From NCBI RefSeq assembly GCF_003148775.1, contig NZ_QGGW01000008.1, forward strand, positions 124,001-188,000: DNA of 64,000 bases, read 5' to 3'. Positions 1 to 64,000 of this stretch are shown here, in pieces. The DNA comes from Roseicyclus mahoneyensis. Its GTDB lineage: Bacteria > Pseudomonadota > Alphaproteobacteria > Rhodobacterales > Rhodobacteraceae. Within the stretch, counting starts at the first letter, position 1, and every line of letters starts with the position of its first letter. The notes beneath the pieces are model-generated. The model saw only the letters and a program-made list of their open reading frames with translations, searched no databases and was not told where the DNA came from. The position numbers and the translations under genes were made by a program.

Positions 1-546
1 CGACCCGTTCCATGCGTAGCCGTCGACCTGCCATTTCCGCTCGATCGCCACACCGCGCTGGCGGGCGCCCTTGGCCATGGCCATGGTGACATCGGCGGGG
101 TTTATGTAGCCGTCGGTCGGATGATAAATGGCACCCTTCAAATCCTCGGTCCGCACCAGCGGCCAGCGCGCCTTGATCTGTTCGGGCGTCATCCATTCGA
201 CCGGAATGCCCACGCTTTCGGCCGTCGCGGCATAGAGCATGTATTCGTCCATCCGGTCTTGCGTCTGCGCCATGCGCAGATTGCCTACGACCGAAAAGCC
301 CGCGTTCAGCCCCGTCTCCTCCTCCAGCGTCTTGTAGAACCGGACGGAGTAGTCGTGGATATGGCTCGTCGCATAGCCCATGTTGAAGAGCGGAAGCAGG
401 CCTGCCGCGTGCCATGTAGACCCAGCCGTCAACTCGTCGCGCTCGAGCAGCATCACATCCTCCCAGCCCGCGCGGGCGAGGTGATAGGCGATCGAGGTGC
501 CTACGGCACCGCCGCCGACGACGAGGGCTTTGACATGGGTCTTCAT
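1..546 (-). CDS. FAD-dependent oxidoreductase, dimethylglycine/sarcosine dehydrogenase-like (5' part only)
   Basis: Reads leftward from an ATG at 546 and leaves the window at base 1 after 182 codons without a stop, so the C-terminal part is unseen. Residues 11-16 are a GGGAVG dinucleotide-binding loop at the end of the first beta strand, followed by helix and the strand 'MLLERDEL' whose acid would bind the FAD ribose. The motif GSTWHAAGL at residues 42-50 matches the place where dimethylglycine and sarcosine dehydrogenases attach FAD through a histidine (here His46). Family members oxidatively demethylate methylated glycines and often carry a C-terminal GcvT-like folate domain, which cannot be checked here. 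Exact substrate is unknown. Confidence 0.85.
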   Translation of the reverse strand, partial: MKTHVKALVVGGGAVGTSIAYHLARAGWEDVMLLERDELTAGSTWHAAGLLPLFNMGYATSHIHDYSVRFYKTLEEETGLNAGFSVVGNLRMAQTQDRMDEYMLYAATAESVGIPVEWMTPEQIKARWPLVRTEDLKGAIYHPTDGYINPADVTMAMAKGARQRGVAIERKWQVDGYAWNGS

Positions 547-668
547 GATGTGCAGGTCCTTCGTGGGCGCCTCGGAAAATCCTGACCCTACCTGCCTCAG
601 CCGCGCAAGCCGCGCCACGCCTACCCGACGCTAATTCGCGCGAAAGCGACAAGGCCCCGCCGCGCCCC

Positions 669-727
669 CTTCTCTGTTTCGAAAATATCCCGGGGGAGGC
701 GCGGCACGCGCCGGGGGCAGAGCCCCC
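669..727 (+). repeat. Dispersed composite repeat, copy 1
   Basis: Three parts in order: the core CTTCTCTGTTTCGAAAATAT (669-688), a CCCGGGGGA spacer, then two adjacent hairpins, GGCGCG-GCA-CGCGCC (698-712) and GGGGGC-AGA-GCCCCC (713-727). The same layout recurs near 17083 and, inverted, near 29613. It lies between the start of the FAD oxidoreductase gene and the terminator of the purine operon, in otherwise non-coding DNA (547-788). Confidence 0.75.
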
Positions 728-788
728 CGCGCCGCGCCAGCGGCGCGCACCCGGGCGATGGCGCAGCCAGCGCAACCAGATGAAATGA

Positions 789-816
789 AAAAGGCCCGCC
801 ACCGGGGCGGGCCTTT
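789..816 (-). terminator. Rho-independent terminator of the xdh-purine ABC operon
   Basis: GGCCCGCC (793-800) pairs with GGCGGGCC (806-813) around a 5-base loop, flanked by AAA/TTT pairs. On the minus strand the stem is followed by TTTTTCATTTC. It sits 20 bases beyond the stop codon of the substrate-binding protein gene, the last gene of the leftward operon. Confidence 0.85.
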
Positions 817-835
817 CGCAGTCACGCCGGAGCGA

Positions 836-1915
836 TCAGTTCGGGATATCGCCCGTCATGCCCTCGACGTAGAACATCATCCCCGCCAGCGTGCCGTCAT
901 CGGCCACTTCGCCCTCGGCAAGCCAGGCCGTGCCGTCCTGCCGGTTGATCGGGCCGGTGAAGGGGTGGTACTCGCCCGCCCCGATCGCGTCGATCATGGC
1001 TTGCGCGGATGCGCGCACATCCTCGGGGATCGCGTCGGTCATCTCGCCGATCACGACCATGCCGGTGTCGATGCCTTCCCAGATGTCGCTTTGCGTCCAG
1101 GTGCCGTCCATCGCCTCGCCGACGCGGCGGATGTAGTAGGGCGCCCAGTTGTCGATGATCGAGGCCACCCGGGGCAGGGGCGCGAACTGGATCATGTCGG
1201 AGGCCTGGCCGAAGCTGATGATCCCCGCCTCCTGCGCGACCGTCTGGGGCGCGGTCGAGTCGGTATGCTGCATCAAAACGTCGACGCCCGCGTCGATCAG
1301 CGCCTGCGCGGCATCTGCCTCAACGGCGGGATCGAACCAGGTGTAGGTCCAGACCACGCGCATCTCGACATCGGGGTTCACCTCTCGGGCGTGCAGGAAG
1401 GCCGAGTTGATGCCCTGGATCACTTCGGGGATCGGGTAGGACCCGATGTAGCCGATGATGTTGCTTTCGGTCATCTGGCCCGCGATGTGGCCCAGTACGG
1501 CGCGGCCCTCGTAGAAGCGCGCGTTGTAGGTGGACACGTTGGGATGCTCGCGCAGATAGCCGGTCGCATGCTCGAAATAGACATCGGGGAATTGCGCCGC
1601 GACCGCATTGGTCGCCTCGCCATAGCCGAAGGACGTGGTGAAGACCATGTCGGCCCCGCCCAGGATCATCTGGGTGATCGCGCGTTCGGCATCCGCGCCT
1701 TCGGGCACGTTTTCAAGGAACACGGTCTCGACGCGGTCGCCGAAATGCGCCTCGACGGCAAGGCGGCCCTGGTCATGTTCGTAGGTCCAGCCGTAATCGC
1801 CCGGCGTGCCGATGTAGATGAAGCCGACCTGGAACGGGTCGTCCTGGGCTGCGACAGGCAGGGCCAAGCCCGCGGCAAGTGCCGCGGAAGCCAGGAGTTT
1901 GGGCATCAGTTTCAT
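836..1915 (-). CDS. BMP-family ABC transporter substrate-binding protein (purine/nucleoside type)
   Basis: A 359-residue secreted protein that would capture substrate in the periplasm for the ABC transporter encoded just upstream. Residues 1-23 form a signal peptide (MKLMPKLLASAALAAGLALP, cleavage after AAA-like VAA). The mature part has BMP/PnrA-type features: 'VGFIYIGTPGDYGWTYEHDQGR' region near the N-terminus, 'GADMVFTTSFGYG' and 'IIGYIGSYPIPEVIQGINSF-like' hinge strands. The family binds purine nucleosides or related bases. The ATG is preceded by GGAGGATATTCC and overlaps the stop of the potassium-channel gene by four bases. With xdhABC in the same operon, a purine ligand is the best inference. 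A plain terminator follows. Confidence 0.9.
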   Translation of the reverse strand: MKLMPKLLASAALAAGLALPVAAQDDPFQVGFIYIGTPGDYGWTYEHDQGRLAVEAHFGDRVETVFLENVPEGADAERAITQMILGGADMVFTTSFGYGEATNAVAAQFPDVYFEHATGYLREHPNVSTYNARFYEGRAVLGHIAGQMTESNIIGYIGSYPIPEVIQGINSAFLHAREVNPDVEMRVVWTYTWFDPAVEADAAQALIDAGVDVLMQHTDSTAPQTVAQEAGIISFGQASDMIQFAPLPRVASIIDNWAPYYIRRVGEAMDGTWTQSDIWEGIDTGMVVIGEMTDAIPEDVRASAQAMIDAIGAGEYHPFTGPINRQDGTAWLAEGEVADDGTLAGMMFYVEGMTGDIPN

Positions 1916-2724
1916 GGAATATCCTCCGTGTTGGATGGGGTGGTTGGGTGGTGTGCCGTCTGCGCGCCTGTCCCTTGGGCGCGCTTGTCGGGGTCAGGGT
2001 CGATGGGCGCGGGCGGTTCCGTCTGCAACTTGCCTGCTTCGGTCAGGGCGGCTGTGATCAGGCCCGCGGGCACGGCGATGACGCCGATCCCGATCAGCAG
2101 CACTGCGCCGGTGAAGATGCGCCCGCCCGCCGTTATGGGGTAGACGTCACCATAGCCTACGGTTGTCAGCGTCGCCACCGCCCACCAAAGGCTTTGCGGG
2201 ATCGAGCTGAAGACGTCTGGCTGCGCGACATTTTCGAAATGGTAGATGCCGACCGCTGCAAGATACAGTGCGGTGATGGCGATGAACAGGAAGATGCCGA
2301 ATTCTGCCCGCACGCTATAGACCGCATTCACGATCCGGTCGAGCGCGCGGTTGGCCTTGAACAGCTTGAGTATCCTGAGCAGGCGGAGCAGGCGCAGCGA
2401 CCGTACCGTGGCCAGATCGGGGATCAGGAACACGATGGCCGGGACGATGGCGATGAAATCGATAATCCCCCAGAAGCTTAAGGCATAGCGCAGCGGATGG
2501 GGCGAACAGATCAGGCGCAAGGTGTATTCCAGCGCAAAGATGGCCAGGATCACGATCTCGGCCATGGCCAGTGCAGCGCGAAGGCCATCGGGCAGGCTCG
2601 GCATGGTCTCGATGGCGATCACGACGGCTGACACGACGATCAGCGCGTAGATCGCCAACGCCACGCCCCGACCCGCATGCGGGTGCGTGCCTTCGAGGAT
2701 GTCGATGATCTCGGCCCGCCGCAT
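1912..2724 (-). CDS. Voltage-gated-type potassium channel (6TM ion transport protein)
   Basis: A 270-residue inner-membrane protein with the order expected of a Kv-like channel: hydrophobic segments from residue 20 onward, an S4-like basic helix at about 108-123 (RSLRLLRLLRILKLFK, a positive residue every third position), then pore helix and selectivity filter TVGYGD at 188-193, and S6. The short acidic-proline C-terminus has no visible RCK or cyclic-nucleotide domain. The start ATG (MRRAEI) is chosen because residues upstream read like the end of the permease in another frame. It starts 11 bases after the permease stop and its stop overlaps the substrate-binding protein start (ATGA), so it is embedded inside the ABC transporter operon. 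Confidence 0.88.
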   Translation of the reverse strand: MRRAEIIDILEGTHPHAGRGVALAIYALIVVSAVVIAIETMPSLPDGLRAALAMAEIVILAIFALEYTLRLICSPHPLRYALSFWGIIDFIAIVPAIVFLIPDLATVRSLRLLRLLRILKLFKANRALDRIVNAVYSVRAEFGIFLFIAITALYLAAVGIYHFENVAQPDVFSSIPQSLWWAVATLTTVGYGDVYPITAGGRIFTGAVLLIGIGVIAVPAGLITAALTEAGKLQTEPPAPIDPDPDKRAQGTGAQTAHHPTTPSNTEDIP

Positions 2725-2735
2725 GACGTTTGTCC

Positions 2736-3659
2736 TCAGCTCGACGCGTGGAACACGCGACCGAGGGCTGCGGGCGCGTTCAGCGCCGCGCGCCTGCGGT
2801 CGGACGAGATGATGACCAGCACCACGATAGTCACGATATAGGGCGAGGCATCCAGCAGCGCGACGGGCACCCCAACGTCGGCCGCCTGCAGGCGCAGTTG
2901 CAGCGCCGCGATCCCTCCGAACAGCCACGCGCCGAGCAGCACGCGCCACGGTTTCCACGATGCGAAGACCACAAGCGCCAGCGCAATCCAGCCCGCGCCA
3001 GCGGTCATGCCGTCAAACCAGTTCTGCACGCGGACGACCGACAGGAATGCGCCCCCCAGACCCGCACAGGCCCCCCCGAACAGGATCGTGGCAAAGCGGA
3101 TGCGCACCACCTTGTAGCCCAGCGCATGGGCGGCATCGTGGTTTTCCCCCACGGCCCGGATCACCAGCCCGATCCGGGTGCGCGTCAGCACATACCAAAC
3201 GGCCGCCACGATCCCTATGGCGATATAGATCAGGATCGAATGGGAAAACAGGATCGGGCCGGCAACGGGGATATCGCGCAAGGCTTCGGGAAAGGGGCGT
3301 GTCACCGATGGCACCGGCAGGCCCGAGTAGCCCGCCCCCAAAAGCGCGGCAAGGCCCAGCCCGAAGAGCGTCAGCGCCAGTCCCGAGGCGACCTGATTGG
3401 CCATCAGGACCTGCGTCAGCACTGCAAAGACAAGCGCCAGCGCCATCCCCCCCCCCATGCCAGCGGCAAAGGCCAGCGCGACCGACCCGGTCTGTTGGGC
3501 CGTGATGAAGCCGCAGACCGCGCCCATGATCATCATCCCCTCGACGCCGAGGTTCAGGACGCCCGATTTCTCGACCACCAGCTCGCCGATGGCGGCCAGC
3601 AGGACCGGCGTGGCGACGGTGATCAGGGCGACGATGAGGGTGACGGGGTCGATGATCAT
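2736..3659 (-). CDS. BMP-type ABC transporter permease, second subunit
   Basis: A 307-residue integral membrane protein of the BPD_transp_2 permease family (branched-chain amino acid/ribose/nucleoside type). Many hydrophobic helices are visible, beginning at residues 5-20, with 'VVEKSGVLNLGVEGMMIMGA' early in the protein, which is the conserved family segment. It should pair with the permease at 4531-5616 to form the translocation channel. The start at 3659 (MIIDPVTL) gives the usual family length; longer upstream reading would run through the neighbouring small membrane gene. Separated from that gene by 13 bases and followed after 11 bases by the potassium channel. Confidence 0.92.
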   Translation of the reverse strand: MIIDPVTLIVALITVATPVLLAAIGELVVEKSGVLNLGVEGMMIMGAVCGFITAQQTGSVALAFAAGMGGGMALALVFAVLTQVLMANQVASGLALTLFGLGLAALLGAGYSGLPVPSVTRPFPEALRDIPVAGPILFSHSILIYIAIGIVAAVWYVLTRTRIGLVIRAVGENHDAAHALGYKVVRIRFATILFGGACAGLGGAFLSVVRVQNWFDGMTAGAGWIALALVVFASWKPWRVLLGAWLFGGIAALQLRLQAADVGVPVALLDASPYIVTIVVLVIISSDRRRAALNAPAALGRVFHASS

Positions 3660-3672
3660 GCGGGTCCTGTCT

Positions 3673-4047
3673 TCATGGCAAAACACCATCGGTCCAGACG
3701 CCATGGACCAACCATAGGCCGCCGAGGATGAAACCGATCCAGCCCGCATGGGCGGTCAGCCAAGGCTTGGTCCGGGGCAGCCGCTCCGGGGGCGGTGTCG
3801 GCAGTGGCGGCAGGCCCCTGATCGCGCGCCAGCCGCGCCGGACACTCCATCCGATCACGCGCCGGACGCCTTCGAACAGCGTCTGCAACACAGCGAGGAA
3901 AAGGAAAACGGGCCATAGTACCCAAAGCCCGGCGTAGAGCAGCATGCCGCCACCGACCACGCCGAGGCTGATGCAGAGGCCCAAGAGAAACCAGCCGAAG
4001 GTGGGCCAGATCTCTGCGCGGGTGAAGGGCGGGCGGGGGGATGTCAT
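3673..4047 (-). CDS. Small membrane protein of unknown function (124 aa)
   Basis: Not recognised. It has two adjacent hydrophobic helices (about residues 14-50: WFLLGLCISLGVVGGGMLLY and LWVLWPVFLFLAVLQTL), a basic proline-rich cytosolic-looking stretch (RRVIGWSVRRGWRAIRG... LPTPPPERLPRT), and a third hydrophobic helix close to the C-terminus (HAGWIGFILGGLWLVHGVW). Its ATG overlaps the stop of the preceding 72-residue gene by four bases (ATGA) and the ABC permease follows 13 bases downstream, so it is translated as part of the purine operon. A partner or accessory role for the transporter is a guess from position only. Confidence 0.65.
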   Translation of the reverse strand: MTSPRPPFTRAEIWPTFGWFLLGLCISLGVVGGGMLLYAGLWVLWPVFLFLAVLQTLFEGVRRVIGWSVRRGWRAIRGLPPLPTPPPERLPRTKPWLTAHAGWIGFILGGLWLVHGVWTDGVLP

Positions 4048-4262
4048 GGCGATCCCCGCGATACCGGCGCCGTCAGCATAACGCAGGCAAGGGTAAGGGA
4101 GGCCCCAACCAGCGCCCAAACTGAAACGGAGCTGCGGCAGAGCCATGAGATCCGCGAAGCCCATGGTTTGTCGCGTTGGTACCACCGCAGATGGCGATCG
4201 AAGCCGAGGCCCTTCAGCCTCCATGGCGTGTCGCCGGACTGGTAGGGGCGGACGCCGGTCAC
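4044..4262 (-). CDS. Very small membrane protein, GTG start (72 aa)
   Basis: Unrecognised short gene. The GTG at 4262-4260 overlaps the TGA of the 91-residue gene (GTGA), and its own TGA overlaps the ATG of the 124-residue gene (ATGA), so the reading frame exactly fills the space between them. The product has a polar basic first half (RPYQSGDTPWRLKGLGF... RWYQRDKPW) and one hydrophobic helix near the C-terminus (SVWALVGASLTLACVMLTA). The double stop/start overlap and single membrane segment support a real gene; no homology can be claimed. Confidence 0.55.
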   Translation of the reverse strand: MTGVRPYQSGDTPWRLKGLGFDRHLRWYQRDKPWASRISWLCRSSVSVWALVGASLTLACVMLTAPVSRGSP

Positions 4263-4534
4263 GCTGTCCCCCAGTTGGTCGTCAGCACCAAAAAGGCCAC
4301 GTTGGCGCAGAGGCCAAGGGCTGGGGCGGTCAGGATCCAGCCATCGCGCCCGCTGGGCCGGATCACGAAATGATCCAGCGCGATGGCACCCAACAGGATC
4401 AGCGTCAAAACGGGCAGAGCGAAAACCGCCCCGCCGGTCAGGATCATCAAGCCCAGCAGCGGGCCGATCAGCAGCAGGTGGGCCGCCACGGCCGCGCCGA
4501 TGAACAGCAAGATGTCCCGGACACGGGCGCTCAT
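4259..4534 (-). CDS. Small membrane protein of unknown function (91 aa)
   Basis: Starts at MSARVRDILL, whose ATG overlaps the stop of the upstream ABC permease (ATGA at 4531-4534), and ends overlapping a GTG start. Nearly the whole chain is hydrophobic, with three probable helices (LLFIGAAVAAHLLLIGPLLG, VFALPVLTLILLGAIALDHF, ILTAPALGLCANVAFLVL). Length and hydrophobicity suggest a compact integral membrane protein. It is the first of three small membrane genes inserted between the two permease genes of the transporter. Confidence 0.62.
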   Translation of the reverse strand: MSARVRDILLFIGAAVAAHLLLIGPLLGLMILTGGAVFALPVLTLILLGAIALDHFVIRPSGRDGWILTAPALGLCANVAFLVLTTNWGTA

Positions 4535-5616
4535 GCTGTTGCCTTCCGTCGCCATGTGACGCGGAAATTGGCCAGCACATCCAGCGCGAGCAGGAAGAAC
4601 AGGAGCATCCCCTGAAACGCCTGGATGGCCGCCGCCGGGATGCCCAGCATCAGTTGCGCCAGTTCCCCTCCGATGAAGGTGAGCGCCAGCAAAATCCCCG
4701 CCAGCAAGATGCCGATGGGGTTGAGCCGCCCGAGGAAAGCCACGATGATCGCGGTGAACCCGTAGCCTACGTTGAAATCGATCGAGATGCGGGCCGCGGG
4801 TCCCGAAACCTCGAACAGGCCTGCGGCGCCGGCCAGCGCCCCCGACACGCCCATGCACAAGATCACCAACCGCGCGGCGTTCACGCCGCCAAAACGCGCG
4901 GCGCGGGGCGCCTCGCCCGCCAGCCGGATCTGGTAGCCCAGGATGTGGCGCGAGAAGATCACATAGGCCGCGATCACCGACACAAAGGCCGCCAGAACGC
5001 CCCAATGCATCCCCGTGCCCGCGATGAGTTCGGGGTTATCGGTGCCTGGATGGCGCGCGAGGTTACGCGATCCCGGAAAGCCCGAGCCTTCGGGATTGCG
5101 CAGCCAGCCAGTCGCCGCCGAGGCCAGCATCGCCTCGGCGACATAGACCAAAAGCAGCGAGACAAGGATTTCATTGGTCCGCGCGTAGACCCTGAGCAGC
5201 GCCGGGATCATTGCCCAGAGAAACCCGCCCAAAAGCCCCGCCACGATCATGCCTGGAAAGATCAGCGGGTGTGCCGACGGCCAGAAGGCAAGCCCGAAGG
5301 CCGCCCCGCAGATCGCGCCGACGATGTATTGCCCCTCGGCCCCGATGTTCCAGATGCCCGCCCGAAACCCCAGCGACAGCCCGATCGCGATCAAGATCAG
5401 CGGCCCCGCCTTGACCAGCAGTTGCGGCCGCGAAAAGCCCGCGAAGCGTTCGGAAAAAAGGGGGTCCCAGAAGATGATGCGGATCGCCTCCACTGGGTCC
5501 TTGCCAAGGGAGGCGAACATCAGCCCGCCCGCGATCATGGTCAGCACGACCGCCAGAACCGGCGCGCCCACCACCCAGAACCGAGAGGGCTGCGGGCGTT
5601 TTTCCAGCACGATCAC
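4531..5616 (-). CDS. BMP-type ABC transporter permease, first subunit
   Basis: A 361-residue inner-membrane permease of the BPD_transp_2 family. A hydrophobic helix begins at residue 15 (VVGAPVLAVVLTMIAGGLMF); the segment 'FRAGIWNIGAEGQYIVGAI' is the hallmark stretch of BMP/nucleoside permeases, and several further helices follow to the C-terminus. Its ATG overlaps the stop of the ATPase gene by four bases, and its stop overlaps the next small gene, showing coupled translation. It would form the membrane channel together with the permease at 2736-3659. Confidence 0.93.
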   Translation of the reverse strand: MIVLEKRPQPSRFWVVGAPVLAVVLTMIAGGLMFASLGKDPVEAIRIIFWDPLFSERFAGFSRPQLLVKAGPLILIAIGLSLGFRAGIWNIGAEGQYIVGAICGAAFGLAFWPSAHPLIFPGMIVAGLLGGFLWAMIPALLRVYARTNEILVSLLLVYVAEAMLASAATGWLRNPEGSGFPGSRNLARHPGTDNPELIAGTGMHWGVLAAFVSVIAAYVIFSRHILGYQIRLAGEAPRAARFGGVNAARLVILCMGVSGALAGAAGLFEVSGPAARISIDFNVGYGFTAIIVAFLGRLNPIGILLAGILLALTFIGGELAQLMLGIPAAAIQAFQGMLLFFLLALDVLANFRVTWRRKATA

Positions 5617-7127
5617 AGCGCCACCTCGTGCATGTCATGCGCCCCGCCCAGCATCAGCCCGATGTCCTCCATGCTGAGACCACGGGCGGGCCGCGGCGGC
5701 GAAAGCCGCCCCTCGTTCAGCGCGCAGAACCGGTCGGAGATCTCCAGAAGCTCGTCGAGATCTTGCGAAATCACGATCACCGCAGCCCCCTTTTGGGCCA
5801 GATCGAGCAGCGCCTGTCGGATGGCCGCGGCAGCACTTGCGTCCACGCCCCATGTCGGCTGGTTCACGACCAGAACCGTCGGATCTTGCAGGATTTCCCG
5901 CCCGATCACGAATTTCTGCAAATTGCCGCCCGAAAGCGCGCGGGCCGCCACGCCCGGCCCCGGTGTGCGCACGTCGAAGCGCGCGATGATATCCTCTGCA
6001 AAGTCCCGCGTGCGGCGCCAGTCGACGAAGCCCCGCGACTCCAGTGCCTTGCGCTTCCGCCCGGTGAGCAGCGCGTTTTCGGTCAGGCTCATGTCCGGCG
6101 CCGCCGCATGGCCCAGCCGTTCCTCAGGCGCGCACAAAAGGCCCCTCTCGCGCCGCGCATTGGGCCCCAGCGTGCCCACGGCCACGCCCTTGAGCGTCAC
6201 AGCACCGCCCGCCACCGGCGTTTCGCCCGAAAGCACCGCCAGCAATTCATCTTGCCCGTTGCCCGCGACGCCCCCGATGCCGAGCACCTCGCCGGCCCGC
6301 ACCTCGAAAGTCACGTCGCGCAGGCTGGTGCCGAAGGGCGAGCCTGACGAGAGGCTCAGCCCTGCGACCGCCAGCAGCACCGCACCCGGTTCATGGGCGT
6401 CGCGGGCAGGCACGCTCAGCGATTTGCCAACCATCAGTTCGGCCATATGCGCCGCTGTCACCTCGCGGGGCGTGCAGGTTGAGACCTTCTTTCCCGTCCG
6501 CAAGATCGTGGCTGCATCGCAAAGCGCGCGGATTTCCTCCAGCTTGTGCGAGATATAAAGGATCGCTGTGCCCTCGGCAGCCAGTTTGCGAAGGGTGTGG
6601 AACAAGATCTCCACTTCCTGCGGGGTCAGCACGCTGGTGGGCTCGTCCATGATCAGCAGTTTCGGGTCCTGCAGCAGGCAGCGGATGATCTCGACCCGCT
6701 GCCGTTCGCCCGCCGACAGGTCGCCCACCAGCCGGAACGGGTCTAGCGGCAAGCCGTAGGTTTCCGACACCTCGCGGATGCGCGCGGCCAGATCGCGGGG
6801 TTTGGGCGGGTTCTCCATGCCCAGCGCGATGTTCTCGGCGACGCTCAGAGCCTCGAACAGGCTGAAATGCTGGAACACCATCGCCACACCGGCGGCGCGG
6901 GCCGCGCGCGGCTCGGGCGGCGCATAGGGCGCGCCCCGCAACCGCATCGTGCCGCGGTCGGGTGTAACCAGGCCATAGATCATCTTGACCAGCGTGGATT
7001 TGCCCGCGCCGTTCTCGCCCAGAAGCGCGTGGACCTCGCCTGGCTGGATGGAGAACGATACGTCATCATTCGCCACGACGCCCGGATAGGCCTTGGTCAG
7101 CCCCTCGATGTCGAGCAGCGCAGTCAC
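5613..7127 (-). CDS. ABC transporter ATP-binding protein, two fused nucleotide-binding domains (BMP/nucleoside type)
   Basis: A 504-residue cytosolic ATPase made of two tandem ABC domains, as in sugar and nucleoside uptake systems. Domain 1 has Walker A GENGAGKST near residue 38, signature LSAGERQRVE and Walker B LLIMDEPTS. Domain 2 has a degenerate Walker A (GIGGVAGNGQDELL), signature LSGGNLQKF and Walker B VLVVNQPTWGVD, where Asn-Gln replaces Asp-Glu, the usual pattern of the second domain in this family. The start is GTG at 7127, overlapping the xdhC stop (GTGA); this gives the standard N-terminus 'ALLDIEGLTKAYPGV'. It energises the two permeases that follow. Confidence 0.93.
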   Translation of the reverse strand: MTALLDIEGLTKAYPGVVANDDVSFSIQPGEVHALLGENGAGKSTLVKMIYGLVTPDRGTMRLRGAPYAPPEPRAARAAGVAMVFQHFSLFEALSVAENIALGMENPPKPRDLAARIREVSETYGLPLDPFRLVGDLSAGERQRVEIIRCLLQDPKLLIMDEPTSVLTPQEVEILFHTLRKLAAEGTAILYISHKLEEIRALCDAATILRTGKKVSTCTPREVTAAHMAELMVGKSLSVPARDAHEPGAVLLAVAGLSLSSGSPFGTSLRDVTFEVRAGEVLGIGGVAGNGQDELLAVLSGETPVAGGAVTLKGVAVGTLGPNARRERGLLCAPEERLGHAAAPDMSLTENALLTGRKRKALESRGFVDWRRTRDFAEDIIARFDVRTPGPGVAARALSGGNLQKFVIGREILQDPTVLVVNQPTWGVDASAAAAIRQALLDLAQKGAAVIVISQDLDELLEISDRFCALNEGRLSPPRPARGLSMEDIGLMLGGAHDMHEVAL

Positions 7128-7897
7128 GAGCGTGTCACTTTCCCCCGATGGATCGGCTTGGATGCCGATTCCTTGTGCAGATGCTCTTTCAGTAGCCGCG
7201 CGGTGACGCCGACGGCAATGGCCTGAGGGTGCTTTCCCAAAGCCGGGTCGCCGATGGGGCAGTCGATGCGCGAAATTTCGGCATCCGAATGGCCCAATTG
7301 GCCAAGCCGCGACCGGAAGCGCGCCCATTTGGTGGCCGACCCGATGAGCCCGCAACTCGCGAACCCGCGCGTCAGAGCCGCGTGGCAGAGCGCAAGGTCG
7401 ATTTCGTGGCTGTAGCTCAGGATCAGGTGATGGGCATGGACCGGCGCATGCGGCATCAGGCGCGGCAGATCGGCGGCGATGACCGGCTCCACCCCCTCGG
7501 GCGGGGCGACGGGAAAGCGGCCCGGTCCGGTATCGGCCCAGGTGATGGACACATGGGGCAGCGGGGCCATGGTCGCCACGATGGCGCGCCCCACATGGCC
7601 CGCGCCCCAGATCCAGAGGTCGGCGCCGCGCGGTCTGTCCATCGCCGCGACCGCCTCGAAACGGAGCGTCACCGCGCCACCGCAGCATTGCCCGAGCGCG
7701 GGGCCGAGCGGAAACCGATGCTCGGCCATCTCCTTGGCGTCGGCCAGCATCTGTCGGGCGATGCGCATCGCCTCCCACTCCAGCGCGCCGCCGCCGATGG
7801 TCCCCGCGATACCGTCCGCGCGCACCAGCATGGCCGCCCCTTCCTCGCGGGGGGCGGAGCCCTGCACGGCGGCCACGGTGACGCGGATGCCCGTCAT
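7124..7897 (-). CDS. xdhC: Xanthine dehydrogenase accessory protein XdhC
   Basis: XdhC binds molybdenum cofactor, supports its sulfuration and delivers it to the XdhB subunit. The 257-residue product shows the two conserved parts: an N-terminal part with VQGSAPREEGAAML, GTIGGGALEWEA and GQCCGGAVTLRFE, and a C-terminal Rossmann domain beginning LWIWGAGHVGRA. The ATG overlaps the xdhB stop (ATGA). Relative to many XdhC proteins the first 10-20 residues are missing, since the conserved GSAPRE motif comes within 20 residues of the start. The distal GTGA overlap couples it to the ABC ATPase gene, tying purine oxidation to transport. Confidence 0.92.
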   Translation of the reverse strand: MTGIRVTVAAVQGSAPREEGAAMLVRADGIAGTIGGGALEWEAMRIARQMLADAKEMAEHRFPLGPALGQCCGGAVTLRFEAVAAMDRPRGADLWIWGAGHVGRAIVATMAPLPHVSITWADTGPGRFPVAPPEGVEPVIAADLPRLMPHAPVHAHHLILSYSHEIDLALCHAALTRGFASCGLIGSATKWARFRSRLGQLGHSDAEISRIDCPIGDPALGKHPQAIAVGVTARLLKEHLHKESASKPIHRGKVTRS

Positions 7898-10338
7898 GCG
7901 CCGCGCGCCCGGTCCACTGCCGCCAGAACCGCCTCGGCTGTGGCGGGCGCTTGCAGGTCGGGGTAGTTCGGGCCGCAGGCGGCGCAGGCCTCCGACAGCG
8001 CCATCAGCACGGAAATTCCCAGCATGAAGGGCGGCTCGCCCACCGCCTTGGAACGGTAGATCGTATCAACCCGGTTGGGCTGGTCCCAGAGCGCCACGTT
8101 GAAGACGGGTGGGCGGTCCGAACAGGCCGGGATCTTGTAGGTCGAGGGTGCATGCGTGCGCAGCCGCCCTTTGGCATCCCAGACCAGTTCCTCGGTCGTG
8201 AGCCAGCCCGCGCCCTGCACGAAGCCCCCCTCCACCTGCCCGATGTCGAGCGCGGGGTTCAGCGACGCACCCGCGTCATGCAAGATGTCGGTGCGCAAGA
8301 TGCGGTTCTCGCCCGTCAGCGTGTCGATCACGACCTCGGAGCAGGCCGCGCCATAGGCGAAGTAGAAGAACGGCCGCCCCTTGCCCGCGATCCGGTCCCA
8401 AAGCAGGCCGGGCGTCTTGTAGAACCCCGTCGCCGACAGGCTGACACGAGCCATGTAGCTCCGCTTCACCGCCTCCTCGAAGGGCATTTCAGCGACACCA
8501 GCGCGGACCATTCCGCCCTCGAACACCACCTGTTCCGCGTCGGCCTGCAATTCCGGCGCCACCACGGCGGCGATGCGGTCGCGGATCGTGTCGCAGGCGA
8601 TCTGCACCGCCATGCCGTTCAGGTCGCTGCCGGAACTGGCCGCCGTGGCAGAGGTGTTGGGCACTTTTGCCGTATCGGTCGCGGTGATCCTGACCCTGTC
8701 CATGCCCACGCCGAACCTGCTTGCGGCCACCTGCGCCACCTTCTGGAAAAGGCCCTGTCCCATCTCGGTGCCGCCGTGGTTCATGTGGATCGACCCGTCT
8801 TGGTAGACATGCACGAGCGCGCCTGCCTGGTTCAGATGGGTCAGCGTGAAGGAAATGCCGAACTTGACCGGCGTCAGCGCGATGCCCCGCTTGAGCACCG
8901 GCTTCGCGTCATTCCACGCGGCAATCGCTGCCCGTCGCCCGGCATAGTCGCAGCTTGTGGCCAGCCGGTCGGTCAGCCCGTGCAAGATGAAATCCTCGAC
9001 CTGCATGCCATAGGGTGTCAGCCCGTCCCTTGCTGTCACCGGCACTGGCGAATGGGCGCCTCCATAGCGGCTGCTACCCCCTGCGGTCTGCTTCACCTTA
9101 ACCGCCCGCCGTCCGGCCAGATCCGCAGTGGCCAGTCGCTTCCTCTTCTCTGTTTCGAAAATATCCCCGCCGGAGGCTCCCGCACTCGCCACGGCCGCCT
9201 CGGCATAATAGTTAAGCCGCCGTACCTCCAACGGATCTCGGCCCAGCACATGGGCGACGTGGTCCATCACCCGCTCGATCCCCACCATTCCTTGCGGCCC
9301 GCCAAAGCCGCGAAAGGCCGTGGCGCTTTGGTGGTTGGTGCGCAGGCGGTGCGAGGTGATACGGGCGGCGGGCAGATCGTAGGCATTGTCGGCATGCAGC
9401 ATCGCCCGGTCAGCCACAGGCAGCGACAGATCCATCGACCAGCCGCAGCGCAGGAAGTGGGTGAAATCGACCGCCACAAGCCGCCCCTCTGCGTCGAACC
9501 CTGCGCGGTAGTCGACCCGGATGTCGTGGCGCTTGCCGGTCACGGTGAAATCGTCGTCGCGGTCGTAACGCATCTTGGCGGGACGGCCGGTGCGGGATGC
9601 GGCGATGGCGCAGGCGATGGCCAGCGCATTGCCCTGGCTTTCCTTGCCGCCGAACCCCCCGCCCATCCGCCGCACCTCGACGCGGATGGCGTGCATGGGC
9701 ACGCCAAGCGCATCGGCGACCTTGTGCTGGATCTCGGTCGGGTGCTGGGTCGAGGACTGGACAATCATGTCGCCGCCTTCTTGCGGCAGGGCCAGTGCCG
9801 ATTGCCCCTCAAGGTAGAAATGTTCCTGCCCGCCGACCTCGATCCGGCCCTCGATGACATTGGGTGCACGGGCCAGCGCGGCCTCGACATCGCCCTTGCC
9901 ATAGACCCGTGGGCCATCCTCGAAGCGGGACCCCGCCGCCAGCGCGTCATCGACGCTCAGGATCGGTGTTTCTTCGGCATAATCGACCTGTGCCAGCGCT
10001 GCGGCCTTGCGCGCGGCCAGATGGCTGTCCGCGATCACCACAAACATCGGCTGACCCGCGTAATGGATCGTTCCATCCGACAGCAAGGGCTCGTCATGCG
10101 CCGAGGGGGAGCAATCGGGGATCACCGCGAAATCCCCGCCTGTCATCACATCGACCACACCGGGTGCGGCGCGCACGGCGTCAATGTTCAGCGCGGTGAT
10201 CTTTCCGCGCGCGATGGTCGACAGGCCAAAGGCCAGATGCACGCACCCCTCGGGCACGGGGATGTCATCGACATAGCGCGCCTGCCCGGTCACATGCAGG
10301 GTGGCCGCGTCATGGGGCAGGGGTTTGGCGACGCTCAC
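7894..10338 (-). CDS. xdhB: Xanthine dehydrogenase, molybdopterin-binding large subunit
   Basis: An 814-residue catalytic subunit that hydroxylates hypoxanthine and xanthine at the Mo centre. Visible family marks include 'GQPMFVV' and 'EGRIEVGGQEHFYLE' early, GGGFGGKE, TAFRGFGGPQG, QGLFQKVAQVAA, and near the C-terminus KAVGEPPFML, whose Glu matches the catalytic base. It is longer than typical XdhB because of extra sequence of roughly 60 residues between LNYYAE and LTPYGMQVED (about residues 380-440); that extra part contains a copy of the dispersed repeat (see 9144-9180) in frame. Follows xdhA by 22 bases and overlaps xdhC by four. Confidence 0.95.
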   Translation of the reverse strand: MSVAKPLPHDAATLHVTGQARYVDDIPVPEGCVHLAFGLSTIARGKITALNIDAVRAAPGVVDVMTGGDFAVIPDCSPSAHDEPLLSDGTIHYAGQPMFVVIADSHLAARKAAALAQVDYAEETPILSVDDALAAGSRFEDGPRVYGKGDVEAALARAPNVIEGRIEVGGQEHFYLEGQSALALPQEGGDMIVQSSTQHPTEIQHKVADALGVPMHAIRVEVRRMGGGFGGKESQGNALAIACAIAASRTGRPAKMRYDRDDDFTVTGKRHDIRVDYRAGFDAEGRLVAVDFTHFLRCGWSMDLSLPVADRAMLHADNAYDLPAARITSHRLRTNHQSATAFRGFGGPQGMVGIERVMDHVAHVLGRDPLEVRRLNYYAEAAVASAGASGGDIFETEKRKRLATADLAGRRAVKVKQTAGGSSRYGGAHSPVPVTARDGLTPYGMQVEDFILHGLTDRLATSCDYAGRRAAIAAWNDAKPVLKRGIALTPVKFGISFTLTHLNQAGALVHVYQDGSIHMNHGGTEMGQGLFQKVAQVAASRFGVGMDRVRITATDTAKVPNTSATAASSGSDLNGMAVQIACDTIRDRIAAVVAPELQADAEQVVFEGGMVRAGVAEMPFEEAVKRSYMARVSLSATGFYKTPGLLWDRIAGKGRPFFYFAYGAACSEVVIDTLTGENRILRTDILHDAGASLNPALDIGQVEGGFVQGAGWLTTEELVWDAKGRLRTHAPSTYKIPACSDRPPVFNVALWDQPNRVDTIYRSKAVGEPPFMLGISVLMALSEACAACGPNYPDLQAPATAEAVLAAVDRARGA
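9144..9180 (+). repeat. Dispersed repeat copy 2, in frame inside xdhB
   Basis: The core CTTCTCTGTTTCGAAAATAT (9144-9163) is identical to the intergenic cores at 669 and 17083, followed by CCCCGCCGGAGGC. Read on the coding (minus) strand it gives GGDIFETEK within XdhB and keeps the frame open. The two large hairpins of the intergenic copies are reduced here to a short GCC-GGA-GGC. Confidence 0.8.
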
Positions 10339-10360
10339 TGGGAACCCTCCGGTTCGACAC

Positions 10361-11761
10361 TCATGCCCGCACCGCCAGCACGTTCACCGCCTCGCCGCAG
10401 CTTTCGAGGAAATACCGTGTCAGCATGCCTTCGGCGGCGCGCAACCGATAGGCGGCCGAGGCGCGCATGTCCGAAAGTGGCGTGAAATCCTGCTCGACTG
10501 CGGCCTGCGCCGCCGTCACTGTCGCCTCGGTCCACGGCTGTCCGATCAGCGCTGCCTCGACTTGGGCCGCGCGCTTGGGCACTCCCGCCATCCCGCCAAA
10601 GGCGATGCGGGCGTCGGTCACCGTGCCGTCATCGAGCGTCACGTTGAAACAGCCGCAAACCGCCGAGATGTCCTGATCGAAGCGTTTGGAGAGCTTGTAA
10701 CAGGCCAGCCGGTCGGGCTGAACGGGGATGCTGACCGCCTCGACGAATTCGCCGGGGGCGCGGTCCTGCTTGCCGTAGTCGAGGAAAAAATCCTCGAGCG
10801 GCAGGGTGCGGCGGGTATCGCCCTTGCGCAGATGCAGCGTCGCGCCCAGCGCGATCAGCGCGGGGGGGCTGTCGCCGATGGGCGAGCCATTGGCGATGTT
10901 GCCGCCGATGGTCGCCGCATTGCGCACCTGCACCGAGCCGTAGCGTCGGATCAGTTCGGCGAAGGCCGGGTGACGTTCAGCGATGAAACTGCCAAGCTCG
11001 GTCAGGCTGGTCATGGCCCCGATGCGGATTGTGTCGCTATTGGCAACAATCCCACGCAAGTCGGCGCATTGGTTCAGGAATGCTATGGGGGCGAGGTCGC
11101 GGAGCCCCTTGGTCACCCAGAGCCCCACATCGGTCGCGCCTGCGATCAGGGTGGCATCGGGGTGGGCTTGGTACCAGTCGGCGAGCGCATCGCTTGAGGT
11201 CGGGCAGGCGGGGGGCAAGCCCCCCGAAGTGCATATTTGTGGAAAGATGAAGGAAGCTGCGCGGAGTGTTTCGGCATCGCTCCGCATCCAGTCCGGCACC
11301 GGCGCGGATACCGCCGCCTCGGCCGCGCGCAGGATCGGGGCGTAGCCCGTGCAGCGGCAGAGGTTTCCGGCGAGCTGATCGTCATGGTCGGTGCGCCCGT
11401 TCAGATGCGCGACTGCCATGCTCACCACGAACCCCGGCGTGCAGAAGCCGCATTGCGATCCGTGATGCGCGACCATCGCCTTCTGCACCGGGTGGAGTGT
11501 GCCGTCAGGCCCGGCGATCCCCTCGATCGTGCGCACGGCGCGGCCCTGCAGTTGCGGCAAAAACAGGATGCAGGCGTTCAGCGCGCAGGCTGTGCCGTCG
11601 GGGTCTGTCACCATGACCGTGCAGGCGCCGCAATCGCCCTCGTTGCAGCCTTCCTTGGTGCCGGTCAGGTGCCGCGCCTCGCGCAGCCAGTCCAGAAGCG
11701 TGACGGTCGGCCCCGCCTCCACGTCCTGAGGTTTCCCGTTCAGAAGAAACCGGATGCTCAT
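10361..11761 (-). CDS. xdhA: Xanthine dehydrogenase, iron-sulfur/FAD small subunit
   Basis: First gene of the operon; 466 residues. The N-terminal plant-type [2Fe-2S] domain has [12 protein letters not shown]; the second cluster domain has CGFCTPGF and [12 protein letters not shown]-binding domain follows ([36 protein letters not shown]), then the C-terminal CO_deh_flav_C part. It passes electrons from the Mo centre in XdhB to NAD+. The linker between the Fe-S and FAD domains (about residues 165-190, [18 protein letters not shown]) is encoded by a copy of the dispersed repeat. The start ATG at 11761 gives the standard N-terminus '[10 protein letters not shown]'. Confidence 0.95.
11211..11252 (-). 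repeat. Dispersed repeat copy 3, in frame inside xdhA
   Basis: On the minus strand the order is core CTTCATCTTTCCACAAATAT (11252-11233), a short spacer, then the hairpin GGGGGGC-TTG-CCCCCC type (11225-11211). This is the GGAAAGATGAAG variant of the core, as at 49126-49147. It encodes part of the XdhA interdomain linker without breaking the frame. Confidence 0.75.
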
Positions 11762-11976
11762 GTGATATGCCTGCCGCGATACCGGTTCGGGGTGGTCGTC
11801 CGGCGCTCGATGCGGCGTAGAGCGCGGGCCCGTGTGCGTGTTTGACCGGATGGTAGAAAAACCCGGTCCGCGCCGCATTGCAAGCCTTGTGCGGGGCGCG
11901 GCTGCGCTTGATCGAGGCAATCGCCCGTTTTTCGGGCGTTCGTCTGGAACGGCGCGCGCATCATGCTGGCGGCGGC

Positions 11977-12195
11977 TGGCAGCCGCACGGGGTCGATCCT
12001 GACGGTCCCGCCTGTGGAAAAGCGGACGGGCAGGCGCACCGCGTCGAAACCCGCCGCCGCGATGGCGTCGAGATGGGCGGTTGTAAGAGTGGGTCCCCGG
12101 ACCTCGCCCCACGGCGATTCACTGAGTTTCGACAGGGTCGCGCAGCGCTCTGCCGGAAAGGCCGCCGCAACCGACGGCACAAGGCCCTGCACCAT
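11977..12195 (-). pseudogene. Remnant of a glycoside hydrolase family 5-like gene (N-terminal fragment)
   Basis: Read leftward, the stretch AAFPAERCATLS...[21 protein letters not shown]...RIDPVRLP resembles the N-terminal part of secreted GH5 (cellulase-like) proteins, in which 'I..AGFD.VRLPVRW' precedes the first barrel strands. The resemblance stops after about 70 residues, there is no catalytic Glu, and no barrel follows before the xdhA start. The rest of 11762-12256 holds no gene that I can support; it must contain the divergent promoters of xdhA and dnaE. Similarity was judged by eye only. Confidence 0.45.
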
Positions 12196-12256
12196 CCACA
12201 ATATGATGTGGCTCAAGCCTTCCCATGTCGGCCTTGCGCGCCTAGCATGCCGATCC

Positions 12257-15200
12257 ATGACCAGTCCCCGATTCATTCATCTGCGCGTGCATACCGAATA
12301 TTCGCTGCTGGAAGGCGCGATGCGCGTCAAGAAATTGCCCGCGATGGTGGCCGAGGCCGGCATGCCCGCTGTCGCCGTGACCGACACCAACAACATGTTC
12401 TGCGCGCTGGAATTCTCGGAAACCGCCGCCAAGGCGGGCGTACAGCCCATTATCGGCTGCCAGATCGATGTGGATTACGACCCGGTGCGGCCGGGCGAGC
12501 GATCGGTGCCTGCGGCGGCACTTGTGCTGCTGGCGCAGGACCGGCAGGGCTACCAGAACCTGATGAAGCTCAACACCTGCCTCTATTTGCGCGGCGACGG
12601 CACGCTGCCGCATGTGACGCTGGAAGAGCTGGTCGCTCATGGCGCGGGTCTGATCTGCCTGACAGGCGGGCCCGATGGCGCTTTGGGGCGGCTGATCCGG
12701 ACCGGGAACATGGCCAAGGCCGAGGCGCTCTTGACCCGGCTGGAAGCGATCTTTGGCGACCGCCTCTACCTCGAATTGCAACGCCATCCCGGCGAGAAGG
12801 GCCTGCCTGAGGCCGAGCGCGTGACCGAGCGCCCGACCATCGAACTGGCCTATGAGCGCGGCCTGCCGCTGGTGGCGACGAACGACGTGTATTTCCCGAA
12901 ACCCGGCATGTTCGAGGCCCATGACGCGCTGATCTGCATCGCCCAAGGCGCCTATGTCGACCAGTCCGAGCCGCGCCGCCGTCTGACGCCGCAGCACCAT
13001 TTCAAATCGCCCGAGGAGATGGCGGCGTTGTTTGCCGATCTGCCCGAGGCGCTGGAAAACACCGTCGAGATCGCGCGCCGCTGCGCCTATCGCGCACGGA
13101 CCCATGACCCGATCTTGCCCCGCTTTGCCGAGGACGAGGTGCAGGAGTTGCGTCGTCAGGCCCAAGACGGGCTGGCCGCCCGGCTCGCGGTCGTTCCTCA
13201 TGCCGCGCCGGTGGAGGAGTATCACAGGCGTCTCGAGTTCGAGCTGGGCATCATCGAGGGGATGGGCTTTCCGGGCTATTTCCTGATCGTCGCCGATTTC
13301 ATCAAATGGGCCAAGGACGAGGGGATTCCCGTGGGGCCGGGGCGAGGGTCGGGTGCCGGTTCGCTCGTGGCCTATGCATTGACGATCACAGACCTTGATC
13401 CGCTGCGCTACTCGCTCCTGTTCGAGCGGTTTTTGAACCCCGAGCGGGTCTCGATGCCCGACTTCGACATCGACTTCTGCATGGACCGCCGCGAAGAGGT
13501 GATCCGCTATGTGCAGCAGAAATATGGCCGCGACCGGGTGGGCCAGATCATCACCTTCGGCGCGCTTTTGTCCAAGGCTGCGGTGCGCGACGTGGGGCGC
13601 GTCTTGCAGATGCCCTTCATGCAGGTCGACCGGCTGTCGAAGATGATCCCGCTCGACGGGGTGAAACCTGTCTCGATCAGTCAGGCCGTAGCACAAGAGG
13701 AACGCATCCGCGACGAGATGCGCGAAAGCGATCAGGACCGGCGCGAGGGGCGCACCAACCCGGTGCGCCGCCTGTTCGACTATGCCGAAAAGATTGAAGG
13801 TTTGCTCCGAAACGCCTCCACCCATGCGGCGGGCGTGGTGATCGGGGACCGGCCGCTCGACGAATTGGTGCCGCTCTACCGCGACCCGAGATCCGACATG
13901 CCCGCGACCCAGTTCAACATGAAATGGGTGGAACCGGCGGGGCTGGTGAAGTTCGACTTTCTCGGCCTCAAGACCCTGACGGTGGTGCAAAACGCGATCG
14001 AGCTGATCCACGCTTCGGGCCGCCAGCTGCATGAGGCGCCGGACGGCACGCGGCTTTATGACCCTGCGCCCGGCGCTGAAAACCAGATCAACGCCATCCC
14101 GCTGGACGACGCGAAAACCTACGCGCTTTATGCCTCGGCCAAGACGGTCGCCGTGTTCCAGGTGGAAAGCTCGGGCATGATGGACGCGCTGCGCCGGATG
14201 AAACCGGACTGCATCGAGGATATCATCGCCCTTGTCGCGCTCTACCGTCCCGGCCCGATGGAGAACATCCCGAAATTCTGCGAGGTCAAGAACGGCATCT
14301 CCGGGCGTGACATGCTGCACCCCTCCATCGACCATATCCTCGACGAGACGCAGGGCATCATCGTCTATCAGGAACAGGTGATGCAGATCGCGCAGGAGAT
14401 GGCGGGCTATTCGCTTGGCGGGGCCGACCTGCTGCGCCGCGCCATGGGCAAGAAGATCAAGGAGGCGATGGACGCCGAACGCCCCAAGTTCGAGGCGGGT
14501 GCCGCGGCCAACGGGGTCGATGCCGCGAAAGCCTCCGAGGTTTTCGACCTGCTCGAGAAATTCGCCAATTACGGCTTCAACAAATCCCACGCCGCCGCCT
14601 ATGCGGTGGTCAGCTACCAGACCGCCTGGCTCAAGGCCAATCATCCGGTCGAATTCATGGCCGCGGTGATGAACTGCGACATCCACCTGACCGACAAGCT
14701 GGGCATCTACCGCCAAGAGGTCGCGCGGCTGGGGATAGGGGTGGTCGCGCCTTGCGTCAACCGCTCCGCCCCCACCTTCACGGTGGAGGAGGGCCGCATC
14801 CTCTACGCACTTGGCGCGCTCAAGAACGTGGGCGTGGACGCGATGCGCCTGATCCACGCGGCGCGCCAGACGCCAACCGGCGAGAAACCCTTCACCACGC
14901 TGTTCGATCTCGCCCGCCGGGTCGACCTCAAGCGGGTGGGCAAGCGCTCGCTGGAAATGCTGGTGCGCGCGGGCGCCTTCGACACGCTCGACCGCAACCG
15001 TGCCCGCGTCTTTGCCGCGCTCGACGCGCTGACCGCCTATTCCGCCGCGATCCATGATGCCGCGGCTTCCGATCAGGTGTCGCTCTTCGGCGAGGCGGGC
15101 GAGGATCTGCGAGAGCCGCGCCTGCCCGAGTGCGACGACTGGCTGCCCGCCGAACGGCTGGCCGGCGAGCATCAGGCCATCGGCTTCTATCTCTCGGGCC

Positions 15201-15787
15201 ATCCGCTGGACGACTACATGCCCGCGCTCCGGCGCAAGGGCGTGCAGACGCTGGAGGAGGTGACACGCAAAGTGCAGGGCGGTCCTTTCGTGGCGAAAAT
15301 GGCCGGTGCCGTCTCCGCCCGGCAGGAGCGCAAGTCGCAAAAGGGCAACCGCTTCGCCTTTGTCTCGCTGTCCGACCCCACGGGGCTTTACGAGGTCACG
15401 CTGTTCTCCGACGTGCTCGAGGTCGCGCGCCCCCATCTGGAAACGGGGATGAACGTGATCTTGCAGGTCGAGGCGACCTATGAAGCCGACCAGCTGAAAC
15501 TCCTGTGCCGCCGGGTGGAGCCCATCGACAGCGCCGTCGCTGCCGAGGCCACCGGCCTGCGCGTCTTCGTCGAGGGCGAGACCGGCATCGCCTCGGTCCG
15601 CTCGCTCCTGACCCGCATGGCCAAGGATGCCGCCCGCGCCGCGCGCGGCCCGATCCACCTGTGCCTGATGCACCCCGACCTGCCGGGCGAGGTGGAGCTG
15701 GTACTGGGCGATGATTTCCCCGTCTCGCCCCAGATCAAGGGCGCGCTGCGCTCCATGGAGGGCGTGGTGACGGTGGAGGAGGTTTGA
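12257..15787 (+). CDS. dnaE: DNA polymerase III, alpha subunit
   Basis: The 1176-residue replicative polymerase. It opens with the PHP domain (FIHLRVHTEYSLLEGA, then AVTDTNNMFCALEF); the palm carries GPGRGSGAGSLVAY, the catalytic PDFDIDFCMDRR with two Asp, and KFDFLGLKTL with the third. Helix-hairpin-helix and OB-fold regions follow ('VAKMAGAVSARQERKSQKGN', 'FAFVSLSDPTGLYEVTLFSD'). Length is normal for DnaE. The ATG at 12257 gives the standard short N-terminus; an open frame extends upstream but has no family similarity. It stands alone, divergent from the xdh operon and 40 bases upstream of an MFS gene on the same strand. Confidence 0.97.
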   Translation: MTSPRFIHLRVHTEYSLLEGAMRVKKLPAMVAEAGMPAVAVTDTNNMFCALEFSETAAKAGVQPIIGCQIDVDYDPVRPGERSVPAAALVLLAQDRQGYQNLMKLNTCLYLRGDGTLPHVTLEELVAHGAGLICLTGGPDGALGRLIRTGNMAKAEALLTRLEAIFGDRLYLELQRHPGEKGLPEAERVTERPTIELAYERGLPLVATNDVYFPKPGMFEAHDALICIAQGAYVDQSEPRRRLTPQHHFKSPEEMAALFADLPEALENTVEIARRCAYRARTHDPILPRFAEDEVQELRRQAQDGLAARLAVVPHAAPVEEYHRRLEFELGIIEGMGFPGYFLIVADFIKWAKDEGIPVGPGRGSGAGSLVAYALTITDLDPLRYSLLFERFLNPERVSMPDFDIDFCMDRREEVIRYVQQKYGRDRVGQIITFGALLSKAAVRDVGRVLQMPFMQVDRLSKMIPLDGVKPVSISQAVAQEERIRDEMRESDQDRREGRTNPVRRLFDYAEKIEGLLRNASTHAAGVVIGDRPLDELVPLYRDPRSDMPATQFNMKWVEPAGLVKFDFLGLKTLTVVQNAIELIHASGRQLHEAPDGTRLYDPAPGAENQINAIPLDDAKTYALYASAKTVAVFQVESSGMMDALRRMKPDCIEDIIALVALYRPGPMENIPKFCEVKNGISGRDMLHPSIDHILDETQGIIVYQEQVMQIAQEMAGYSLGGADLLRRAMGKKIKEAMDAERPKFEAGAAANGVDAAKASEVFDLLEKFANYGFNKSHAAAYAVVSYQTAWLKANHPVEFMAAVMNCDIHLTDKLGIYRQEVARLGIGVVAPCVNRSAPTFTVEEGRILYALGALKNVGVDAMRLIHAARQTPTGEKPFTTLFDLARRVDLKRVGKRSLEMLVRAGAFDTLDRNRARVFAALDALTAYSAAIHDAAASDQVSLFGEAGEDLREPRLPECDDWLPAERLAGEHQAIGFYLSGHPLDDYMPALRRKGVQTLEEVTRKVQGGPFVAKMAGAVSARQERKSQKGNRFAFVSLSDPTGLYEVTLFSDVLEVARPHLETGMNVILQVEATYEADQLKLLCRRVEPIDSAVAAEATGLRVFVEGETGIASVRSLLTRMAKDAARAARGPIHLCLMHPDLPGEVELVLGDDFPVSPQIKGALRSMEGVVTVEEV

Positions 15788-15827
15788 GCCCTTCCCATCC
15801 GCCCCGGGCCCGCCTAGCGTCGCGCCC

Positions 15828-17051
15828 ATGACCGCGCCCCTTTCCCCCCTCGACAGCCGCGCCTCCTGGACGCGCCTCGGCTTGTCGCTCATGATCTCGC
15901 TCATCGGCAATGTCGGCATGTGGGCGATCATCGTGATCTTGCCCGCCGTGCAGGCGGAATTCGGCGTGGACCGGGCCGATGCGTCGATCCCCTACACGCT
16001 GACCATGCTGGGCTTTGCCTTGGGCAATTTCGCCATTGGCCGGGCGGTGGACCGCTACGGCGTCGCGCGCTCGCTCGCGGCCTCGGCGGTGCTGATGGCG
16101 GCGGGCTACGGGGCAGCGGCGATGGCCCCCAACATCGCCACGCTCTCGGCGCTGCAATTCCTGATCGGCTTCGGCACCGCGACCAGCTTCGGCCCGCTGA
16201 TCGCCGATGTCTCTCAATGGTTCCTCAAGCGCCGCGGCATCGCGGTCGCCATCATCGCATCGGGCAACTACCTGTCGGGCGCGATCTGGCCGCTCATCCT
16301 TGCCGATATCCTCGCAGGCCCCGGCTGGCGCACCGCCTACCTCATCATCGCTGCCACGACGCTCCTCGTCATGCTGCCTGCAACATGGCTCTTGCGCAAA
16401 CCCCTGCCCGAGGGGGCGCTGCTGGCCTCGGAAACCGCCGCATCGCTCAGGGCGCGCGACACCGGCCTCAGCCCGCAGGCGCTCACATGGTTGCTCGCCG
16501 CCGCGGGCATCGGCTGCTGTGTCGCCATGGCCATGCCGCAGGTCCATATCGTCGCCTATTGCACCGATCTGGGCTACGGCCCCGCCGTCGGTGCGGAAAT
16601 GCTCTCGCTCATGCTGCTGGGTGGCGTCGCCTCGCGCCTTGTCTCGGGGCTTCTGGCCGACCGGCTCGGCGGGGTGCTGACCCTGCTCATCGGCTCCACG
16701 CTGCAGATGCTGGCGCTCATGCTCTACCTGCCCACGACGGGGCTGACCTCGCTCTACCTCGTCTCGCTCATCTTCGGGCTCAGCCAGGGCGGCATCGTGC
16801 CCGCCTATGCCATCATCGTGCGCGAATACCTGCCCGCGCGTGAGGCCGGCGCGCGCGTCGGCTTCGTCATCATGGCGACGATCCTCGGCATGGCGCTGGG
16901 CGGCTGGCTCTCGGGTCTGATCTACGACCTCACCGGCTCCTACCGCTGGGCGTTTCTCAACGGCATCGCCTTCAACGCGCTGAACGTGGGCATCATGCTG
17001 GTGATTTTGCTGCGATCCCGACCGCGCAGCCCCCGAATGGTTCAAGCGTAA
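15828..17051 (+). CDS. Major facilitator superfamily transporter
   Basis: A 407-residue inner-membrane carrier with about twelve hydrophobic helices. The inter-helix 2-3 loop 'GRAVDRYGVARS' fits the MFS motif (G-x3-D-R-x-G-x-R), repeated in weaker form in the second half as 'SGLLADRLGGVLTL'. Both halves have the usual glycine-rich helices. The substrate is not evident; the best general match is to monocarboxylate/oxalate-formate antiporter-like MFS carriers, inferred from overall pattern only. Starts 40 bases after dnaE on the same strand; a dispersed repeat lies directly after its stop. Confidence 0.85.
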   Translation: MTAPLSPLDSRASWTRLGLSLMISLIGNVGMWAIIVILPAVQAEFGVDRADASIPYTLTMLGFALGNFAIGRAVDRYGVARSLAASAVLMAAGYGAAAMAPNIATLSALQFLIGFGTATSFGPLIADVSQWFLKRRGIAVAIIASGNYLSGAIWPLILADILAGPGWRTAYLIIAATTLLVMLPATWLLRKPLPEGALLASETAASLRARDTGLSPQALTWLLAAAGIGCCVAMAMPQVHIVAYCTDLGYGPAVGAEMLSLMLLGGVASRLVSGLLADRLGGVLTLLIGSTLQMLALMLYLPTTGLTSLYLVSLIFGLSQGGIVPAYAIIVREYLPAREAGARVGFVIMATILGMALGGWLSGLIYDLTGSYRWAFLNGIAFNALNVGIMLVILLRSRPRSPRMVQA

Positions 17052-17082
17052 CCCGCCATTAAGGTTAACGCGCGCCCGCCCG

Positions 17083-17142
17083 CTTCTCTGTTTCGAAAAT
17101 ATCCCGGGGGAACGGCCAAAGGCCGTGGGGGCAGAGCCCCCC
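17083..17142 (+). repeat. Dispersed composite repeat, copy 4 (best example)
   Basis: Core CTTCTCTGTTTCGAAAATAT (17083-17102), spacer CCCGGGGGA, hairpin ACGGCC-AAA-GGCCGT (17112-17126), hairpin GGGGGC-AGA-GCCCCC (17127-17141). It fills most of the space between the convergent MFS and slyX genes. The pair of hairpins could also act as a bidirectional terminator, although no T-run follows. Confidence 0.8.
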
Positions 17143-17153
17143 AGTCCCGTCCC

Positions 17154-17357
17154 TCACCAATGCGGCGGCTTCTGATCCGCCAGCGGCACGGTCCCGCTCG
17201 CGTCCACCTCGCGCTCGGCCTCGCGCTGCATCAGCATCTCGACCCGCCGGGTCAGCCGCGCGATCTCGGCATCTTGCCGCGCCACGACCTCCGACAGGTC
17301 ATCGGCCACCCGTTCCAGATGCGCCATCCGTTCTTCCAGTGTCACCGCGTCGGTCAT
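17154..17357 (-). CDS. slyX: SlyX family protein
   Basis: A 67-residue cytosolic protein, nearly all of it one coiled coil: '[19 protein letters not shown]' and '[18 protein letters not shown]' carry heptad hydrophobics. It ends with KPPHW, matching the PPHY/W tail typical of SlyX. The biochemical role of the family is unknown. It is divergent from hisS, with 114 bases between the two starts. Confidence 0.85.
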
Positions 17358-17471
17358 GGCTCGTCCCCGTCATCGCCCGTTTCCCCAAGGCTCTGCCCCG
17401 CCGCCGCCTTGCCGTCAACGCCCCCCTCGGATAGAGGTCGCGCGACCGCTCCCCGAGGCACGACGCACGCC

Positions 17472-19100
17472 ATGGCCAAAGAGAAAAAGCAACCCCGCCC
17501 CAAGGCCGAGACGCCCAAAGGCTTCCGCGACTATTTCGGCGCGGAAGTGACCGAGCGTCAGCAGATGCTGGAAAAGATCGCCGAGGTTTACCGCCTGCAC
17601 GGCTTCGACCCGCTGGAAACCTCCGCCGTGGAAACCGTCGAGGCGCTGGGCAAGTTCCTGCCCGACGTCGACCGCCCGAACGAAGGTGTCTTCGCTTTCG
17701 AGGAAGACGACACCTGGCTCGCGCTCCGCTACGACCTGACCGCCCCCCTGGCCCGCGTCGCCGCACAATACCGCAACGACCTGCCTTTTCCCTACCGCCG
17801 CTACGCGATGGGACCGGTCTGGCGCAATGAAAAGCCGGGACCGGGGCGGTTCCGGCAATTCTATCAATGCGATGCGGATACAGTGGGGGCACCTTCGGTC
17901 GCGGCCGATGCCGAGATATGCGGGATGCTGGCCGACACGCTCGAGGCCGTGGGCATCCCGCGCGGCGACTACATCGTGCGGGTGAACAACCGAAAGGTGC
18001 TGAACGGGGTTATGGAGGTCGCGGAAATTCTCGATCCGACCAATCCAGATAAGTTCGCATATGAAAGAGGCGTTGTTTTGCGCGCCATCGACAAACTGGA
18101 TCGGCTCGGGGTGGACGGAGTTCGGGCGCTCTTGGGTGAGGGTCGCAAGGACGAGAGCGGCGACTTCACCAAAGGCGCGGGGCTGAACGCCGAACAGATG
18201 CTTCCGCTGATCGAGTTCGTCAATGCTCACACCGCCATCCAATCTGATCTTGCCTCGTATCAACAAGAAATAGACGCGCCCGGCGGGGAGCGTGTTCTTC
18301 AAGGAATGGTTGCCTTTCAGAAGCGGGAAAATGAGTTGCTGGGGCTTCCAAAAATGGAAGCCTTCAACCGCGTGAAGAACCAATTTGCGGCGGACTATCT
18401 GCGTTCGATTGTTAAATCCTCCATGTGCGGTGTGGAGGGGGTGTCGGAGCTAGAGACAATATCAAATCTTCTCGCCGCTCAAGGATATGGCGGGGACCGC
18501 ATCGTCATCGACCCCTCCGTCGTCCGGGGCTTGGGCTACTACACCGGCCCGGTCTTCGAGGCCGAGCTGACCTTCGAAATCCTCGACGAAAAGGGCCGTC
18601 CGCGCCAATTCGGCTCTGTCGCCGGGGGCGGGCGCTATGATGACCTTGTGAAACGCTTCACGGGGCAGGAGGTTCCGGCCACCGGCGTCTCCATCGGCGT
18701 CGACCGGCTGCTCGCGGCACTGCGCGCCAAGGGGCGGCTGACCGGCGAGACGCAAGGTCCCGTGATCGTCACCGTGATGGACCGCGACCGGATGGCTGAT
18801 TATCAGGCCATGGCCGCCACGCTCAGACAGGCGGGCATCCGGGCCGAGGTCTATCTGGGCAACCCCAAGAATTTCGGCAACCAGCTCAAATACGCCGACA
18901 AGCGCGCCAGCCCGGTTGCCGTCATTCAAGGCGAGGACGAGGCCCTGCGCGGTGTGGTGCAGCTCAAGGACCTGATCCTTGGTGCCAAGCTCGCGCAGGA
19001 GGCGACGCTGGAGGAATGGAAATCCCAGCCCGCGCAGGTCGAGGTGCCGCTGGCCTATCTTGTAGAAGAAACCCGCAAGCTGCTGGATCGACACAGGTGA
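17472..19100 (+). CDS. hisS: Histidyl-tRNA synthetase
   Basis: Class II synthetase of 542 residues charging tRNA-His. After the basic start ([23 protein letters not shown]) come motif 2 ([19 protein letters not shown]), the HisRS-specific [15 protein letters not shown], the motif 3 region ([11 protein letters not shown]...[13 protein letters not shown]) and a C-terminal anticodon-binding domain. The sequence is of the divergent alphaproteobacterial type. It is longer than the roughly 500 residues I expect; the extra length falls in a middle stretch (about 18030-18490) that uses AT-richer codons than the rest of the gene. The GTG start of hisZ overlaps its stop (GTGA). Confidence 0.95.
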
Positions 19101-20206
19101 GCGACAAGGCAACCCTCCGGGCCGAGGCGGCGACGCTTTTGGCGCGCTTCGAGGCTGCGGGCGCGCAGGCGGTGGAAACCGATCTGCTGCAACCGGCCGA
19201 GACGCTTCTGGACCTTTACGGCGAGGATATCCGCGCGCGCGCCTATGTCACCCATGACCCCGACCGGGGCGAGATGATGCTGCGCCCCGATTTCACCGTG
19301 CCGGTGGTTCAGATGCATATGGCGAACGGGGCCGACCCCGCGCGCTACGCCTACATGGGCGAGGTCTTCCGCACGCAGGCCGCGGGCTCGGGCCGCCCCT
19401 CCGAATATCTGCAGGTCGGCTTCGAGGTATTTGACCGCGCCAACCCGACTCGCGCCGATGCCGAGGTTTTTGCGCTGTTCTCCGACGTTCTTTCTCCCTA
19501 TCGCTTGCGCGCGGTCACGGGCGACATCGGTCTTTTGCTGGCTGCCATCGACACGCTGACAACGACCACGCCGCGCAAGGCGGCACTCCGCCGACATATC
19601 TGGCGGCCGCGCCGGTTCCGCGCGCTGATCGACCGCTACACGGGCCGCGCGCCCGTGCCGCTTGCCCGCGCGGCATTGATCGCGGCGGCCGAAGGGCAGG
19701 GGGCCAGCGCGCTGGTCGCCGCCGCGGGCCCCGAGATCGGGCTGCGCAGCACAGCCGAGGTCGAGGCCCGCATCGCCACGTTGATGGAGGATGCCAAGGC
19801 CCCACCCATCCCTCCGGCGGAGGCCGAGGTTCTGGGCGTGATCTTGTCGCTCAAGGCGATGTTGCCCGATGCCTGCGAACAGCTGCGCGATGTCTGCGTC
19901 GATCTGCCGGGTCTCGTGCCTGCGGTCGACCGCTTTGCCGCCCGCATGGAGGCACTGGACGCAGCGGGCGTCGATGTCGCGCATCTGCCGTTCGAGGCAA
20001 GCTATGGCCGCACGACGATGGAATATTACGATGGGTTCGTCTTTGGCTTTCTTGCGCCGGGCCGCCCCGACCTGCCGCCAGCCGCGACCGGCGGGCGGTA
20101 TGATGCGCTGACCCGCATCCTGGGCGCCGGGCGCGAGATCCCGGCAGTGGGCGGGGTGATCCGTCCCGGCCTTCTCGCTCAGATGGCCGAAGGTGGCGCG
20201 GCATGA
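19097..20206 (+). CDS. hisZ: ATP phosphoribosyltransferase regulatory subunit
   Basis: A 369-residue HisRS-like paralogue that lacks tRNA-charging function and forms the hetero-octamer with short HisG, catalysing and regulating the first step of histidine synthesis. Class II synthetase-like segments are present: '[14 protein letters not shown]' (motif 2 start), '[21 protein letters not shown]' and the 'YYDGFVFGF...GGRYDAL' equivalent of the HisRS-specific motif. The GTG start overlaps the hisS stop and its own stop overlaps the hisG ATG, so the three are translationally coupled. Confidence 0.93.
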
Positions 20207-20895
20207 CGATCCGGCTGGGCATACCCTCCAAGGGGCGGCTGATGGACAAGACCTTCGGTTGGTTCGCCGACCGTGGCCTGGAGATGCGGCGCACCGGGTC
20301 GGAACGGGAATACGCGGCCGAGGTCGACGGCGCCGAGGTCGAACTGATGCTTCTGTCGGCGGGGGAGATCCCTCGCGAACTGGCGGCGGGGCGCATCCAC
20401 CTGGGCGTGACCGGCTCTGATCTTGTTCAAGAACGCATCCCGGCCTGGGATCAGACGGTTGAGATCGTGGCCCCGATGGGTTTCGGCCATGCCGATCTGG
20501 TGATCGCGGTGCCGAAATGCTGGGTCGACGTCACGTCGCTTGATGACCTTGATGCAGTTGCCGCCGCCTTCCGCGCACGGCATGGGTTCCGGCTCAGGAT
20601 CGCCACGAAATACCATCGGCTGGTGCGCGATTTCCTGCGCGGGGCAGGCGTGGCTGATTATCAGCTGGTCGACAGTCAAGGCGCGACCGAAGGCACGGTC
20701 GCGCATGGCAATGCCGAGGCGATTGCCGACATCACCTCGACCGGCGAGACCTTGCGCGCAAATCATCTGAAAGTGCTGGACGACGGTCTGATCCACCGCT
20801 CGGAAGCGACGCTGTTCCGCGCCCGCGGTGCGGTTTGGGGCACAGCGGAACGCGCGGCGCTGGCCGATCTGGTGGCGCGGATAGGGGCGGTCTGA
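20203..20895 (+). CDS. hisG: ATP phosphoribosyltransferase catalytic subunit, short form
   Basis: A 230-residue enzyme joining ATP and PRPP to give phosphoribosyl-ATP, the committed step of histidine biosynthesis. The start 'IRLGIPSKGRLMD' is the family signature and 'ADITSTGETLRANHLK' forms the PRPP-binding loop (E-x-D-x-x-S-T-G-x-T-like). It lacks the C-terminal ACT-like regulatory domain of long HisG, which explains the need for HisZ upstream. Last gene of hisS-hisZ-hisG; the next gene is convergent, nine bases away. Confidence 0.95.
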   Translation: MTIRLGIPSKGRLMDKTFGWFADRGLEMRRTGSEREYAAEVDGAEVELMLLSAGEIPRELAAGRIHLGVTGSDLVQERIPAWDQTVEIVAPMGFGHADLVIAVPKCWVDVTSLDDLDAVAAAFRARHGFRLRIATKYHRLVRDFLRGAGVADYQLVDSQGATEGTVAHGNAEAIADITSTGETLRANHLKVLDDGLIHRSEATLFRARGAVWGTAERAALADLVARIGAV

Positions 20896-20904
20896 CGCGA
20901 CGCC

Positions 20905-22137
20905 TCAGGGCCCGCGTTCGGCGACGATCCGGCAGGGCGGCTGGTCGATGAAGGCGCTGCGCAGGTCGAAGGCGCTGCTGGCACGGCGGCTGTGATAGGC
21001 GCACCAATCCGCGGCGTGCTGGCGGGCCTCCTCGATCGTGGCGAAGCCGCGCGAGGAACCATAGGCCCCAAGCGGCCCGATGGCGAACGCGCCCGCACCC
21101 TCCATCCCCTGCCACGTGCGGAAATCCGCGAGCAGGTCGGGTGTGACCGCCAGACTGCCCGCGCGCGGGCGGCTGGGCGGGACGCGCCGCAACCATATGG
21201 CGCAGGGCGGATCCCCAAAGCGGCGGGCCGCTTCGCACAGGGCGAGCGCCATTGCCTCGGCACCCTCGGGCCAGCCACCGCTCTGGACCAGACCTTCGGC
21301 GCCCTCGCCGTTGGTGGCCACCGTCCCGTTCAACCCGTCGGGCCACCACCGGGCGTCAGGGCCGTCCCAGTAGGTGCCATCGGTGCGCATCACGCGCAGG
21401 GCCTCGTCTGGCACCGCCGTCAGCGTGGCGAGATCGACGACAAAAGAGGCGGGGTAAAGCGGCGTCTCGGGCCGCAGATCTGTGATCTCCGCGTCGGTCA
21501 GGCTCATGATGCGGCAGGGCGGCGATACAAGCCCCGGCGGCGTACGCTCCGCGCTTCGGCGCGCCTCGCATTCCGACAAAGCGCGATCGGTTGCCACGCC
21601 GACGATACCCCTGCGCCCCTCGTCATGGCCGGTGCCCCAGGCGCCGGCCCCCCCGATGGCGAGGATATGGGCCCGCCCCGAATAGGGCCCCTGCCTCCCG
21701 ATGCGCCGCGTCATCTCCGGCTGCAGGAGAATGGTGCGCAGGCGGGGGCCGTCGGGCGCGTGAAGCGGGCGGCGTTCGGCCAGAACGCTGCAGCCCTCGC
21801 CACAGGCGGCGAGCGCGTAATCGCGGGCAAGCTCGATGGTATGGGCGGCTGTCCAGACGCCGCTCCGGCCCTCGGGCCCTTCGGCATAGGCGGCGTGCCA
21901 GGCGGCATCAGAAACCGCCGCCTCGGCCCGCGCGCCCGTCTCGGGGGCGATGTCGGGCGCAAGGATCGTCACGGCCTCGGGGCCGGGATGGGCGAGGGTC
22001 TGGCGCGGCATCTGTGTGGCTTGCCCCTGCGCGGCGGACACGTCCGACAGGACGAGCGCCAGAAGCGCTAGGCCCATTGCGGCCGGACCTATCCGAACCG
22101 AAGGCGACGTGGTGAAGATCCGTTTCATGCCCCGCAT
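20905..22137 (-). CDS. Secreted protein with repeated cysteine motifs, unknown function
   Basis: Unrecognised 410-residue product (407 if the second ATG at 22128 is used). Residues 15-38 form a signal peptide ending SAAQGQA. The mature chain contains four similar modules in which an 'A..xC' helix end is followed 8-25 residues later by (P)PC-x-I/V: ACGEGCSVL; ECEARR...SPPCRIMS; LCEAARRFGDPPCAIW; and WCAYHS...DQPPCRIVAE at the very C-terminus. Each pair of cysteines probably forms a disulfide in the periplasm or outside the cell. It is convergent with hisG, with only nine bases between stop codons. No function is assigned. Confidence 0.75.
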   Translation of the reverse strand: MRGMKRIFTTSPSVRIGPAAMGLALLALVLSDVSAAQGQATQMPRQTLAHPGPEAVTILAPDIAPETGARAEAAVSDAAWHAAYAEGPEGRSGVWTAAHTIELARDYALAACGEGCSVLAERRPLHAPDGPRLRTILLQPEMTRRIGRQGPYSGRAHILAIGGAGAWGTGHDEGRRGIVGVATDRALSECEARRSAERTPPGLVSPPCRIMSLTDAEITDLRPETPLYPASFVVDLATLTAVPDEALRVMRTDGTYWDGPDARWWPDGLNGTVATNGEGAEGLVQSGGWPEGAEAMALALCEAARRFGDPPCAIWLRRVPPSRPRAGSLAVTPDLLADFRTWQGMEGAGAFAIGPLGAYGSSRGFATIEEARQHAADWCAYHSRRASSAFDLRSAFIDQPPCRIVAERGP

Positions 22138-22188
22138 GTGGCTGGGGACGATGGCGGATTTGGGGCGGTTTTCAGACGTGATGTCGGC

Positions 22189-22626
22189 TCAGAGAACCCC
22201 GATTTCCGCCAGCGCGTTCTGCAGCGATTGCGGCAGGGGCTCTTCGCTCTCGCGCCCTTTGGGCAGGTCGCGCGGCGCATCTTCGGGGGTCAGGTAGCGC
22301 CAGCCCTGAAAGGGGCGCTTGGGGGTGGCCGCGACGCGCACCGCCTCGCGGTCGAGCACGATGGCGCAGCGCGCGATGCCGTCAGCACCCGTCACCTCAT
22401 CCAGCCGCAGCACGCGCTGCCGACACAGCACCAACCCCTTGAACACCCAGTAAAGCGAGCCGCCCGCCAACAGTTCGTCCACGCGCTTGGGCCACATGCG
22501 GGTGACACAGCGCGGCAGCCCATCTTGCCCCTTTGCGCGCGGATCGCGCTGCCAGTCGAGAAGGTCCTCGACCGTCTCGGCCCCGACGCAGAGCTTGATC
22601 AGATGGGTTGTCCCGGGTTTTCCCAC
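22189..22626 (-). CDS. DUF1489 family protein
   Basis: A 145-residue cytosolic protein of a conserved alphaproteobacterial family without known function, recognised by 'HLIKLCVGAETVEDLLDWQ' at the N-terminus, RMWPKR and 'GGSLYWVFKGLVLCRQRVLRL' in the middle. The GTG at 22626 is preferred because GGAGAG lies four bases upstream; an ATG at 22659 would add eleven residues with no family counterpart. It is divergent from nrdJ, with 120 bases between. Confidence 0.8.
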   Translation of the reverse strand: MGKPGTTHLIKLCVGAETVEDLLDWQRDPRAKGQDGLPRCVTRMWPKRVDELLAGGSLYWVFKGLVLCRQRVLRLDEVTGADGIARCAIVLDREAVRVAATPKRPFQGWRYLTPEDAPRDLPKGRESEEPLPQSLQNALAEIGVL

Positions 22627-22746
22627 AGCTCTCTCCACAGAATCCTCACACCACAGCATATCGTAGTGCTGTTACAGGGATCTGCAATCTGTTGATCGAC
22701 CGGGCAGGGCGCGCTATCTTGCCCGTCTTCCCTCAGGAGAGTCCCG

Positions 22747-25020
22747 ATGACCCGTTTCGCCGCCCCCATCGCCGAACAGATCTGGGATATGAAGTATCGC
22801 CTCAAGGAGGCGGGCGGCGCGCCGATCGACCAGTCGGTCGAAGATACATGGCGCCGCATCGCCCGCGCACTGGCCGAGGTCGAACAAGACAAGGCCGGTT
22901 GGGAAGACAGGTTCTACGCCGCGCTCGAGGATTTCCAGTATCTGCCGGCGGGCCGTATCGTGGCCGGTGCGGGCACGGGGCGGTCGGTCACGCTGTTCAA
23001 CTGCTTCGTGATGGGCACGATCCCCGACAGCATGGGCGGCATCTTCGACAATCTGCGCGAGGCTGCGCTGACCATGCAGCAGGGCGGGGGGATCGGCTAT
23101 GATTTCTCCACCATCCGGCCCAAGGGGGCTGAGGTGCATGGCGTGGCTGCCGACGCCTCGGGGCCACTCAGCTTCATGGATGTCTGGGATGCGATGTGCC
23201 GCACGATCATGTCGGCGGGCTCGCGCCGTGGCGCGATGATGGCCACGCTGCGCTGCGACCACCCCGATATCGAGGCCTTCATCGCGGCCAAATCAGACCC
23301 CGCGCGGCTGCGCATGTTCAATGTCTCGGTGCTCGTCACCGATGCCTTCATGGCGGCGGTGGAGGCGGACGGGCCATGGGATCTGATCTTTGGCGGTCGC
23401 GTCTATCACACGCTGCAGGCACGCGATCTGTGGAACAAGATCATGCGTGCGACCTATGATTACGCCGAACCCGGCGTGATCTTCATCGACCGCATCAATG
23501 CCGAGAACAACCTCAACTACGTCGAGACGATCGCGGCGACCAATCCCTGCGGCGAGCAGCCCCTGCCGCCCTATGGTGCCTGTCTGCTTGGCTCGATCAA
23601 CCTGTCGCGGCTGGTCGAGGACCCGTTTACCGAGGCCGCGCGTATCGATCCTGCGCGGCTGGCCGACCTTGTGGCGACATCTGTCCGGATGATGGACAAT
23701 GTGGTCGATGCCTCACGCTTTCCGCTCGAGGCGCAGGCGCAAGAGGCGCGCGCCAAGCGCCGGATCGGGCTGGGCGTGACGGGTCTTGCCGATGCGCTGG
23801 CGATGATGGGCTTGCGCTATGGCAGCGACGCCGCCGTGGCGCAGACAGGCGCATGGATGGAAGCCATCGCCAATGCGAGCTATCGTGCCTCGGCGCTGCT
23901 GGCTGCCGAAAAGGGCGCCTTTCCGCTTTTTGATGCGGTGGCCTATGCCAAGGCGCCGATGATCTTGCGGCTTGACCCTGAGGTGCAGGCGCTGATTGCC
24001 GAACACGGGCTGCGCAATGCGCTGCTGACCTCCATCGCGCCCACTGGCACGATCTCGCTGTTTGCGGGCAATGTCAGCTCTGGGATCGAGCCGATCTTCG
24101 CCAATTCCTACACCCGCAAGGTGTTGCAGCCCGACGGCACCCGCACCGAGGAAGAGGTGGTGGATTACGCCGTCGCGCTGTGGCGCGACCATATGGGCGA
24201 CGCCCCCCTTTCGGATCATTTCGTGACCGCCCAGACGCTCGCGCCGATGGATCACGTGCGGATGCAGGCCGCCGCCCAGCCCTGGATCGACTCGTCGATT
24301 TCCAAGACGATCAACGTGCCCGCCGACATCTCGTTCGAGGATTTCAAGGATGTCTATGCCGAGGCCTACCGGACCGGCTGCAAGGGCTGCACGACCTACC
24401 GCCCCAATGACGTTACGGGCTCGGTGCTGACCGTCTCCGAGGCGCAGGACAAGCCCGACGGCCGCGAGGCCGCCGAGGCCGCGGGTGGCGAGATCATCTA
24501 CATGTCCGAGCCGCTGGATCGCCCCGCAGCGCTCGAAGGGCACACCTACAAGGTCAAATGGCCCGACAGCGAACACGCGCTCTACATCACCATCAACGAT
24601 ATCATTCTGGCCGGACACAGGCGGCCCTTCGAGGTCTTCATCAACTCCAAGAACATGGAACATTTCGCATGGACCGTGGCGCTGACCCGCATGATCTCGG
24701 CGGTGTTCCGGCGCGGCGGCGATGTGTCTTTCGTGGTCGAGGAGCTTAAGGCCGTCTTCGACCCGCGCGGGGGCGCGTGGATGAACGGCAAATACGTCCC
24801 CTCGATCCTGGCGGCGATCGGCGGCGTGATCGAACGCCACATGGTGTCGATCGGCTTCATCGCTGGCGAGGGGATGGGCCTGAAATCCGACCCGCAGGCG
24901 CAGGTCGTGAACCTTGGCCACAAACCGGGCCCTGCCTGCCCGTCCTGCGGTCAATACGACATGCGCATGGCCGAGGGGTGCCTGACCTGCAACAGCTGCG
25001 GCTATTCGAAATGTGGCTGA
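22747..25020 (+). CDS. nrdJ: Adenosylcobalamin-dependent ribonucleoside-diphosphate reductase (class II)
   Basis: A 757-residue enzyme making deoxyribonucleotides with adenosylcobalamin as radical source, so it needs no oxygen. Visible residues: LFNCFVMG with the active-site Cys, NPCGEQPLPPYGACLLGSIN with the radical Cys and Glu, and GLGVTGLADAL. The C-terminus carries four Cys in two CxxC units (CPSCGQY and CNSCGYSKC), a zinc-finger or reductant tail typical of NrdJ. The second half includes a DUF-like region after CKGCTTYRPN. GGAGAG lies 8 bases before the ATG. I see no B12 riboswitch or clear NrdR box in the short leader. Confidence 0.96.
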   Translation: MTRFAAPIAEQIWDMKYRLKEAGGAPIDQSVEDTWRRIARALAEVEQDKAGWEDRFYAALEDFQYLPAGRIVAGAGTGRSVTLFNCFVMGTIPDSMGGIFDNLREAALTMQQGGGIGYDFSTIRPKGAEVHGVAADASGPLSFMDVWDAMCRTIMSAGSRRGAMMATLRCDHPDIEAFIAAKSDPARLRMFNVSVLVTDAFMAAVEADGPWDLIFGGRVYHTLQARDLWNKIMRATYDYAEPGVIFIDRINAENNLNYVETIAATNPCGEQPLPPYGACLLGSINLSRLVEDPFTEAARIDPARLADLVATSVRMMDNVVDASRFPLEAQAQEARAKRRIGLGVTGLADALAMMGLRYGSDAAVAQTGAWMEAIANASYRASALLAAEKGAFPLFDAVAYAKAPMILRLDPEVQALIAEHGLRNALLTSIAPTGTISLFAGNVSSGIEPIFANSYTRKVLQPDGTRTEEEVVDYAVALWRDHMGDAPLSDHFVTAQTLAPMDHVRMQAAAQPWIDSSISKTINVPADISFEDFKDVYAEAYRTGCKGCTTYRPNDVTGSVLTVSEAQDKPDGREAAEAAGGEIIYMSEPLDRPAALEGHTYKVKWPDSEHALYITINDIILAGHRRPFEVFINSKNMEHFAWTVALTRMISAVFRRGGDVSFVVEELKAVFDPRGGAWMNGKYVPSILAAIGGVIERHMVSIGFIAGEGMGLKSDPQAQVVNLGHKPGPACPSCGQYDMRMAEGCLTCNSCGYSKCG

Positions 25021-25119
25021 CGGCTGTTGCGCTCCTGCAATAGTCAGGGCGCGCAGTCGGTGTTAGGGTCACTCCGAACCAGCAGGCGGGTCAACCGCCG
25101 CGTCGCGTGAGGCAGTGAC

Positions 25120-26043
25120 ATGACGAAGACCCGCGCCCTTCTTGGGGCCTTTTTCCTTTACGCTCTCGTCCTTGCGCCAGCAGCACAGGCGCAAGAGCCC
25201 CGTGAGGCGCTGGGCCTCGTGCGTCTGTTCAGCAATGACGCGCTTGCAGACCGCCGCGACCGTTGGCGGTCGGGCGCTTTCTCGGTCAGTGCCTTTCGCG
25301 GGCCGGCTTGGACCGGCAGCCTGCCGACGCAGGCCTTCAGTGTCATGGAATACCGCTTTCGCGGAGAAGTGATCGCGCCGGACAACCTGAGCACTCCGGC
25401 GCCGGGCGACAGGCTTTACGCGGGCACGTGGTGGCTGGGCGCACATACCCATTATGATCTGCAAGGCTTCGAGGTCACGGCGGGCGCGGATATCGCGATC
25501 ACCGGCGAACAATCCGGCATCCGCTCGCTGCAATCGAGCATCCATGACCTGTTTTCGATGCCGCGCGTGGGTCTCGAGAACTATCAGGTCGACAATGGCA
25601 TCTATCTGCACGGCACGCTCGAGATGGGGCGCAGCCTGCGTTGGGATAGTGGCGAATTCCGCCCTTTCGTGGAACTGCAGGGCGGGGTGGAAAATCTTGC
25701 CCGCGCCGGGTTCGATGTGACCTTTGGCAGCATGGGTCAGGGCGGCCTGCGGGCGCGCGACCCGATCACCGGCCAGCGCATCGCCGCGATCACCGATATC
25801 GCCACCGAGGGGGGCTGGTCGCTGCTGCTGGGCGCCGACACCGCTTGGGTCGACAGCTCCGTTTTTTTGCCCGAAAATCGCGGTTTTCAGGCCGAGGACA
25901 TCCGCCATCGCGCGCGCCTTGGTGTGAATTACGGCCTTGGGGACAGCAATTTCTTTTACGGCGTCACCTGGATGTCTGAGGAATTTGTCGGTCAGCCCGA
26001 GCCGCAGATCGTCGGATCGCTCAGTGTCGACATCCGTTTCTGA
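25120..26043 (+). CDS. LpxR-like outer-membrane lipid A deacylase family protein
   Basis: A 307-residue product with a signal peptide (residues 1-24, ending AQAQ). The mature N-terminus 'FSNDALADRRDRWRSGAFSVS' matches the ND....DR..S.G start of the LpxR family, whose Asn and Asp bind calcium and act in removal of 3'-acyloxyacyl chains from lipid A. The rest alternates polar and aromatic residues like outer-membrane strands and the chain ends in Phe (VGSLSVDIRF), the usual beta-barrel terminus. Enzymatic activity is inferred from family only. It stands alone between nrdJ and the Hint gene. Confidence 0.8.
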   Translation: MTKTRALLGAFFLYALVLAPAAQAQEPREALGLVRLFSNDALADRRDRWRSGAFSVSAFRGPAWTGSLPTQAFSVMEYRFRGEVIAPDNLSTPAPGDRLYAGTWWLGAHTHYDLQGFEVTAGADIAITGEQSGIRSLQSSIHDLFSMPRVGLENYQVDNGIYLHGTLEMGRSLRWDSGEFRPFVELQGGVENLARAGFDVTFGSMGQGGLRARDPITGQRIAAITDIATEGGWSLLLGADTAWVDSSVFLPENRGFQAEDIRHRARLGVNYGLGDSNFFYGVTWMSEEFVGQPEPQIVGSLSVDIRF

Positions 26044-26047
26044 CATT

Positions 26048-26078
26048 TTGTAGCTGTCGCCTCACCGCACGCTATACA
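26048..26078 (+). promoter_or_regulatory. Possible promoter of the Hint-domain gene
   Basis: TTGTAG (26048-26053) and TATACA (26073-26078) resemble -35 and -10 hexamers, but their spacing of 19 bases is longer than ideal. About 80 bases before the preferred start codon. Weak call. Confidence 0.25.
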
Positions 26079-26160
26079 CAGCGAATCGCCTCTGATATGG
26101 TGTTTGGACGGCACGACCGATCAACGGTTGGCATGTTATAACCTGATGAGGCGGGGCAAT

Positions 26161-27240
26161 ATGGGCACGGGCTTTCGGGGCGCGTTCGTGATCTCATGGA
26201 CGCAAACCTGGGTAGAGGGTTTTCCGGCAGAACCACAACAAGAGATGGTGGAAGGGATGGCGTGGAGCTGGCACGGCTATGCGCTGCCTCTCGAGGGTGA
26301 TGGTGCCGCCCTCATCCTGACCGCCAGCCGGGACCATGCTGAGCTTCGTTCCCGTGCGGCGCGGGTGGTGCGCAAGCTGTTGCAGCGCCCCGCGCCCGGC
26401 CCCGCCGAATTTGCCGCCGACGAGGCTGATCCGGTGTTCCGCGGAGCCTTCGTCGTGTCGGATGGCACGCGCTTTTTCACCATCGTTCCCGTCGTCATCG
26501 AGGATGGATCGGTTCCGATCCTGATGTTTGTGGGCGACATGCCCCCGCCCAACCGGGATCTGACCATCGTCCAGTGTTCCGAGCGGATGCTGCGCCCGAC
26601 GCCGTCCGAACGCCCCTCGGTGATCTGTTTCACGCCCGGCACGCGGCTCAGGACCGAAACGGGCGATATTCCGATCGAGGATCTTGGGCCTGGCGACCGT
26701 CTTCTGACCCGTGACAGCGGTCCGCAAGCGGTGCTGTGGGCCGGCAACCGCCGCATGTCCGGCGCGCGGCTTTTCGCGATGCCCGACCAACGCCCCATCC
26801 GGCTCCGGCGCGGCGCGCTGGGCCTTGACCGGCCCGAAGACGATCTGGTGGTCAGTCCCGAACATCGCGTGCTGGTCACCGGTCAGGCCGCGCGCGACCT
26901 GTGGGGCGAGCCGGAGGTTCTGGTCCGTGCCGCAGACCTTGTGGGCGACCGCTGGATCACGGTCGACCATTCCCTGCGGGAGACGTGGTACATTCACCTG
27001 ATGCTGGAGCGCCACGAGGTGATCTGGGCCAATGGGCTGGAGGTGGAAAGCTTTCACCCCGGTTTCATGGGGCTCGACACCCTGTCCTGTGGCCAGCGCG
27101 ATCTGCTGTGCGACCTGCGCCCGGAACTGGCGACAAACCCCGACCTCTATGGCCCGCCCGCGCGGCGCATGGTCAACCGCGCCGAGGCCGCGATCTTGCT
27201 GGGCGGGGTGCCCACGAAATCGGTCGCCGCACGGCATTGA
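26161..27240 (+). CDS. Hint-domain (hedgehog/intein-type) protein
   Basis: A 359-residue protein whose C-terminal half is a Hint module: 'CFTPGTRLRTETGDIPIEDLGPGDRLLTRD' opens with the splicing-type Cys and block A, and LVVSPEHRVLVTG supplies the block-B-like region with SPEHR. Instead of an intein C-terminus with His-Asn it continues with 'EVIWANGLEVESFHPGFMGL', the usual ending of free-standing alphaproteobacterial Hint proteins. The N-terminal half (GTGFRGAFVISWTQTWVEG) has no recognised domain. GAGGCGGGG precedes the chosen ATG at 26161. Such proteins are common in Rhodobacterales, some carrying extracellular repeats, but their function is unclear. Confidence 0.8.
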   Translation: MGTGFRGAFVISWTQTWVEGFPAEPQQEMVEGMAWSWHGYALPLEGDGAALILTASRDHAELRSRAARVVRKLLQRPAPGPAEFAADEADPVFRGAFVVSDGTRFFTIVPVVIEDGSVPILMFVGDMPPPNRDLTIVQCSERMLRPTPSERPSVICFTPGTRLRTETGDIPIEDLGPGDRLLTRDSGPQAVLWAGNRRMSGARLFAMPDQRPIRLRRGALGLDRPEDDLVVSPEHRVLVTGQAARDLWGEPEVLVRAADLVGDRWITVDHSLRETWYIHLMLERHEVIWANGLEVESFHPGFMGLDTLSCGQRDLLCDLRPELATNPDLYGPPARRMVNRAEAAILLGGVPTKSVAARH

Positions 27241-27275
27241 CAGCCCCTGCAGCGCTGCCTAGAAGGCGCGCAGAT

Positions 27276-27300
27276 CCCCGGTCTGCATAGGCCGGGGTTT
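27276..27300 (+). terminator. Terminator after the Hint gene
   Basis: CCCCGG (27276-27281) pairs with CCGGGG (27292-27297) around a ten-base loop, followed by TTTCATATT. It lies 36 bases after the stop and 113 bases before rpsD, so it should separate the two units. Confidence 0.6.
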
Positions 27301-27412
27301 CATATTGGTGTTGGTGGCTCCCGCAAGGGAAAGCCTGTCGGCCGCAAGGCAAAGGACAACGCCCTTCACAGCGGCGCCCGCGTGGGTCCGCGCATCAGAA
27401 GGAGATCAGACG

Positions 27413-28033
27413 GTGACCAAACGCACCTCTGCCAAGTATAAAATCGACCGCCGGATGGGCGAAAACATCTGGGGCCGCCCCAAATCCCCGGTGAACAAGC
27501 GTGAATACGGCCCCGGCCAGCACGGCCAGCGCCGCAAGGGCAAGATGTCGGACTTCGGTCTGCAGCTGCGCGCCAAGCAAAAGCTCAAGGGCTATTACGG
27601 CGACATGACGGAAAAGCAGTTCCGCAAGATCTTTGCCGAGGCCGAGCGTGTGCGCGGCGACACTGGCGAGAACCTGATCGGTCTGCTGGAGCGTCGTCTG
27701 GACGCCGTCGTCTACCGCGCCAAGTTCGTGGCAACGATTTTTGCTGCCCGCCAGTTCGTCAACCACGGCCATGTTCTGGTCAACGGCGAACGCGTCAACA
27801 TCCCCTCCTACCGCGTCAAGGAAGGCGATGTGGTCGAGGTCCGCCAGAAATCCAAGCAGATCGCCGTCGTGCTTGAAGCCACCCAGCTGGCCGAGCGTGA
27901 CGTGCCCGATTACATCGAGGCCGACCATTCCAAGATGACCGCCACCTTCGTGCGGACGCCGGGTCTGGGCGATGTGCCCTATCCGGTTCAGATGGAACCG
28001 AACCTCGTCATCGAATATTACGCGCAGAACTGA
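27413..28033 (+). CDS. rpsD: 30S ribosomal protein S4
   Basis: A 206-residue primary 16S rRNA-binding protein that nucleates 30S assembly. The start is GTG (protein [21 protein letters not shown]) with AAGGAGAT ten bases upstream; this gives the normal alphaproteobacterial length. The S4 RNA-binding domain follows ([40 protein letters not shown]). No zinc-binding cysteines are seen in the N-terminal part. It is monocistronic here, with a terminator directly after it. The 170-base leader shows no hairpin clearly matching a known S4 autoregulatory site. Confidence 0.98.
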
Positions 28034-28057
28034 TATCTGCCGCACGCGACGTTATGG

Positions 28058-28091
28058 GGGCCGTGCCGATCAGGCGCGGCCCTTGTCATTT
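28058..28091 (+). terminator. Rho-independent terminator of rpsD
   Basis: GGGCCGTGCC (28058-28067) pairs with GGCGCGGCCC (28073-28082), with one G-T pair and loop GATCA, followed by TTGTCATTT. It lies 25 bases after the rpsD stop. Confidence 0.85.
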
Positions 28092-28117
28092 CAGGAGATC
28101 CTTGCCCGGAGGGTGCC

Positions 28118-29539
28118 ATGACCCCAGCCTATCCCGTCTATGGCCGTATCGACGGCCCCATCGTGATCATCGGCTTTGGCTCGATCGGCAAGGGGACATG
28201 GCCCTTGATCGAACGGCATTTCGATTACGATGCGGACAAGCTGACGGTGATCGAACCCGACGCGGGCCAGCACAATTTCTTGCGCCAGCACCGGCTGAAT
28301 TTCGTCGATACGGCGTTGACGCCCGAGAACTACCGCGAGGTTCTCGGCGGGCTGCTGGAACCGGGTCGCGGATTTTGCGTCAACCTGAGCGTCGATGTCT
28401 CCTCGCTCGATTTGATCCGCTTCTGCCGCGAACTGGGCGTGCCCTATATCGATACCGTGGTGGAGCCATGGGCGGGCTACTATTTCAACACCACAGACAA
28501 TGCCGCGCGCACGAATTACGCGCTGCGCCAGGCCATGCGCGACGAGAAGGCGGCCAACCCCGGCGGCGCAACCGCCGTGTCGTGCTGCGGTGCCAACCCC
28601 GGCATGGTGTCGTGGTTCGTCAAGGAGGCGCTGCTGACGCTGGCCCGCGACACCGGGAGCGCGGTGGCGGTGCCGGTCGACCGCACAGGCTGGGCCGCAC
28701 TGATGCAGTCCCTCGGCGTCAAGGGTGTGCATATCGCCGAGCGTGACACTCAGGCCCGCCGCGTGCCGCGCCCGCGCGGCGTCTTCGTCAATACATGGTC
28801 GGTCGAGGGCTTCATCGCCGAAGGCTTCCAGCCCGCCGAGCTGGGCTGGGGCACGCATGAGCCGTGGTTCCCGGAAAACGGCTACCGCCACGCAACCGGA
28901 TGCGAGGCCGCGATCTGGCTGGACCGCCCCGGCGCCATCACCCGCGTGCACAGCTGGTGCCCGACGCCGGGGCCTCAGTTCGGCTTTCTGGTGACGCATA
29001 ACGAGGCGATTTCGATCGCCGATTACTACACCGTGGGGCAGGGGCCCATGCCTGCGTATCGCCCAACCTGTCATTACGCCTACCATCCCTGCGACGACGC
29101 CGTGCTGTCCCTGCACGAGATGTTCGGGTCGGGTCGTGCGCAGGACAAGCACCACATCCTGACCGAAGACGAGATCGTCGAGGGGATCGATGAGTTGGGT
29201 GTGCTTCTGTACGGGCATGCGAAGAACGCGCTGTGGTACGGCTCGCGGCTGTCGAACGACGAGGCGCGCGATCTGGCGCCCTACCAGAACGCGACCGGGC
29301 TTCAGGTGACCTCCGCGGTGCTGGCGGGCATGGTCTGGGCGCTGGAGAACCCGCAAGCGGGAATCGTCGAGGCCGACGAGATGGACCACGCGCGCTGCTT
29401 GCAGGTGCAACGCCCCTATCTTGGCCCGGTCGAGGCACATTACACCGACTGGACACCCCTTCAGGACCGCTGGGAGTTGTTCCCCGAGGATATAGACCCC
29501 GAGGAGCCCTGGGCCTTCCGCAACGTTCTGGCCAGTTGA
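28118..29539 (+). CDS. hss: Homospermidine synthase
   Basis: A 473-residue cytosolic NAD-dependent enzyme making sym-homospermidine from putrescine (or putrescine and spermidine), a polyamine typical of many alphaproteobacteria. The N-terminal Rossmann fold is plain: IVIIGFGSIGKGTWPLI at residues 14-30 and VIEPDAG at the second strand end. Further family segments are VNLSVDVSSLDLI, 'YIDTVVEPWAGYYFN' and CCGANPGMVSWFVK. Length equals that of the Blastochloris-type enzyme. GGAGGG lies five bases before the ATG. A dispersed repeat follows the stop codon. Confidence 0.93.
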   Translation: MTPAYPVYGRIDGPIVIIGFGSIGKGTWPLIERHFDYDADKLTVIEPDAGQHNFLRQHRLNFVDTALTPENYREVLGGLLEPGRGFCVNLSVDVSSLDLIRFCRELGVPYIDTVVEPWAGYYFNTTDNAARTNYALRQAMRDEKAANPGGATAVSCCGANPGMVSWFVKEALLTLARDTGSAVAVPVDRTGWAALMQSLGVKGVHIAERDTQARRVPRPRGVFVNTWSVEGFIAEGFQPAELGWGTHEPWFPENGYRHATGCEAAIWLDRPGAITRVHSWCPTPGPQFGFLVTHNEAISIADYYTVGQGPMPAYRPTCHYAYHPCDDAVLSLHEMFGSGRAQDKHHILTEDEIVEGIDELGVLLYGHAKNALWYGSRLSNDEARDLAPYQNATGLQVTSAVLAGMVWALENPQAGIVEADEMDHARCLQVQRPYLGPVEAHYTDWTPLQDRWELFPEDIDPEEPWAFRNVLAS

Positions 29540-29612
29540 GGATCTGATCGAGCGGTGCCGCGTGCCGCGGCATGGCTTTTGCCTCGCCCTGCCTTTGGCA
29601 GGTCTCAGGCGT

Positions 29613-29670
29613 GGGGGCGCTGCCCCCGACGGCCTTTGGCCGTCTCCCCCGCCATATTTCGGGGATGAAG
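29613..29670 (-). repeat. Dispersed composite repeat, copy 5 (inverted)
   Basis: On the plus strand the order is hairpin GGGGGC-GCT-GCCCCC (29613-29627), hairpin GACGGCC-TTT-GGCCGTC (29628-29644), spacer TCCCCCGCC, then the core variant ATATTTCGGGGATGAAG. This is copy 4 read in the opposite direction, with the same ACGGCC-AAA-GGCCGT hairpin. It lies in the 206-base gap after hss. Confidence 0.75.
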
Positions 29671-29745
29671 ATGCAGGGGCGCTTGTGCGGTTTTGCAAGA
29701 CTGTCTTGATGGACGGGCGTGGAATTCAGGCGTAAGGGCAAGGGC

Positions 29746-30993
29746 ATGGCGCTTGGTGACACTTTCAGGGCGCTTCCGCTTGCGGAGGCCCAGAGACTGC
29801 CGTTCTGGCGGCGGCCGATCGCGCTTTTGGCGTTGATGGCCTTTGCCATGCCCGTGGCCTTTGCCACCTGGTCGGCGCTGTTGAACAATTTCGTCATCGA
29901 GCGCGCGCAGTTTGACGGGGCCGATATCGGCTGGCTGCACAGCATCCGCGAGGTGCCGGGGTTTCTGGCCATCGGAGTGATCTTGCTGATCCTCATGATC
30001 CGCGAGCAGGTTCTGGCGCTGGTGTCGTTGATCTTGCTGGGCGTGGCCACCGCGCTGACGGCGCAGTTCCCCAGCCTTGGCGGGTTGTTGTTCATCACGC
30101 TGCTCAGTTCGATCGGGTTTCACTATTACGAGACGGTGAACCAGTCGCTGCAGCTGCAGTGGATCGACAAGAAACGCGCGCCGCAGGTCTTGGGCTGGCT
30201 GATGGCGGTGGGATCGGGGGCAACGTTGCTGGCCTATGGGCTGATCGTGGTGACATGGCGCGCCTATGATCTGAGCTACGACCTTGTCTACTGGGTGTCG
30301 GGCGGCGTGACGGCGCTGATCGCGCTGGTCTGCCTGATGGCCTATCCGCAATTCGAAAGCCCCAACCCCCAGACCAAGAAGATGGTTCTGCGCCGCCGCT
30401 ACTGGCTGTACTACGCGCTGCAATTCATGTCGGGGGCGCGGCGGCAGATCTTTGTCGTCTTCGCGGCCTTCATGATGGTGGAGCGCTATGGGTTCGATGT
30501 GCACCAGATCACGGCGCTTTTCATGGTGACGCTTCTGGCCAACATGATCGCGGCCCCCTTGCTGGGTGCGGTGGTGGCGCGCTTTGGCGAGAGGCTGGCG
30601 CTGGTGGTGGAATACGGGGGGCTGGGTGTGATTTTCCTGCTCTATGCCGGGCTCTATATCTTCGACTGGGGGCCTTGGGTCGCCGGCGTGCTTTATATCC
30701 TGAACCACCTGTTCTTTGCGCTGGCGCTGGCGATCAAGACCTATTTCCAGAAAATCGCCGATCCCGGCGACATCGCGCCCACAGCTGCGGTGGCCTTTAC
30801 CATCAACCATATCGCGGCGGTGTTCCTGCCGGTCGCCTTGGGCTATCTGTGGCTGAGCTCGCCCACGACGGTTTTCTTTCTGGCGGCCGGTATCGCCTTT
30901 GTCTCCATGGCGCTGTCGCTTTTGGTGCCGCGCCACCCCGAACCGGGCAACGAGACCCTGCTGGTCCGGCCCGTCGCGGCACCGGCAGAATAG
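29746..30993 (+). CDS. Major facilitator superfamily transporter
   Basis: A 415-residue membrane carrier with about twelve hydrophobic helices; examples are 'ALLALMAFAMPVAFATWSAL' near residue 30 and 'VLYILNHLFFALALAIKTYF' late in the chain. The central loop (QFESPNPQTKKMVLRRRYWLYY) divides two six-helix halves. The second-half motif 'LLGAVVARFGERLAL' fits the MFS loop pattern. Substrate unknown. The ATG at 29746 is chosen because the first helix and polar lead then have ordinary MFS length; an upstream ATG is not supported by any good ribosome site. No operon partner: prmA follows after 69 bases on the same strand. Confidence 0.85.
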   Translation: MALGDTFRALPLAEAQRLPFWRRPIALLALMAFAMPVAFATWSALLNNFVIERAQFDGADIGWLHSIREVPGFLAIGVILLILMIREQVLALVSLILLGVATALTAQFPSLGGLLFITLLSSIGFHYYETVNQSLQLQWIDKKRAPQVLGWLMAVGSGATLLAYGLIVVTWRAYDLSYDLVYWVSGGVTALIALVCLMAYPQFESPNPQTKKMVLRRRYWLYYALQFMSGARRQIFVVFAAFMMVERYGFDVHQITALFMVTLLANMIAAPLLGAVVARFGERLALVVEYGGLGVIFLLYAGLYIFDWGPWVAGVLYILNHLFFALALAIKTYFQKIADPGDIAPTAAVAFTINHIAAVFLPVALGYLWLSSPTTVFFLAAGIAFVSMALSLLVPRHPEPGNETLLVRPVAAPAE

Positions 30994-31062
30994 CGCATGA
31001 TTGCCAAGACTGCCCGATCCGCGTAGGCCAGCGCCGACCGCCCCAACCGGAGCCCGCGCCCC

Positions 31063-31929
31063 ATGCCAACCTGGACCGCCCTGACGACCCTTGCCGACAA
31101 GGATCTTGCCGAAGCGCTTGGCGAGGCTTTGGAGGATCTCGAGCCTGCGCCGAGCGGCGTGGGGGTCTTCGAGATGGAGGATGGATCGGGTCTGTGGGAA
31201 GTGGGGGGCTATTTCCTTGAGTTGCCCGACGACATCGCCCTGACGATCCTGGCGGTGGCGCATGAGGCAAAGCCCTTCACCGTGTCCGAGGTGCCCGAGA
31301 CGGATTGGGTCGCGCATGTGCGGCGCGAGCTGCATCCTGTCGAGGCGGGGCGGTTTTTCGTCTATGGTTCGCATGATGCCGACAAGCTGCCCGAGGGGCG
31401 CGTGGGTCTGTTGATCGAGGCCGCGATGGCCTTTGGCACCGGTCACCATGGCACCACGCAAGGCTGTCTCGAAGCCATGGACAAACTGTTGACGGATGGC
31501 GTGAGGCCCGTTTGCGTCGCCGACATCGGCTGCGGCACGGCGGTGCTGGCGATCGCCGCGGCCAAGGTGCTGGACGGGGTCGTGATCGCGTCCGACATCG
31601 ACCCCGTGGCGGTCGACGTGGCGGTGGCAAACGCGGTGGCGAACGGGGTCGGGGGGCGGATTGCCTGTGTCGAGGCGGCCGGGTTCGAGCATCCTCTTCT
31701 GGCAAAAAAAGCCCCCTATGACCTTGTTTTTGCAAATATTTTGAAGGGTCCCCTGATCGATCTCGCGCCCTCCGCCGCGGCGCATGTCGGTGCGGGGGGG
31801 CACATCATCTTGTCCGGCATCCTGAACCCGCAGGCCGAGGCGGTTCTTGCCGCCTATCAGGTGGCCGGGTTCACGTTCGAGGACCGGCGCATCATTGGCG
31901 ATTGGACGACCCTGACACTGCGCCGGTAA
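31063..31929 (+). CDS. prmA: Ribosomal protein L11 methyltransferase
   Basis: A 288-residue SAM-dependent enzyme that trimethylates ribosomal protein L11. After the N-terminal substrate-binding domain come AFGTGHHGTTQGCLEAM, the SAM-binding motif I VADIGCGTAVLAIAAAK, the acidic second strand SDIDPVAVDVA, and FANILKGPLIDLAP, which corresponds to the N-I-L catalytic motif of PrmA. Length is normal. CGGAG lies twelve bases before the ATG. Confidence 0.94.
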   Translation: MPTWTALTTLADKDLAEALGEALEDLEPAPSGVGVFEMEDGSGLWEVGGYFLELPDDIALTILAVAHEAKPFTVSEVPETDWVAHVRRELHPVEAGRFFVYGSHDADKLPEGRVGLLIEAAMAFGTGHHGTTQGCLEAMDKLLTDGVRPVCVADIGCGTAVLAIAAAKVLDGVVIASDIDPVAVDVAVANAVANGVGGRIACVEAAGFEHPLLAKKAPYDLVFANILKGPLIDLAPSAAAHVGAGGHIILSGILNPQAEAVLAAYQVAGFTFEDRRIIGDWTTLTLRR

Positions 31930-32024
31930 GTGGCCATAGTCCGGCCGCATTTCGCTCGCAATTTGTGTCAATTATCGGTATGAACGCGTTTGGTGGGGGC
32001 GTTCAAAAATATTTGAGTCGCCCG

Positions 32025-32393
32025 ATGAATCAGGACTATCCAAACTTTCAGTCCCGCGTGCAGCGGATAGACCAGTCCCGGCGCAATCGCGTTGTCGGGG
32101 AATTCGTGCTTCAATCAAACGGCTTGCTTGTGCCGAAACAGCGTCGCCTGCGGTTCGGCTTCCCCCTCAGGGGTCTGATCATGGCTTATGTGATCGCGGT
32201 GGCGGTCAAGGCATACCTGATCTGGTTCCTCGGGGTCGAAGTTTACAGCGCCGAGGTGATCGCGCTGTTGAACGGAACCGGTTTCCAGCAGGCTGCAGCC
32301 TATGTTCTGATGCCCGATCAGGTCACCATGTGGATGGTGGGAAATTACGACTGGCTCGCCGCACAGATCATCGCGTGGCAGTCCGCCGCCTGA
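32025..32393 (+). CDS. Single-pass membrane protein of unknown function
   Basis: Unrecognised 122-residue product. A polar, arginine-rich N-terminal part (FQSRVQRIDQSRRNRVVGE, QRRLRFGFPL) is followed by one hydrophobic helix (GLIMAYVIAVAVKAYLIWFL) and a C-terminal part ending with 'QVTMWMVGNYDWLAAQIIAW'. Positive residues before the helix suggest the N-terminus is cytosolic. It stands between prmA and a convergent DUF1127 gene, with a shared terminator after it. Start codon uncertain: in-frame ATG at 31980 would add 15 residues. Confidence 0.55.
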   Translation: MNQDYPNFQSRVQRIDQSRRNRVVGEFVLQSNGLLVPKQRRLRFGFPLRGLIMAYVIAVAVKAYLIWFLGVEVYSAEVIALLNGTGFQQAAAYVLMPDQVTMWMVGNYDWLAAQIIAWQSAA

Positions 32394-32421
32394 CGCGTCT
32401 TTCCTATCCGTGAACCATGAA

Positions 32422-32455
32422 AAACGCCCCCCGACGTGATCGAGGGGCGTTTCGC
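32422..32455. terminator. Bidirectional terminator between convergent small genes
   Basis: AAACGCCCC (32422-32430) pairs with GGGGCGTTT (32444-32452). A-rich sequence on the left and T-containing sequence on the right suit termination in both directions, for the membrane protein gene and the DUF1127 gene. Confidence 0.75.
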
Positions 32456-32473
32456 TCATTCCATGCTGTCGTG

Positions 32474-32680
32474 TCAGTCGCGGGTGAACGTGCCGCGCGC
32501 GATATCGTCGATATCGCCGCGCACGAGACCCAGATCGTCGAGTTCCCGGTCGGTCAGGGCCGACAGGCTTTTGCGGGTAACGCGTGCGTCATTCCAGGCT
32601 GCGATCCGGCCGACCAGATCGGCAAGAACACGAGAGGCGCCGAAGCCGGCGCCGATGGGGCGGTTCGTCATGATGGCCAT
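32474..32680 (-). CDS. DUF1127 (YjiS-like) small protein
   Basis: A 68-residue protein with the DUF1127 core: 'RIAAWNDARVTRKSLSALTDRELDDLGLVRGDI', where a tryptophan helix is followed by LSALTDREL-x-D-L-G-L. Family members in alphaproteobacteria act as small arginine-rich regulators, some binding RNA and affecting phosphate or stress responses; this copy has few arginines (five in the core), so that role is not assured. AAAGGA lies nine bases before the ATG. Confidence 0.85.
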   Translation of the reverse strand: MAIMTNRPIGAGFGASRVLADLVGRIAAWNDARVTRKSLSALTDRELDDLGLVRGDIDDIARGTFTRD

Positions 32681-33053
32681 CGGGTCTATCCTTTTCCGAT
32701 CGTCGATTTAAAGGCGTGACTGCCCGTGTTTTGGGCGGTCCGCGAACAAGCGGCATCTAGAGAGCCCAAATGCGGCACACAAGCCGCGATTTCTGCATGG
32801 GTCACATGCAGTTTCCGCATGTCGGGGAAAGCCGCTTAACTTACCGTAAAACATGGCAAAAATCCGCCGACGCCTGTCGCATTCAGGCGCTGGAGCGACG
32901 TTTTTCGACATCGCAAATGCGACCACTTCCCAAAGCTTCGGACGGGTCGGCCGAAAACACCCGGCCTAGGCAATGTTCGCCTTTCGTGCTAGTGATGCAC
33001 AAAGGCCGCAGAAAGCGGTGGAAATTCGGGCTTGGGCAGGCGGGAAACAGGCG
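32681..33053. other. Divergent intergenic region between the DUF1127 gene and ruvC
   Basis: This 373-base stretch has no open frame with protein character and is visibly less GC-rich than its surroundings. It should hold the promoters of both genes. TTAA-N7-TAAA at 32836-32850 is one base away from a CtrA-type TTAA-N7-TTAA site, and a degenerate LexA-type box lies at 32975-32989. No RNA gene is evident. Confidence 0.5.
32975..32989 (+). promoter_or_regulatory. Degenerate LexA box upstream of ruvCAB
   Basis: GTTC-GCCTTTC-GTGC matches the alphaproteobacterial LexA direct repeat GTTC-N7-GTTC with one mismatch. It ends 64 bases before the ruvC ATG. ruvCAB is often in the SOS regulon, so the position is sensible, but the mismatch keeps this tentative. 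Confidence 0.35.
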
Positions 33054-33557
33054 ATGCGGATCATCGGGATCGACCCGGGGCTCAGGTGCCTCGGCTGGGG
33101 GGTCATCGAGGCGGATGGCCCGCGCTTGCGCCACATCGCAAATGGCCAGTGCCTGAGCGGGACCGGCGATCTGGCGACGCGCCTTCTGGCGCTGCATGTC
33201 CAGCTGACCGAGGTGATCGCGCGCCATGCGCCCGAGATGGCGGCGGTGGAACAGACCTTCGTGAACCGGGACGGGGTGGCGACGCTGAAACTGGGGCAGG
33301 CGCGCGGCATCGCAATGCTTGTGCCCGCGCAGGCAGGATTGAGCGTCGCGGAATACGCGCCCAATGCGGTCAAGAAGACTGTCGTGGGCGTGGGCCATGC
33401 CGAGAAGCGGCAGGTCGAACACATGGTGCGCCTGCAATTGCCGGGTTGCGATCCGGTGGGGCCGGACGCGGCCGATGCGCTGGCCATCGCCATCTGTCAT
33501 GCTTTCCACGCCCAGACCGCCGGGCGGCTGGCGCAAGCCATCGGGGCGGCGTCATGA
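33054..33557 (+). CDS. ruvC: Crossover junction endodeoxyribonuclease RuvC
   Basis: A 167-residue Mg-dependent nuclease that cuts Holliday junctions with RuvAB. The four acidic catalytic positions are visible: IGIDPG (Asp7), VEQTFV (Glu at about 67), and the late '[16 protein letters not shown]' with two Asp. The start at MRIIGIDPG gives the family N-terminus. Its stop overlaps the ruvA ATG (ATGA), so the two are co-translated. Confidence 0.97.
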
Positions 33558-34225
33558 TCGGCAAGCTGACAGGTCGGGTGGATTACAAGGCGGCGGACCA
33601 TGTGCTGCTGGATGTGGGCGGGGTGGGCTACACCGTGCATTGCTCGGACCGGACGCTGGCCGCGCTGCCCGGGGCGGGGCAGGTGGCGGCGCTTTATACG
33701 GAACTCTTGGTGCGCGAAGATCTGTTGCAGCTTTTCGGGTTCCTGACGCCCTATGACCGGGAATGGCACCGCTTGCTCACCACGGTTCAAGGCGTTGGGG
33801 CCAAGGCCTCCATGGCGATCCTTGGGACGCTGGGGGCCGAGGGCGTGGCCCGCGCCATCGCCATCGGCGACTGGGGGTCTGTGAAGGCCGCGCCGGGGAT
33901 CGGGCCGAAGTTGGCGCAGCGGGTGGTCAACGAATTGAAGGACAAGGCGCCGGGGATCATGGCGCTGGGCGGCACGCTGGGTCAGGCGGCGGGCGTGATC
34001 GATCCGTTGATCGAGGTCGATTCTGGACCTGTAGCGCCCGCTTCGATTTTGGCTGCGGCGCCCGCGGGGGCGGCCACCGCCGACGCCATGTCGGCGCTGG
34101 CCAATCTGGGCTATGCGCCCTCCGAGGCCGCGCGTGCGGTGGCCGAGGCGGCGGGCAGCGCACCGGGGGCCGAGGCGCCCGCCCTGATCCGCGCGGCGCT
34201 GCGGCTGCTTGCACCCAGGGAGTGA
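33554..34225 (+). CDS. ruvA: Holliday junction DNA helicase subunit RuvA
   Basis: A 223-residue protein that binds four-way junctions and loads RuvB. Domain I is an OB fold ([20 protein letters not shown]... [16 protein letters not shown]). Domain II has the helix-hairpin-helix motifs ([15 protein letters not shown] and [19 protein letters not shown]). An Ala/Pro-rich linker leads to domain III ([21 protein letters not shown]), which contacts RuvB. ATGA overlap with ruvC; ruvB starts 62 bases later. Confidence 0.97.
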
Positions 34226-34287
34226 TCCGGGCGGCGGGCGAACCCGCCTCTGGCGGAGCCGCCCAGCCTACGGCATGAAGGACCGCG

Positions 34288-35310
34288 ATGACCGACCCTG
34301 ATCCCACGCTTCGCCCTGCACCCTTGCCCGAGGATGCCGACCGCGCGCTGCGCCCGCAGACGCTGGATGATTTCATCGGGCAGGCGGAGGCGCGGGCGAA
34401 TCTGAGCGTCTTCATCGAAAGCGCGCGCCGCCGCGCCGAGGCGATGGACCACGTGCTGTTCCACGGGCCGCCCGGTCTGGGCAAGACCACGCTGGCGCAG
34501 ATCATGGCGCGCGAACTGGGAGTGGGGTTCCGCATGACATCCGGCCCTGTGCTGGCGCGGGCAGGTGATCTGGCGGCGATCTTGACCAACCTTGAGGCGC
34601 GCGATGTGCTCTTCATCGACGAGATCCACCGTCTGAACCCGGCGGTGGAGGAAGTGCTCTACCCCGCGCTGGAGGATTTCGAGCTGGACCTGGTGATCGG
34701 CGAAGGGCCCGCGGCGCGCACGGTGCGGATCGAATTGCAACCCTTCACGCTGGTGGGGGCGACGACGCGGATGGGCCTTTTGACCACGCCGCTCCGCGAC
34801 CGCTTCGGCATCCCGACACGGCTGCATTTCTACACCACCGAGGAATTGACCCGCATCGTCGCGCGCGGAGCGCGCCTATCGGGCATCGACGCCGATCCCG
34901 AGGGCGTGGCCGAAATCGCGGGCCGGGCGCGGGGGACGCCGCGCATCGCCGGGCGGCTTTTGCGGCGGGTGATCGATTTCGCGCTGGTCGAGGGCGATGG
35001 GCGGCTGACGCAGGCCATCGCCGACAGCGCGCTGACGCGGCTGGGGGTGGATCATCTGGGGCTCGACGGGGCGGACCGGCGCTACCTGAGCCTGATTGCC
35101 GAAAATTACGCAGGTGGACCGGTGGGCGTGGAAACGCTGTCGGCGGCCTTGTCGGAAAGCCGTGACTCGATCGAAGAGGTGATCGAGCCCTACCTTCTGC
35201 AACAGGGCCTGATCGCGCGCACCCCGCGGGGGCGGATGCTGGCCCACAAGGGTTGGACGCATTTGGGCCTTGCGACACCACCCACGCCGGGGCAGGGGCA
35301 TCTGTTTTGA
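34288..35310 (+). CDS. ruvB: Holliday junction branch-migration ATPase RuvB
   Basis: A 340-residue AAA+ hexameric motor driving branch migration. Walker A is [13 protein letters not shown] near residue 65, Walker B is [12 protein letters not shown], sensor 1 is [11 protein letters not shown], and the C-terminal winged-helix domain contains '[13 protein letters not shown]'. Length is standard. Completes ruvCAB; a MazG-like gene starts nine bases after its stop, or overlaps it if a TTG start is used. Confidence 0.98.
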
Positions 35311-35318
35311 CCGACCGT

Positions 35319-35618
35319 ATGGCGGATCTGTCGGCGTTATCAATCAAGGTAGCCGCCATATATTCCGAGCGCTTCGGCGCGCCGCAGACAGCCGAGTTTG
35401 CCCTGCTGAAGATGACAGAGGAATTGGGTGAAGTGGCGGGTGCCCATCTGCGCTTGAACGGGCAAGGGCGTGGAACCGCAGAGCTTGGTGATCTTGCCGA
35501 TGAAATCGCCGATCTGTTGGGCTTTCTTTTGGTGTTCGCCGCGCGCACGGGCGTGGACCCTGCCGCCGCATTGACGCGGAAATGGGGTGCACATCTGCCC
35601 GACCCGCAGCGCGACTGA
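35319..35618 (+). CDS. MazG-like nucleotide pyrophosphohydrolase domain protein
   Basis: A 99-residue all-alpha protein with the metal-binding pattern of MazG/dUTPase-type NTP pyrophosphatases: 'KMTEELGEVAGAHLR' (E-x-x-E) and 'LADEIADLLGFLLV' (E-x-x-D). Such enzymes hydrolyse non-canonical or excess NTPs to NMPs. The ATG at 35319 is chosen; TTG at 35307 overlapping the ruvB stop (TTGA) would add four residues and implies coupling to ruvB either way. The substrate cannot be told from sequence. Confidence 0.75.
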   Translation: MADLSALSIKVAAIYSERFGAPQTAEFALLKMTEELGEVAGAHLRLNGQGRGTAELGDLADEIADLLGFLLVFAARTGVDPAAALTRKWGAHLPDPQRD

Positions 35619-35689
35619 TCTGGAACCGGATCAAGCGGTCGTGACCGTGAGGCGTTGCTGCACAAGTGCCATACCGGTAGACCAAGATC

Positions 35690-36343
35690 ATGACTGACAC
35701 GACCCTCACCCCCCTCACCGCAGACGCCGTGGCCGCGATGTTCACCCGCGCCGACGGCCAGTTCCTGTTCGCCCGCTGGGGGCGACCCATCGTGCCCGTG
35801 GTTTTCGGGGTGGAGGATGCGACCGTGCGGGTCCTGAAGGGTGCGATCGAGGCCGTGGTGGCTTTGGCCGGGCACAAGATGGCCGAGACCGACCCGGAAC
35901 TGGGCGCGAACCTGATGATCTTCTTCATCCGCGACTGGGAAGAGTTGACCGCAACGCCCAATCTCGACCGGCTGATCCCCGGCCTGCCAGAGGTGGTGGC
36001 CCGGCTGGACGCAGCTGATGCCAACCAATACCGCGCCTTCCGCTTTGAGGAGGGCGGCGCGATCAAGGCGGCCTTCGTCTTTGTCCGCATGGATGCCGCC
36101 ATGGCGCAGGCCCCCGCCGAGACCATCGCGCTCAGCCAGATCGTGCAGACCATCGTGCTGTGGTCCGATACCGCCTTTCTGGGCGCGTCGCCTTTGGCCG
36201 TGCTGCAGCCGGACGGCCCTGCCATCCTCAAGCCGCAGATCGCTGACCTGATCCGCGCAGCCTATGATCCCGTCCTGCCGCCCCACGCGACAGATCCGGC
36301 CCATGCGCTGCGCCTGACCGCCCGCTTGCCGAGGCTGCAATGA
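35690..36343 (+). CDS. Conserved-looking protein of unknown function coupled to ybgC
   Basis: Unrecognised 217-residue soluble protein without signal peptide or membrane helix. The sequence is ordinary in composition, with features such as 'RADGQFLFARWGRPIVPVVFG', 'LGANLMIFFIRDWEEL' and 'RAFRFEEGGAIKAAFVFVRMD', suggesting a mixed alpha/beta fold. Its stop overlaps the ATG of the thioesterase gene (ATGA), so it is translated with the tol-pal leader gene ybgC. No function is proposed. Confidence 0.8.
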   Translation: MTDTTLTPLTADAVAAMFTRADGQFLFARWGRPIVPVVFGVEDATVRVLKGAIEAVVALAGHKMAETDPELGANLMIFFIRDWEELTATPNLDRLIPGLPEVVARLDAADANQYRAFRFEEGGAIKAAFVFVRMDAAMAQAPAETIALSQIVQTIVLWSDTAFLGASPLAVLQPDGPAILKPQIADLIRAAYDPVLPPHATDPAHALRLTARLPRLQ

Positions 36344-36750
36344 TCCATGTCTGGCCCATCCGCGTCTATTACGAGGACACCGACCTTGCGGGCATCGTCT
36401 ACTATGCCAACTACCTGCGTTTCATCGAACGCGCGCGGTCGGAAATGGTGCGTGCGGCCGGCATCGACCAGACCGCGATGAAGGTGGCAGGGCTTGTCTT
36501 TGCTGTCCGGCGGGTCGAGGCAGATTACCTCAGCCCCGCGCGCTACGACGACCAGATCGAGGTGCGCACAAGGCTTGCAGCCCTGAAAGGTGCCAGTTTC
36601 GACATGGCGCAAGACGTCTGGCGCGGTGAAACGCTGCTGTTTCGCGCCCGCGTGGCCATCGTGGTCCTGTCTGAGCAGGGCCGCGCGACGCGGCTTCCGG
36701 CGGAACTTCGCGCAAGGGTCGCGTCGCTTGCGGCGGATATGGCGCCCTGA
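36340..36750 (+). CDS. ybgC: Tol-Pal system-associated acyl-CoA thioesterase
   Basis: A 136-residue hotdog-fold thioesterase of the 4-hydroxybenzoyl-CoA thioesterase type. The N-terminal signature 'YYEDTDLAGIVYYANYLRFIERARSE' contains the catalytic Asp (EDTD) and the helix characteristic of YbgC. It acts in the cytosol on short-chain or phospholipid-related acyl-CoAs. It heads the tol-pal cluster as usual, 110 bases before tolQ. ATGA overlap with the unknown gene upstream. Confidence 0.92.
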   Translation: MIHVWPIRVYYEDTDLAGIVYYANYLRFIERARSEMVRAAGIDQTAMKVAGLVFAVRRVEADYLSPARYDDQIEVRTRLAALKGASFDMAQDVWRGETLLFRARVAIVVLSEQGRATRLPAELRARVASLAADMAP

Positions 36751-36760
36751 CGCGGAAGTG

Positions 36761-36790
36761 TTCGCAATCCCTCTTCCAACCTGTTAAAAT
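36761..36790 (+). promoter_or_regulatory. Possible tolQ promoter
   Basis: TTCGCA (36761-36766) and TAAAAT (36785-36790), spaced by 18 bases, lie about 70 bases upstream of the tolQ ATG in an AT-richer patch. It may start the tolQRAB transcript independently of ybgC. Confidence 0.3.
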
Positions 36791-36860
36791 GCACCCCAAA
36801 TGAGGCACGCAAAGTGCCCGTTACGTCTTGAGGCTAGGGCAGAGGACCCCGAATACCACC

Positions 36861-37553
36861 ATGGAAACTGAAACGCTCGCTCTGGCGCAAGAGGCGGATT
36901 ATACCCTCATTGCGCTGTTTTTCCGCGCAACCTTCATCGTGCAGGCGGTCATGCTCGGCCTGATCGTGGCCTCGGTCTGGGTCTGGGCGATCACCTTCAC
37001 CAAGGTCAAGATGTTCCGCAGTGCCCGCAGCAATGCGGCGGCCTTCGATTCCGCCTTCTGGTCGGGCGAACCGCTGGACGAGCTTTACGAGCAAATGGCC
37101 GATGCCCCCGCCAGCGCCTATGAGCGCGTCTTTGTCGCGGGCATGACCGAATGGCGCAGATCATTGCGCGACGACGGGGGCTTGATCCCCGGCGTTCAGC
37201 AGCGCGTCGATCGGTCGATGGACGTGGCCATAGGGCGCGAAAGCGAACGCTGGACCAACGGGTTGAACTTTCTCGCCACCACCGGCTCGGCGGCGCCCTT
37301 CGTGGGCCTGTTCGGCACGGTCTGGGGGATCATGCGGTCGTTCCAGGAAATCGCCATTTCCGGCAACACCTCTCTGGCGGTCGTCGCACCCGGTATCGCC
37401 GAGGCGCTCTTGGCCACCGGCCTTGGCCTTCTGGCCGCCATCCCGGCCGTGATCCTCTACAACAAGCTCAGCGCCGATGCCGACAGCCTTGTCAGTGGTC
37501 TGGAAGGTTTTGCCGACGAGTTCTCAACTCTGCTGTCGCGGCAGCTTGACTGA
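36861..37553 (+). CDS. tolQ: Tol-Pal system inner-membrane protein TolQ
   Basis: A 230-residue proton-channel component that energises TolA with TolR. It shows the three-helix ExbB/TolQ layout: helix 1 '[22 protein letters not shown]', a large cytosolic loop, then '[24 protein letters not shown]' and '[23 protein letters not shown]', which contain the conserved channel-lining residues. The ATG at 36861 (METETL) is preferred over one that would read through the promoter region. Its stop overlaps the tolR start (TGATG). Confidence 0.95.
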
Positions 37554-38026
37554 TGGGCGTCTCGGTTTCCAAGGGCAGCGGCACGCGGCGGCGGGGCAGG
37601 GGGCGGCGCGACAGCCTCAAGCCGATGTCCGAGATCAACGTGACGCCCTTCGTGGATGTCATGCTGTGCCTGCTCATCATCTTCATGGTGGCAGCGCCCC
37701 TGATGACCGTGGGCGTGCCCATCAACCTGCCCGACACCTCGGCCGAAGCCCTGCCGACCGAGCAGGAGGAGCCGCTGACGATCACCATGACGCCCGAGGG
37801 CGATGTGATGATCCAGACAACGTCTGTCCCGCTGGACGAGTTGGTTACGCGCCTTCAGGCGATCGCCGCCGAGCGGGATTCGACGCGTGTTTTCCTGCGC
37901 GCCGATGGCGGCATCCCCTACGAGGACGTGATGCGCGTGATGGGTGCGCTGAACGCCGGCGGCTTCCGCGAGATCGGTCTGGTGACCGATGCCGGTGGAC
38001 CGCGGCTTGACGGCAGTGGACGGTGA
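37553..38026 (+). CDS. tolR: Tol-Pal system protein TolR
   Basis: A 157-residue single-pass protein. A basic N-terminus (SGTRRRGRGRRDSLKP) precedes 'SEINVTPFVDVMLCLLIIFMV', the helix with the essential channel Asp. The periplasmic part (ITMTPEGDVMIQTTSVPLDEL to VMGALNAGGFREIGLVTD) is the ExbD/TolR domain. It forms the proton path with TolQ. tolA follows after 16 bases. Confidence 0.95.
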   Translation: MGVSVSKGSGTRRRGRGRRDSLKPMSEINVTPFVDVMLCLLIIFMVAAPLMTVGVPINLPDTSAEALPTEQEEPLTITMTPEGDVMIQTTSVPLDELVTRLQAIAAERDSTRVFLRADGGIPYEDVMRVMGALNAGGFREIGLVTDAGGPRLDGSGR

Positions 38027-38042
38027 GGGGGCAGCGAACGCG

Positions 38043-39167
38043 ATGCGCCGGTCCCTTTACGCCTCGACAGCGATCCACGCCGCGATCCTTCTTTGGGTCG
38101 CGTTTGGCGATGGGCTGTTCCGCGAGAGCGACCCGGTGGACTTCGAGATTACCGGCGTCACCATCTTGTCCACGGCGGAATTCGAGGCGCTGACCGCCGC
38201 TGTCGAACCGACTCCCGCCGCCGTGGCGACCACGCCCGAACCGCGCCCCTCCACGCCCGAACCGCCCCCTCCGCCGCCCGAGCCCGAGCCCGCCCCGCCG
38301 CCCGAGCCGCAGCCCGAGGCGCCGCCCCCCGAACCCGCGCCCCAGCCAGAACCGACGCCGCCCGGCGAGGTGACGGACACGATCGCGCCGCCCGCACCTT
38401 TGGCGGGCGCGCCCGATCTGCCGCCCAGCACGCGCCCGACGCCGCGCGCCAGCGATCGCATCGCGCCCTTGCCAGCGCCTGCGCCCGAGGAAGACGTGGC
38501 CGTCGCGCCAGAGGTCGTTCCCGAAGCGGCCGAGCCCGCACCGGCCGAGGTCGTGGTCGAGGCCCAGCCCGAGGCTGCGCCCGAGGAAGCCACAACCGAG
38601 ATCGTGACCGAGGCCGAAACGCCCTCAGGTGGCCCGCTCGGACCTGTCGCCTCGATCCGGCCCCCCACGCGACCCAACCGGCCCGAGCCGCAGCAGGCGG
38701 CCGCTCCCGCGCCGGACCCGACGCCGGCGCCACCCACGCCCACTCCGGACCCCGCGCCGACATCCGACCCGCTGGCCGATGCCATCGCCTCGGCCGTCGC
38801 GGATGCCGTCAGCGACCCCGGCCCGCCCGCGCAACCGTCGGGCCCGCCGCTGAGTGCGGGGGCGCGCGACGGGTTCCGCATCGCGGTGCAGACCTGCTGG
38901 AACGTCGGCTCGCTTTCGACCGAGGCGCAAGGCACGACCGTGGTCGTCGGTTTCGACATGGATCGTGAGGCCAAGCCGGTCGAAGGGTCCTTGCGAATGG
39001 TCACCTTCAGTGGCGGTAGTCAGGCCGCCGCCCAACAGGCCTTCGAGGCCGCGCGCCGCGCGATTTTGCGCTGCGGGGCGAACGGCTACGGCCTGCCTGT
39101 CGAAAGCTACGATCACTGGCGGCAGGTCGAGATTTCCTTCAACCCCGACGGGATGCGCCTGAGATGA
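38043..39167 (+). CDS. tolA: Tol-Pal system protein TolA
   Basis: A 374-residue protein linking the inner-membrane motor to outer-membrane Pal/TolB. The N-terminal helix is 'LYASTAIHAAILLWVAFGDGLF'; the long middle is Pro/Glu/Ala-rich (many PEP, PAP repeats) rather than the Lys/Ala helix of enterobacteria; the C-terminal TonB-like domain begins near residue 275 ('[20 protein letters not shown]'). Two cysteines (CWN and RCGANGYG) likely form a disulfide. The ATG at 38043 is preferred; GTG at 38017 is an alternative. The next gene repeats the C-terminal domain. Confidence 0.92.
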   Translation: MRRSLYASTAIHAAILLWVAFGDGLFRESDPVDFEITGVTILSTAEFEALTAAVEPTPAAVATTPEPRPSTPEPPPPPPEPEPAPPPEPQPEAPPPEPAPQPEPTPPGEVTDTIAPPAPLAGAPDLPPSTRPTPRASDRIAPLPAPAPEEDVAVAPEVVPEAAEPAPAEVVVEAQPEAAPEEATTEIVTEAETPSGGPLGPVASIRPPTRPNRPEPQQAAAPAPDPTPAPPTPTPDPAPTSDPLADAIASAVADAVSDPGPPAQPSGPPLSAGARDGFRIAVQTCWNVGSLSTEAQGTTVVVGFDMDREAKPVEGSLRMVTFSGGSQAAAQQAFEAARRAILRCGANGYGLPVESYDHWRQVEISFNPDGMRLR

Positions 39168-39550
39168 TCGCGAGGTTTGGCTGTACAGCTCTTTTGTCGC
39201 TAACCCCTTCGGTCGCAATTGGTCAGATTGTGACTGCGCCTGAGGGGTACGAAATCCTTGCCGCTACGGTTTCGTCTTGTTGGAATCTCGGCTCCCTAAG
39301 CACTGAGGCGCAGAACGTTAAAGTTACTCTATCGGTCGCTTTAGGAAGTGATGGGCGACCCAGTGACGGAACGCTCCGCCTTGTTGCTTTCAGCGGCACA
39401 AACAATGCCGCTGGTCAACAGGCCTACGAAGCTGCGCGTCGTGCGATGCTTCGGTGTGGCGTGAACGGCTACGACCTATCGGCAAATGAAGGGCCCTGGC
39501 CCCAGACCATCGAGATCACATTCGATCCATCCGGGGCATCCGACCGATGA
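39164..39550 (+). CDS. Free-standing secreted TolA C-terminal-domain protein
   Basis: A 128-residue product with a signal peptide ([20 protein letters not shown]) and then one TolA-III-like domain. By eye about half of its residues match the end of Tol[13 protein letters not shown] against [22 protein letters not shown] against GSLRMVTFSG, and [19 protein letters not shown] against QQAFEAARRAILRCGANGY, both cysteines included. There is no anchor helix or proline-rich stalk, so it should be soluble in the periplasm. Its ATG overlaps the tolA stop. Codons are clearly AT-richer (TTT, GTT, TTA, AAA) than in tolA, suggesting separate origin. It could bind TolB, Pal or TolA, or act as a decoy for phages or bacteriocins that use TolA. 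Confidence 0.85.
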
Positions 39551-39615
39551 CCCGGACCCGTTTTCCCCTTATCCTTCCATCCGAAAGCCGCCCCGCGCGG
39601 CAGGAGGTGCTCCCC

Positions 39616-40965
39616 ATGCCGACCCCCATACTGACCCGTCGCTCCCTGATCCTGACCGGCTCCGCGCTGGCCGCCAGCCCGCTTCTGCCAGCCCGCGCCC
39701 GCGCGCAGACCGGGCCGCTCAGGATCGAGATCACCGAGGGTGTGATCGAACCTCTTCCCTTCGCCATCCCCAGCTTCATCGCCCGCAATGGCGCTGCGGC
39801 GGACGCAGCGGCCGACATCACCCGCGTCATCGCTGCCGATTTGCGCGGCACGGGCCTGTTCCGGCAGATCCCCGACACGGCACATATCTCGACCGTGACC
39901 AGCTTCGACGCGCCGATCCTCTATCCCGATTGGCAGGCGATCAATGCGCAGGCCCTTATCGTGGGCGAGGTCGAGGAACAGGGCGGGCGCCTGATCGTGC
40001 GCTTCCGCCTCTTCGACGTGTTCAGCCAGCAGCCTCTGGGCGAGGGGCTGCAGTTTGTCGGCGCGCGCGATGGCTGGCGCCGCATGGCGCATAACGTCGC
40101 CGATCAGGTCTATGAGCGTATTACCGGCGAGACCGGCTATTTCGACACCCGCGTGGTTTTCGTGCATGAGGAAGGGCCGAAAAACGCCCGCCTCAAACGC
40201 ATCGCGCTGATGGATTACGATGGCGCAAACGTCCAGTTCCTGACCGATAGCCGCAACCTTGTGCTGGCACCGCGTTTCAGCCCGACGGGCGACCGGATCA
40301 TCTACACCAGCTACGAGAGCGGCCAGCCCCGCGTCTATCTGATGGATATCGCCAACCTGCAGCCCCGGCCACTGGAGGCCGTGTCGGCAGGCAACATGAC
40401 CTTCTCGCCGCGCTTCACCCCCGATGGTGGCAGCGTGGTGTTCTCGATGGAGCAGGGTGGCAATTCCGACATCTACCGCGTCAGCGTCGGCGGCGGGTCG
40501 CGGACCCAGCTGACCAACGCCCCCTCGATCGAGACGGCGCCGTCGTTCTCGCCCGATGGCAGCCAGATGGTGTTCGAGAGCGACCGCACCGGCGGGCAGC
40601 AGATCTATGTCATGCCCGCCGGCGGCGGCGAGCCTGCGCGGATCAGCCGGGGCACCGGGCGCTACGGCACGCCCGTCTGGTCGCCCCGCGGCGACTACAT
40701 CGCTTTCACCAAACAAGAGGCCGGGCGCTTCCACATCGGCGTCATGCGGACCAACGGGTCCGAGGAGCGGCTGTTGACGGCCTCCTTCCTAGACGAAGGA
40801 CCGACATGGGCGCCCAATGGCCGCGTCTTGATGTTCACCCGCGAAACCGCAGGTGCCGATGGCGCGCCCGCCGTCTATTCCGTCGACATCTCGGGCCGGA
40901 ACCTGCAACGGGTGGCGACACCCGGCATGGCATCGGATCCGTCCTGGTCGCCCCGCCTTCCGTGA
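39616..40965 (+). CDS. tolB: Tol-Pal system periplasmic protein TolB
   Basis: A 449-residue beta-propeller protein that binds Pal and TolA. The signal peptide carries twin arginines ([18 protein letters not shown]), which resembles a Tat signal, ahead of the cleavage region ARAQ. An N-terminal alpha/beta domain ([19 protein letters not shown]) is followed by propeller repeats such as [19 protein letters not shown], '[19 protein letters not shown]' and [25 protein letters not shown] lies eight bases before the ATG at 39616; an ATG at 39547 overlapping the previous stop would add 23 residues ahead of the signal peptide. Confidence 0.95.
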
Positions 40966-41044
40966 ACCCGCCCACCTATCCCCTGCATGGACGCCGTGCC
41001 GCACGCCATGCTAGACTGACCAAAAGAACAAGGACACGAGCATC

Positions 41045-41557
41045 ATGACCATCCGTTTTCGCGCTGCGGCGCTCATTCTCATCGCGGCCCTTTCCGTATC
41101 GGCCTGTGCCCGTGGCGGCTTGTCCGATGGCGCTGCCGGCGGTGCCGGCTTCAACGGCGCGGGGGGCATTGGTTCCGCCTCCGACCCCACCTCCATCGCC
41201 TTCTTCAACCAGTCGGTCGGCGACCGCGTGCTGTTCGCAGTGGATCAGTCCACCCTGACCGTCGAGGCGCAGTCGATCCTGACCGCGCAGGCGCAGTGGC
41301 TGCTCACCAACCGTGAATACCTCGCGCTGATCGAAGGCCATGCCGACGAACAGGGCACACGCGAATACAACCTTGCGTTGGGTGCGCGTCGGGCATCCGC
41401 CGTGCGCGATTTCCTCGTGTCGCAAGGCGTGCCCACCAGCCGCCTGTCGACCGTCAGCTACGGCAAGGAGCGTCCGATCGAGATCTGTTCGGCCGAATCC
41501 TGCTACCAGCAGAACCGCCGCGCCGTGACGGTTCTGTCTGCCGGCGCCGGGGTCTGA
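41045..41557 (+). CDS. pal: Peptidoglycan-associated lipoprotein Pal
   Basis: A 170-residue outer-membrane lipoprotein anchoring the envelope to peptidoglycan. Lipobox LSVSAC (Cys21 acylated), a glycine-rich spacer, then the OmpA-like domain: 'VLFAVDQSTLTVEAQSILTAQ', IEGHADEQGTREYNLALGARRA and 'LSTVSYGKERPI', including the Asp and Arg that bind diaminopimelate. It ends the core Tol-Pal set; cpoB starts three bases later. Confidence 0.97.
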   Translation: MTIRFRAAALILIAALSVSACARGGLSDGAAGGAGFNGAGGIGSASDPTSIAFFNQSVGDRVLFAVDQSTLTVEAQSILTAQAQWLLTNREYLALIEGHADEQGTREYNLALGARRASAVRDFLVSQGVPTSRLSTVSYGKERPIEICSAESCYQQNRRAVTVLSAGAGV

Positions 41558-41560
41558 TCC

Positions 41561-42403
41561 ATGCGGCGCGCCCGCGCTCTCACCCCGGTTCTGGCGATCT
41601 GCCTTGCCCTGTCCGCGCCCATGGGCTTGACACAGGACCGGACGCAGACGCTGGCCGACATCCGGCAGGAACTTTCGGTCCTCTTCGTCGAGATCCAGCG
41701 CCTGCGCGGTGAGTTGAACACCACCGGCGGCGTGCAGGGCGGCGGGGGTGGCGGCACGGTTCTCGCCAGGGTCGACGCCATCGAGGCCGAGTTGCGCCGC
41801 CTGACCGGCCTGACCGAGCAGTTGCAGATCCGCGTTGACCGGATCGTGACCGATGGTACCAACCGGATCGGCGATCTGGAATTCCGGCTGTGTGAACTGG
41901 AACAGGGGTGCAGCCTCGGCTCGCTCGGCCAGACGCCCAGCCTCGGCGGGGTCGAGGTGCAGCAAGGTGCAGGCGCTGTCGCGCCCGCCACCCCGTCGCA
42001 GCCGGGCGGGGCAAATCTGGCCGTTGCCGAACAAAGCGATTTCGACCGCGCCCGCACCGCCTATGAAAGCGGCGATTACGCGCAGGCCGCACAATTGCTC
42101 GAGGCCTTCACCCAGACCTACCCCGGTGGCCCGATGTCGGCCGAGGCGCATTTCCTGCGCGGCGAGGCCGAGGTGTTCCAGGGTGCGTGGAACCGCGCTG
42201 CCCGCGCCTATCTCGACGCCTTCACCGCCAACCCCGAAGGCCCGCGCGCGCCCGGTGCCCTGTTTCAACTGGGCCGGTCGCTGGCGCAGCTTGGCCAGAC
42301 CGACGAAGCCTGCCTGACCTTGGGCGAGGTCGGCCTGCGCTATCCCGGCGATATGGCGGCGGGTCAGGCGGCAGACCTGCGCAACAGCCTCGGGTGTTCG
42401 TGA
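41561..42403 (+). CDS. cpoB: Cell division coordinator CpoB (YbgF)
   Basis: A 280-residue periplasmic protein. A signal peptide (MRRARALTPVLAICLALSAP) leads to a coiled-coil part (DIRQELSVLFVEIQRLRGEL), a Gly-rich linker, a second coiled coil and C-terminal TPR repeats (AYESGDYAQAAQLLEAFTQTYP, AHFLRGEAEVFQGAWNRAA). It links Tol-Pal to septal peptidoglycan synthesis in other bacteria. Its TGA overlaps the GTG start of tilS. Confidence 0.92.
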   Translation: MRRARALTPVLAICLALSAPMGLTQDRTQTLADIRQELSVLFVEIQRLRGELNTTGGVQGGGGGGTVLARVDAIEAELRRLTGLTEQLQIRVDRIVTDGTNRIGDLEFRLCELEQGCSLGSLGQTPSLGGVEVQQGAGAVAPATPSQPGGANLAVAEQSDFDRARTAYESGDYAQAAQLLEAFTQTYPGGPMSAEAHFLRGEAEVFQGAWNRAARAYLDAFTANPEGPRAPGALFQLGRSLAQLGQTDEACLTLGEVGLRYPGDMAAGQAADLRNSLGCS

Positions 42404-43674
42404 CGACCCAGAGCAGCCTCGAGGCCCGGTTCGCCGCCCGAATGGGCAGCCTGCTGGGCCCCGATTTCCCCTCCGACATCGCGCTGGCCGTTTCTGGCGG
42501 GGGTGACAGCATGGCGATGCTGGCGCTGTCCCATGGTTGGGCGCGCGTCATGGGTGTAGGCCTGCATGTGCTGACGGTGGATCATGGGTTGCGCCCTGCC
42601 AGCGCGACAGAGGCCGCGATGGTGGCTGCCGAATGTGCGTCGCTGGGCCATCCGCACACCACCTTGTGCTGGCATTGGGACGGCAGCGGCAACCTGCAAG
42701 ACGCCGCCCGCATGGCCCGATTGCGCCTGATCGACGGCTGGCGCGGGGACATCGTGCATGTGCTGTTTGCCCACACTCAAGATGATCAGGCCGAAACGCT
42801 GATGATGCGGCTGGCGCGAGGCTCTGGTGTGGAGGGGCTTTCGGGCATGTCCGGCCTGCACCCTGCCCCCGGCGCGGGGTTCTGGCAGGTGCGCCCGTTG
42901 CTGGACGAGGCGCGCGCCGATCTGCGCCATTACGCCGACACGTTGCGCCTGCCTGTCGTGGACGATCCCTCGAACGACGATCCCCGGTTCGAGCGGGTCC
43001 GCGCGCGGCAGGCGCTTGCCATCCTTGCCGGGCTTGGCATCGACGCTGCGACGCTGGCCGCTACGGCCGCGCGCATGGACCGTGCGCGTGTCGCGCTGGC
43101 GGCCCGTGCGGCATCGGTCGCTGGCACGGTGGTGCGGCACGACAATCTTGCGACCGGCGATCTGGTGCTGGATCGCGATTCCCTTGCCGGGGTGGAACGG
43201 GACACGCAATTGCGCCTGCTGGCGGCTGCGCTGCAATGGGTGGGTGGGGCGGTGTACCGTCCGCGCGCTGCGGCGCTTGAGGGATTGCTCGACCGGGTTC
43301 TGGGTGGGGCGGGCGGCACGCTTCATGGCGTCCAGGCGTCGGTCGCGGGCGACCTTGTCCATCTGTTTCGCGAATATGCTTCGGTTCGCGATGTCGCCAC
43401 GATGGCCGGGACCGATGCGCTGTGGGATGACCGGTGGCAGATCGCCGGGGCGTCCATCGACGGCCTTGCGGTGCGCGCGCTCGGTCCCGATGGTTGGGCG
43501 CAGGTCAGCACGAAGCCGGCCGACGCGCCCCCGTTTGACGTCGCCCTTGCCCTGCCGGCTGTGTTTGACGCGGACCGGCTTGTCGCCTGTGCCGCGCTGG
43601 CCCTTGGTCCTGCCCATGAGGCCGTGTTGCTGCGCCCGGCTGCATCATTTGTCGCATTCCTGCAATTGCGTTGA
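42400..43674 (+). CDS. tilS: tRNA(Ile)-lysidine synthase
   Basis: A 424-residue enzyme converting the wobble C of tRNA-Ile2 (CAU) to lysidine so that AUA is read correctly. The PP-loop SGGGDSMAMLAL lies near residue 32; LTVDHGLRP, HTQDDQAETLMMRLARGSG and 'VDDPSNDDPRFERVRAR' follow in family order. The GTG start at 42400 overlaps the cpoB stop (GTGA). The C-terminal half is poorly conserved, as in many alphaproteobacteria. It precedes ftsH, the common arrangement. Confidence 0.93.
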   Translation: MTTQSSLEARFAARMGSLLGPDFPSDIALAVSGGGDSMAMLALSHGWARVMGVGLHVLTVDHGLRPASATEAAMVAAECASLGHPHTTLCWHWDGSGNLQDAARMARLRLIDGWRGDIVHVLFAHTQDDQAETLMMRLARGSGVEGLSGMSGLHPAPGAGFWQVRPLLDEARADLRHYADTLRLPVVDDPSNDDPRFERVRARQALAILAGLGIDAATLAATAARMDRARVALAARAASVAGTVVRHDNLATGDLVLDRDSLAGVERDTQLRLLAAALQWVGGAVYRPRAAALEGLLDRVLGGAGGTLHGVQASVAGDLVHLFREYASVRDVATMAGTDALWDDRWQIAGASIDGLAVRALGPDGWAQVSTKPADAPPFDVALALPAVFDADRLVACAALALGPAHEAVLLRPAASFVAFLQLR

Positions 43675-43698
43675 ACTCCGCGCCCGAGCGCTTATCTT
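43671..43698 (+). promoter_or_regulatory. Possible heat-shock-type promoter of ftsH
   Basis: TTGAAC (43671-43676) and CTTATCT (43691-43697) resemble alphaproteobacterial RpoH elements, 14 bases apart, at the end of tilS and about 55 bases before the ftsH start. ftsH is a known heat-shock gene elsewhere. Judged by eye. Confidence 0.3.
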
Positions 43699-43751
43699 AG
43701 CTGCAACCGCAGGCCGCCTAGGCTGTCTGCAATTCCCTGAAGGAGACAGCC

Positions 43752-45671
<1,920 letters not shown>

Positions 45672-45688
45672 ACTGACGGGTCCGCATC

Positions 45689-45725
45689 AAAAAACCCCCG
45701 GTCGAAGGACCGGGGGTTTTCTTTT
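45689..45725. terminator. Strong bidirectional terminator after ftsH
   Basis: AAAACCCCCGGTC pairs with GACCGGGGGTTTT around a GAAG tetraloop (45691-45720), with A-rich and T-rich flanks. It serves ftsH and the convergent coiled-coil gene. Confidence 0.92.
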
Positions 45726-45743
45726 GTGCAAGCCTGTTTCGCA

Positions 45744-46037
45744 TCAGGATTTCGAGTAATGGCTCCGCGCCTTGTCGATCCCGTCGGCCAGTGCATGGCG
45801 GGCCTTTTCGAAACCGTCCTTTAAATCGGCCCATGCATCGGCGCTGGCGCTTTTCAGGCGGTCGAGTTCCGCCTCTGCGGTGTCACGGTGCGCTTTCGCC
45901 GCGTCCAGCTGCCGGTGCAGTTCCGCCTTGCCCTCGCTTTGGGCGGCCTCTGCCTCGGCGCGGAGTTTCGTGATCTCGGCGTTCAGCCGGTCAATCTGGG
46001 CCTTGGCTTCGGCGACATAGGTCTCTTGCGTGGCCAT
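45744..46037 (-). CDS. Coiled-coil protein, 97 residues (paralogue 1)
   Basis: Unrecognised small protein, almost entirely helical: 'YVAEAKAQIDRLNAEITKLRAEAEAAQ', LHRQLDAAKAHRDTAEAELDRL, then 'WADLKDGFEKARHALADGIDKAR'. It carries no signal peptide. The start MATQET is chosen because GGAGGG stands upstream and the paralogue next door starts at the same alignment position. The neighbouring gene at 46158 encodes a protein of identical length with the same layout. Some bacterial stress-response coiled-coil proteins look like this, but no function is assigned. Confidence 0.75.
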   Translation of the reverse strand: MATQETYVAEAKAQIDRLNAEITKLRAEAEAAQSEGKAELHRQLDAAKAHRDTAEAELDRLKSASADAWADLKDGFEKARHALADGIDKARSHYSKS

Positions 46038-46157
46038 CGTGCCCTCCTCTTTTGCGTTCGGGACCCCTTCCACGTAAGGACCATAGCGCCGCAAAAAAGA
46101 GGGTTGGCGGCCGAAATTCCGTCAACCCTTTGACGAGGCGTCAAAAAAATGGGGGGT

Positions 46158-46451
46158 TCAGCCGCCCATGAATTTCTTGCGTGCGGCCTCCATGGATTTC
46201 TCCATGTCCTTCCACGCGTCCTGCATGGTGGCCTGAATCTCCTTCATCGCCTCCATGTTGGCCTTGCCCAGCTCTTCCATATGTTTTTGCATGTGATCGC
46301 GCTGTTCTTGCAGCGATTGCATCTGTTTTTGCAGCTTCTCCTGCCCTTGCGCACCAGCCTCCATCATCTTGGCTTGCATGGTCTTCATCTCGGCGGTCCA
46401 TGCGTCCATCTGGGCCTTGGACTGGGCCATGAAATCGGTCTTTTCGGGCAT
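46158..46451 (-). CDS. Coiled-coil protein, 97 residues (paralogue 2)
   Basis: Helical throughout and unusually rich in Met and Gln: 'MAQSKAQMDAWTAEMKTMQAK', 'EKLQKQMQSLQEQRDHMQKHM', 'MQDAWKDMEKSMEAARKKFM'. It aligns end to end with the protein at 45744-46037 (KAQ-[IM]-D, the Q-[GE] turn, QRD/HRD, AW-x-D, EKAR/EAARKK). Both are on the same strand, 120 bases apart, so tandem duplication is the simple explanation. No signal peptide or membrane helix. Confidence 0.75.
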   Translation of the reverse strand: MPEKTDFMAQSKAQMDAWTAEMKTMQAKMMEAGAQGQEKLQKQMQSLQEQRDHMQKHMEELGKANMEAMKEIQATMQDAWKDMEKSMEAARKKFMGG

Positions 46452-46575
46452 GCTTCGGGTTCTCCGGTAGGGGTGATGGCCGACGTTACCATGGAACGAC
46501 AGGCTTGCGCAGCTTTTGGGTTGCGCAACGTCCATGGCCTGCTTCACATCGCCTGAAATTCGACAGGAACGGATC

Positions 46576-47184
46576 ATGCCTGCCCTCATTCCCACCGACT
46601 TCACCGCCAGAGTGACCTGGCTTGGACACAACCCCGACCGTGACGCGGCGCTGGAAACCTGCGCCCTGACGCGGATGGAGCTGAGCTTTGCGGGCCATGT
46701 CGGAGAAAGCCGGGCCGGGCTGACGCGGCCGTCGGACAGCCGGGTGCTGGCGCAATACAAGCGCGGCACGCCGATCCGCAACACGCGGCAACTCTCGATC
46801 CTGTCGGCCGAGGATCTGGCCGCCATTGCTGCCCGGATGGGTCTCGACGCGCTCGACCCCGCGCTGGTCGGCGCCTCCATGGTGATCGAGGGTATTCCCG
46901 ATTTCAGCTTCGTGCCGCCCTCGTCGCGCCTGCAAGACGAGGACAGCGGCACCACCCTGACGATCGACATGGAAAACCGCCCCTGCCAATTGCCCGCCAA
47001 ACCGATCGAGGCGCGACACCCCGGCTTTGGCAAGGCGTTCAAGCGCGCGGCGGCGGGCCGGCGCGGCGTAACCGCCTGGGTCGAGCGCGAAGGCACGATC
47101 ACGCTTGGCGCGACGCTGCGCCTGCATATCCCCGACCAGCCGGTCTGGCCGCATCTGGAGGCCGTACGCGCCAGCGCCCGGTGA
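46576..47184 (+). CDS. MOSC-domain protein
   Basis: A 202-residue cytosolic protein resembling MOSC (molybdenum cofactor sulfurase C-terminal) domains. 'YKRGTPIRNTRQLSILSAEDL' and MVIEGIPDFSFVPPSSRL are the early strands, and ENRPCQLPAKPIEA holds the conserved Cys that would carry sulfur. The last part (GRRGVTAWVEREGTITLGATLRLH) is the usual G-V-x-x-x-V-x-x-x-G-x-I-x-x-G-D-like ending, though the final Asp is Ala/Thr here. It may carry sulfur to a metal centre or reduce N-hydroxylated substrates; target unknown. AGGAACGGATC precedes the ATG at 46576. Confidence 0.8.
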   Translation: MPALIPTDFTARVTWLGHNPDRDAALETCALTRMELSFAGHVGESRAGLTRPSDSRVLAQYKRGTPIRNTRQLSILSAEDLAAIAARMGLDALDPALVGASMVIEGIPDFSFVPPSSRLQDEDSGTTLTIDMENRPCQLPAKPIEARHPGFGKAFKRAAAGRRGVTAWVEREGTITLGATLRLHIPDQPVWPHLEAVRASAR

Positions 47185-47199
47185 CGCCGCGGGGGGTGC

Positions 47200-47251
47200 A
47201 TGTGTCGCATCGGAAACGCTCCGTGACGACAAGACCCGCGAATGTGTCGCA
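47200..47251 (+). promoter_or_regulatory. Direct repeat upstream of fhs, possible regulator site
   Basis: ATGTGTCGCA occurs at 47200-47209 and again at 47242-47251, exactly 42 bases apart (about four helical turns), 80-130 bases before the fhs start. Two identical 10-mers at helical spacing fit a dimeric or multimeric regulator. No regulator is known to me for this motif. Confidence 0.4.
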
Positions 47252-47331
47252 ATCCGGCCTCACAGCGCCACCGCCGCCCGCTATAGCGGGGGCAATGATC
47301 ATCCCCGCAAGGGAGAGGGAGCCTGCCGACC

Positions 47332-49008
47332 ATGGCCTTCAAGACCGACATCGAAATCGCCCGTGCGGCGCAGAAGAAACCGATCCAGGAGATCGGGGCC
47401 AAGCTGGGCATCCCGACCGAGGCACTGCTGCCTTACGGCCATGACAAGGCCAAGGTGGGGCAGGAGTTCATCACGAGCCTAAAGGACCGCCCCGATGGCA
47501 AGCTGATCTTGGTGACCGCGATCAACCCCACGCCCGCGGGCGAGGGCAAGACGACGACCACTGTGGGTCTGGGCGACGGGCTGAACCGGATCGGGAAAAA
47601 GGCGGCGGTCTGCATCCGCGAGGCCAGCCTTGGCCCGAACTTCGGGATGAAGGGCGGGGCCGCGGGCGGCGGTTATGCGCAGGTCGTGCCGATGGAGGAC
47701 ATGAACCTCCATTTCACCGGCGATTTCCACGCCATCACCAGCGCGCACAATCTGCTGTCGGCGATGATCGACAACCACATCTACTGGGGCAACAGCTTGG
47801 GCATCGACGAGCGCCGCGTGACCTGGCGCCGCGTCATGGACATGAACGACCGCGCGTTGCGTGATGTGGTCGTGTCGCTTGGCGGTGTGGCCAACGGCTT
47901 TCCGCGCCAGACAGGCTTCGACATCACGGTCGCCTCCGAGGTCATGGCGATCTTGTGCCTTGCCTCCGATCTGGCCGATCTGGAGCGGCGGCTGGGCGAC
48001 ATGATCGTGGCCTATACCCGCGACAAGGCGCCGATCTATTGCCGCGACCTCAAGGCCGACGGGGCGATGACGGTGCTGCTGAAAGACGCGATGCAGCCCA
48101 ATCTTGTCCAGACGCTGGAGAACAACCCGGCCTTCGTGCACGGCGGGCCCTTCGCCAATATCGCGCATGGGTGCAATTCGGTCATCGCCACCAGGACGGC
48201 GCTGAAGCTCGCTGACTACGTGGTGACGGAAGCAGGCTTTGGCGCCGATCTGGGCGCCGAGAAGTTCATGAACATCAAGTGCCGCAAGGCGGGGCTGGCA
48301 CCTGCTGCGGTGGTGATCGTGGCCACGGTGCGGGCGATGAAGATGAACGGGGGCGTGGCCAAGGCGGATCTGGGCGCGGAGAATGTCGCGGCGGTCAAGG
48401 CGGGCTGCGCGAATCTCGGGCGGCACATCGAAAACGTGGCGGGCTTCGGCGTGCCGGTCGTGGTCGGCATCAACCATTTCGCAGGCGATACCGAGGCCGA
48501 GATCGCGGCGGTAAAGGACTATGTGGCCGCGCTTGGGTCCGAGGCGATCTTGTGCCGGCACTGGGCCGAGGGCGGCGCGGGGATCGAGGAACTGGCGCGC
48601 CGCGTGGCGGAACTGGCCGATGGCGGCGGGGCGGCGTTCAAGACGCTTTACCCTGACGAGATGGGGCTGATGGAGAAGATCGAGACCATCGCGACGCGCA
48701 TCTACCGCGCAGGCTCGGTCACGGCGGATGCGGGCGTGCGCGCGCAGCTCAAGGCATGGGAAGAGGCCGGCTATGGGCATCTGCCGGTGTGCATGGCCAA
48801 GACGCAATATTCGTTCTCGACCGACCCCAACCTGCGCGGCGCGCCCGAGGGCCATGTGATCCCGGTGCGCGAGGTGCGGCTGTCGGCGGGTGCGGGCTTT
48901 GTCGTGGCGATCTGTGGAGAGATCATGACCATGCCGGGATTGCCGCGCGTGCCGGCTTCGGAAACCATCCGGCTGAACGCGGCGGGGTTGATCGAAGGGC
49001 TGTTCTGA
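47332..49008 (+). CDS. fhs: Formate--tetrahydrofolate ligase
   Basis: A 558-residue cytosolic enzyme joining formate to tetrahydrofolate with ATP. The signature [18 protein letters not shown] is the ATP site; '[19 protein letters not shown]' and '[24 protein letters not shown]' follow in family order; the C-terminus has [27 protein letters not shown]. Length is standard. With folD 148 bases downstream it interconverts formate and methylene-THF, which in Rhodobacteraceae serves oxidation of methyl groups and supply of one-carbon units. Confidence 0.98.
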
Positions 49009-49021
49009 GGGCAAAGGGGGC

Positions 49022-49147
49022 GCGGGGGCGGGGGCATCGAGCCCCCGCCCCCGCGCAGTCCGCCCTTGAGGGCGGCCCGGGCGCCCTGGCGTGACGACGG
49101 TGCGGGCTGGCGGGCGTCGGGCCATGCATATTTTTGGAAAGATGAAG
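49022..49147 (-). repeat. Dispersed repeat, copy 6 (extended form)
   Basis: A large perfect hairpin, GCGGGGGCGGGGGC-ATCGA-GCCCCCGCCCCCGC (49022-49054), is followed 70 bases later by the core GCATATTTTTGGAAAGATGAAG type (49126-49147). The hairpin could terminate fhs transcription, although no T-run follows. The core ends ten bases before the folD ATG. Confidence 0.7.
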
Positions 49148-49156
49148 GGGACAGGG

Positions 49157-50056
49157 ATGGCCGCGACGATCATCGACGGGAAGGCCTTTGCCGCAGGGGT
49201 GCGGGGGCAGGTGGCGGCGGGCGTCGCGGCGCTGAAGGCGGGGCATGGCATCGTGCCGGGGCTGGCCGTGGTGCTGGTGGGCGAGGATCCGGCGAGTGAG
49301 GTCTATGTCGCGCACAAGCATCAGGCGACGCTGGAGGTCGGCATGCGGTCCTTCGAGCACAAGCTGGCCGCGGACACGCCAGAGGCCGACCTCTTTGCGC
49401 TGATTGATCGGCTCAACGCTGATCCCGAGGTCCATGGCATCTTGTGCCAGTTTCCCGTTCCGGACCATCTGAGCGAGCGGCGCACGGTCGCGCGCATCGA
49501 TCCGGCCAAGGATGTCGACGGGCTGAGCGTGACCAATGCCGGTCTGCTGGCAACGGGCGAGCGGGCGCTGGTCAGTTGCACACCGCTGGGCTGTCTGATG
49601 CTGCTGCGCGACCAGTTGGGGAGCCTGTCGGGCAAGGAGGCGGTGGTCATCGGCCGCTCGAACCTGTTCGGAAAGCCGATGGCGCAGTTGCTGTTGCAGG
49701 AAAACTGCACCGTCACCATCGCCCATTCGCGGACGACGAACCTGCCCGAGGTCTGTGCGCGGGCCGATATTCTGGTCGCGGCCGTGGGGCGGGCGGAGAT
49801 GGTGCGGGGCGACTGGGTCAAGCCCGGCGCGACCGTGATCGATGTGGGCATAACCCGGGTGCCGCATCCACAGACGCCGGGCAAGACGCGGCTGATCGGG
49901 GACGTGCATTTCGAGTCCGCCGTTGCGGTCGCGGGTGCGATCACCCCGGTGCCGGGGGGCGTGGGGCCGATGACCATCGCCTGCCTTCTGGCCAATACGC
50001 TGACCGCGTGTTGCCGCGCCCATGGGTTGCCCGAACCCGAGGGGCTGACCGTCTGA
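49157..50056 (+). CDS. folD: Methylenetetrahydrofolate dehydrogenase/methenyltetrahydrofolate cyclohydrolase
   Basis: A 299-residue bifunctional enzyme converting methylene-THF to methenyl- and formyl-THF with NADP. Substrate-site motifs are '[20 protein letters not shown]' with the catalytic Lys nearby, and [12 protein letters not shown]; the nucleotide site is [17 protein letters not shown]; the end is [28 protein letters not shown] lies before the ATG at 49157. The frame is open upstream through the repeat core (MHIFGKMKG), so a repeat-derived N-terminal extension is formally possible. Confidence 0.97.
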
Positions 50057-50096
50057 GGGTGTCAAGGCTGGCCGCGAGCCTGACAAGGATCTCGCA

Positions 50097-50525
50097 TCAG
50101 GCAGGGATCATCGTGCCTTGCAAGATCGCCGTGGCTTTGCGTTCCCCGGTTGCATCCTCGGCCAGAACGGTCGCCCGCACCACGCTGAGCCTGCGACCCG
50201 ACCGGATCACCTCACCCTCCGCGATCAGGCGATGGCCTGCGGCGGGGGCGATCAGGTTGATCTTCATCTCGATCGTCAGAACCTCGCTGTCCGGCGGCAT
50301 CATGCTGAGCGCGGCATAGCCCGCCGCGCTGTCTCCCAAGGCGAAACTGGCGCCTGCATGGGCGAACCCGTGCTGTTGCGATATGACCGAGGTGATCGGC
50401 ATGCTCAGGACCACGCGCCCGGCGTGCAGGTCATCGATCCGGGCGTCCATGGTTGTCATCAACCCCTGTCGCGCAAAGCTGTCGCGGATTGCCCGCGCCA
50501 CGTCGCCGGACAGTGAAATATTCAT
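50097..50525 (-). CDS. PaaI-family (hotdog) thioesterase
   Basis: A 142-residue hotdog-fold protein. 'QQHGFAHAGASFALGDSAAGYAAL' is the H-G-x-x-H-x-G helix typical of PaaI and YbgC-like thioesterases, with the Asp of GDS as likely catalytic residue. 'LTIEMKINLIAPAAGHRLIAEGEVI' is the central long strand. It should hydrolyse an acyl- or aryl-CoA; the substrate is not evident. The start MNISLSG (50525) is the first with family-like spacing. Convergent with folD. Confidence 0.85.
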   Translation of the reverse strand: MNISLSGDVARAIRDSFARQGLMTTMDARIDDLHAGRVVLSMPITSVISQQHGFAHAGASFALGDSAAGYAALSMMPPDSEVLTIEMKINLIAPAAGHRLIAEGEVIRSGRRLSVVRATVLAEDATGERKATAILQGTMIPA

Positions 50526-50616
50526 GATTGCGCTCCACAACTATCGAGCCGTCGCTCTCTTGGGGTTGATCCTTGGTCTACCTGATGTTTAGGTCTGACG
50601 CGCAACTTTTGGTCAT

Positions 50617-51528
50617 ATGAACGCTCGAATGGCGAACGGAAACACCTCGGAAGCGTCGGCGGGGGGGCGCGCTACCTGGATCTATCGGTGGTCCGGCTGG
50701 GCTCTTCTATCGTGTCTTCTGGCCTTTGCCGCCCCTTACGGTGAGGCGATGTCGCTCGATTTTTTCGGGCGGCTCGGATACTGGGCGAGCATCAATGCCA
50801 TGGCGATCATGATGGCGGTCTTCGTGCGCAACCTTGTACTGCGGTGGTTTCCAAGCGAGAGCCTTGCCGTGCTGATTGCCATCGCGATCTTGCAGGCGCT
50901 GACCCTTGGCCCATCGATCTGGCTGGTGAACAATTATGCGTTCGGCTTCGACATCTCGGGTCCGGTGTGGTTGGCCGAGCTGGTGATGGTTGTTCTCCTC
51001 GCCGCGCTCTGTGTCGCCCTGATCCGCTACGAGGTCGGCCGTGTTCGGGCCTTTGCCGCCGCCGAACAGGGCAGTGTGCTTTTGCCCGAGATTGACCAAA
51101 ATCACAGGCCCGGGTTTCTGGACCAGCCCGACCCCCCCTTGGCGGGCGAGGTTTTGCTGGTGTCGGCCGCCGATCACTACCTTGATGTCGTGACCACCCA
51201 GGCGCAGGGTCGTGTTTTGCTGCGGTTCCGAGATGCGTTGATCGACCTCGAAACTGTGCCGGGGTTTCGCATTCACCGGTCGCACTGGGTCGCCGCGTCG
51301 GAACTGACCCTGGTCCGGCAGGAGGGGCGTCGTCATGTCGCCGAACTGCGCTCGGGCAAGTCTTTGCCGGTCAGTGACGCCTATGTCGAGGGGTTACGCC
51401 TTGCGGGGCTCATGGAGGAGTGCGCCACGGGAAAACGCATTGGGCGGGGGCCCAGCACAAGGATTTCGGCGCGCGGCGAAAAAAGGCACGCCAGTTCGGG
51501 GCGGTCACAAAGCATCCCGCCCGTGTAG
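50617..51528 (+). CDS. Membrane-anchored LytTR-type DNA-binding regulator
   Basis: A 303-residue protein with four predicted helices in the first half (WALLSCLLAFAAPYG, INAMAIMMAVFVRNLVL, LAVLIAIAILQALTLG, LAELVMVVLLAALCVALI) and a LytTR domain from about residue 175: LLVSAADHYLDVVTTQAQG, 'IDLETVPGFRIHRSHWVA' and 'LRSGKSLPVSDAYVEGLR'. LytTR domains bind DNA through beta strands. No phospho-receiver is present, so signalling is presumably by the membrane part. The last 50 residues (ATGKRIGRG... SIPPV) are polar and overlap the end of the convergent pdeM gene by 148 bases. Confidence 0.82.
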   Translation: MNARMANGNTSEASAGGRATWIYRWSGWALLSCLLAFAAPYGEAMSLDFFGRLGYWASINAMAIMMAVFVRNLVLRWFPSESLAVLIAIAILQALTLGPSIWLVNNYAFGFDISGPVWLAELVMVVLLAALCVALIRYEVGRVRAFAAAEQGSVLLPEIDQNHRPGFLDQPDPPLAGEVLLVSAADHYLDVVTTQAQGRVLLRFRDALIDLETVPGFRIHRSHWVAASELTLVRQEGRRHVAELRSGKSLPVSDAYVEGLRLAGLMEECATGKRIGRGPSTRISARGEKRHASSGRSQSIPPV

Positions 51529-52079
51529 GCGCCGTAGGCGGGCAAGATCACCCGATCGGCATCCAGCAGCGCGCAGCGCCGGACAATGGACCTGCCCCCC
51601 AGTACGATCCGCGCCTTGGGGTGGTAATGACCCGATACCTCTCCCCGTGCGTCCGGTTCCGCGATGTGGCGGAACACCAGCGGTGCGGCGCGGTGGTCGG
51701 CGCGGCAGGTGCCACCAAGATCGACCGGGCCCGGATCGTGATTGCCCAGAACCCAGACCCAGCCTCGCCCGGCCATCAGCCCGGTCAATCGGTTCTGGAT
51801 CGTGGCGGGCAAGGCCCGGGACGCCGCCAGATCATCAAAGCTGTCGCCAAGGCAGATGACCTCGGCCGGATCGGTGGTGGCGATATCATGCGAAAGCCGG
51901 TCGATGGTTTCTTCGTTCTCGTAGGGGGGCAGGATAGGGCCGCCCAGCCGGGCCAAGCGCTCGGATTTTCCCAGATGGAGGTCGGCGACGCACAAGAGCC
52001 GCCGCGCGGGCCAATATAGGGCCCCCGAGGGCAACAGGTGCAGCGTTTCGCCTTGAAATTCGAAGGGCAGGTTGTTCAT
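51381..52079 (-). CDS. pdeM: Ligase-associated DNA damage response endonuclease PdeM
   Basis: A 232-residue metallophosphoesterase-fold protein. Metal-ligand motifs appear in order: ADLHLGKSE, LGDSFDDL, VLGNHDPGP and SGHYHPKARI. In other bacteria PdeM is encoded with an Lhr-like helicase, an MBL-fold exonuclease and an ATP-dependent DNA ligase. Here the helicase gene is just upstream (its stop is 41 bases before this ATG). The C-terminal tail after 'ILVLGPRP' overlaps the 3' end of the LytTR gene on the other strand and is probably not part of the fold. Confidence 0.88.
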   Translation of the reverse strand: MNNLPFEFQGETLHLLPSGALYWPARRLLCVADLHLGKSERLARLGGPILPPYENEETIDRLSHDIATTDPAEVICLGDSFDDLAASRALPATIQNRLTGLMAGRGWVWVLGNHDPGPVDLGGTCRADHRAAPLVFRHIAEPDARGEVSGHYHPKARIVLGGRSIVRRCALLDADRVILPAYGAYTGGMLCDRPELACLFSPRAEILVLGPRPMRFPVAHSSMSPARRNPST

Positions 52080-52119
52080 GATTTGTTCATAAGGCGGGCA
52101 GTGGCGCTGGCGCAAGGGG

Positions 52120-54543
52120 TCACGATAGGGTTGCACTCAGCCCGGCAGCTGCCATCAGACGCTGCGCCTCCTGCTCCAGCAGGCGTTGGTCTGCGCTTCC
52201 TGCGATGGGCACGCGGCCCGGTTCAAGAAACAGGGGGGCGGCCAGCGGGCTGACGCGGCTCAGGCGGGCGTGGTCGATGCGGCCGTCGATGCGGGCCAGC
52301 ATCGCCTCGATCCGGCCGAAATCCACCAGACCGCGCATGGCCTCGGCCCGCGTGATGTCGAGCATGATGTGGCCGGGGTCGTATTTGCGCAGCGTGTCGT
52401 AGAGGATGTCGGTGGAAAAGGTCGCCTGCCGCCCGGTCTTGCGTTTGCCGCCGGGCTGGTTGCGGTCGATCAGGCCGGCGACGATGGCGCTGCCCTTGAA
52501 GGTGCGCTTCATCACGGCATTGTCGGCCAGCCACGCCTCCATGGTTTCCACGAGGTTGTCGCGGGTGAAGAGCGGGCGAGGGTCCTCCAGCGGGTCGAGG
52601 CCCCAGATCAGCGTCGCGTAATCGGTGGCGACAAAGCCCATCGGGTTCAGGCCCATGTCCTCCATCCGCTTGGTGATGAGAAGGCCCAGCGTCTGCTGCG
52701 CGTTGCGACCCGCGAAACCATAGGCCACGACATGTTCGCGCCCGTCATGGGGAAAACTTTCGACCAGAAGCCGGTCGCGTTCGGGCAGGCGGCTGACGCG
52801 GCGTTGCAGGTGCAGCCATTCCCGGGTGTGGGCGGGCAGGCCGGGCCAATCGTCCGCTCGGAACATCGCAAGGATGCGGTCGCTGAGTTGGGTGGAGGTG
52901 GCGAATTTCGTACCCATGAAGGTGGCGATCTTGGGTTTGAGGGTGGGGGTGCGGCTGACCTCCACCACCATCTCGCGCATTCCCTCGTAGCGCACGATCT
53001 GGCCGCCGATCAGGAAGGTGTCGCCCTTGCGGAGCATGGAGGCGAAGTATTCCTCCACCTCGCCCAAGGGCGCGCCGCCGCGCGTGCGTTGGTAGCGGAC
53101 CTGCATCTTGTCGGCATCGACGATGGTGCCGATGTTCATCCGGATGCGCGTCGTGCTTCGCGGATCGCGCAACTGCCATTGGCCGTCCGCACGTTGTACA
53201 AGCCTTTGCCACTGGTCATAGGCCCGCAACGCGTAGCCCCCCGTCGCCGCGAAATCGAGGCAGCGGTCAAAGGTTTTGCGCGGCAGATCCGCATAGGCGC
53301 CCGCGGTGCGGATTTCCGCGAACAGCTCGTCGGCGGTGAAGGGGCCTGCGGCGGCGCGGATCAGGATGTGCTGACACAGCACGTCGAGCGGGCCGGTATG
53401 ATCGGTGTCGCCGTCAAGCTGGTGCGCGCGCACAGCGTCGAGCGCGGCGGTGCACTCGATCACCTCGAACCGATTGGCGGGCACGATCAGCGCCTTGGAC
53501 GGCGCGTTGTAGCGGTGGTTGGCGCGCCCGATCCGCTGCACCAGCCGCTTGACGTTCTTGGGCGCGCCGACCTGGATCACGAGATCGACGTCGCCCCAGT
53601 CGATGCCCAGATCGAGCGACCCGGTGCAGACGATGGCCTTGAGCCGCCCCTCGACCATCGCCTGTTCCACCTTTTCGCGCTGTTCGCGGGCCAGCGCGCC
53701 GTGGTGGATGCCGATGGGCAATTGATCCTCGTTGGCGAGCCAGAGGTGATGGAAAAAGATCTCGGCCTGCGCGCGGGTGTTGTGGAAGATGAGCGTCGTG
53801 CGGTGCTTGCGGATTTCCTCCAGCACGGCCGGGATGGCGTAGCGCCCCCCGCCGCCCGACCATGGCGGCGGCGTTTCGGTCGTGAGCATGGCGATATCGG
53901 GGTCGGGGCCGGGGTCGGCCAGCAAGATCTCGCAGGGGTCGGGGTGGCGGGCGAGGATGCGGGCGATGGCGGCGGGATCCTCGACCGTGGCCGACAGGCC
54001 GACGCGGCGCAGGCCCGGCGCAAGGGCGGAGAGCCGCGAGAGGGCGAGCATCAGCTGGTCGCCGCGTTTGGATTCCGCCAGCGCGTGGATTTCATCGACG
54101 ATGATGCGTTGCAACCCGGCAAACGTGCGGTGCGCATCCTCGTAGGACACCAAAAGCGCAAGACTTTCCGGCGTGGTCAGCAAGATGTGCGGCGGGTCGG
54201 CGCGCTGACGCCGCTTTGTGTGCGATGAGGTGTCGCCGGTGCGATCCTCGACCCTGATGGGCAGGCCCATGTCGGTGATGGGGCCGGTCAGGTTGCGCTT
54301 TATGTCGGCCGCCAGCGCCTTGAGCGGCGAGACATAGAGCGTGTGCAGACCCTTGTGCGATCCATCCGCCAGATCGGCCAGCGTGGGCAAAAAGCCCGCC
54401 ATGGTCTTGCCGCCGCCGGTGGGGGCGATCAGCAATTGGCAGGGCGCATCCTTCCGGTCCAGCATGTCTTGCTGGTGCGGGTGGATGGACCATCCGCGAG
54501 CGGAAAACCATCCGGCAATCGGGGGGGGCAGGGGGCGCATCAT
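52120..54543 (-). CDS. Ligase-associated DNA damage response DEXH-box helicase (Lhr-core type)
   Basis: An 807-residue superfamily 2 helicase. Motif I is IAPTGGGKTMAGFLP at about residue 40; motif II is VDEIHAL; motif III GLSATVEDP; motif VI RIGRANHRYNAPSKAL. The remaining winged-helix and beta-sheet region (RWYQRTRGGAPLGEVEEYF-type stretch and FIGGQIVRYEGM) is the Lhr-core architecture. It unwinds DNA or RNA:DNA hybrids during repair. Two ATGs stand at the start (MMRPLPP). Followed 40 bases later by pdeM; the ligase and exonuclease of the usual quartet are not within the window. Confidence 0.92.
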   Translation of the reverse strand: MMRPLPPPIAGWFSARGWSIHPHQQDMLDRKDAPCQLLIAPTGGGKTMAGFLPTLADLADGSHKGLHTLYVSPLKALAADIKRNLTGPITDMGLPIRVEDRTGDTSSHTKRRQRADPPHILLTTPESLALLVSYEDAHRTFAGLQRIIVDEIHALAESKRGDQLMLALSRLSALAPGLRRVGLSATVEDPAAIARILARHPDPCEILLADPGPDPDIAMLTTETPPPWSGGGGRYAIPAVLEEIRKHRTTLIFHNTRAQAEIFFHHLWLANEDQLPIGIHHGALAREQREKVEQAMVEGRLKAIVCTGSLDLGIDWGDVDLVIQVGAPKNVKRLVQRIGRANHRYNAPSKALIVPANRFEVIECTAALDAVRAHQLDGDTDHTGPLDVLCQHILIRAAAGPFTADELFAEIRTAGAYADLPRKTFDRCLDFAATGGYALRAYDQWQRLVQRADGQWQLRDPRSTTRIRMNIGTIVDADKMQVRYQRTRGGAPLGEVEEYFASMLRKGDTFLIGGQIVRYEGMREMVVEVSRTPTLKPKIATFMGTKFATSTQLSDRILAMFRADDWPGLPAHTREWLHLQRRVSRLPERDRLLVESFPHDGREHVVAYGFAGRNAQQTLGLLITKRMEDMGLNPMGFVATDYATLIWGLDPLEDPRPLFTRDNLVETMEAWLADNAVMKRTFKGSAIVAGLIDRNQPGGKRKTGRQATFSTDILYDTLRKYDPGHIMLDITRAEAMRGLVDFGRIEAMLARIDGRIDHARLSRVSPLAAPLFLEPGRVPIAGSADQRLLEQEAQRLMAAAGLSATLS

Positions 54544-54598
54544 GCCCCCTAGATAGAGGATGGCGGGCGTTTGGAAACAGGGGCCCTTCCCCGCGCCC

Positions 54599-55921
54599 TT
54601 AGTGGACGATCTTTTCCGCCTTGACGTAGAGGTTTTCCCAAGCCCGGTCGATGAACTCCGGGCGCATCTGGTAGGGGATGCCCTCGAAATCGCAGATCGC
54701 CTTGATCTGGTCGCACAAGAACACCGGGTGATAGTTGGCGTAGATGTGGTTGATCGTCGGATACTTCGTCTTGAGCAGGTGGATCAGCGACGCCTCATCC
54801 AGCGGCACGCCCTTCTTCTTGGCGACCATGGCGAAGATCTTGAGGAATTGTTCCTGCGTCGGGCCGTCGATCTTGACCTTGAAGAAGATCCGGCGAAGCG
54901 CCGCTTGGTCGAAGATGTCATTGGGGTGGAAGTTGGTCGAGAACACCACAAGCGTGTCGAAGGGCACCTCGAATTTCTCGCCCGATTGCAGGGCGAGGAT
55001 GTCATAGGAATTTTCCATCGGCACGATCCAGCGGTTGATCAGCGCCTGTGGCGGTTCCTCTTGCCGGCCAAGGTCGTCGACGATGAAGACGCCGCCGGTG
55101 GATTTGAGTTGCAGCGACGCCTGATAGGTTCGGCTGACCGCGTTGTAGTTGAGGTCGAGCATCGACAGCGTCAGCTCGCCCCCCGTCATGACGGTCGGGC
55201 GCGTGCACAGCGTGTAGCGCGTGTCGAACCGGGCCGAGGCCTTGCGCAGCGGGCTCTGGTCGGCCGCGTCTTCGGCCTGTTTGACGGGCGTGTGCACGAT
55301 CGGGTCGAACATGGTGATGACCTGACCGGCATAGGCCAGCGCATGGGGCACATAGATATTGTCGCCCATCGCCGCGCGGATGCCCTCGGCGATCGAGGAT
55401 TTGCCGTTGCCCGGTGGGCCATACATCAGCACCGACCGCCCCGAGCCCACGGCCGGGCCAAGCTGGTCGATCAAGCCGTTGGGCAAGATCAGATGGCCCA
55501 TGGAGCGTTCCAGCATGTCGCGCGTCAGCTTGACGTCGCGGATCGACTGGCGCTTGACCTGTGCCTTGTAATCGGCCAGCGGCACGGGCATCGGGCCGTA
55601 ATATTCGGATTGCGACAGGGCATCGAGCGCGCGCGCCTTGCCGCCATCGGTCAACTGAAAGCCCATCTCCGAGCTGGAGGTTGCGTGCAGTGTGCCCGTC
55701 GCCTGCATCAGACCCAGATCGCGCAGGTTGTCGATCAACTCTTGGGCCAATGGGATCGGCAGGGCGATCGCCTGTGCGATCTCGGATGCCTTCTCGACAT
55801 TTTTGCGGAAGACGGTCTTGAGCAAGATGTCCCGCATCATCACGGGCGTCAGGCCCGTATCCGCCAACCTGCGCAGCGGCGGCGGTGACATCAGTTCGGA
55901 TTGCGCGACCTGAACATTCAT
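54599..55921 (-). CDS. AAA+ ATPase next to the Tad pilus locus
   Basis: A 440-residue cytosolic ATPase. The N-terminal 100 residues look like a winged-helix fold ('LLKTVFRKNVEKASEIAQAIALP'). The ATPase domain has Walker A GPPGNGKSS at 168-176, Walker B-like FIVDDLGRQEEPP and sensor-1-like VVFSTNFHP, followed by a helical lid (ALRRIFFKVKIDGPTQEQFL). Related proteins sit beside tad/cpa genes in Rhodobacterales, but their role in pilus assembly is not established to my knowledge. It is on the same strand as the Tad genes, 98 bases after cpaA. Confidence 0.8.
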   Translation of the reverse strand: MNVQVAQSELMSPPPLRRLADTGLTPVMMRDILLKTVFRKNVEKASEIAQAIALPIPLAQELIDNLRDLGLMQATGTLHATSSSEMGFQLTDGGKARALDALSQSEYYGPMPVPLADYKAQVKRQSIRDVKLTRDMLERSMGHLILPNGLIDQLGPAVGSGRSVLMYGPPGNGKSSIAEGIRAAMGDNIYVPHALAYAGQVITMFDPIVHTPVKQAEDAADQSPLRKASARFDTRYTLCTRPTVMTGGELTLSMLDLNYNAVSRTYQASLQLKSTGGVFIVDDLGRQEEPPQALINRWIVPMENSYDILALQSGEKFEVPFDTLVVFSTNFHPNDIFDQAALRRIFFKVKIDGPTQEQFLKIFAMVAKKKGVPLDEASLIHLLKTKYPTINHIYANYHPVFLCDQIKAICDFEGIPYQMRPEFIDRAWENLYVKAEKIVH

Positions 55922-56019
55922 GTGATCGACCCCCGTTTACGCCCCGTTTGCGCGTCGTGCGATACCTTGCCGGGCGATTGCGGCGCTTTCACGGCGTGGA
56001 TAGGAAAGCGTCGCGGCAC

Positions 56020-56523
56020 TTACAGCCCTGCGCTCAGCCCCAACGCCAGATAGATCGCCAGCGCCCCGGCCAGGGCCACGCCCATCGGAAAGAGCTTGCC
56101 CTGTTCCCACGAGGCCCAATCCGGTGTCGCCCGCCGCACTGCGGGCACGCGCGCCGCGGTGCGATGGGTGATCCACGACCCGATCAGGACCAGCGCGAAA
56201 AGCATCAAAAAGAACAAGGCATCGCCCGGCGCGATGAAGGGTGCCATGGCTGCGGCGAATTTCGCGTCGCCGGCCCCAACCATGCCCAGCGAGGTGATGA
56301 CGAAACCGATCACCAGAACGATGACCAGCGCAGCGAGCCGCCACAGATAGGCCTCGATCGGCAAAACCACGAGCCCGAGGACAAGAAACACACCGGTCAG
56401 CGCCAGAACGGCGATATTTGGAATGCGCATGGATCGCAGATCACTGAGTGCGACCCAGATGCAGATCGGCAGGGCCAGCGGCAAGAACCACAGCGCTTCG
56501 GCAAAGGTCAGGGACAGGGCCAT
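56020..56523 (-). CDS. cpaA: Prepilin peptidase CpaA/TadV
   Basis: A 167-residue polytopic A24-family aspartic peptidase that removes the leader of Flp-type prepilins. The two catalytic Asp lie in 'VALSDLRSMRIPN' (near residue 28) and 'GMVGAGDAKFAAAM' (near residue 86). There is no N-terminal methylase domain, as expected for the short CpaA type. Its start and the tadD stop share one base (TGATG). Confidence 0.92.
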   Translation of the reverse strand: MALSLTFAEALWFLPLALPICIWVALSDLRSMRIPNIAVLALTGVFLVLGLVVLPIEAYLWRLAALVIVLVIGFVITSLGMVGAGDAKFAAAMAPFIAPGDALFFLMLFALVLIGSWITHRTAARVPAVRRATPDWASWEQGKLFPMGVALAGALAIYLALGLSAGL

Positions 56524-57380
56524 CAGCCGCGAACCTCCGTCTCCAATGCGTCAAGGGCGCGCACGGCGGCGTCGAAATGCTGCGGATGGGTCTCGATGGC
56601 ATCAGCCAGCAGGCCACGCCCCACATCGGTCTGACCCTGCCGGATCGCGGCCAGCGCTGCCGTATGCAGGAGTTGCGCCCGCTCCACCTCGGTCATGCGC
56701 ACGAGCGGCATCTGGTAGTTGCCTTGGGCGGCCCGGGCCAGAACAAGGTTGTTCTTGGCGGTGAAGAGGTCCGGGTCATAGCTGATGGCGCGCTGGAACA
56801 AATCCTCCGCGCCGCGGAAATCGCCGCGCGTCAGGCGGGAATACCCCCAGTTGTTCAACACGTTGGCCGGGCGCGTTGTCAGGCCGACCGCGATCTCGTA
56901 AAAGGAGTCTGCCCGATCCCATTGCTGGTTGCTGTCGGCCACCATCGCCTCGAGCCGGTAGCGCTCGTAGGTCTCGAAGGTGGGCGGAACCTGATTGAGC
57001 TGGTTTTGCGCCTCGGCCCAGTTGCCGGCGCGGATCAGGGCACCGGCATAGTCGATCCGGTCTTGTTCGATCGCCGCGTTACCCTCGACGATGGCGCGCC
57101 AATGCGGCACCGCTTCATCCGCGCGACCCGCCCGCACCAGGCTTGCAGCCAGACCGCGGCGGAAATCGACCCGCTCGGGGCTTTCGCCATAGGCGCGGCG
57201 GAAGTAGGCAACTGCCTCTTCCGGTGCCGCAGCGGTCAGCATGATATCGTTGAGGTTGCTGTCGTCGATGACGCTGAGGGGGCCGTTGGCCCGGTTCACA
57301 TCCGTGGACCGGGTTGCATCACAAGCCGACACGGCAAGTGCGATCACGACCACCGGAAGGAGCCGGGGGCTGAGAGCCAT
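56523..57380 (-). CDS. tadD: Tad pilus assembly TPR lipoprotein TadD
   Basis: A 285-residue lipoprotein with lipobox ALAVSAC (Cys20) and TPR-like helix pairs from about residue 55 ('EEAVAYFRRAYGESPERVDF', 'LVRAGRADEAVPHWRAIVE', 'NWGYSRLTRGDFRGAEDLFQ'). TadD helps localise the secretin in other species. It lies between a second TPR lipoprotein gene and cpaA. Confidence 0.88.
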   Translation of the reverse strand: MALSPRLLPVVVIALAVSACDATRSTDVNRANGPLSVIDDSNLNDIMLTAAAPEEAVAYFRRAYGESPERVDFRRGLAASLVRAGRADEAVPHWRAIVEGNAAIEQDRIDYAGALIRAGNWAEAQNQLNQVPPTFETYERYRLEAMVADSNQQWDRADSFYEIAVGLTTRPANVLNNWGYSRLTRGDFRGAEDLFQRAISYDPDLFTAKNNLVLARAAQGNYQMPLVRMTEVERAQLLHTAALAAIRQGQTDVGRGLLADAIETHPQHFDAAVRALDALETEVRG

Positions 57381-57422
57381 TTTTTGACCTCTTACTGCTC
57401 GATCTCTTAACCTCGGTTCTGA

Positions 57423-58001
57423 TCACGGATCGACGCGGAGTTCGTAAACTCCGCCCCCACGCCGGATCAGCCCAAGGCCATTCTGGTTGTTGGGCTCACT
57501 ATAGACGTTATTTTCCATTCGCGCGATAGCCAGTCGAAGGTTGTCACGAATCGCGTCCGAAAGGCCACTATCGAGCGCAAAAGCGTGTTCGAAGACGCGC
57601 CGGGCTTCGCCGTATTCGCCCTGTTCCATCAGGGTGACGCCAAGATTGTTCCAGGCGGGGACAAAACGGTCATTCTCGTCAAGCGCCTGCCGGAACAACG
57701 TTTCGGCCTGTCCGATCCGTCCCAGCGCCAGATTGGCCGCCCCTATCGATGTCAGAACGTCGGCATCCAGACCGCGATCCGCAGCCGCCCGGTAATAGGA
57801 GCGCAGTGCAAGTTCATGCTGGCCCGCATCCATCAGGCGGTCACCGACCAGGATCTGATCGACCCCCTCTTGGAGTACCACCGTGCCCGCAGGCGCGGCG
57901 ATCTCGAGATCTTGCGCAAGCGGATCGAGCCGTCCGTCGTCAGATGTGCCGACACAAGCCGCAAGGCCCGTTATGGCTGACAGGATGATGAGCCCCCTCA
58001 C
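57423..58001 (-). CDS. TPR lipoprotein of the Tad locus
   Basis: A 192-residue lipoprotein with lipobox GLAAC (Cys16) and three TPR units: 'QHELALRSYYRAAADRGLDA', 'LALGRIGQAETLFRQALDEN', 'MEQGEYGEARRVFEHAFALD'. It is shorter than TadD and resembles its N-terminal repeats, so it may be a second TadD-like secretin helper. 41 bases separate it from tadC upstream; 42 from tadD downstream. Confidence 0.82.
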   Translation of the reverse strand: MRGLIILSAITGLAACVGTSDDGRLDPLAQDLEIAAPAGTVVLQEGVDQILVGDRLMDAGQHELALRSYYRAAADRGLDADVLTSIGAANLALGRIGQAETLFRQALDENDRFVPAWNNLGVTLMEQGEYGEARRVFEHAFALDSGLSDAIRDNLRLAIARMENNVYSEPNNQNGLGLIRRGGGVYELRVDP

Positions 58002-58042
58002 CAGTCCCTCCCGTGGTTGCGCAAAGCGCGTGCGCGGCGGGG

Positions 58043-59035
58043 TCAGCCGCCGCTGCCTTGCAGGTTTTGAGCGATGCCGTAGATCGACGGACCGATCAAG
58101 ATGATCAGAAGCGGCGGCAGACAGAACATCATCGTGCCCAAGGTCAGTTTCGTAGGCAGCTTGTTGGCTTTTTCTTCCGCCCGCATCACGCGCTTGTCGC
58201 GCATTTCGGCGGCATAGACCCTGAGCGCCTCGGCCACCGAGGTGCCGAAGGTCGCGGATTGAATGAGCGTGGTCACAAAGCTGTTCACATCCTGGATACC
58301 GACACGTTCGCCCATGTCGCGCAAGACGCGTGTCTTGTCCTTGCCTGCCTTCATCTCGTAGGCGACGATCTCGAATTCCTCGGAGAGCGCCGGGTAGCCG
58401 GTGCGCAATTCCTTGGCGACGCGGATGATCGCCTGATCGAGTGACTGGCCTGCTTCGACGCAGACCAGCATCAGGTCGAGCGAATCCGGGAAACCGCTGG
58501 TGATCTCGTCCGTGCGGTTCTGCACCCGGCGGTTCACCCAGTATTTCGGTGCGTAGTAGCCAAGGCAGCCAGGGATGAGAACGGTGAGGATCGAGCTTTG
58601 GGCCGATCCACCGCCGCCCGAGAGCAGCACGAAGAGCGTGCCCAGCACCAGCCCGCCGATTCCCAGCGCGAATTGCGCGAAATAGAAGGTCTGAACGGCC
58701 CCTTTGGAGCGGTAGCCGCCACGCACCAGCTGCAGTTGAACAGCGCTGTATTCCGCCTGATCTTGCGGTTCTAGATATTGGGCGAACCGGTCCAGCCTTG
58801 CATCCTTGCCGCCCGCCCGGCGCAGATTGCCGCCCGCGTCATTGGTGACGTCATTGCCAAGCCGCATGTCCTTGATGCGGTCAAGCGGGTCCTTCTTCTT
58901 GAACAGCATGGAGGGCAGCGCGATCAGCACCAGAAGCACGCCCAGTCCACCAGCCGCAATCAACGGGCCAAGATCGCCCATCTGCGCCACGAGGAACGCG
59001 TTGGCCTTGTCGAAGAGATTGATCAGGAATTGCAT
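58043..59035 (-). CDS. tadC: Tad pilus inner-membrane platform protein TadC
   Basis: A 330-residue T2SSF-domain protein. Two N-terminal hydrophobic stretches (LIAAGGLGVLLVLIALPSML and the pair near 120-160) precede the cytoplasmic domain 'FPDSLDLMLVCVEAGQSLDQAI', the GspF-like signature; a final helix is 'FCLPPLLIILIGPSIYGIA'. With TadB it forms the assembly platform. The ATG at 59035 lies 17 bases after the tadB stop. Confidence 0.93.
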   Translation of the reverse strand: MQFLINLFDKANAFLVAQMGDLGPLIAAGGLGVLLVLIALPSMLFKKKDPLDRIKDMRLGNDVTNDAGGNLRRAGGKDARLDRFAQYLEPQDQAEYSAVQLQLVRGGYRSKGAVQTFYFAQFALGIGGLVLGTLFVLLSGGGGSAQSSILTVLIPGCLGYYAPKYWVNRRVQNRTDEITSGFPDSLDLMLVCVEAGQSLDQAIIRVAKELRTGYPALSEEFEIVAYEMKAGKDKTRVLRDMGERVGIQDVNSFVTTLIQSATFGTSVAEALRVYAAEMRDKRVMRAEEKANKLPTKLTLGTMMFCLPPLLIILIGPSIYGIAQNLQGSGG

Positions 59036-59052
59036 TGCGATAGCCCTTCGGT

Positions 59053-60021
59053 TCAGACCTTGATGTTCACGAGCATCTTCATGAAGATCATGTTCATCAG
59101 CAGCATGACGCCAACCACAGCACAGGCCGGGATGAAAACGGGCGACTGCATGACCTCGTCGTAATAGTCGGGCTGCATGATGTTGATGCCCACCAGCGCC
59201 AGAAGCGGAAACACCGACAGGAAGGTGCCAGACCACTTGGCCTCGCCGGTAATGGCCTTGACCTTGCGGAACAGTTTGAAGCGGGCGCGGATGACTTCCG
59301 ACAGACCCTGCAGGATTTCGGCGAGGTTGCCGCCCGAGGTCTGCTGAATGCCCACCGCCACGGCAAGGAAGCGCAAATCCTGGCTGTCGAGGCGTTCGGC
59401 CATGGCCCGGATCGATTCCGAGATGTCGCGACCATAAGCGGCCTCATCGGCGATCACGCCCAGTTCCGAGGCCAGCGGATCGGCGATTTCCTTGGACACC
59501 GTGTTGATCGCCGAGATGAAGGGATGGCCCACGCGCAAGCTGCGCACCATCAGTTCGATCGCGTCGGGCAATTGCTCGTCGATCATCGCAAGGCGTTTCT
59601 TGGCCTTGGAGTTGACCCAGTAGAACACGCCGCCCACGCCCATCCCGACCGACACCAGCAGCCTGATCGGAAGCGAGGTAGCGGTCAGGATTGTCAGACC
59701 CAGAAAGGCCGCGACGCCCAAGCCCAGCATCACCAGCATCAGCTGTGGCGGGGTAAAGGCGATGTTGGCCTTTTGCGCCTTGTCCGCGATCAACGTGTAG
59801 AGCGGCAGTTTGACCGACCCCTTGTGCTGGTCCATCTCCTTGCGGAGCTTGGCCAGAACATCCTCGCGGGTGGCGCCCTTTTCCAGCATCGACAAGCGGC
59901 GGTTGACGCGCGCGTTCAGGCTGATCGTCTTGCCAAAGATGGCAAGGTAGATGCCTTCGACCAGCATGATGATGCCGACGAAGATCCCGATGTAAATCAG
60001 CGGTTCGATGGACAGCTGCAT
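59053..60021 (-). CDS. tadB: Tad pilus inner-membrane platform protein TadB
   Basis: A 322-residue T2SSF-domain protein: an N-terminal helix 'LIYIGIFVGIIMLVEGIYLAIF', helices near 90-130, the cytoplasmic 'LPDAIELMVRSLRVGHPFISAI' signature and 'FSVGIQQTSGGNLAEIL'-like segment, and C-terminal helices. It works with TadC and CpaF. Starts five bases after the cpaF stop. Confidence 0.93.
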   Translation of the reverse strand: MQLSIEPLIYIGIFVGIIMLVEGIYLAIFGKTISLNARVNRRLSMLEKGATREDVLAKLRKEMDQHKGSVKLPLYTLIADKAQKANIAFTPPQLMLVMLGLGVAAFLGLTILTATSLPIRLLVSVGMGVGGVFYWVNSKAKKRLAMIDEQLPDAIELMVRSLRVGHPFISAINTVSKEIADPLASELGVIADEAAYGRDISESIRAMAERLDSQDLRFLAVAVGIQQTSGGNLAEILQGLSEVIRARFKLFRKVKAITGEAKWSGTFLSVFPLLALVGINIMQPDYYDEVMQSPVFIPACAVVGVMLLMNMIFMKMLVNIKV

Positions 60022-60026
60022 GATGC

Positions 60027-61490
60027 TTACTCCGCCGCTATGGGATCGTAGATGGAGGCGGGCAGGTCATAGCCCCATTGGCGGAACCGCTCGGAATAAT
60101 GCGAGCGCACGCCGCAGGCGGTGAAATGACCGATGATGGTGCCATCGGGCTTGAGGCCGGTGCGCTGGTAGCGGAACACCTCCTGCATCGACACGACCTC
60201 GCCCTCCATCCCGGTGATCTCGGTGATCGACACCATCCGGCGCGAGCCGTCCTGCAGGCGGCTGGCCTGCACGATCAGGTTGACGGCGCTGGAGATCTGG
60301 GCGCGCACGGCCTTGAGCGGCATCTCGATCCCGGCCATGGCGACCATGTTTTCCAGACGCGACACGGCATCGCGCGCGTTGTTGGCGTGGATCGTGGTCA
60401 TCGACCCGTCGTGGCCCGTGTTCATGGCCTGCAACATGTCGATGACCTCTTCGCCGCGGGTTTCGCCCACGATGATCCGGTCAGGCCGCATCCGCAGCGC
60501 GTTTCTGAGACAGTCGCGCTGCGTCACCGCACCCTTGCCCTCGACGTTGGGCGGGCGGCTTTCCATCCGGCCCACATGCACCTGTTGCAGTTGCAATTCG
60601 GCCGTATCCTCGATCGTCAGCACGCGTTCCTTGTCGTCGATGAACGACGACAGCGCGTTGAGCGTGGTGGTCTTGCCCGAACCCGTACCGCCCGACACGA
60701 TCACGTTCAGACGGGTGGACACGGCGGCCTGCAGATAGGCGGCCATTTCCTCGGAAAAGGCGCCAAAGCGCACCAGATCGTCGATGCCGAGCTTTTCCTT
60801 CTTGAACTTGCGGATCGACACCAGCGATCCGTCGACGGCCACGGGGGGCACCATCGCGTTGAAACGCGAGCCGTCTTTCAGACGGGCGTCGACATAGGGG
60901 TTTGATTCGTCCACGCGGCGGCCCACTGCCGACACGATCTTGTCGATGATGCGCAGAAGGTGACGCTCGTCCTTGAACCGGACCTCGGTCAGCGACAGCT
61001 TGCCCGCGCGTTCCACGAACACCCGGTTGGGGCCGTTCACCAGAATATCGTTGACCTCGGGGTCTTTGAGCAAGGGCTCAAGCGGACCAAGGCCCGTCAC
61101 CTCGTCGAACAGCTCCACGTTGAGGGTCTGGCGATCCTCGCGGTTGAGAACGATGCCAAGCTCGTTGAGCTGTTCGGACACGATGGCGGTGATCTCGGCC
61201 CGCAGCTCGATCTCCTTGGCGCCTTCCAGCGCCGAGAGGTTGAGGTTGTCGAGCAGACGGGAATGCATCTCCGTCTTGATCTCGTCCAGACGCTGGCGGC
61301 GCTTCACATCCTTGTCACCATCGGCGACCTGCGCCGGTGTGCGTGGTGCCTCGACCGCAGGGCCGGGCTTGCGCAGGACGCGGGCCAGCCCGCGCGCATC
61401 TTGCGTGTTCGCGGGCGCGGGGCCCGGCACGACCTGGGGCGACGCGGCGGCCTGATCGGGGCGGCCGGGTTTCTTGTATTTGGCGAACAT
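60027..61490 (-). CDS. cpaF: Tad pilus ATPase CpaF/TadA
   Basis: A 487-residue secretion-type ATPase driving Flp pilus assembly. After a variable Pro/Ala-rich N-terminus and a helical domain comes Walker [15 protein letters not shown], Asp box [10 protein letters not shown], Walker [12 protein letters not shown] and His box [13 protein letters not shown]. The start MFAKYKKPG at 61490 fits family length. It follows cpaE by 17 bases. Confidence 0.96.
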
Positions 61491-61507
61491 CGTGCTGGGC
61501 CCCCTGA

Positions 61508-62809
61508 TTATTTGGCTGCGGCAGCGTCGCTGAGCATTGCCTTGTGCAGACCATCGGCCAGCTTGGCGATCTCGCGGCGCAGCGCGTTCTTCTTGGCCGT
61601 CACAGCGAGCGGTTCGCCGTGATCGCCAGCCTGCGCCACGGCCTTGCCGCCATCGGGCAGTTGCGTCGAGATCTTCACGCCAAGGCTTTCGGCCAGCTTC
61701 TTGACGCGGCTCTTGCCGTTCAGGTCGGTCAGGCCCGGCGCGCGGTTCAGCACGAAGTTCAGCTTTTCGGCGGGCAGGCCTTCTTCGCGCAGCGCCCGCA
61801 AGAAGCGCATTGCGTTCTGCGCCGACCGCATGTCCATTTCCATGGTGGCAAAATAGACATCCGCCCGGTTCAGCACCGTTTCCGTCCACATCACCAGCGT
61901 GTGCGGCATGTCGACGATCACGATGTCGAAGCACTGCGTCGCAAGGTTTAGCAGCGCCTCGACCTCTTCGGGGCCAATGACATCCAGCGGCAACAAGACG
62001 GGCGGGGCCGGGAAGACCGACAGCTTGCCCTCATAGCCCAGCAGCGCCTGCTTGAAGGCATCCGCATCCATGCTTTGGGCGTCTTGCAACAATTCGATCA
62101 CCATGTCGCGGCGCGGCAGGTCAAGGAAGGTCGAGACCGTTCCGGCCTGCAGGTCCAGATCCATCAGACAGACGGAGGGGGCCTTTTGCTTGTCGATGCT
62201 GGCCAGTTCCCATGCGAGGTTGACGGCCAGCGTCGAGGCTCCGGTGCCGCCGGCAAGCCCCTGAACCGCGAAGATCGCCGATTGACCGCCCATGCGGGGC
62301 GCGATCTTGGCCGGGGCCGCGGTTTTCGCGGCTTCCGCCGGATCTGAGGGTTCCGTCGCTGGGGCGAGCGCGGCGGCGAAGGGGGCCGCAGTTGTAGGCT
62401 TGGCATCTCTCATGCGCCCGATGGCATCATGCAGCGCGCCCTCGGCCAGCGGGTAGGGCACGAAATCATCCGCCCCGAGCCTGAGCAACTCATGCAGCGC
62501 CGCAGGGCTGAGGTCATGGGCCACGATCACCGTGCGCACCGCGCGGGCCTTGCAGGCCCGGATCACCTCGCCCACCTGGCCCAGATCGGCCGCATCCTCG
62601 GATGTCACGGCCACCGCGAAGAACCGCAGTTCGGCGGCCTCGGGTTGATCGAGGAAGGCGCGCGCCTCGTCGAAGGTCAGGTCGCCCCATGCTTCGCCCA
62701 GTTCCGCTTCCATATCCTCGATCAAAAGATCGAAGTGATGAACGTTACGCGACACCGTGCACGCCAGAATGGGTGCCGGGTCCGATCGCAATGCAAGTCC
62801 GCTACTCAT
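61508..62809 (-). CDS. cpaE: Tad pilus localisation protein CpaE/TadZ
   Basis: A 433-residue MinD-like protein that positions the Tad machinery. An atypical receiver-like N-terminal domain ('FDLLIEDMEAELGE', 'RTVIVAHDLSPAALHELLRLG') precedes the ParA/MinD ATPase part: VQGLAGGTGASTLAVNLAW is the deviant Walker A, with 'CLMDLDLQAGTVSTFLDL' and IVIVDMPHTLV after it. The first Lys of the usual KGG..K motif is replaced (GLAGGTGAST), so ATP hydrolysis may be altered, as in some TadZ proteins. Confidence 0.92.
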   Translation of the reverse strand: MSSGLALRSDPAPILACTVSRNVHHFDLLIEDMEAELGEAWGDLTFDEARAFLDQPEAAELRFFAVAVTSEDAADLGQVGEVIRACKARAVRTVIVAHDLSPAALHELLRLGADDFVPYPLAEGALHDAIGRMRDAKPTTAAPFAAALAPATEPSDPAEAAKTAAPAKIAPRMGGQSAIFAVQGLAGGTGASTLAVNLAWELASIDKQKAPSVCLMDLDLQAGTVSTFLDLPRRDMVIELLQDAQSMDADAFKQALLGYEGKLSVFPAPPVLLPLDVIGPEEVEALLNLATQCFDIVIVDMPHTLVMWTETVLNRADVYFATMEMDMRSAQNAMRFLRALREEGLPAEKLNFVLNRAPGLTDLNGKSRVKKLAESLGVKISTQLPDGGKAVAQAGDHGEPLAVTAKKNALRREIAKLADGLHKAMLSDAAAAK

Positions 62810-62999
62810 TCCTCAAGTCCTATGCTGCCCGGATTTTCCGGATCGTCATTCTGCCGCAACGCGTCATGCGCCGATGATGCCCGGCCACATCGCAGCACGC
62901 GGCGTGGACTCGGCTCTCTATGGTCAGAGTGTCACCGTCAAAAGCGGCAACAATAGGACGAAATCAGGGGAATTCGTTTGCAGCTTCGCACCGAAACCC

Positions 63000-63028
63000 G
63001 GCCCGGTGGCGCCAGCGCACACCGGGCC
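63000..63028 (-). terminator. Hairpin after the OmpA gene
   Basis: GGCCCGGTG (63000-63008) pairs with CACCGGGCC (63020-63028), eight bases after the ompA-like stop. On the minus strand only a short TTT follows, so it may stabilise or attenuate transcription into cpaE and need not fully stop it. Confidence 0.5.
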
Positions 63029-63036
63029 GTTCAGGG

Positions 63037-63684
63037 TCACTCGGTGCCGCTGCTGCCGCTGCCGGCGTAGCTACGATAGACGATCTGCGCATAGCGCCCA
63101 TCGAGCACAAGGGGGTGATTTTGCACGAAGCCGGTTACCTCGGTCACGGTGCGCCGGTTGCGGCGTTCCTCGGCCTCGGTGGCCACGATGGGCTGGGTTT
63201 CGCCCAGCGACACGAGCGCATCAAGCCGCGAGCGTTCGACCCCGAGGCTGACCAGATAATGGACCGCGGCGCGTGCACGGCGCAGGCCCAGCCTGTGATT
63301 GTATGCAGCGCTGCCGACAAGGTCGGTGTGGCCGTAGACCGAGAACCTCACCTCGGGGAAATTGCGGATGAAGGCCGCCTGCTGCTGCAAGATCGCCCGC
63401 GCCTCGGGGTCCAGTTCGGCCGAGTTGAAGGCGAAATTGATCGTCGTCGGCACTTCCTGGGCAAAGCGCTGCGCCAGCACTTCGGCGTATTGCAGACGCC
63501 CCGTGTGGTAGAGCGCGTTGTTCATCGTCGGGTTGCCAAACCCGCCTTCGTCGATCTGCGACCCGACCTCGCGGCCGCCGTCAAAGACCTGTCCGGGCCC
63601 ACAGGCCGCAAGGCCAAGGCTTGCGGCCAGCAGCAGCGCTGCCGGACGGTTGATCATCGCGCTCAAACTCATGATCCGCATCAT
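63037..63684 (-). CDS. OmpA-family lipoprotein of the Tad locus
   Basis: A 215-residue protein with lipobox SLGLAAC and a C-terminal OmpA-like domain: INFAFNSAELDPEARAIL, 'FSVYGHTDLVGSAAYNHRLGLRRA' with the diaminopimelate-binding Asp and Arg, and VSLGETQP. It should tether the pilus secretin or outer membrane to peptidoglycan. Encoded between the secretin and cpaE, its ATG one base after the secretin stop, which is a common Rhodobacterales Tad layout. Confidence 0.9.
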   Translation of the reverse strand: MMRIMSLSAMINRPAALLLAASLGLAACGPGQVFDGGREVGSQIDEGGFGNPTMNNALYHTGRLQYAEVLAQRFAQEVPTTINFAFNSAELDPEARAILQQQAAFIRNFPEVRFSVYGHTDLVGSAAYNHRLGLRRARAAVHYLVSLGVERSRLDALVSLGETQPIVATEAEERRNRRTVTEVTGFVQNHPLVLDGRYAQIVYRSYAGSGSSGTE

Positions 63685-63685
63685 C

Positions 63686-64000
63686 TCAATCCATCACATA
63701 GCCATAGGAACCGGTGAAATCCTGCCTTGCCACATCTCCCGCCGCCGTTCCCGCGCGCGGCGCGCCGCTCAGTCGGCCTTGCAAGAACAGCTCGCGCTCG
63801 GTGGGGATGGTCACGCGATCGGTCGGCAGGGCCAGCGCTTCGCCGCGCACGGGCTGGACAAGATGCGCCGTGACGATGATGACCAGTTCGGATTGTTCGC
63901 GCTGATAGCTGGAAGACCGGAACAATGCGCCAAGGATCGGCAAATCGCCCAGCCACGGCACCTGACCCAGCGAATCGCGGAAATCATCTTGCAGCAAGCC
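63686..64000 (-). CDS. cpaC: Tad pilus secretin CpaC/RcpA (C-terminal part only)
   Basis: Enters at the right edge without a start; 104 residues are visible. 'QVPWLGDLPILGALFRSSSYQREQSELVIIVTAHLVQPV' is the secretin C-terminal signature (VPxLGDIPxLGxLF, ELVIxVTP-like). The secretin forms the outer-membrane pore of the Flp pilus. The N-terminal domains and any cpaB gene lie outside the window. Confidence 0.92.
   Translation of the reverse strand, partial: GLLQDDFRDSLGQVPWLGDLPILGALFRSSSYQREQSELVIIVTAHLVQPVRGEALALPTDRVTIPTERELFLQGRLSGAPRAGTAAGDVARQDFTGSYGYVMD

Follow-up and report, generated by a model that had tools for sequence, protein, structure and literature searches.

A stand-alone, exported-looking TolA C-terminal domain encoded between tolA and tolB in Roseicyclus mahoneyensis and a minority of its relatives

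The tol operon of Roseicyclus mahoneyensis carries, between tolA and tolB, a short gene whose product is predicted to be a soluble, exported protein paralogous to the C-terminal domain of TolA, in effect a liberated TolA-III. Genes of this kind are a constrained and recurrent extra member of some tol operons. We analysed a window of 64,000 nucleotides (contig NZ_QGGW01000008.1, positions 124,001 to 188,000), for which a first-pass annotation had described a 128-residue secreted TolA-III at this site; the open reading frame, the identity to the neighbouring TolA and the predicted fold all bear that description out. Free periplasmic TolA-III has been expressed artificially in E. coli, whereas the domain described here is natural and encoded beside tolA. 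Judged by titles and abstract openings, the papers listed in searches of the open-licence literature included no report of a natural stand-alone TolA-III. The parts of one survey covered here (PMC12204202) describe tol-pal gene order as conserved and do not mention such a gene; those of PMC10470753 name the R. sphaeroides unit tolQRAB, with no extra gene, and state that its tol genes are known or predicted to be essential.

The gene and its setting in the tol cluster

The gene order in the window is tolQ, tolR, tolA, the stand-alone TolA-III gene (hereafter the copy), tolB, pal and cpoB:

36861..37553, + strand: tolQ (position and sequence)
37553..38026, + strand: tolR (position and sequence)
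37989..39167, + strand: tolA as the longest open reading frame; the likelier start is ATG 38043, just before the membrane helix MRRSLYASTAIHAAILLW
38859..39164, + strand: tolA domain III, with the C-terminal tail FNPDGMRLR (sequence comparison)
39164..39167, + strand: ATGA, where the start of the TolA-III gene overlaps the tolA stop (sequence)
39164..39550, + strand: stand-alone TolA-III gene, 128 aa, exported-looking (open reading frame list, BLASTP to TolA, homologues)
39164..39223, + strand: signal-peptide-like segment, residues 1-20, suggested cleavage after AIG (by eye and hydropathy)
39239..39535, + strand: TolA-III domain, residues 26-124, with C39 and C98 (AlphaFold2 model, structure matches)
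39551..39615, + strand: spacer of 65 nt, with Shine-Dalgarno AGGAGG at 39602-39607 (alignment with relatives)
39616..40965, + strand: tolB from its likely start (TolB_N and PD40 matches), the mature protein carrying the TolB N-terminal stretch; the open reading frame list starts it at 39547
41045..41557, + strand: pal (OmpA family match)
41561..42403, + strand: cpoB (ybgF) (TPR repeats, weak TolA_bind_tri match)

The ATG at 39164 overlaps the TGA stop of tolA (39165-39167), and inspection of the sequence just 5' of this ATG revealed nothing resembling a Shine-Dalgarno site. From these two features, translation of the copy is probably dependent on, and coupled to, that of tolA. At its other end, the stop of the copy is overlapped by ATG 39547, at which the longest tolB open reading frame begins. 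This frame is probably mis-started and ATG 39616 the tolB start, because a genus-wide AGGAGG precedes ATG 39616 and spacer lengths agree. The AGGAGG before the tolB ATG is common to relatives of the genus, with a variant, AGAGGT, at locus L048. From the stop of the copy to the tolB ATG, the spacer is 65 nt in the window, 65 in genome G008 and 64 in G010, and in six relatives that lack the copy, tolA and tolB are 61-64 nt apart. From these matching lengths, the stand-alone gene lies after the tolA stop and ahead of the original tolA-tolB spacer. The spacer of G002 differs from that of the other copy-bearing relatives. A promoter scan returned one promoter-like site, at 36761-36790 (shuffles average 0.5), and no Rfam family reached its gathering score.

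The product is predicted to be exported from a by-eye and hydropathy reading of its start, and its domain begins no more than about 6 residues past the point of likely cleavage. By the same kind of reading, the 20-residue signal-peptide-like start is all that precedes it: the TolQR-engaging N-terminal membrane helix is not present, and the periplasm-spanning domain II, which has 110-335 residues in the survey as covered here (PMC12204202), is missing. CpoB and TolB, periplasmic products of the same cluster, have unrelated domains, whereas the copy is a TolA paralogue found in a minority of genomes.

Fold and residues of the copy

Against the neighbouring TolA, the copy is identical at 47 of 98 positions by BLASTP (48%; E 3e-23 for that single comparison), and the motifs and cysteine pair that the first-pass annotation had seen in both proteins are indeed common to them, the pair being C39 and C98 of the copy. 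An AlphaFold2 model built from 31 aligned sequences (mean pLDDT 79.5) has the element order helix, strand, strand, helix, strand. Its nearest solved structure is 1TOL (Z 9.9, 2.2 Å over 87 residues); other matches include 1LR0 (Z 8.9) and 6S3W, TolA-III with a TolB peptide (Z 8.7, rmsd 5.5). All seven solved entries at Z ≥8 contain TolA-III and TonB-type domains rank next, on a scale where a Z of 7-8 is common with the comparison tool used. With Foldseek alone, the model had no match below E 0.001. The predicted TolA-III fold is thus assigned jointly from match rank, coverage and sequence identity, and the copy shares with TolA both this domain III fold and a place in the tolQRAB operon.

General family libraries contributed little. 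Pfam returned 0 families up to E 1 for the copy, likewise 0 for its own TolA, and phmmer against solved structures gave a single chance-level match. NCBIfam had no match for the copy, including TIGR02794 (tolA_full, curated cut-off 59.45), against which the window's own TolA scores only 14.4 bits, so this family does not cover this bacterial group. With Pfam and NCBIfam blank, homology of the copy is based on direct comparison and purpose-built profiles. HasB, a TonB paralogue treated in the covered parts of PMC12204202, is likewise a member of a duplicated force-transducer family, and its domain (2M2K) matches the model at Z 5.1; the copy differs from HasB in having no membrane anchor and in lying in the tol operon.

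Residues were compared across 34 domains from TolA and 26 from copies. The copies keep, at 85-100%, both cysteines, W, the AARRA helix and the last-strand F (96% for W and for each cysteine, 100% for that F), and 25 of the 26 copies have the core with both cysteines. By contrast, the TolA tail FNPxxMR[LI][RK] is mostly lost: N falls from 74% in TolA to 12% in the copies, M from 85% to 15%, the first R from 85% to 23% and the last R from 82% to 35%, with the copies of G002, G099 and G169 retaining most of it. The window copy has PWPQ in place of TolA's DHWR before the last strand, and the helix that AlphaFold places there in TolA-III (residues 86-92) does not appear in its model. No novel motif common to the 26 copies was seen. 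Taken against TolA domain III, then, the copy is alike in predicted fold, identity, cysteine pair and operon, and differs in standing alone with an export signal, in lacking the membrane helix and spacer, in its lost tail motif and in its faster evolution.

Distribution, origins and constraint

Five of the 13 genomes of the genus (Roseicyclus group; G000, G002, G004, G008 and G010) have a second TolA-III copy, always after tolA; the remaining 8 have TolA only. A profile of these five copies, searched against 394 family genomes (nearly one per genus), gave at least two matches in 38, and in 20 of these coordinates and DNA place a second TolA-III-like open reading frame between tolA and tolB. 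One, in G248, is a fragment, which leaves 19 intact-looking copies. A profile may miss divergent copies, so we inspected the tolA-tolB gap directly in 100 single-match or no-match genomes. Only a short gap was present in 97; the other three were G242, with a divergent copy, G244, with an 80-codon remnant, and G030, with no recognisable tolA beside tolB. An intact-looking copy therefore lies between tolA and tolB in at least 20 of the 394 family genomes (19 by profile, plus G242), a lower bound in that gap inspection covered 100 of the single-match or no-match genomes. Among 27 named loci, tolB was detectable in 26 and the extra gene in 3, namely those of Roseicyclus marinus, Gemmobacter aquatilis and isolate HKCCE4037. 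Stand-alone TolA-III genes next to tolA, which the first-pass annotation had suggested seeking in relatives, thus exist, and the gene is neither absent nor decayed in all of them.

The same 4-nt overlap with tolA recurs in 23 of 29 copies, the start being taken as the first start codon from that offset onward; for the G004 copy, the computed start and overlap were set aside as an artefact of a damaged-looking tolA end. By eye, the copies look exported apart from the membrane-anchored one of G156. Their lengths are mostly 118-236 aa, with long forms of 452 (G156), 516 (HKCCE4037) and 536 aa (G413). The longer ones (189, 236, 452, 516 and 536 aa) are possibly stages between a full second tolA and a bare domain. 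Two of these loci, L111 (G413) and L042 (HKCCE4037), encode long exported-looking proteins with a TolA-III-like C-terminus between tolA and tolB, and G413 has an additional short copy after the 536-aa one. Lipobox matches in the G000, G002, G068 and G402 copies were rejected as the domain's own cysteine; that in the G420 copy is ambiguous.

Loci L232 (G244) and L100 (G248) carry, between tolA and tolB, a second TolA-III that is reduced to a short remnant or fragment. These remnants suggest that the stand-alone gene is sometimes lost. Because it is absent from most relatives and remnants exist, the copy is dispensable, an accessory rather than a core part of Tol.

The arrangement also extends beyond the family. 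We searched a second profile against 192 genomes from across the class; 179 were listed, 3 of them members of the family already sampled, and six genomes other than the window's own had two matches, all of which were followed up. A short copy lies between tolA and tolB in three: both genomes of genus g464, where one copy has the lipobox LLAGC and the other is soluble, and G546, where the copy has the lipobox LSAC and the gap before tolB is longer. As read from these loci, two further alphaproteobacterial families show the arrangement, and in two cases the copy is a predicted lipoprotein. In G562, two full-length tolA genes stand in tandem and share an identical domain III; in the second gene (L230, G562:C130:35500-40500, - strand), a segment that by eye looks EF-hand-type replaces the usual spacer. 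In G440 and G464 the second match is located elsewhere than tol, and L234 (G440:C2:778500-782000) encodes an exported-looking TolA-III-like protein outside tol on a contig other than that of the best match.

Within the family sample, 18 of the 38 multi-match genomes likewise have their second match away from tol, and we inspected 12 of these (all but G022, G144, G183, G190, G377 and G415). Exported-looking proteins of 228-329 aa with TolA-III at the C-terminus were present in five, at L239 (G112), L237 (G235), L240 (G307), L242 (G333) and L244 (G351); the other seven matches were fragments, split tolA genes, or weak or unclear. The C-terminus of the L240 protein is almost as in its own TolA. 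Exported-looking TolA-III fusion genes also occur on plasmids, at L214:3623-4294 and 4366-5019 (Phaeobacter piscinae plasmid pP36_f) and L215:2512-3279 (a plasmid of Salipiger sp. CCB-MM3). In the plasmid proteins, an N-terminal part of more than 100 residues without a Pfam match precedes the C-terminal TolA-III, and the next gene on the Phaeobacter plasmid matches Plasmid Fertility inhibition factor (PF22162). As exported-looking TolA-III proteins are found away from tol, the free TolA-III theme is wider than the tol slot.

Trees were built without the G248 fragment and G309. The first, of 60 domains and 103 columns, has many unresolved forks, but the copies fall between TolA sequences from their own family. 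Constrained-tree tests rejected a single clade of all 26 copies (p-AU 9.5e-7), and rejected it still when the G002 copy and the G242 and G156 pairs were removed (p 0.015), so that one common origin for all copies is rejected. A second tree, from which the G242 and G156 pairs and the long G413 and HKCCE4037 copies were also removed, groups the copies of G000, G008, G010, G004, G180 and G417 (98/97); long branches are involved, and the first tree does not have this grouping. Within the window's lineage, one old origin followed by fast divergence is possible.

An appearance of several origins could also come from gene conversion, and we saw one partial case. In the G002 copy, the last four 30-nt windows (120 nt or more) are 97-100% identical to its own tolA, against 43-63% for earlier windows (93-100% and 43-60% in a separate comparison), and the near-identical tract spans the long helix, the last strand and the tail. 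This pattern marks conversion with its own tolA and hints at a shared ligand; none was seen in the other short copies compared. Overall, the sequences argue for more than one emergence of such copies at this operon position among related bacteria.

Several origins also bear on whether the copy is a new structural or delivery partner, whose changed surface would bind CpoB, Pal, peptidoglycan enzymes or an outer-membrane protein and not the TolB N-terminus. We regard this as rather improbable. The loss of the tail motif in most copies fits it (M from 85% to 15%, R from 85% to 23%), as do the missing predicted helix before the last strand of the window copy, the lipoprotein forms in two other families and, in exported-looking proteins encoded outside tol, the joining of TolA-III to different N-terminal parts. 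On the other hand, no new motif common to the copies was seen, and one common new ligand becomes less likely with several origins, unless TolA already has that ligand.

Codon composition was the basis on which the first-pass annotation had suggested a separate origin or older divergence. Its observation of AT-richer codons holds in the window, where GC3 is 0.54 for the copy, 0.83 for its own TolA domain III and 0.77-0.86 for ybgC, tolQ, tolR, tolA, tolB, pal, cpoB and ftsH, but not as a general trait: GC3 is 0.54-0.60 in the window and G008 copies, 0.87-0.90 in those of G010, G004 and G014, and up to 0.92 among others. The AT-rich codons are lineage-bound. Older divergence, as opposed to a recent copy, stands; separate origin does so only in part, since GC3 is below that of tolB in 25 of the 29 copies computed, a pattern as compatible with fast-evolving paralogues under weak codon selection as with foreign DNA, and in the trees the copies lie among same-family TolA. 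A mobile element of other Rhodobacterales is a very improbable source of the window copy. Its GC3 of 0.54 would agree with such a source, and so would GYEIL, which it shares, with its spacing directly before the domain, with a Phaeobacter plasmid protein. Both trees, however, join the window copy with that of G008 (99/99 and 96/88), which has the same position, and the grouping with the plasmid protein (p 0.316) is decided neither way. Residues of the plasmid protein before 83 are covered by none of the matches listed across 388 genomes.

Selection was gauged by NG86 dN/dS, with tolB compared over 160 codons. Between G000 and G008, dN/dS of the copy is 0.199 over the whole gene and 0.172 over the mature part, at a saturated dS of 1.7-1.9, against 0.084 for TolA-III and 0.064 for tolB. 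Between G010 and G004 the values are 0.369 for the copy, 0.292 for TolA-III (the G004 tolA end being damaged-looking) and 0.039 for tolB. With a dN of 0.29-0.37, compared with 0.06 for TolA-III, the copy is constrained (dN < dS) yet evolving faster than its parent domain.

Such speed also fits weak constraint, and with it the strongest rival to a dedicated role: birth and death, in which tandem duplicates of the tolA 3' end gain an export signal and linger with no dedicated function. We consider this by-product of repeated duplication unlikely, although much is compatible with it, including the scattered presence (5/13 in the genus, at least 20/394 in the family sample), several origins, remnants, faster evolution than tolA, GC3 below that of tolB in 25 of 29 copies and the tandem second tolA of G562 with its identical domain III. 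What speaks for a function is dN/dS below 1, a core kept with both cysteines in 25 of 26 copies, signal-peptide-like starts, the same 4-nt tolA overlap in 23 of 29 and parallel occurrence in two other families. Even on that reading, the same kind of short exported copy emerging again and again at one slot is a clear case of recurrent domain liberation.

Possible roles at the TolA-TolB interface

In the parts of PMC7066135 covered here, the disordered first 12 residues of TolB bind TolA-III by strand addition and displace TolA's C-terminal element, with a Kd of about 40 uM in E. coli. Our preferred reading, akin to the Tol-Pal competitor suggested in the first-pass annotation and held tentatively, at somewhat less than even confidence, is that the copy is a motor-less TolA-III that binds the TolB N-terminus and tunes TolA-TolB coupling. 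Because the TolA membrane helix and long spacer are missing, it would not be driven by the TolQR motor; it retains the TolA-III core, cysteine pair and last strand, and, because the tolA stop overlaps its start, it is probably produced together with TolA. In the periplasm it could then bind the flexible TolB N-terminus, TolA's natural ligand, without exerting any pull. By occupying or holding free TolB, it would lower or smooth TolA force coupling to TolB-Pal, acting as a competitor, holder or clutch. Low-affinity competition would require the copy protein in abundance. Such genes arise repeatedly after tolA, some with spacer-like stretches and one as a full second TolA; they mostly drop the tail motif, persist under selection and sometimes vanish.

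A more specific version is possible but somewhat more doubtful. Here the motor-less TolA-III would be a dedicated antagonist or clutch that loads or caps the TolB N-terminus and sets the force reaching TolB-Pal in a minority of Rhodobacterales and at least two other families; the lost tail would have changed TolB affinity, and the lipoprotein form would be membrane-fixed in some lineages. The TolB N-terminal stretch was found in all 17 readable sequences among 25 with the copy (86 of 117 without it were readable; the rest were uncounted), and no difference between the 17 and the 86 was seen, so no co-evolution is visible.

The first-pass annotation had also proposed an immunity decoy against phages and colicins, which gained no support. 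In that scheme, the free domain would protect the cell by capturing coat protein of filamentous phages, or bacteriocin domains, that enter by way of TolA-III, and we consider it a long shot. TolA-III is a docking site for both kinds of intruder, with phage g3p on TolB's site and colicin A on the opposite edge in the covered parts of PMC7391070. Fast divergence is compatible with an arms race, and the Phaeobacter plasmid fusion adjoins a fertility-inhibition-like gene. The copy, however, sits in a housekeeping operon and had no match among 50,697 phage records. Zot, a family that is a loose sign of filamentous phage and was also matched in 5 of 14 control genomes, occurred in 0 of the 23 copy-bearing genomes and in 1 of the 26 others; on this base of one match in 49 genomes, no association was seen. 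We know of no TolA-using phage or bacteriocin of these hosts.

Were the tuning reading true, Tol-Pal would not be a fixed five-protein machine, since some lineages would add a regulator made from its own gripping domain, and the copy would offer a natural handle on the limits that TolA-TolB coupling places on Pal mobilisation, vesicle formation and division. At one further locus, L104 (G348:C19:1-2800), both cysteines are lost from TolA domain III and retained in the secreted copy, as if the roles of TolA and the copy had been partly swapped.
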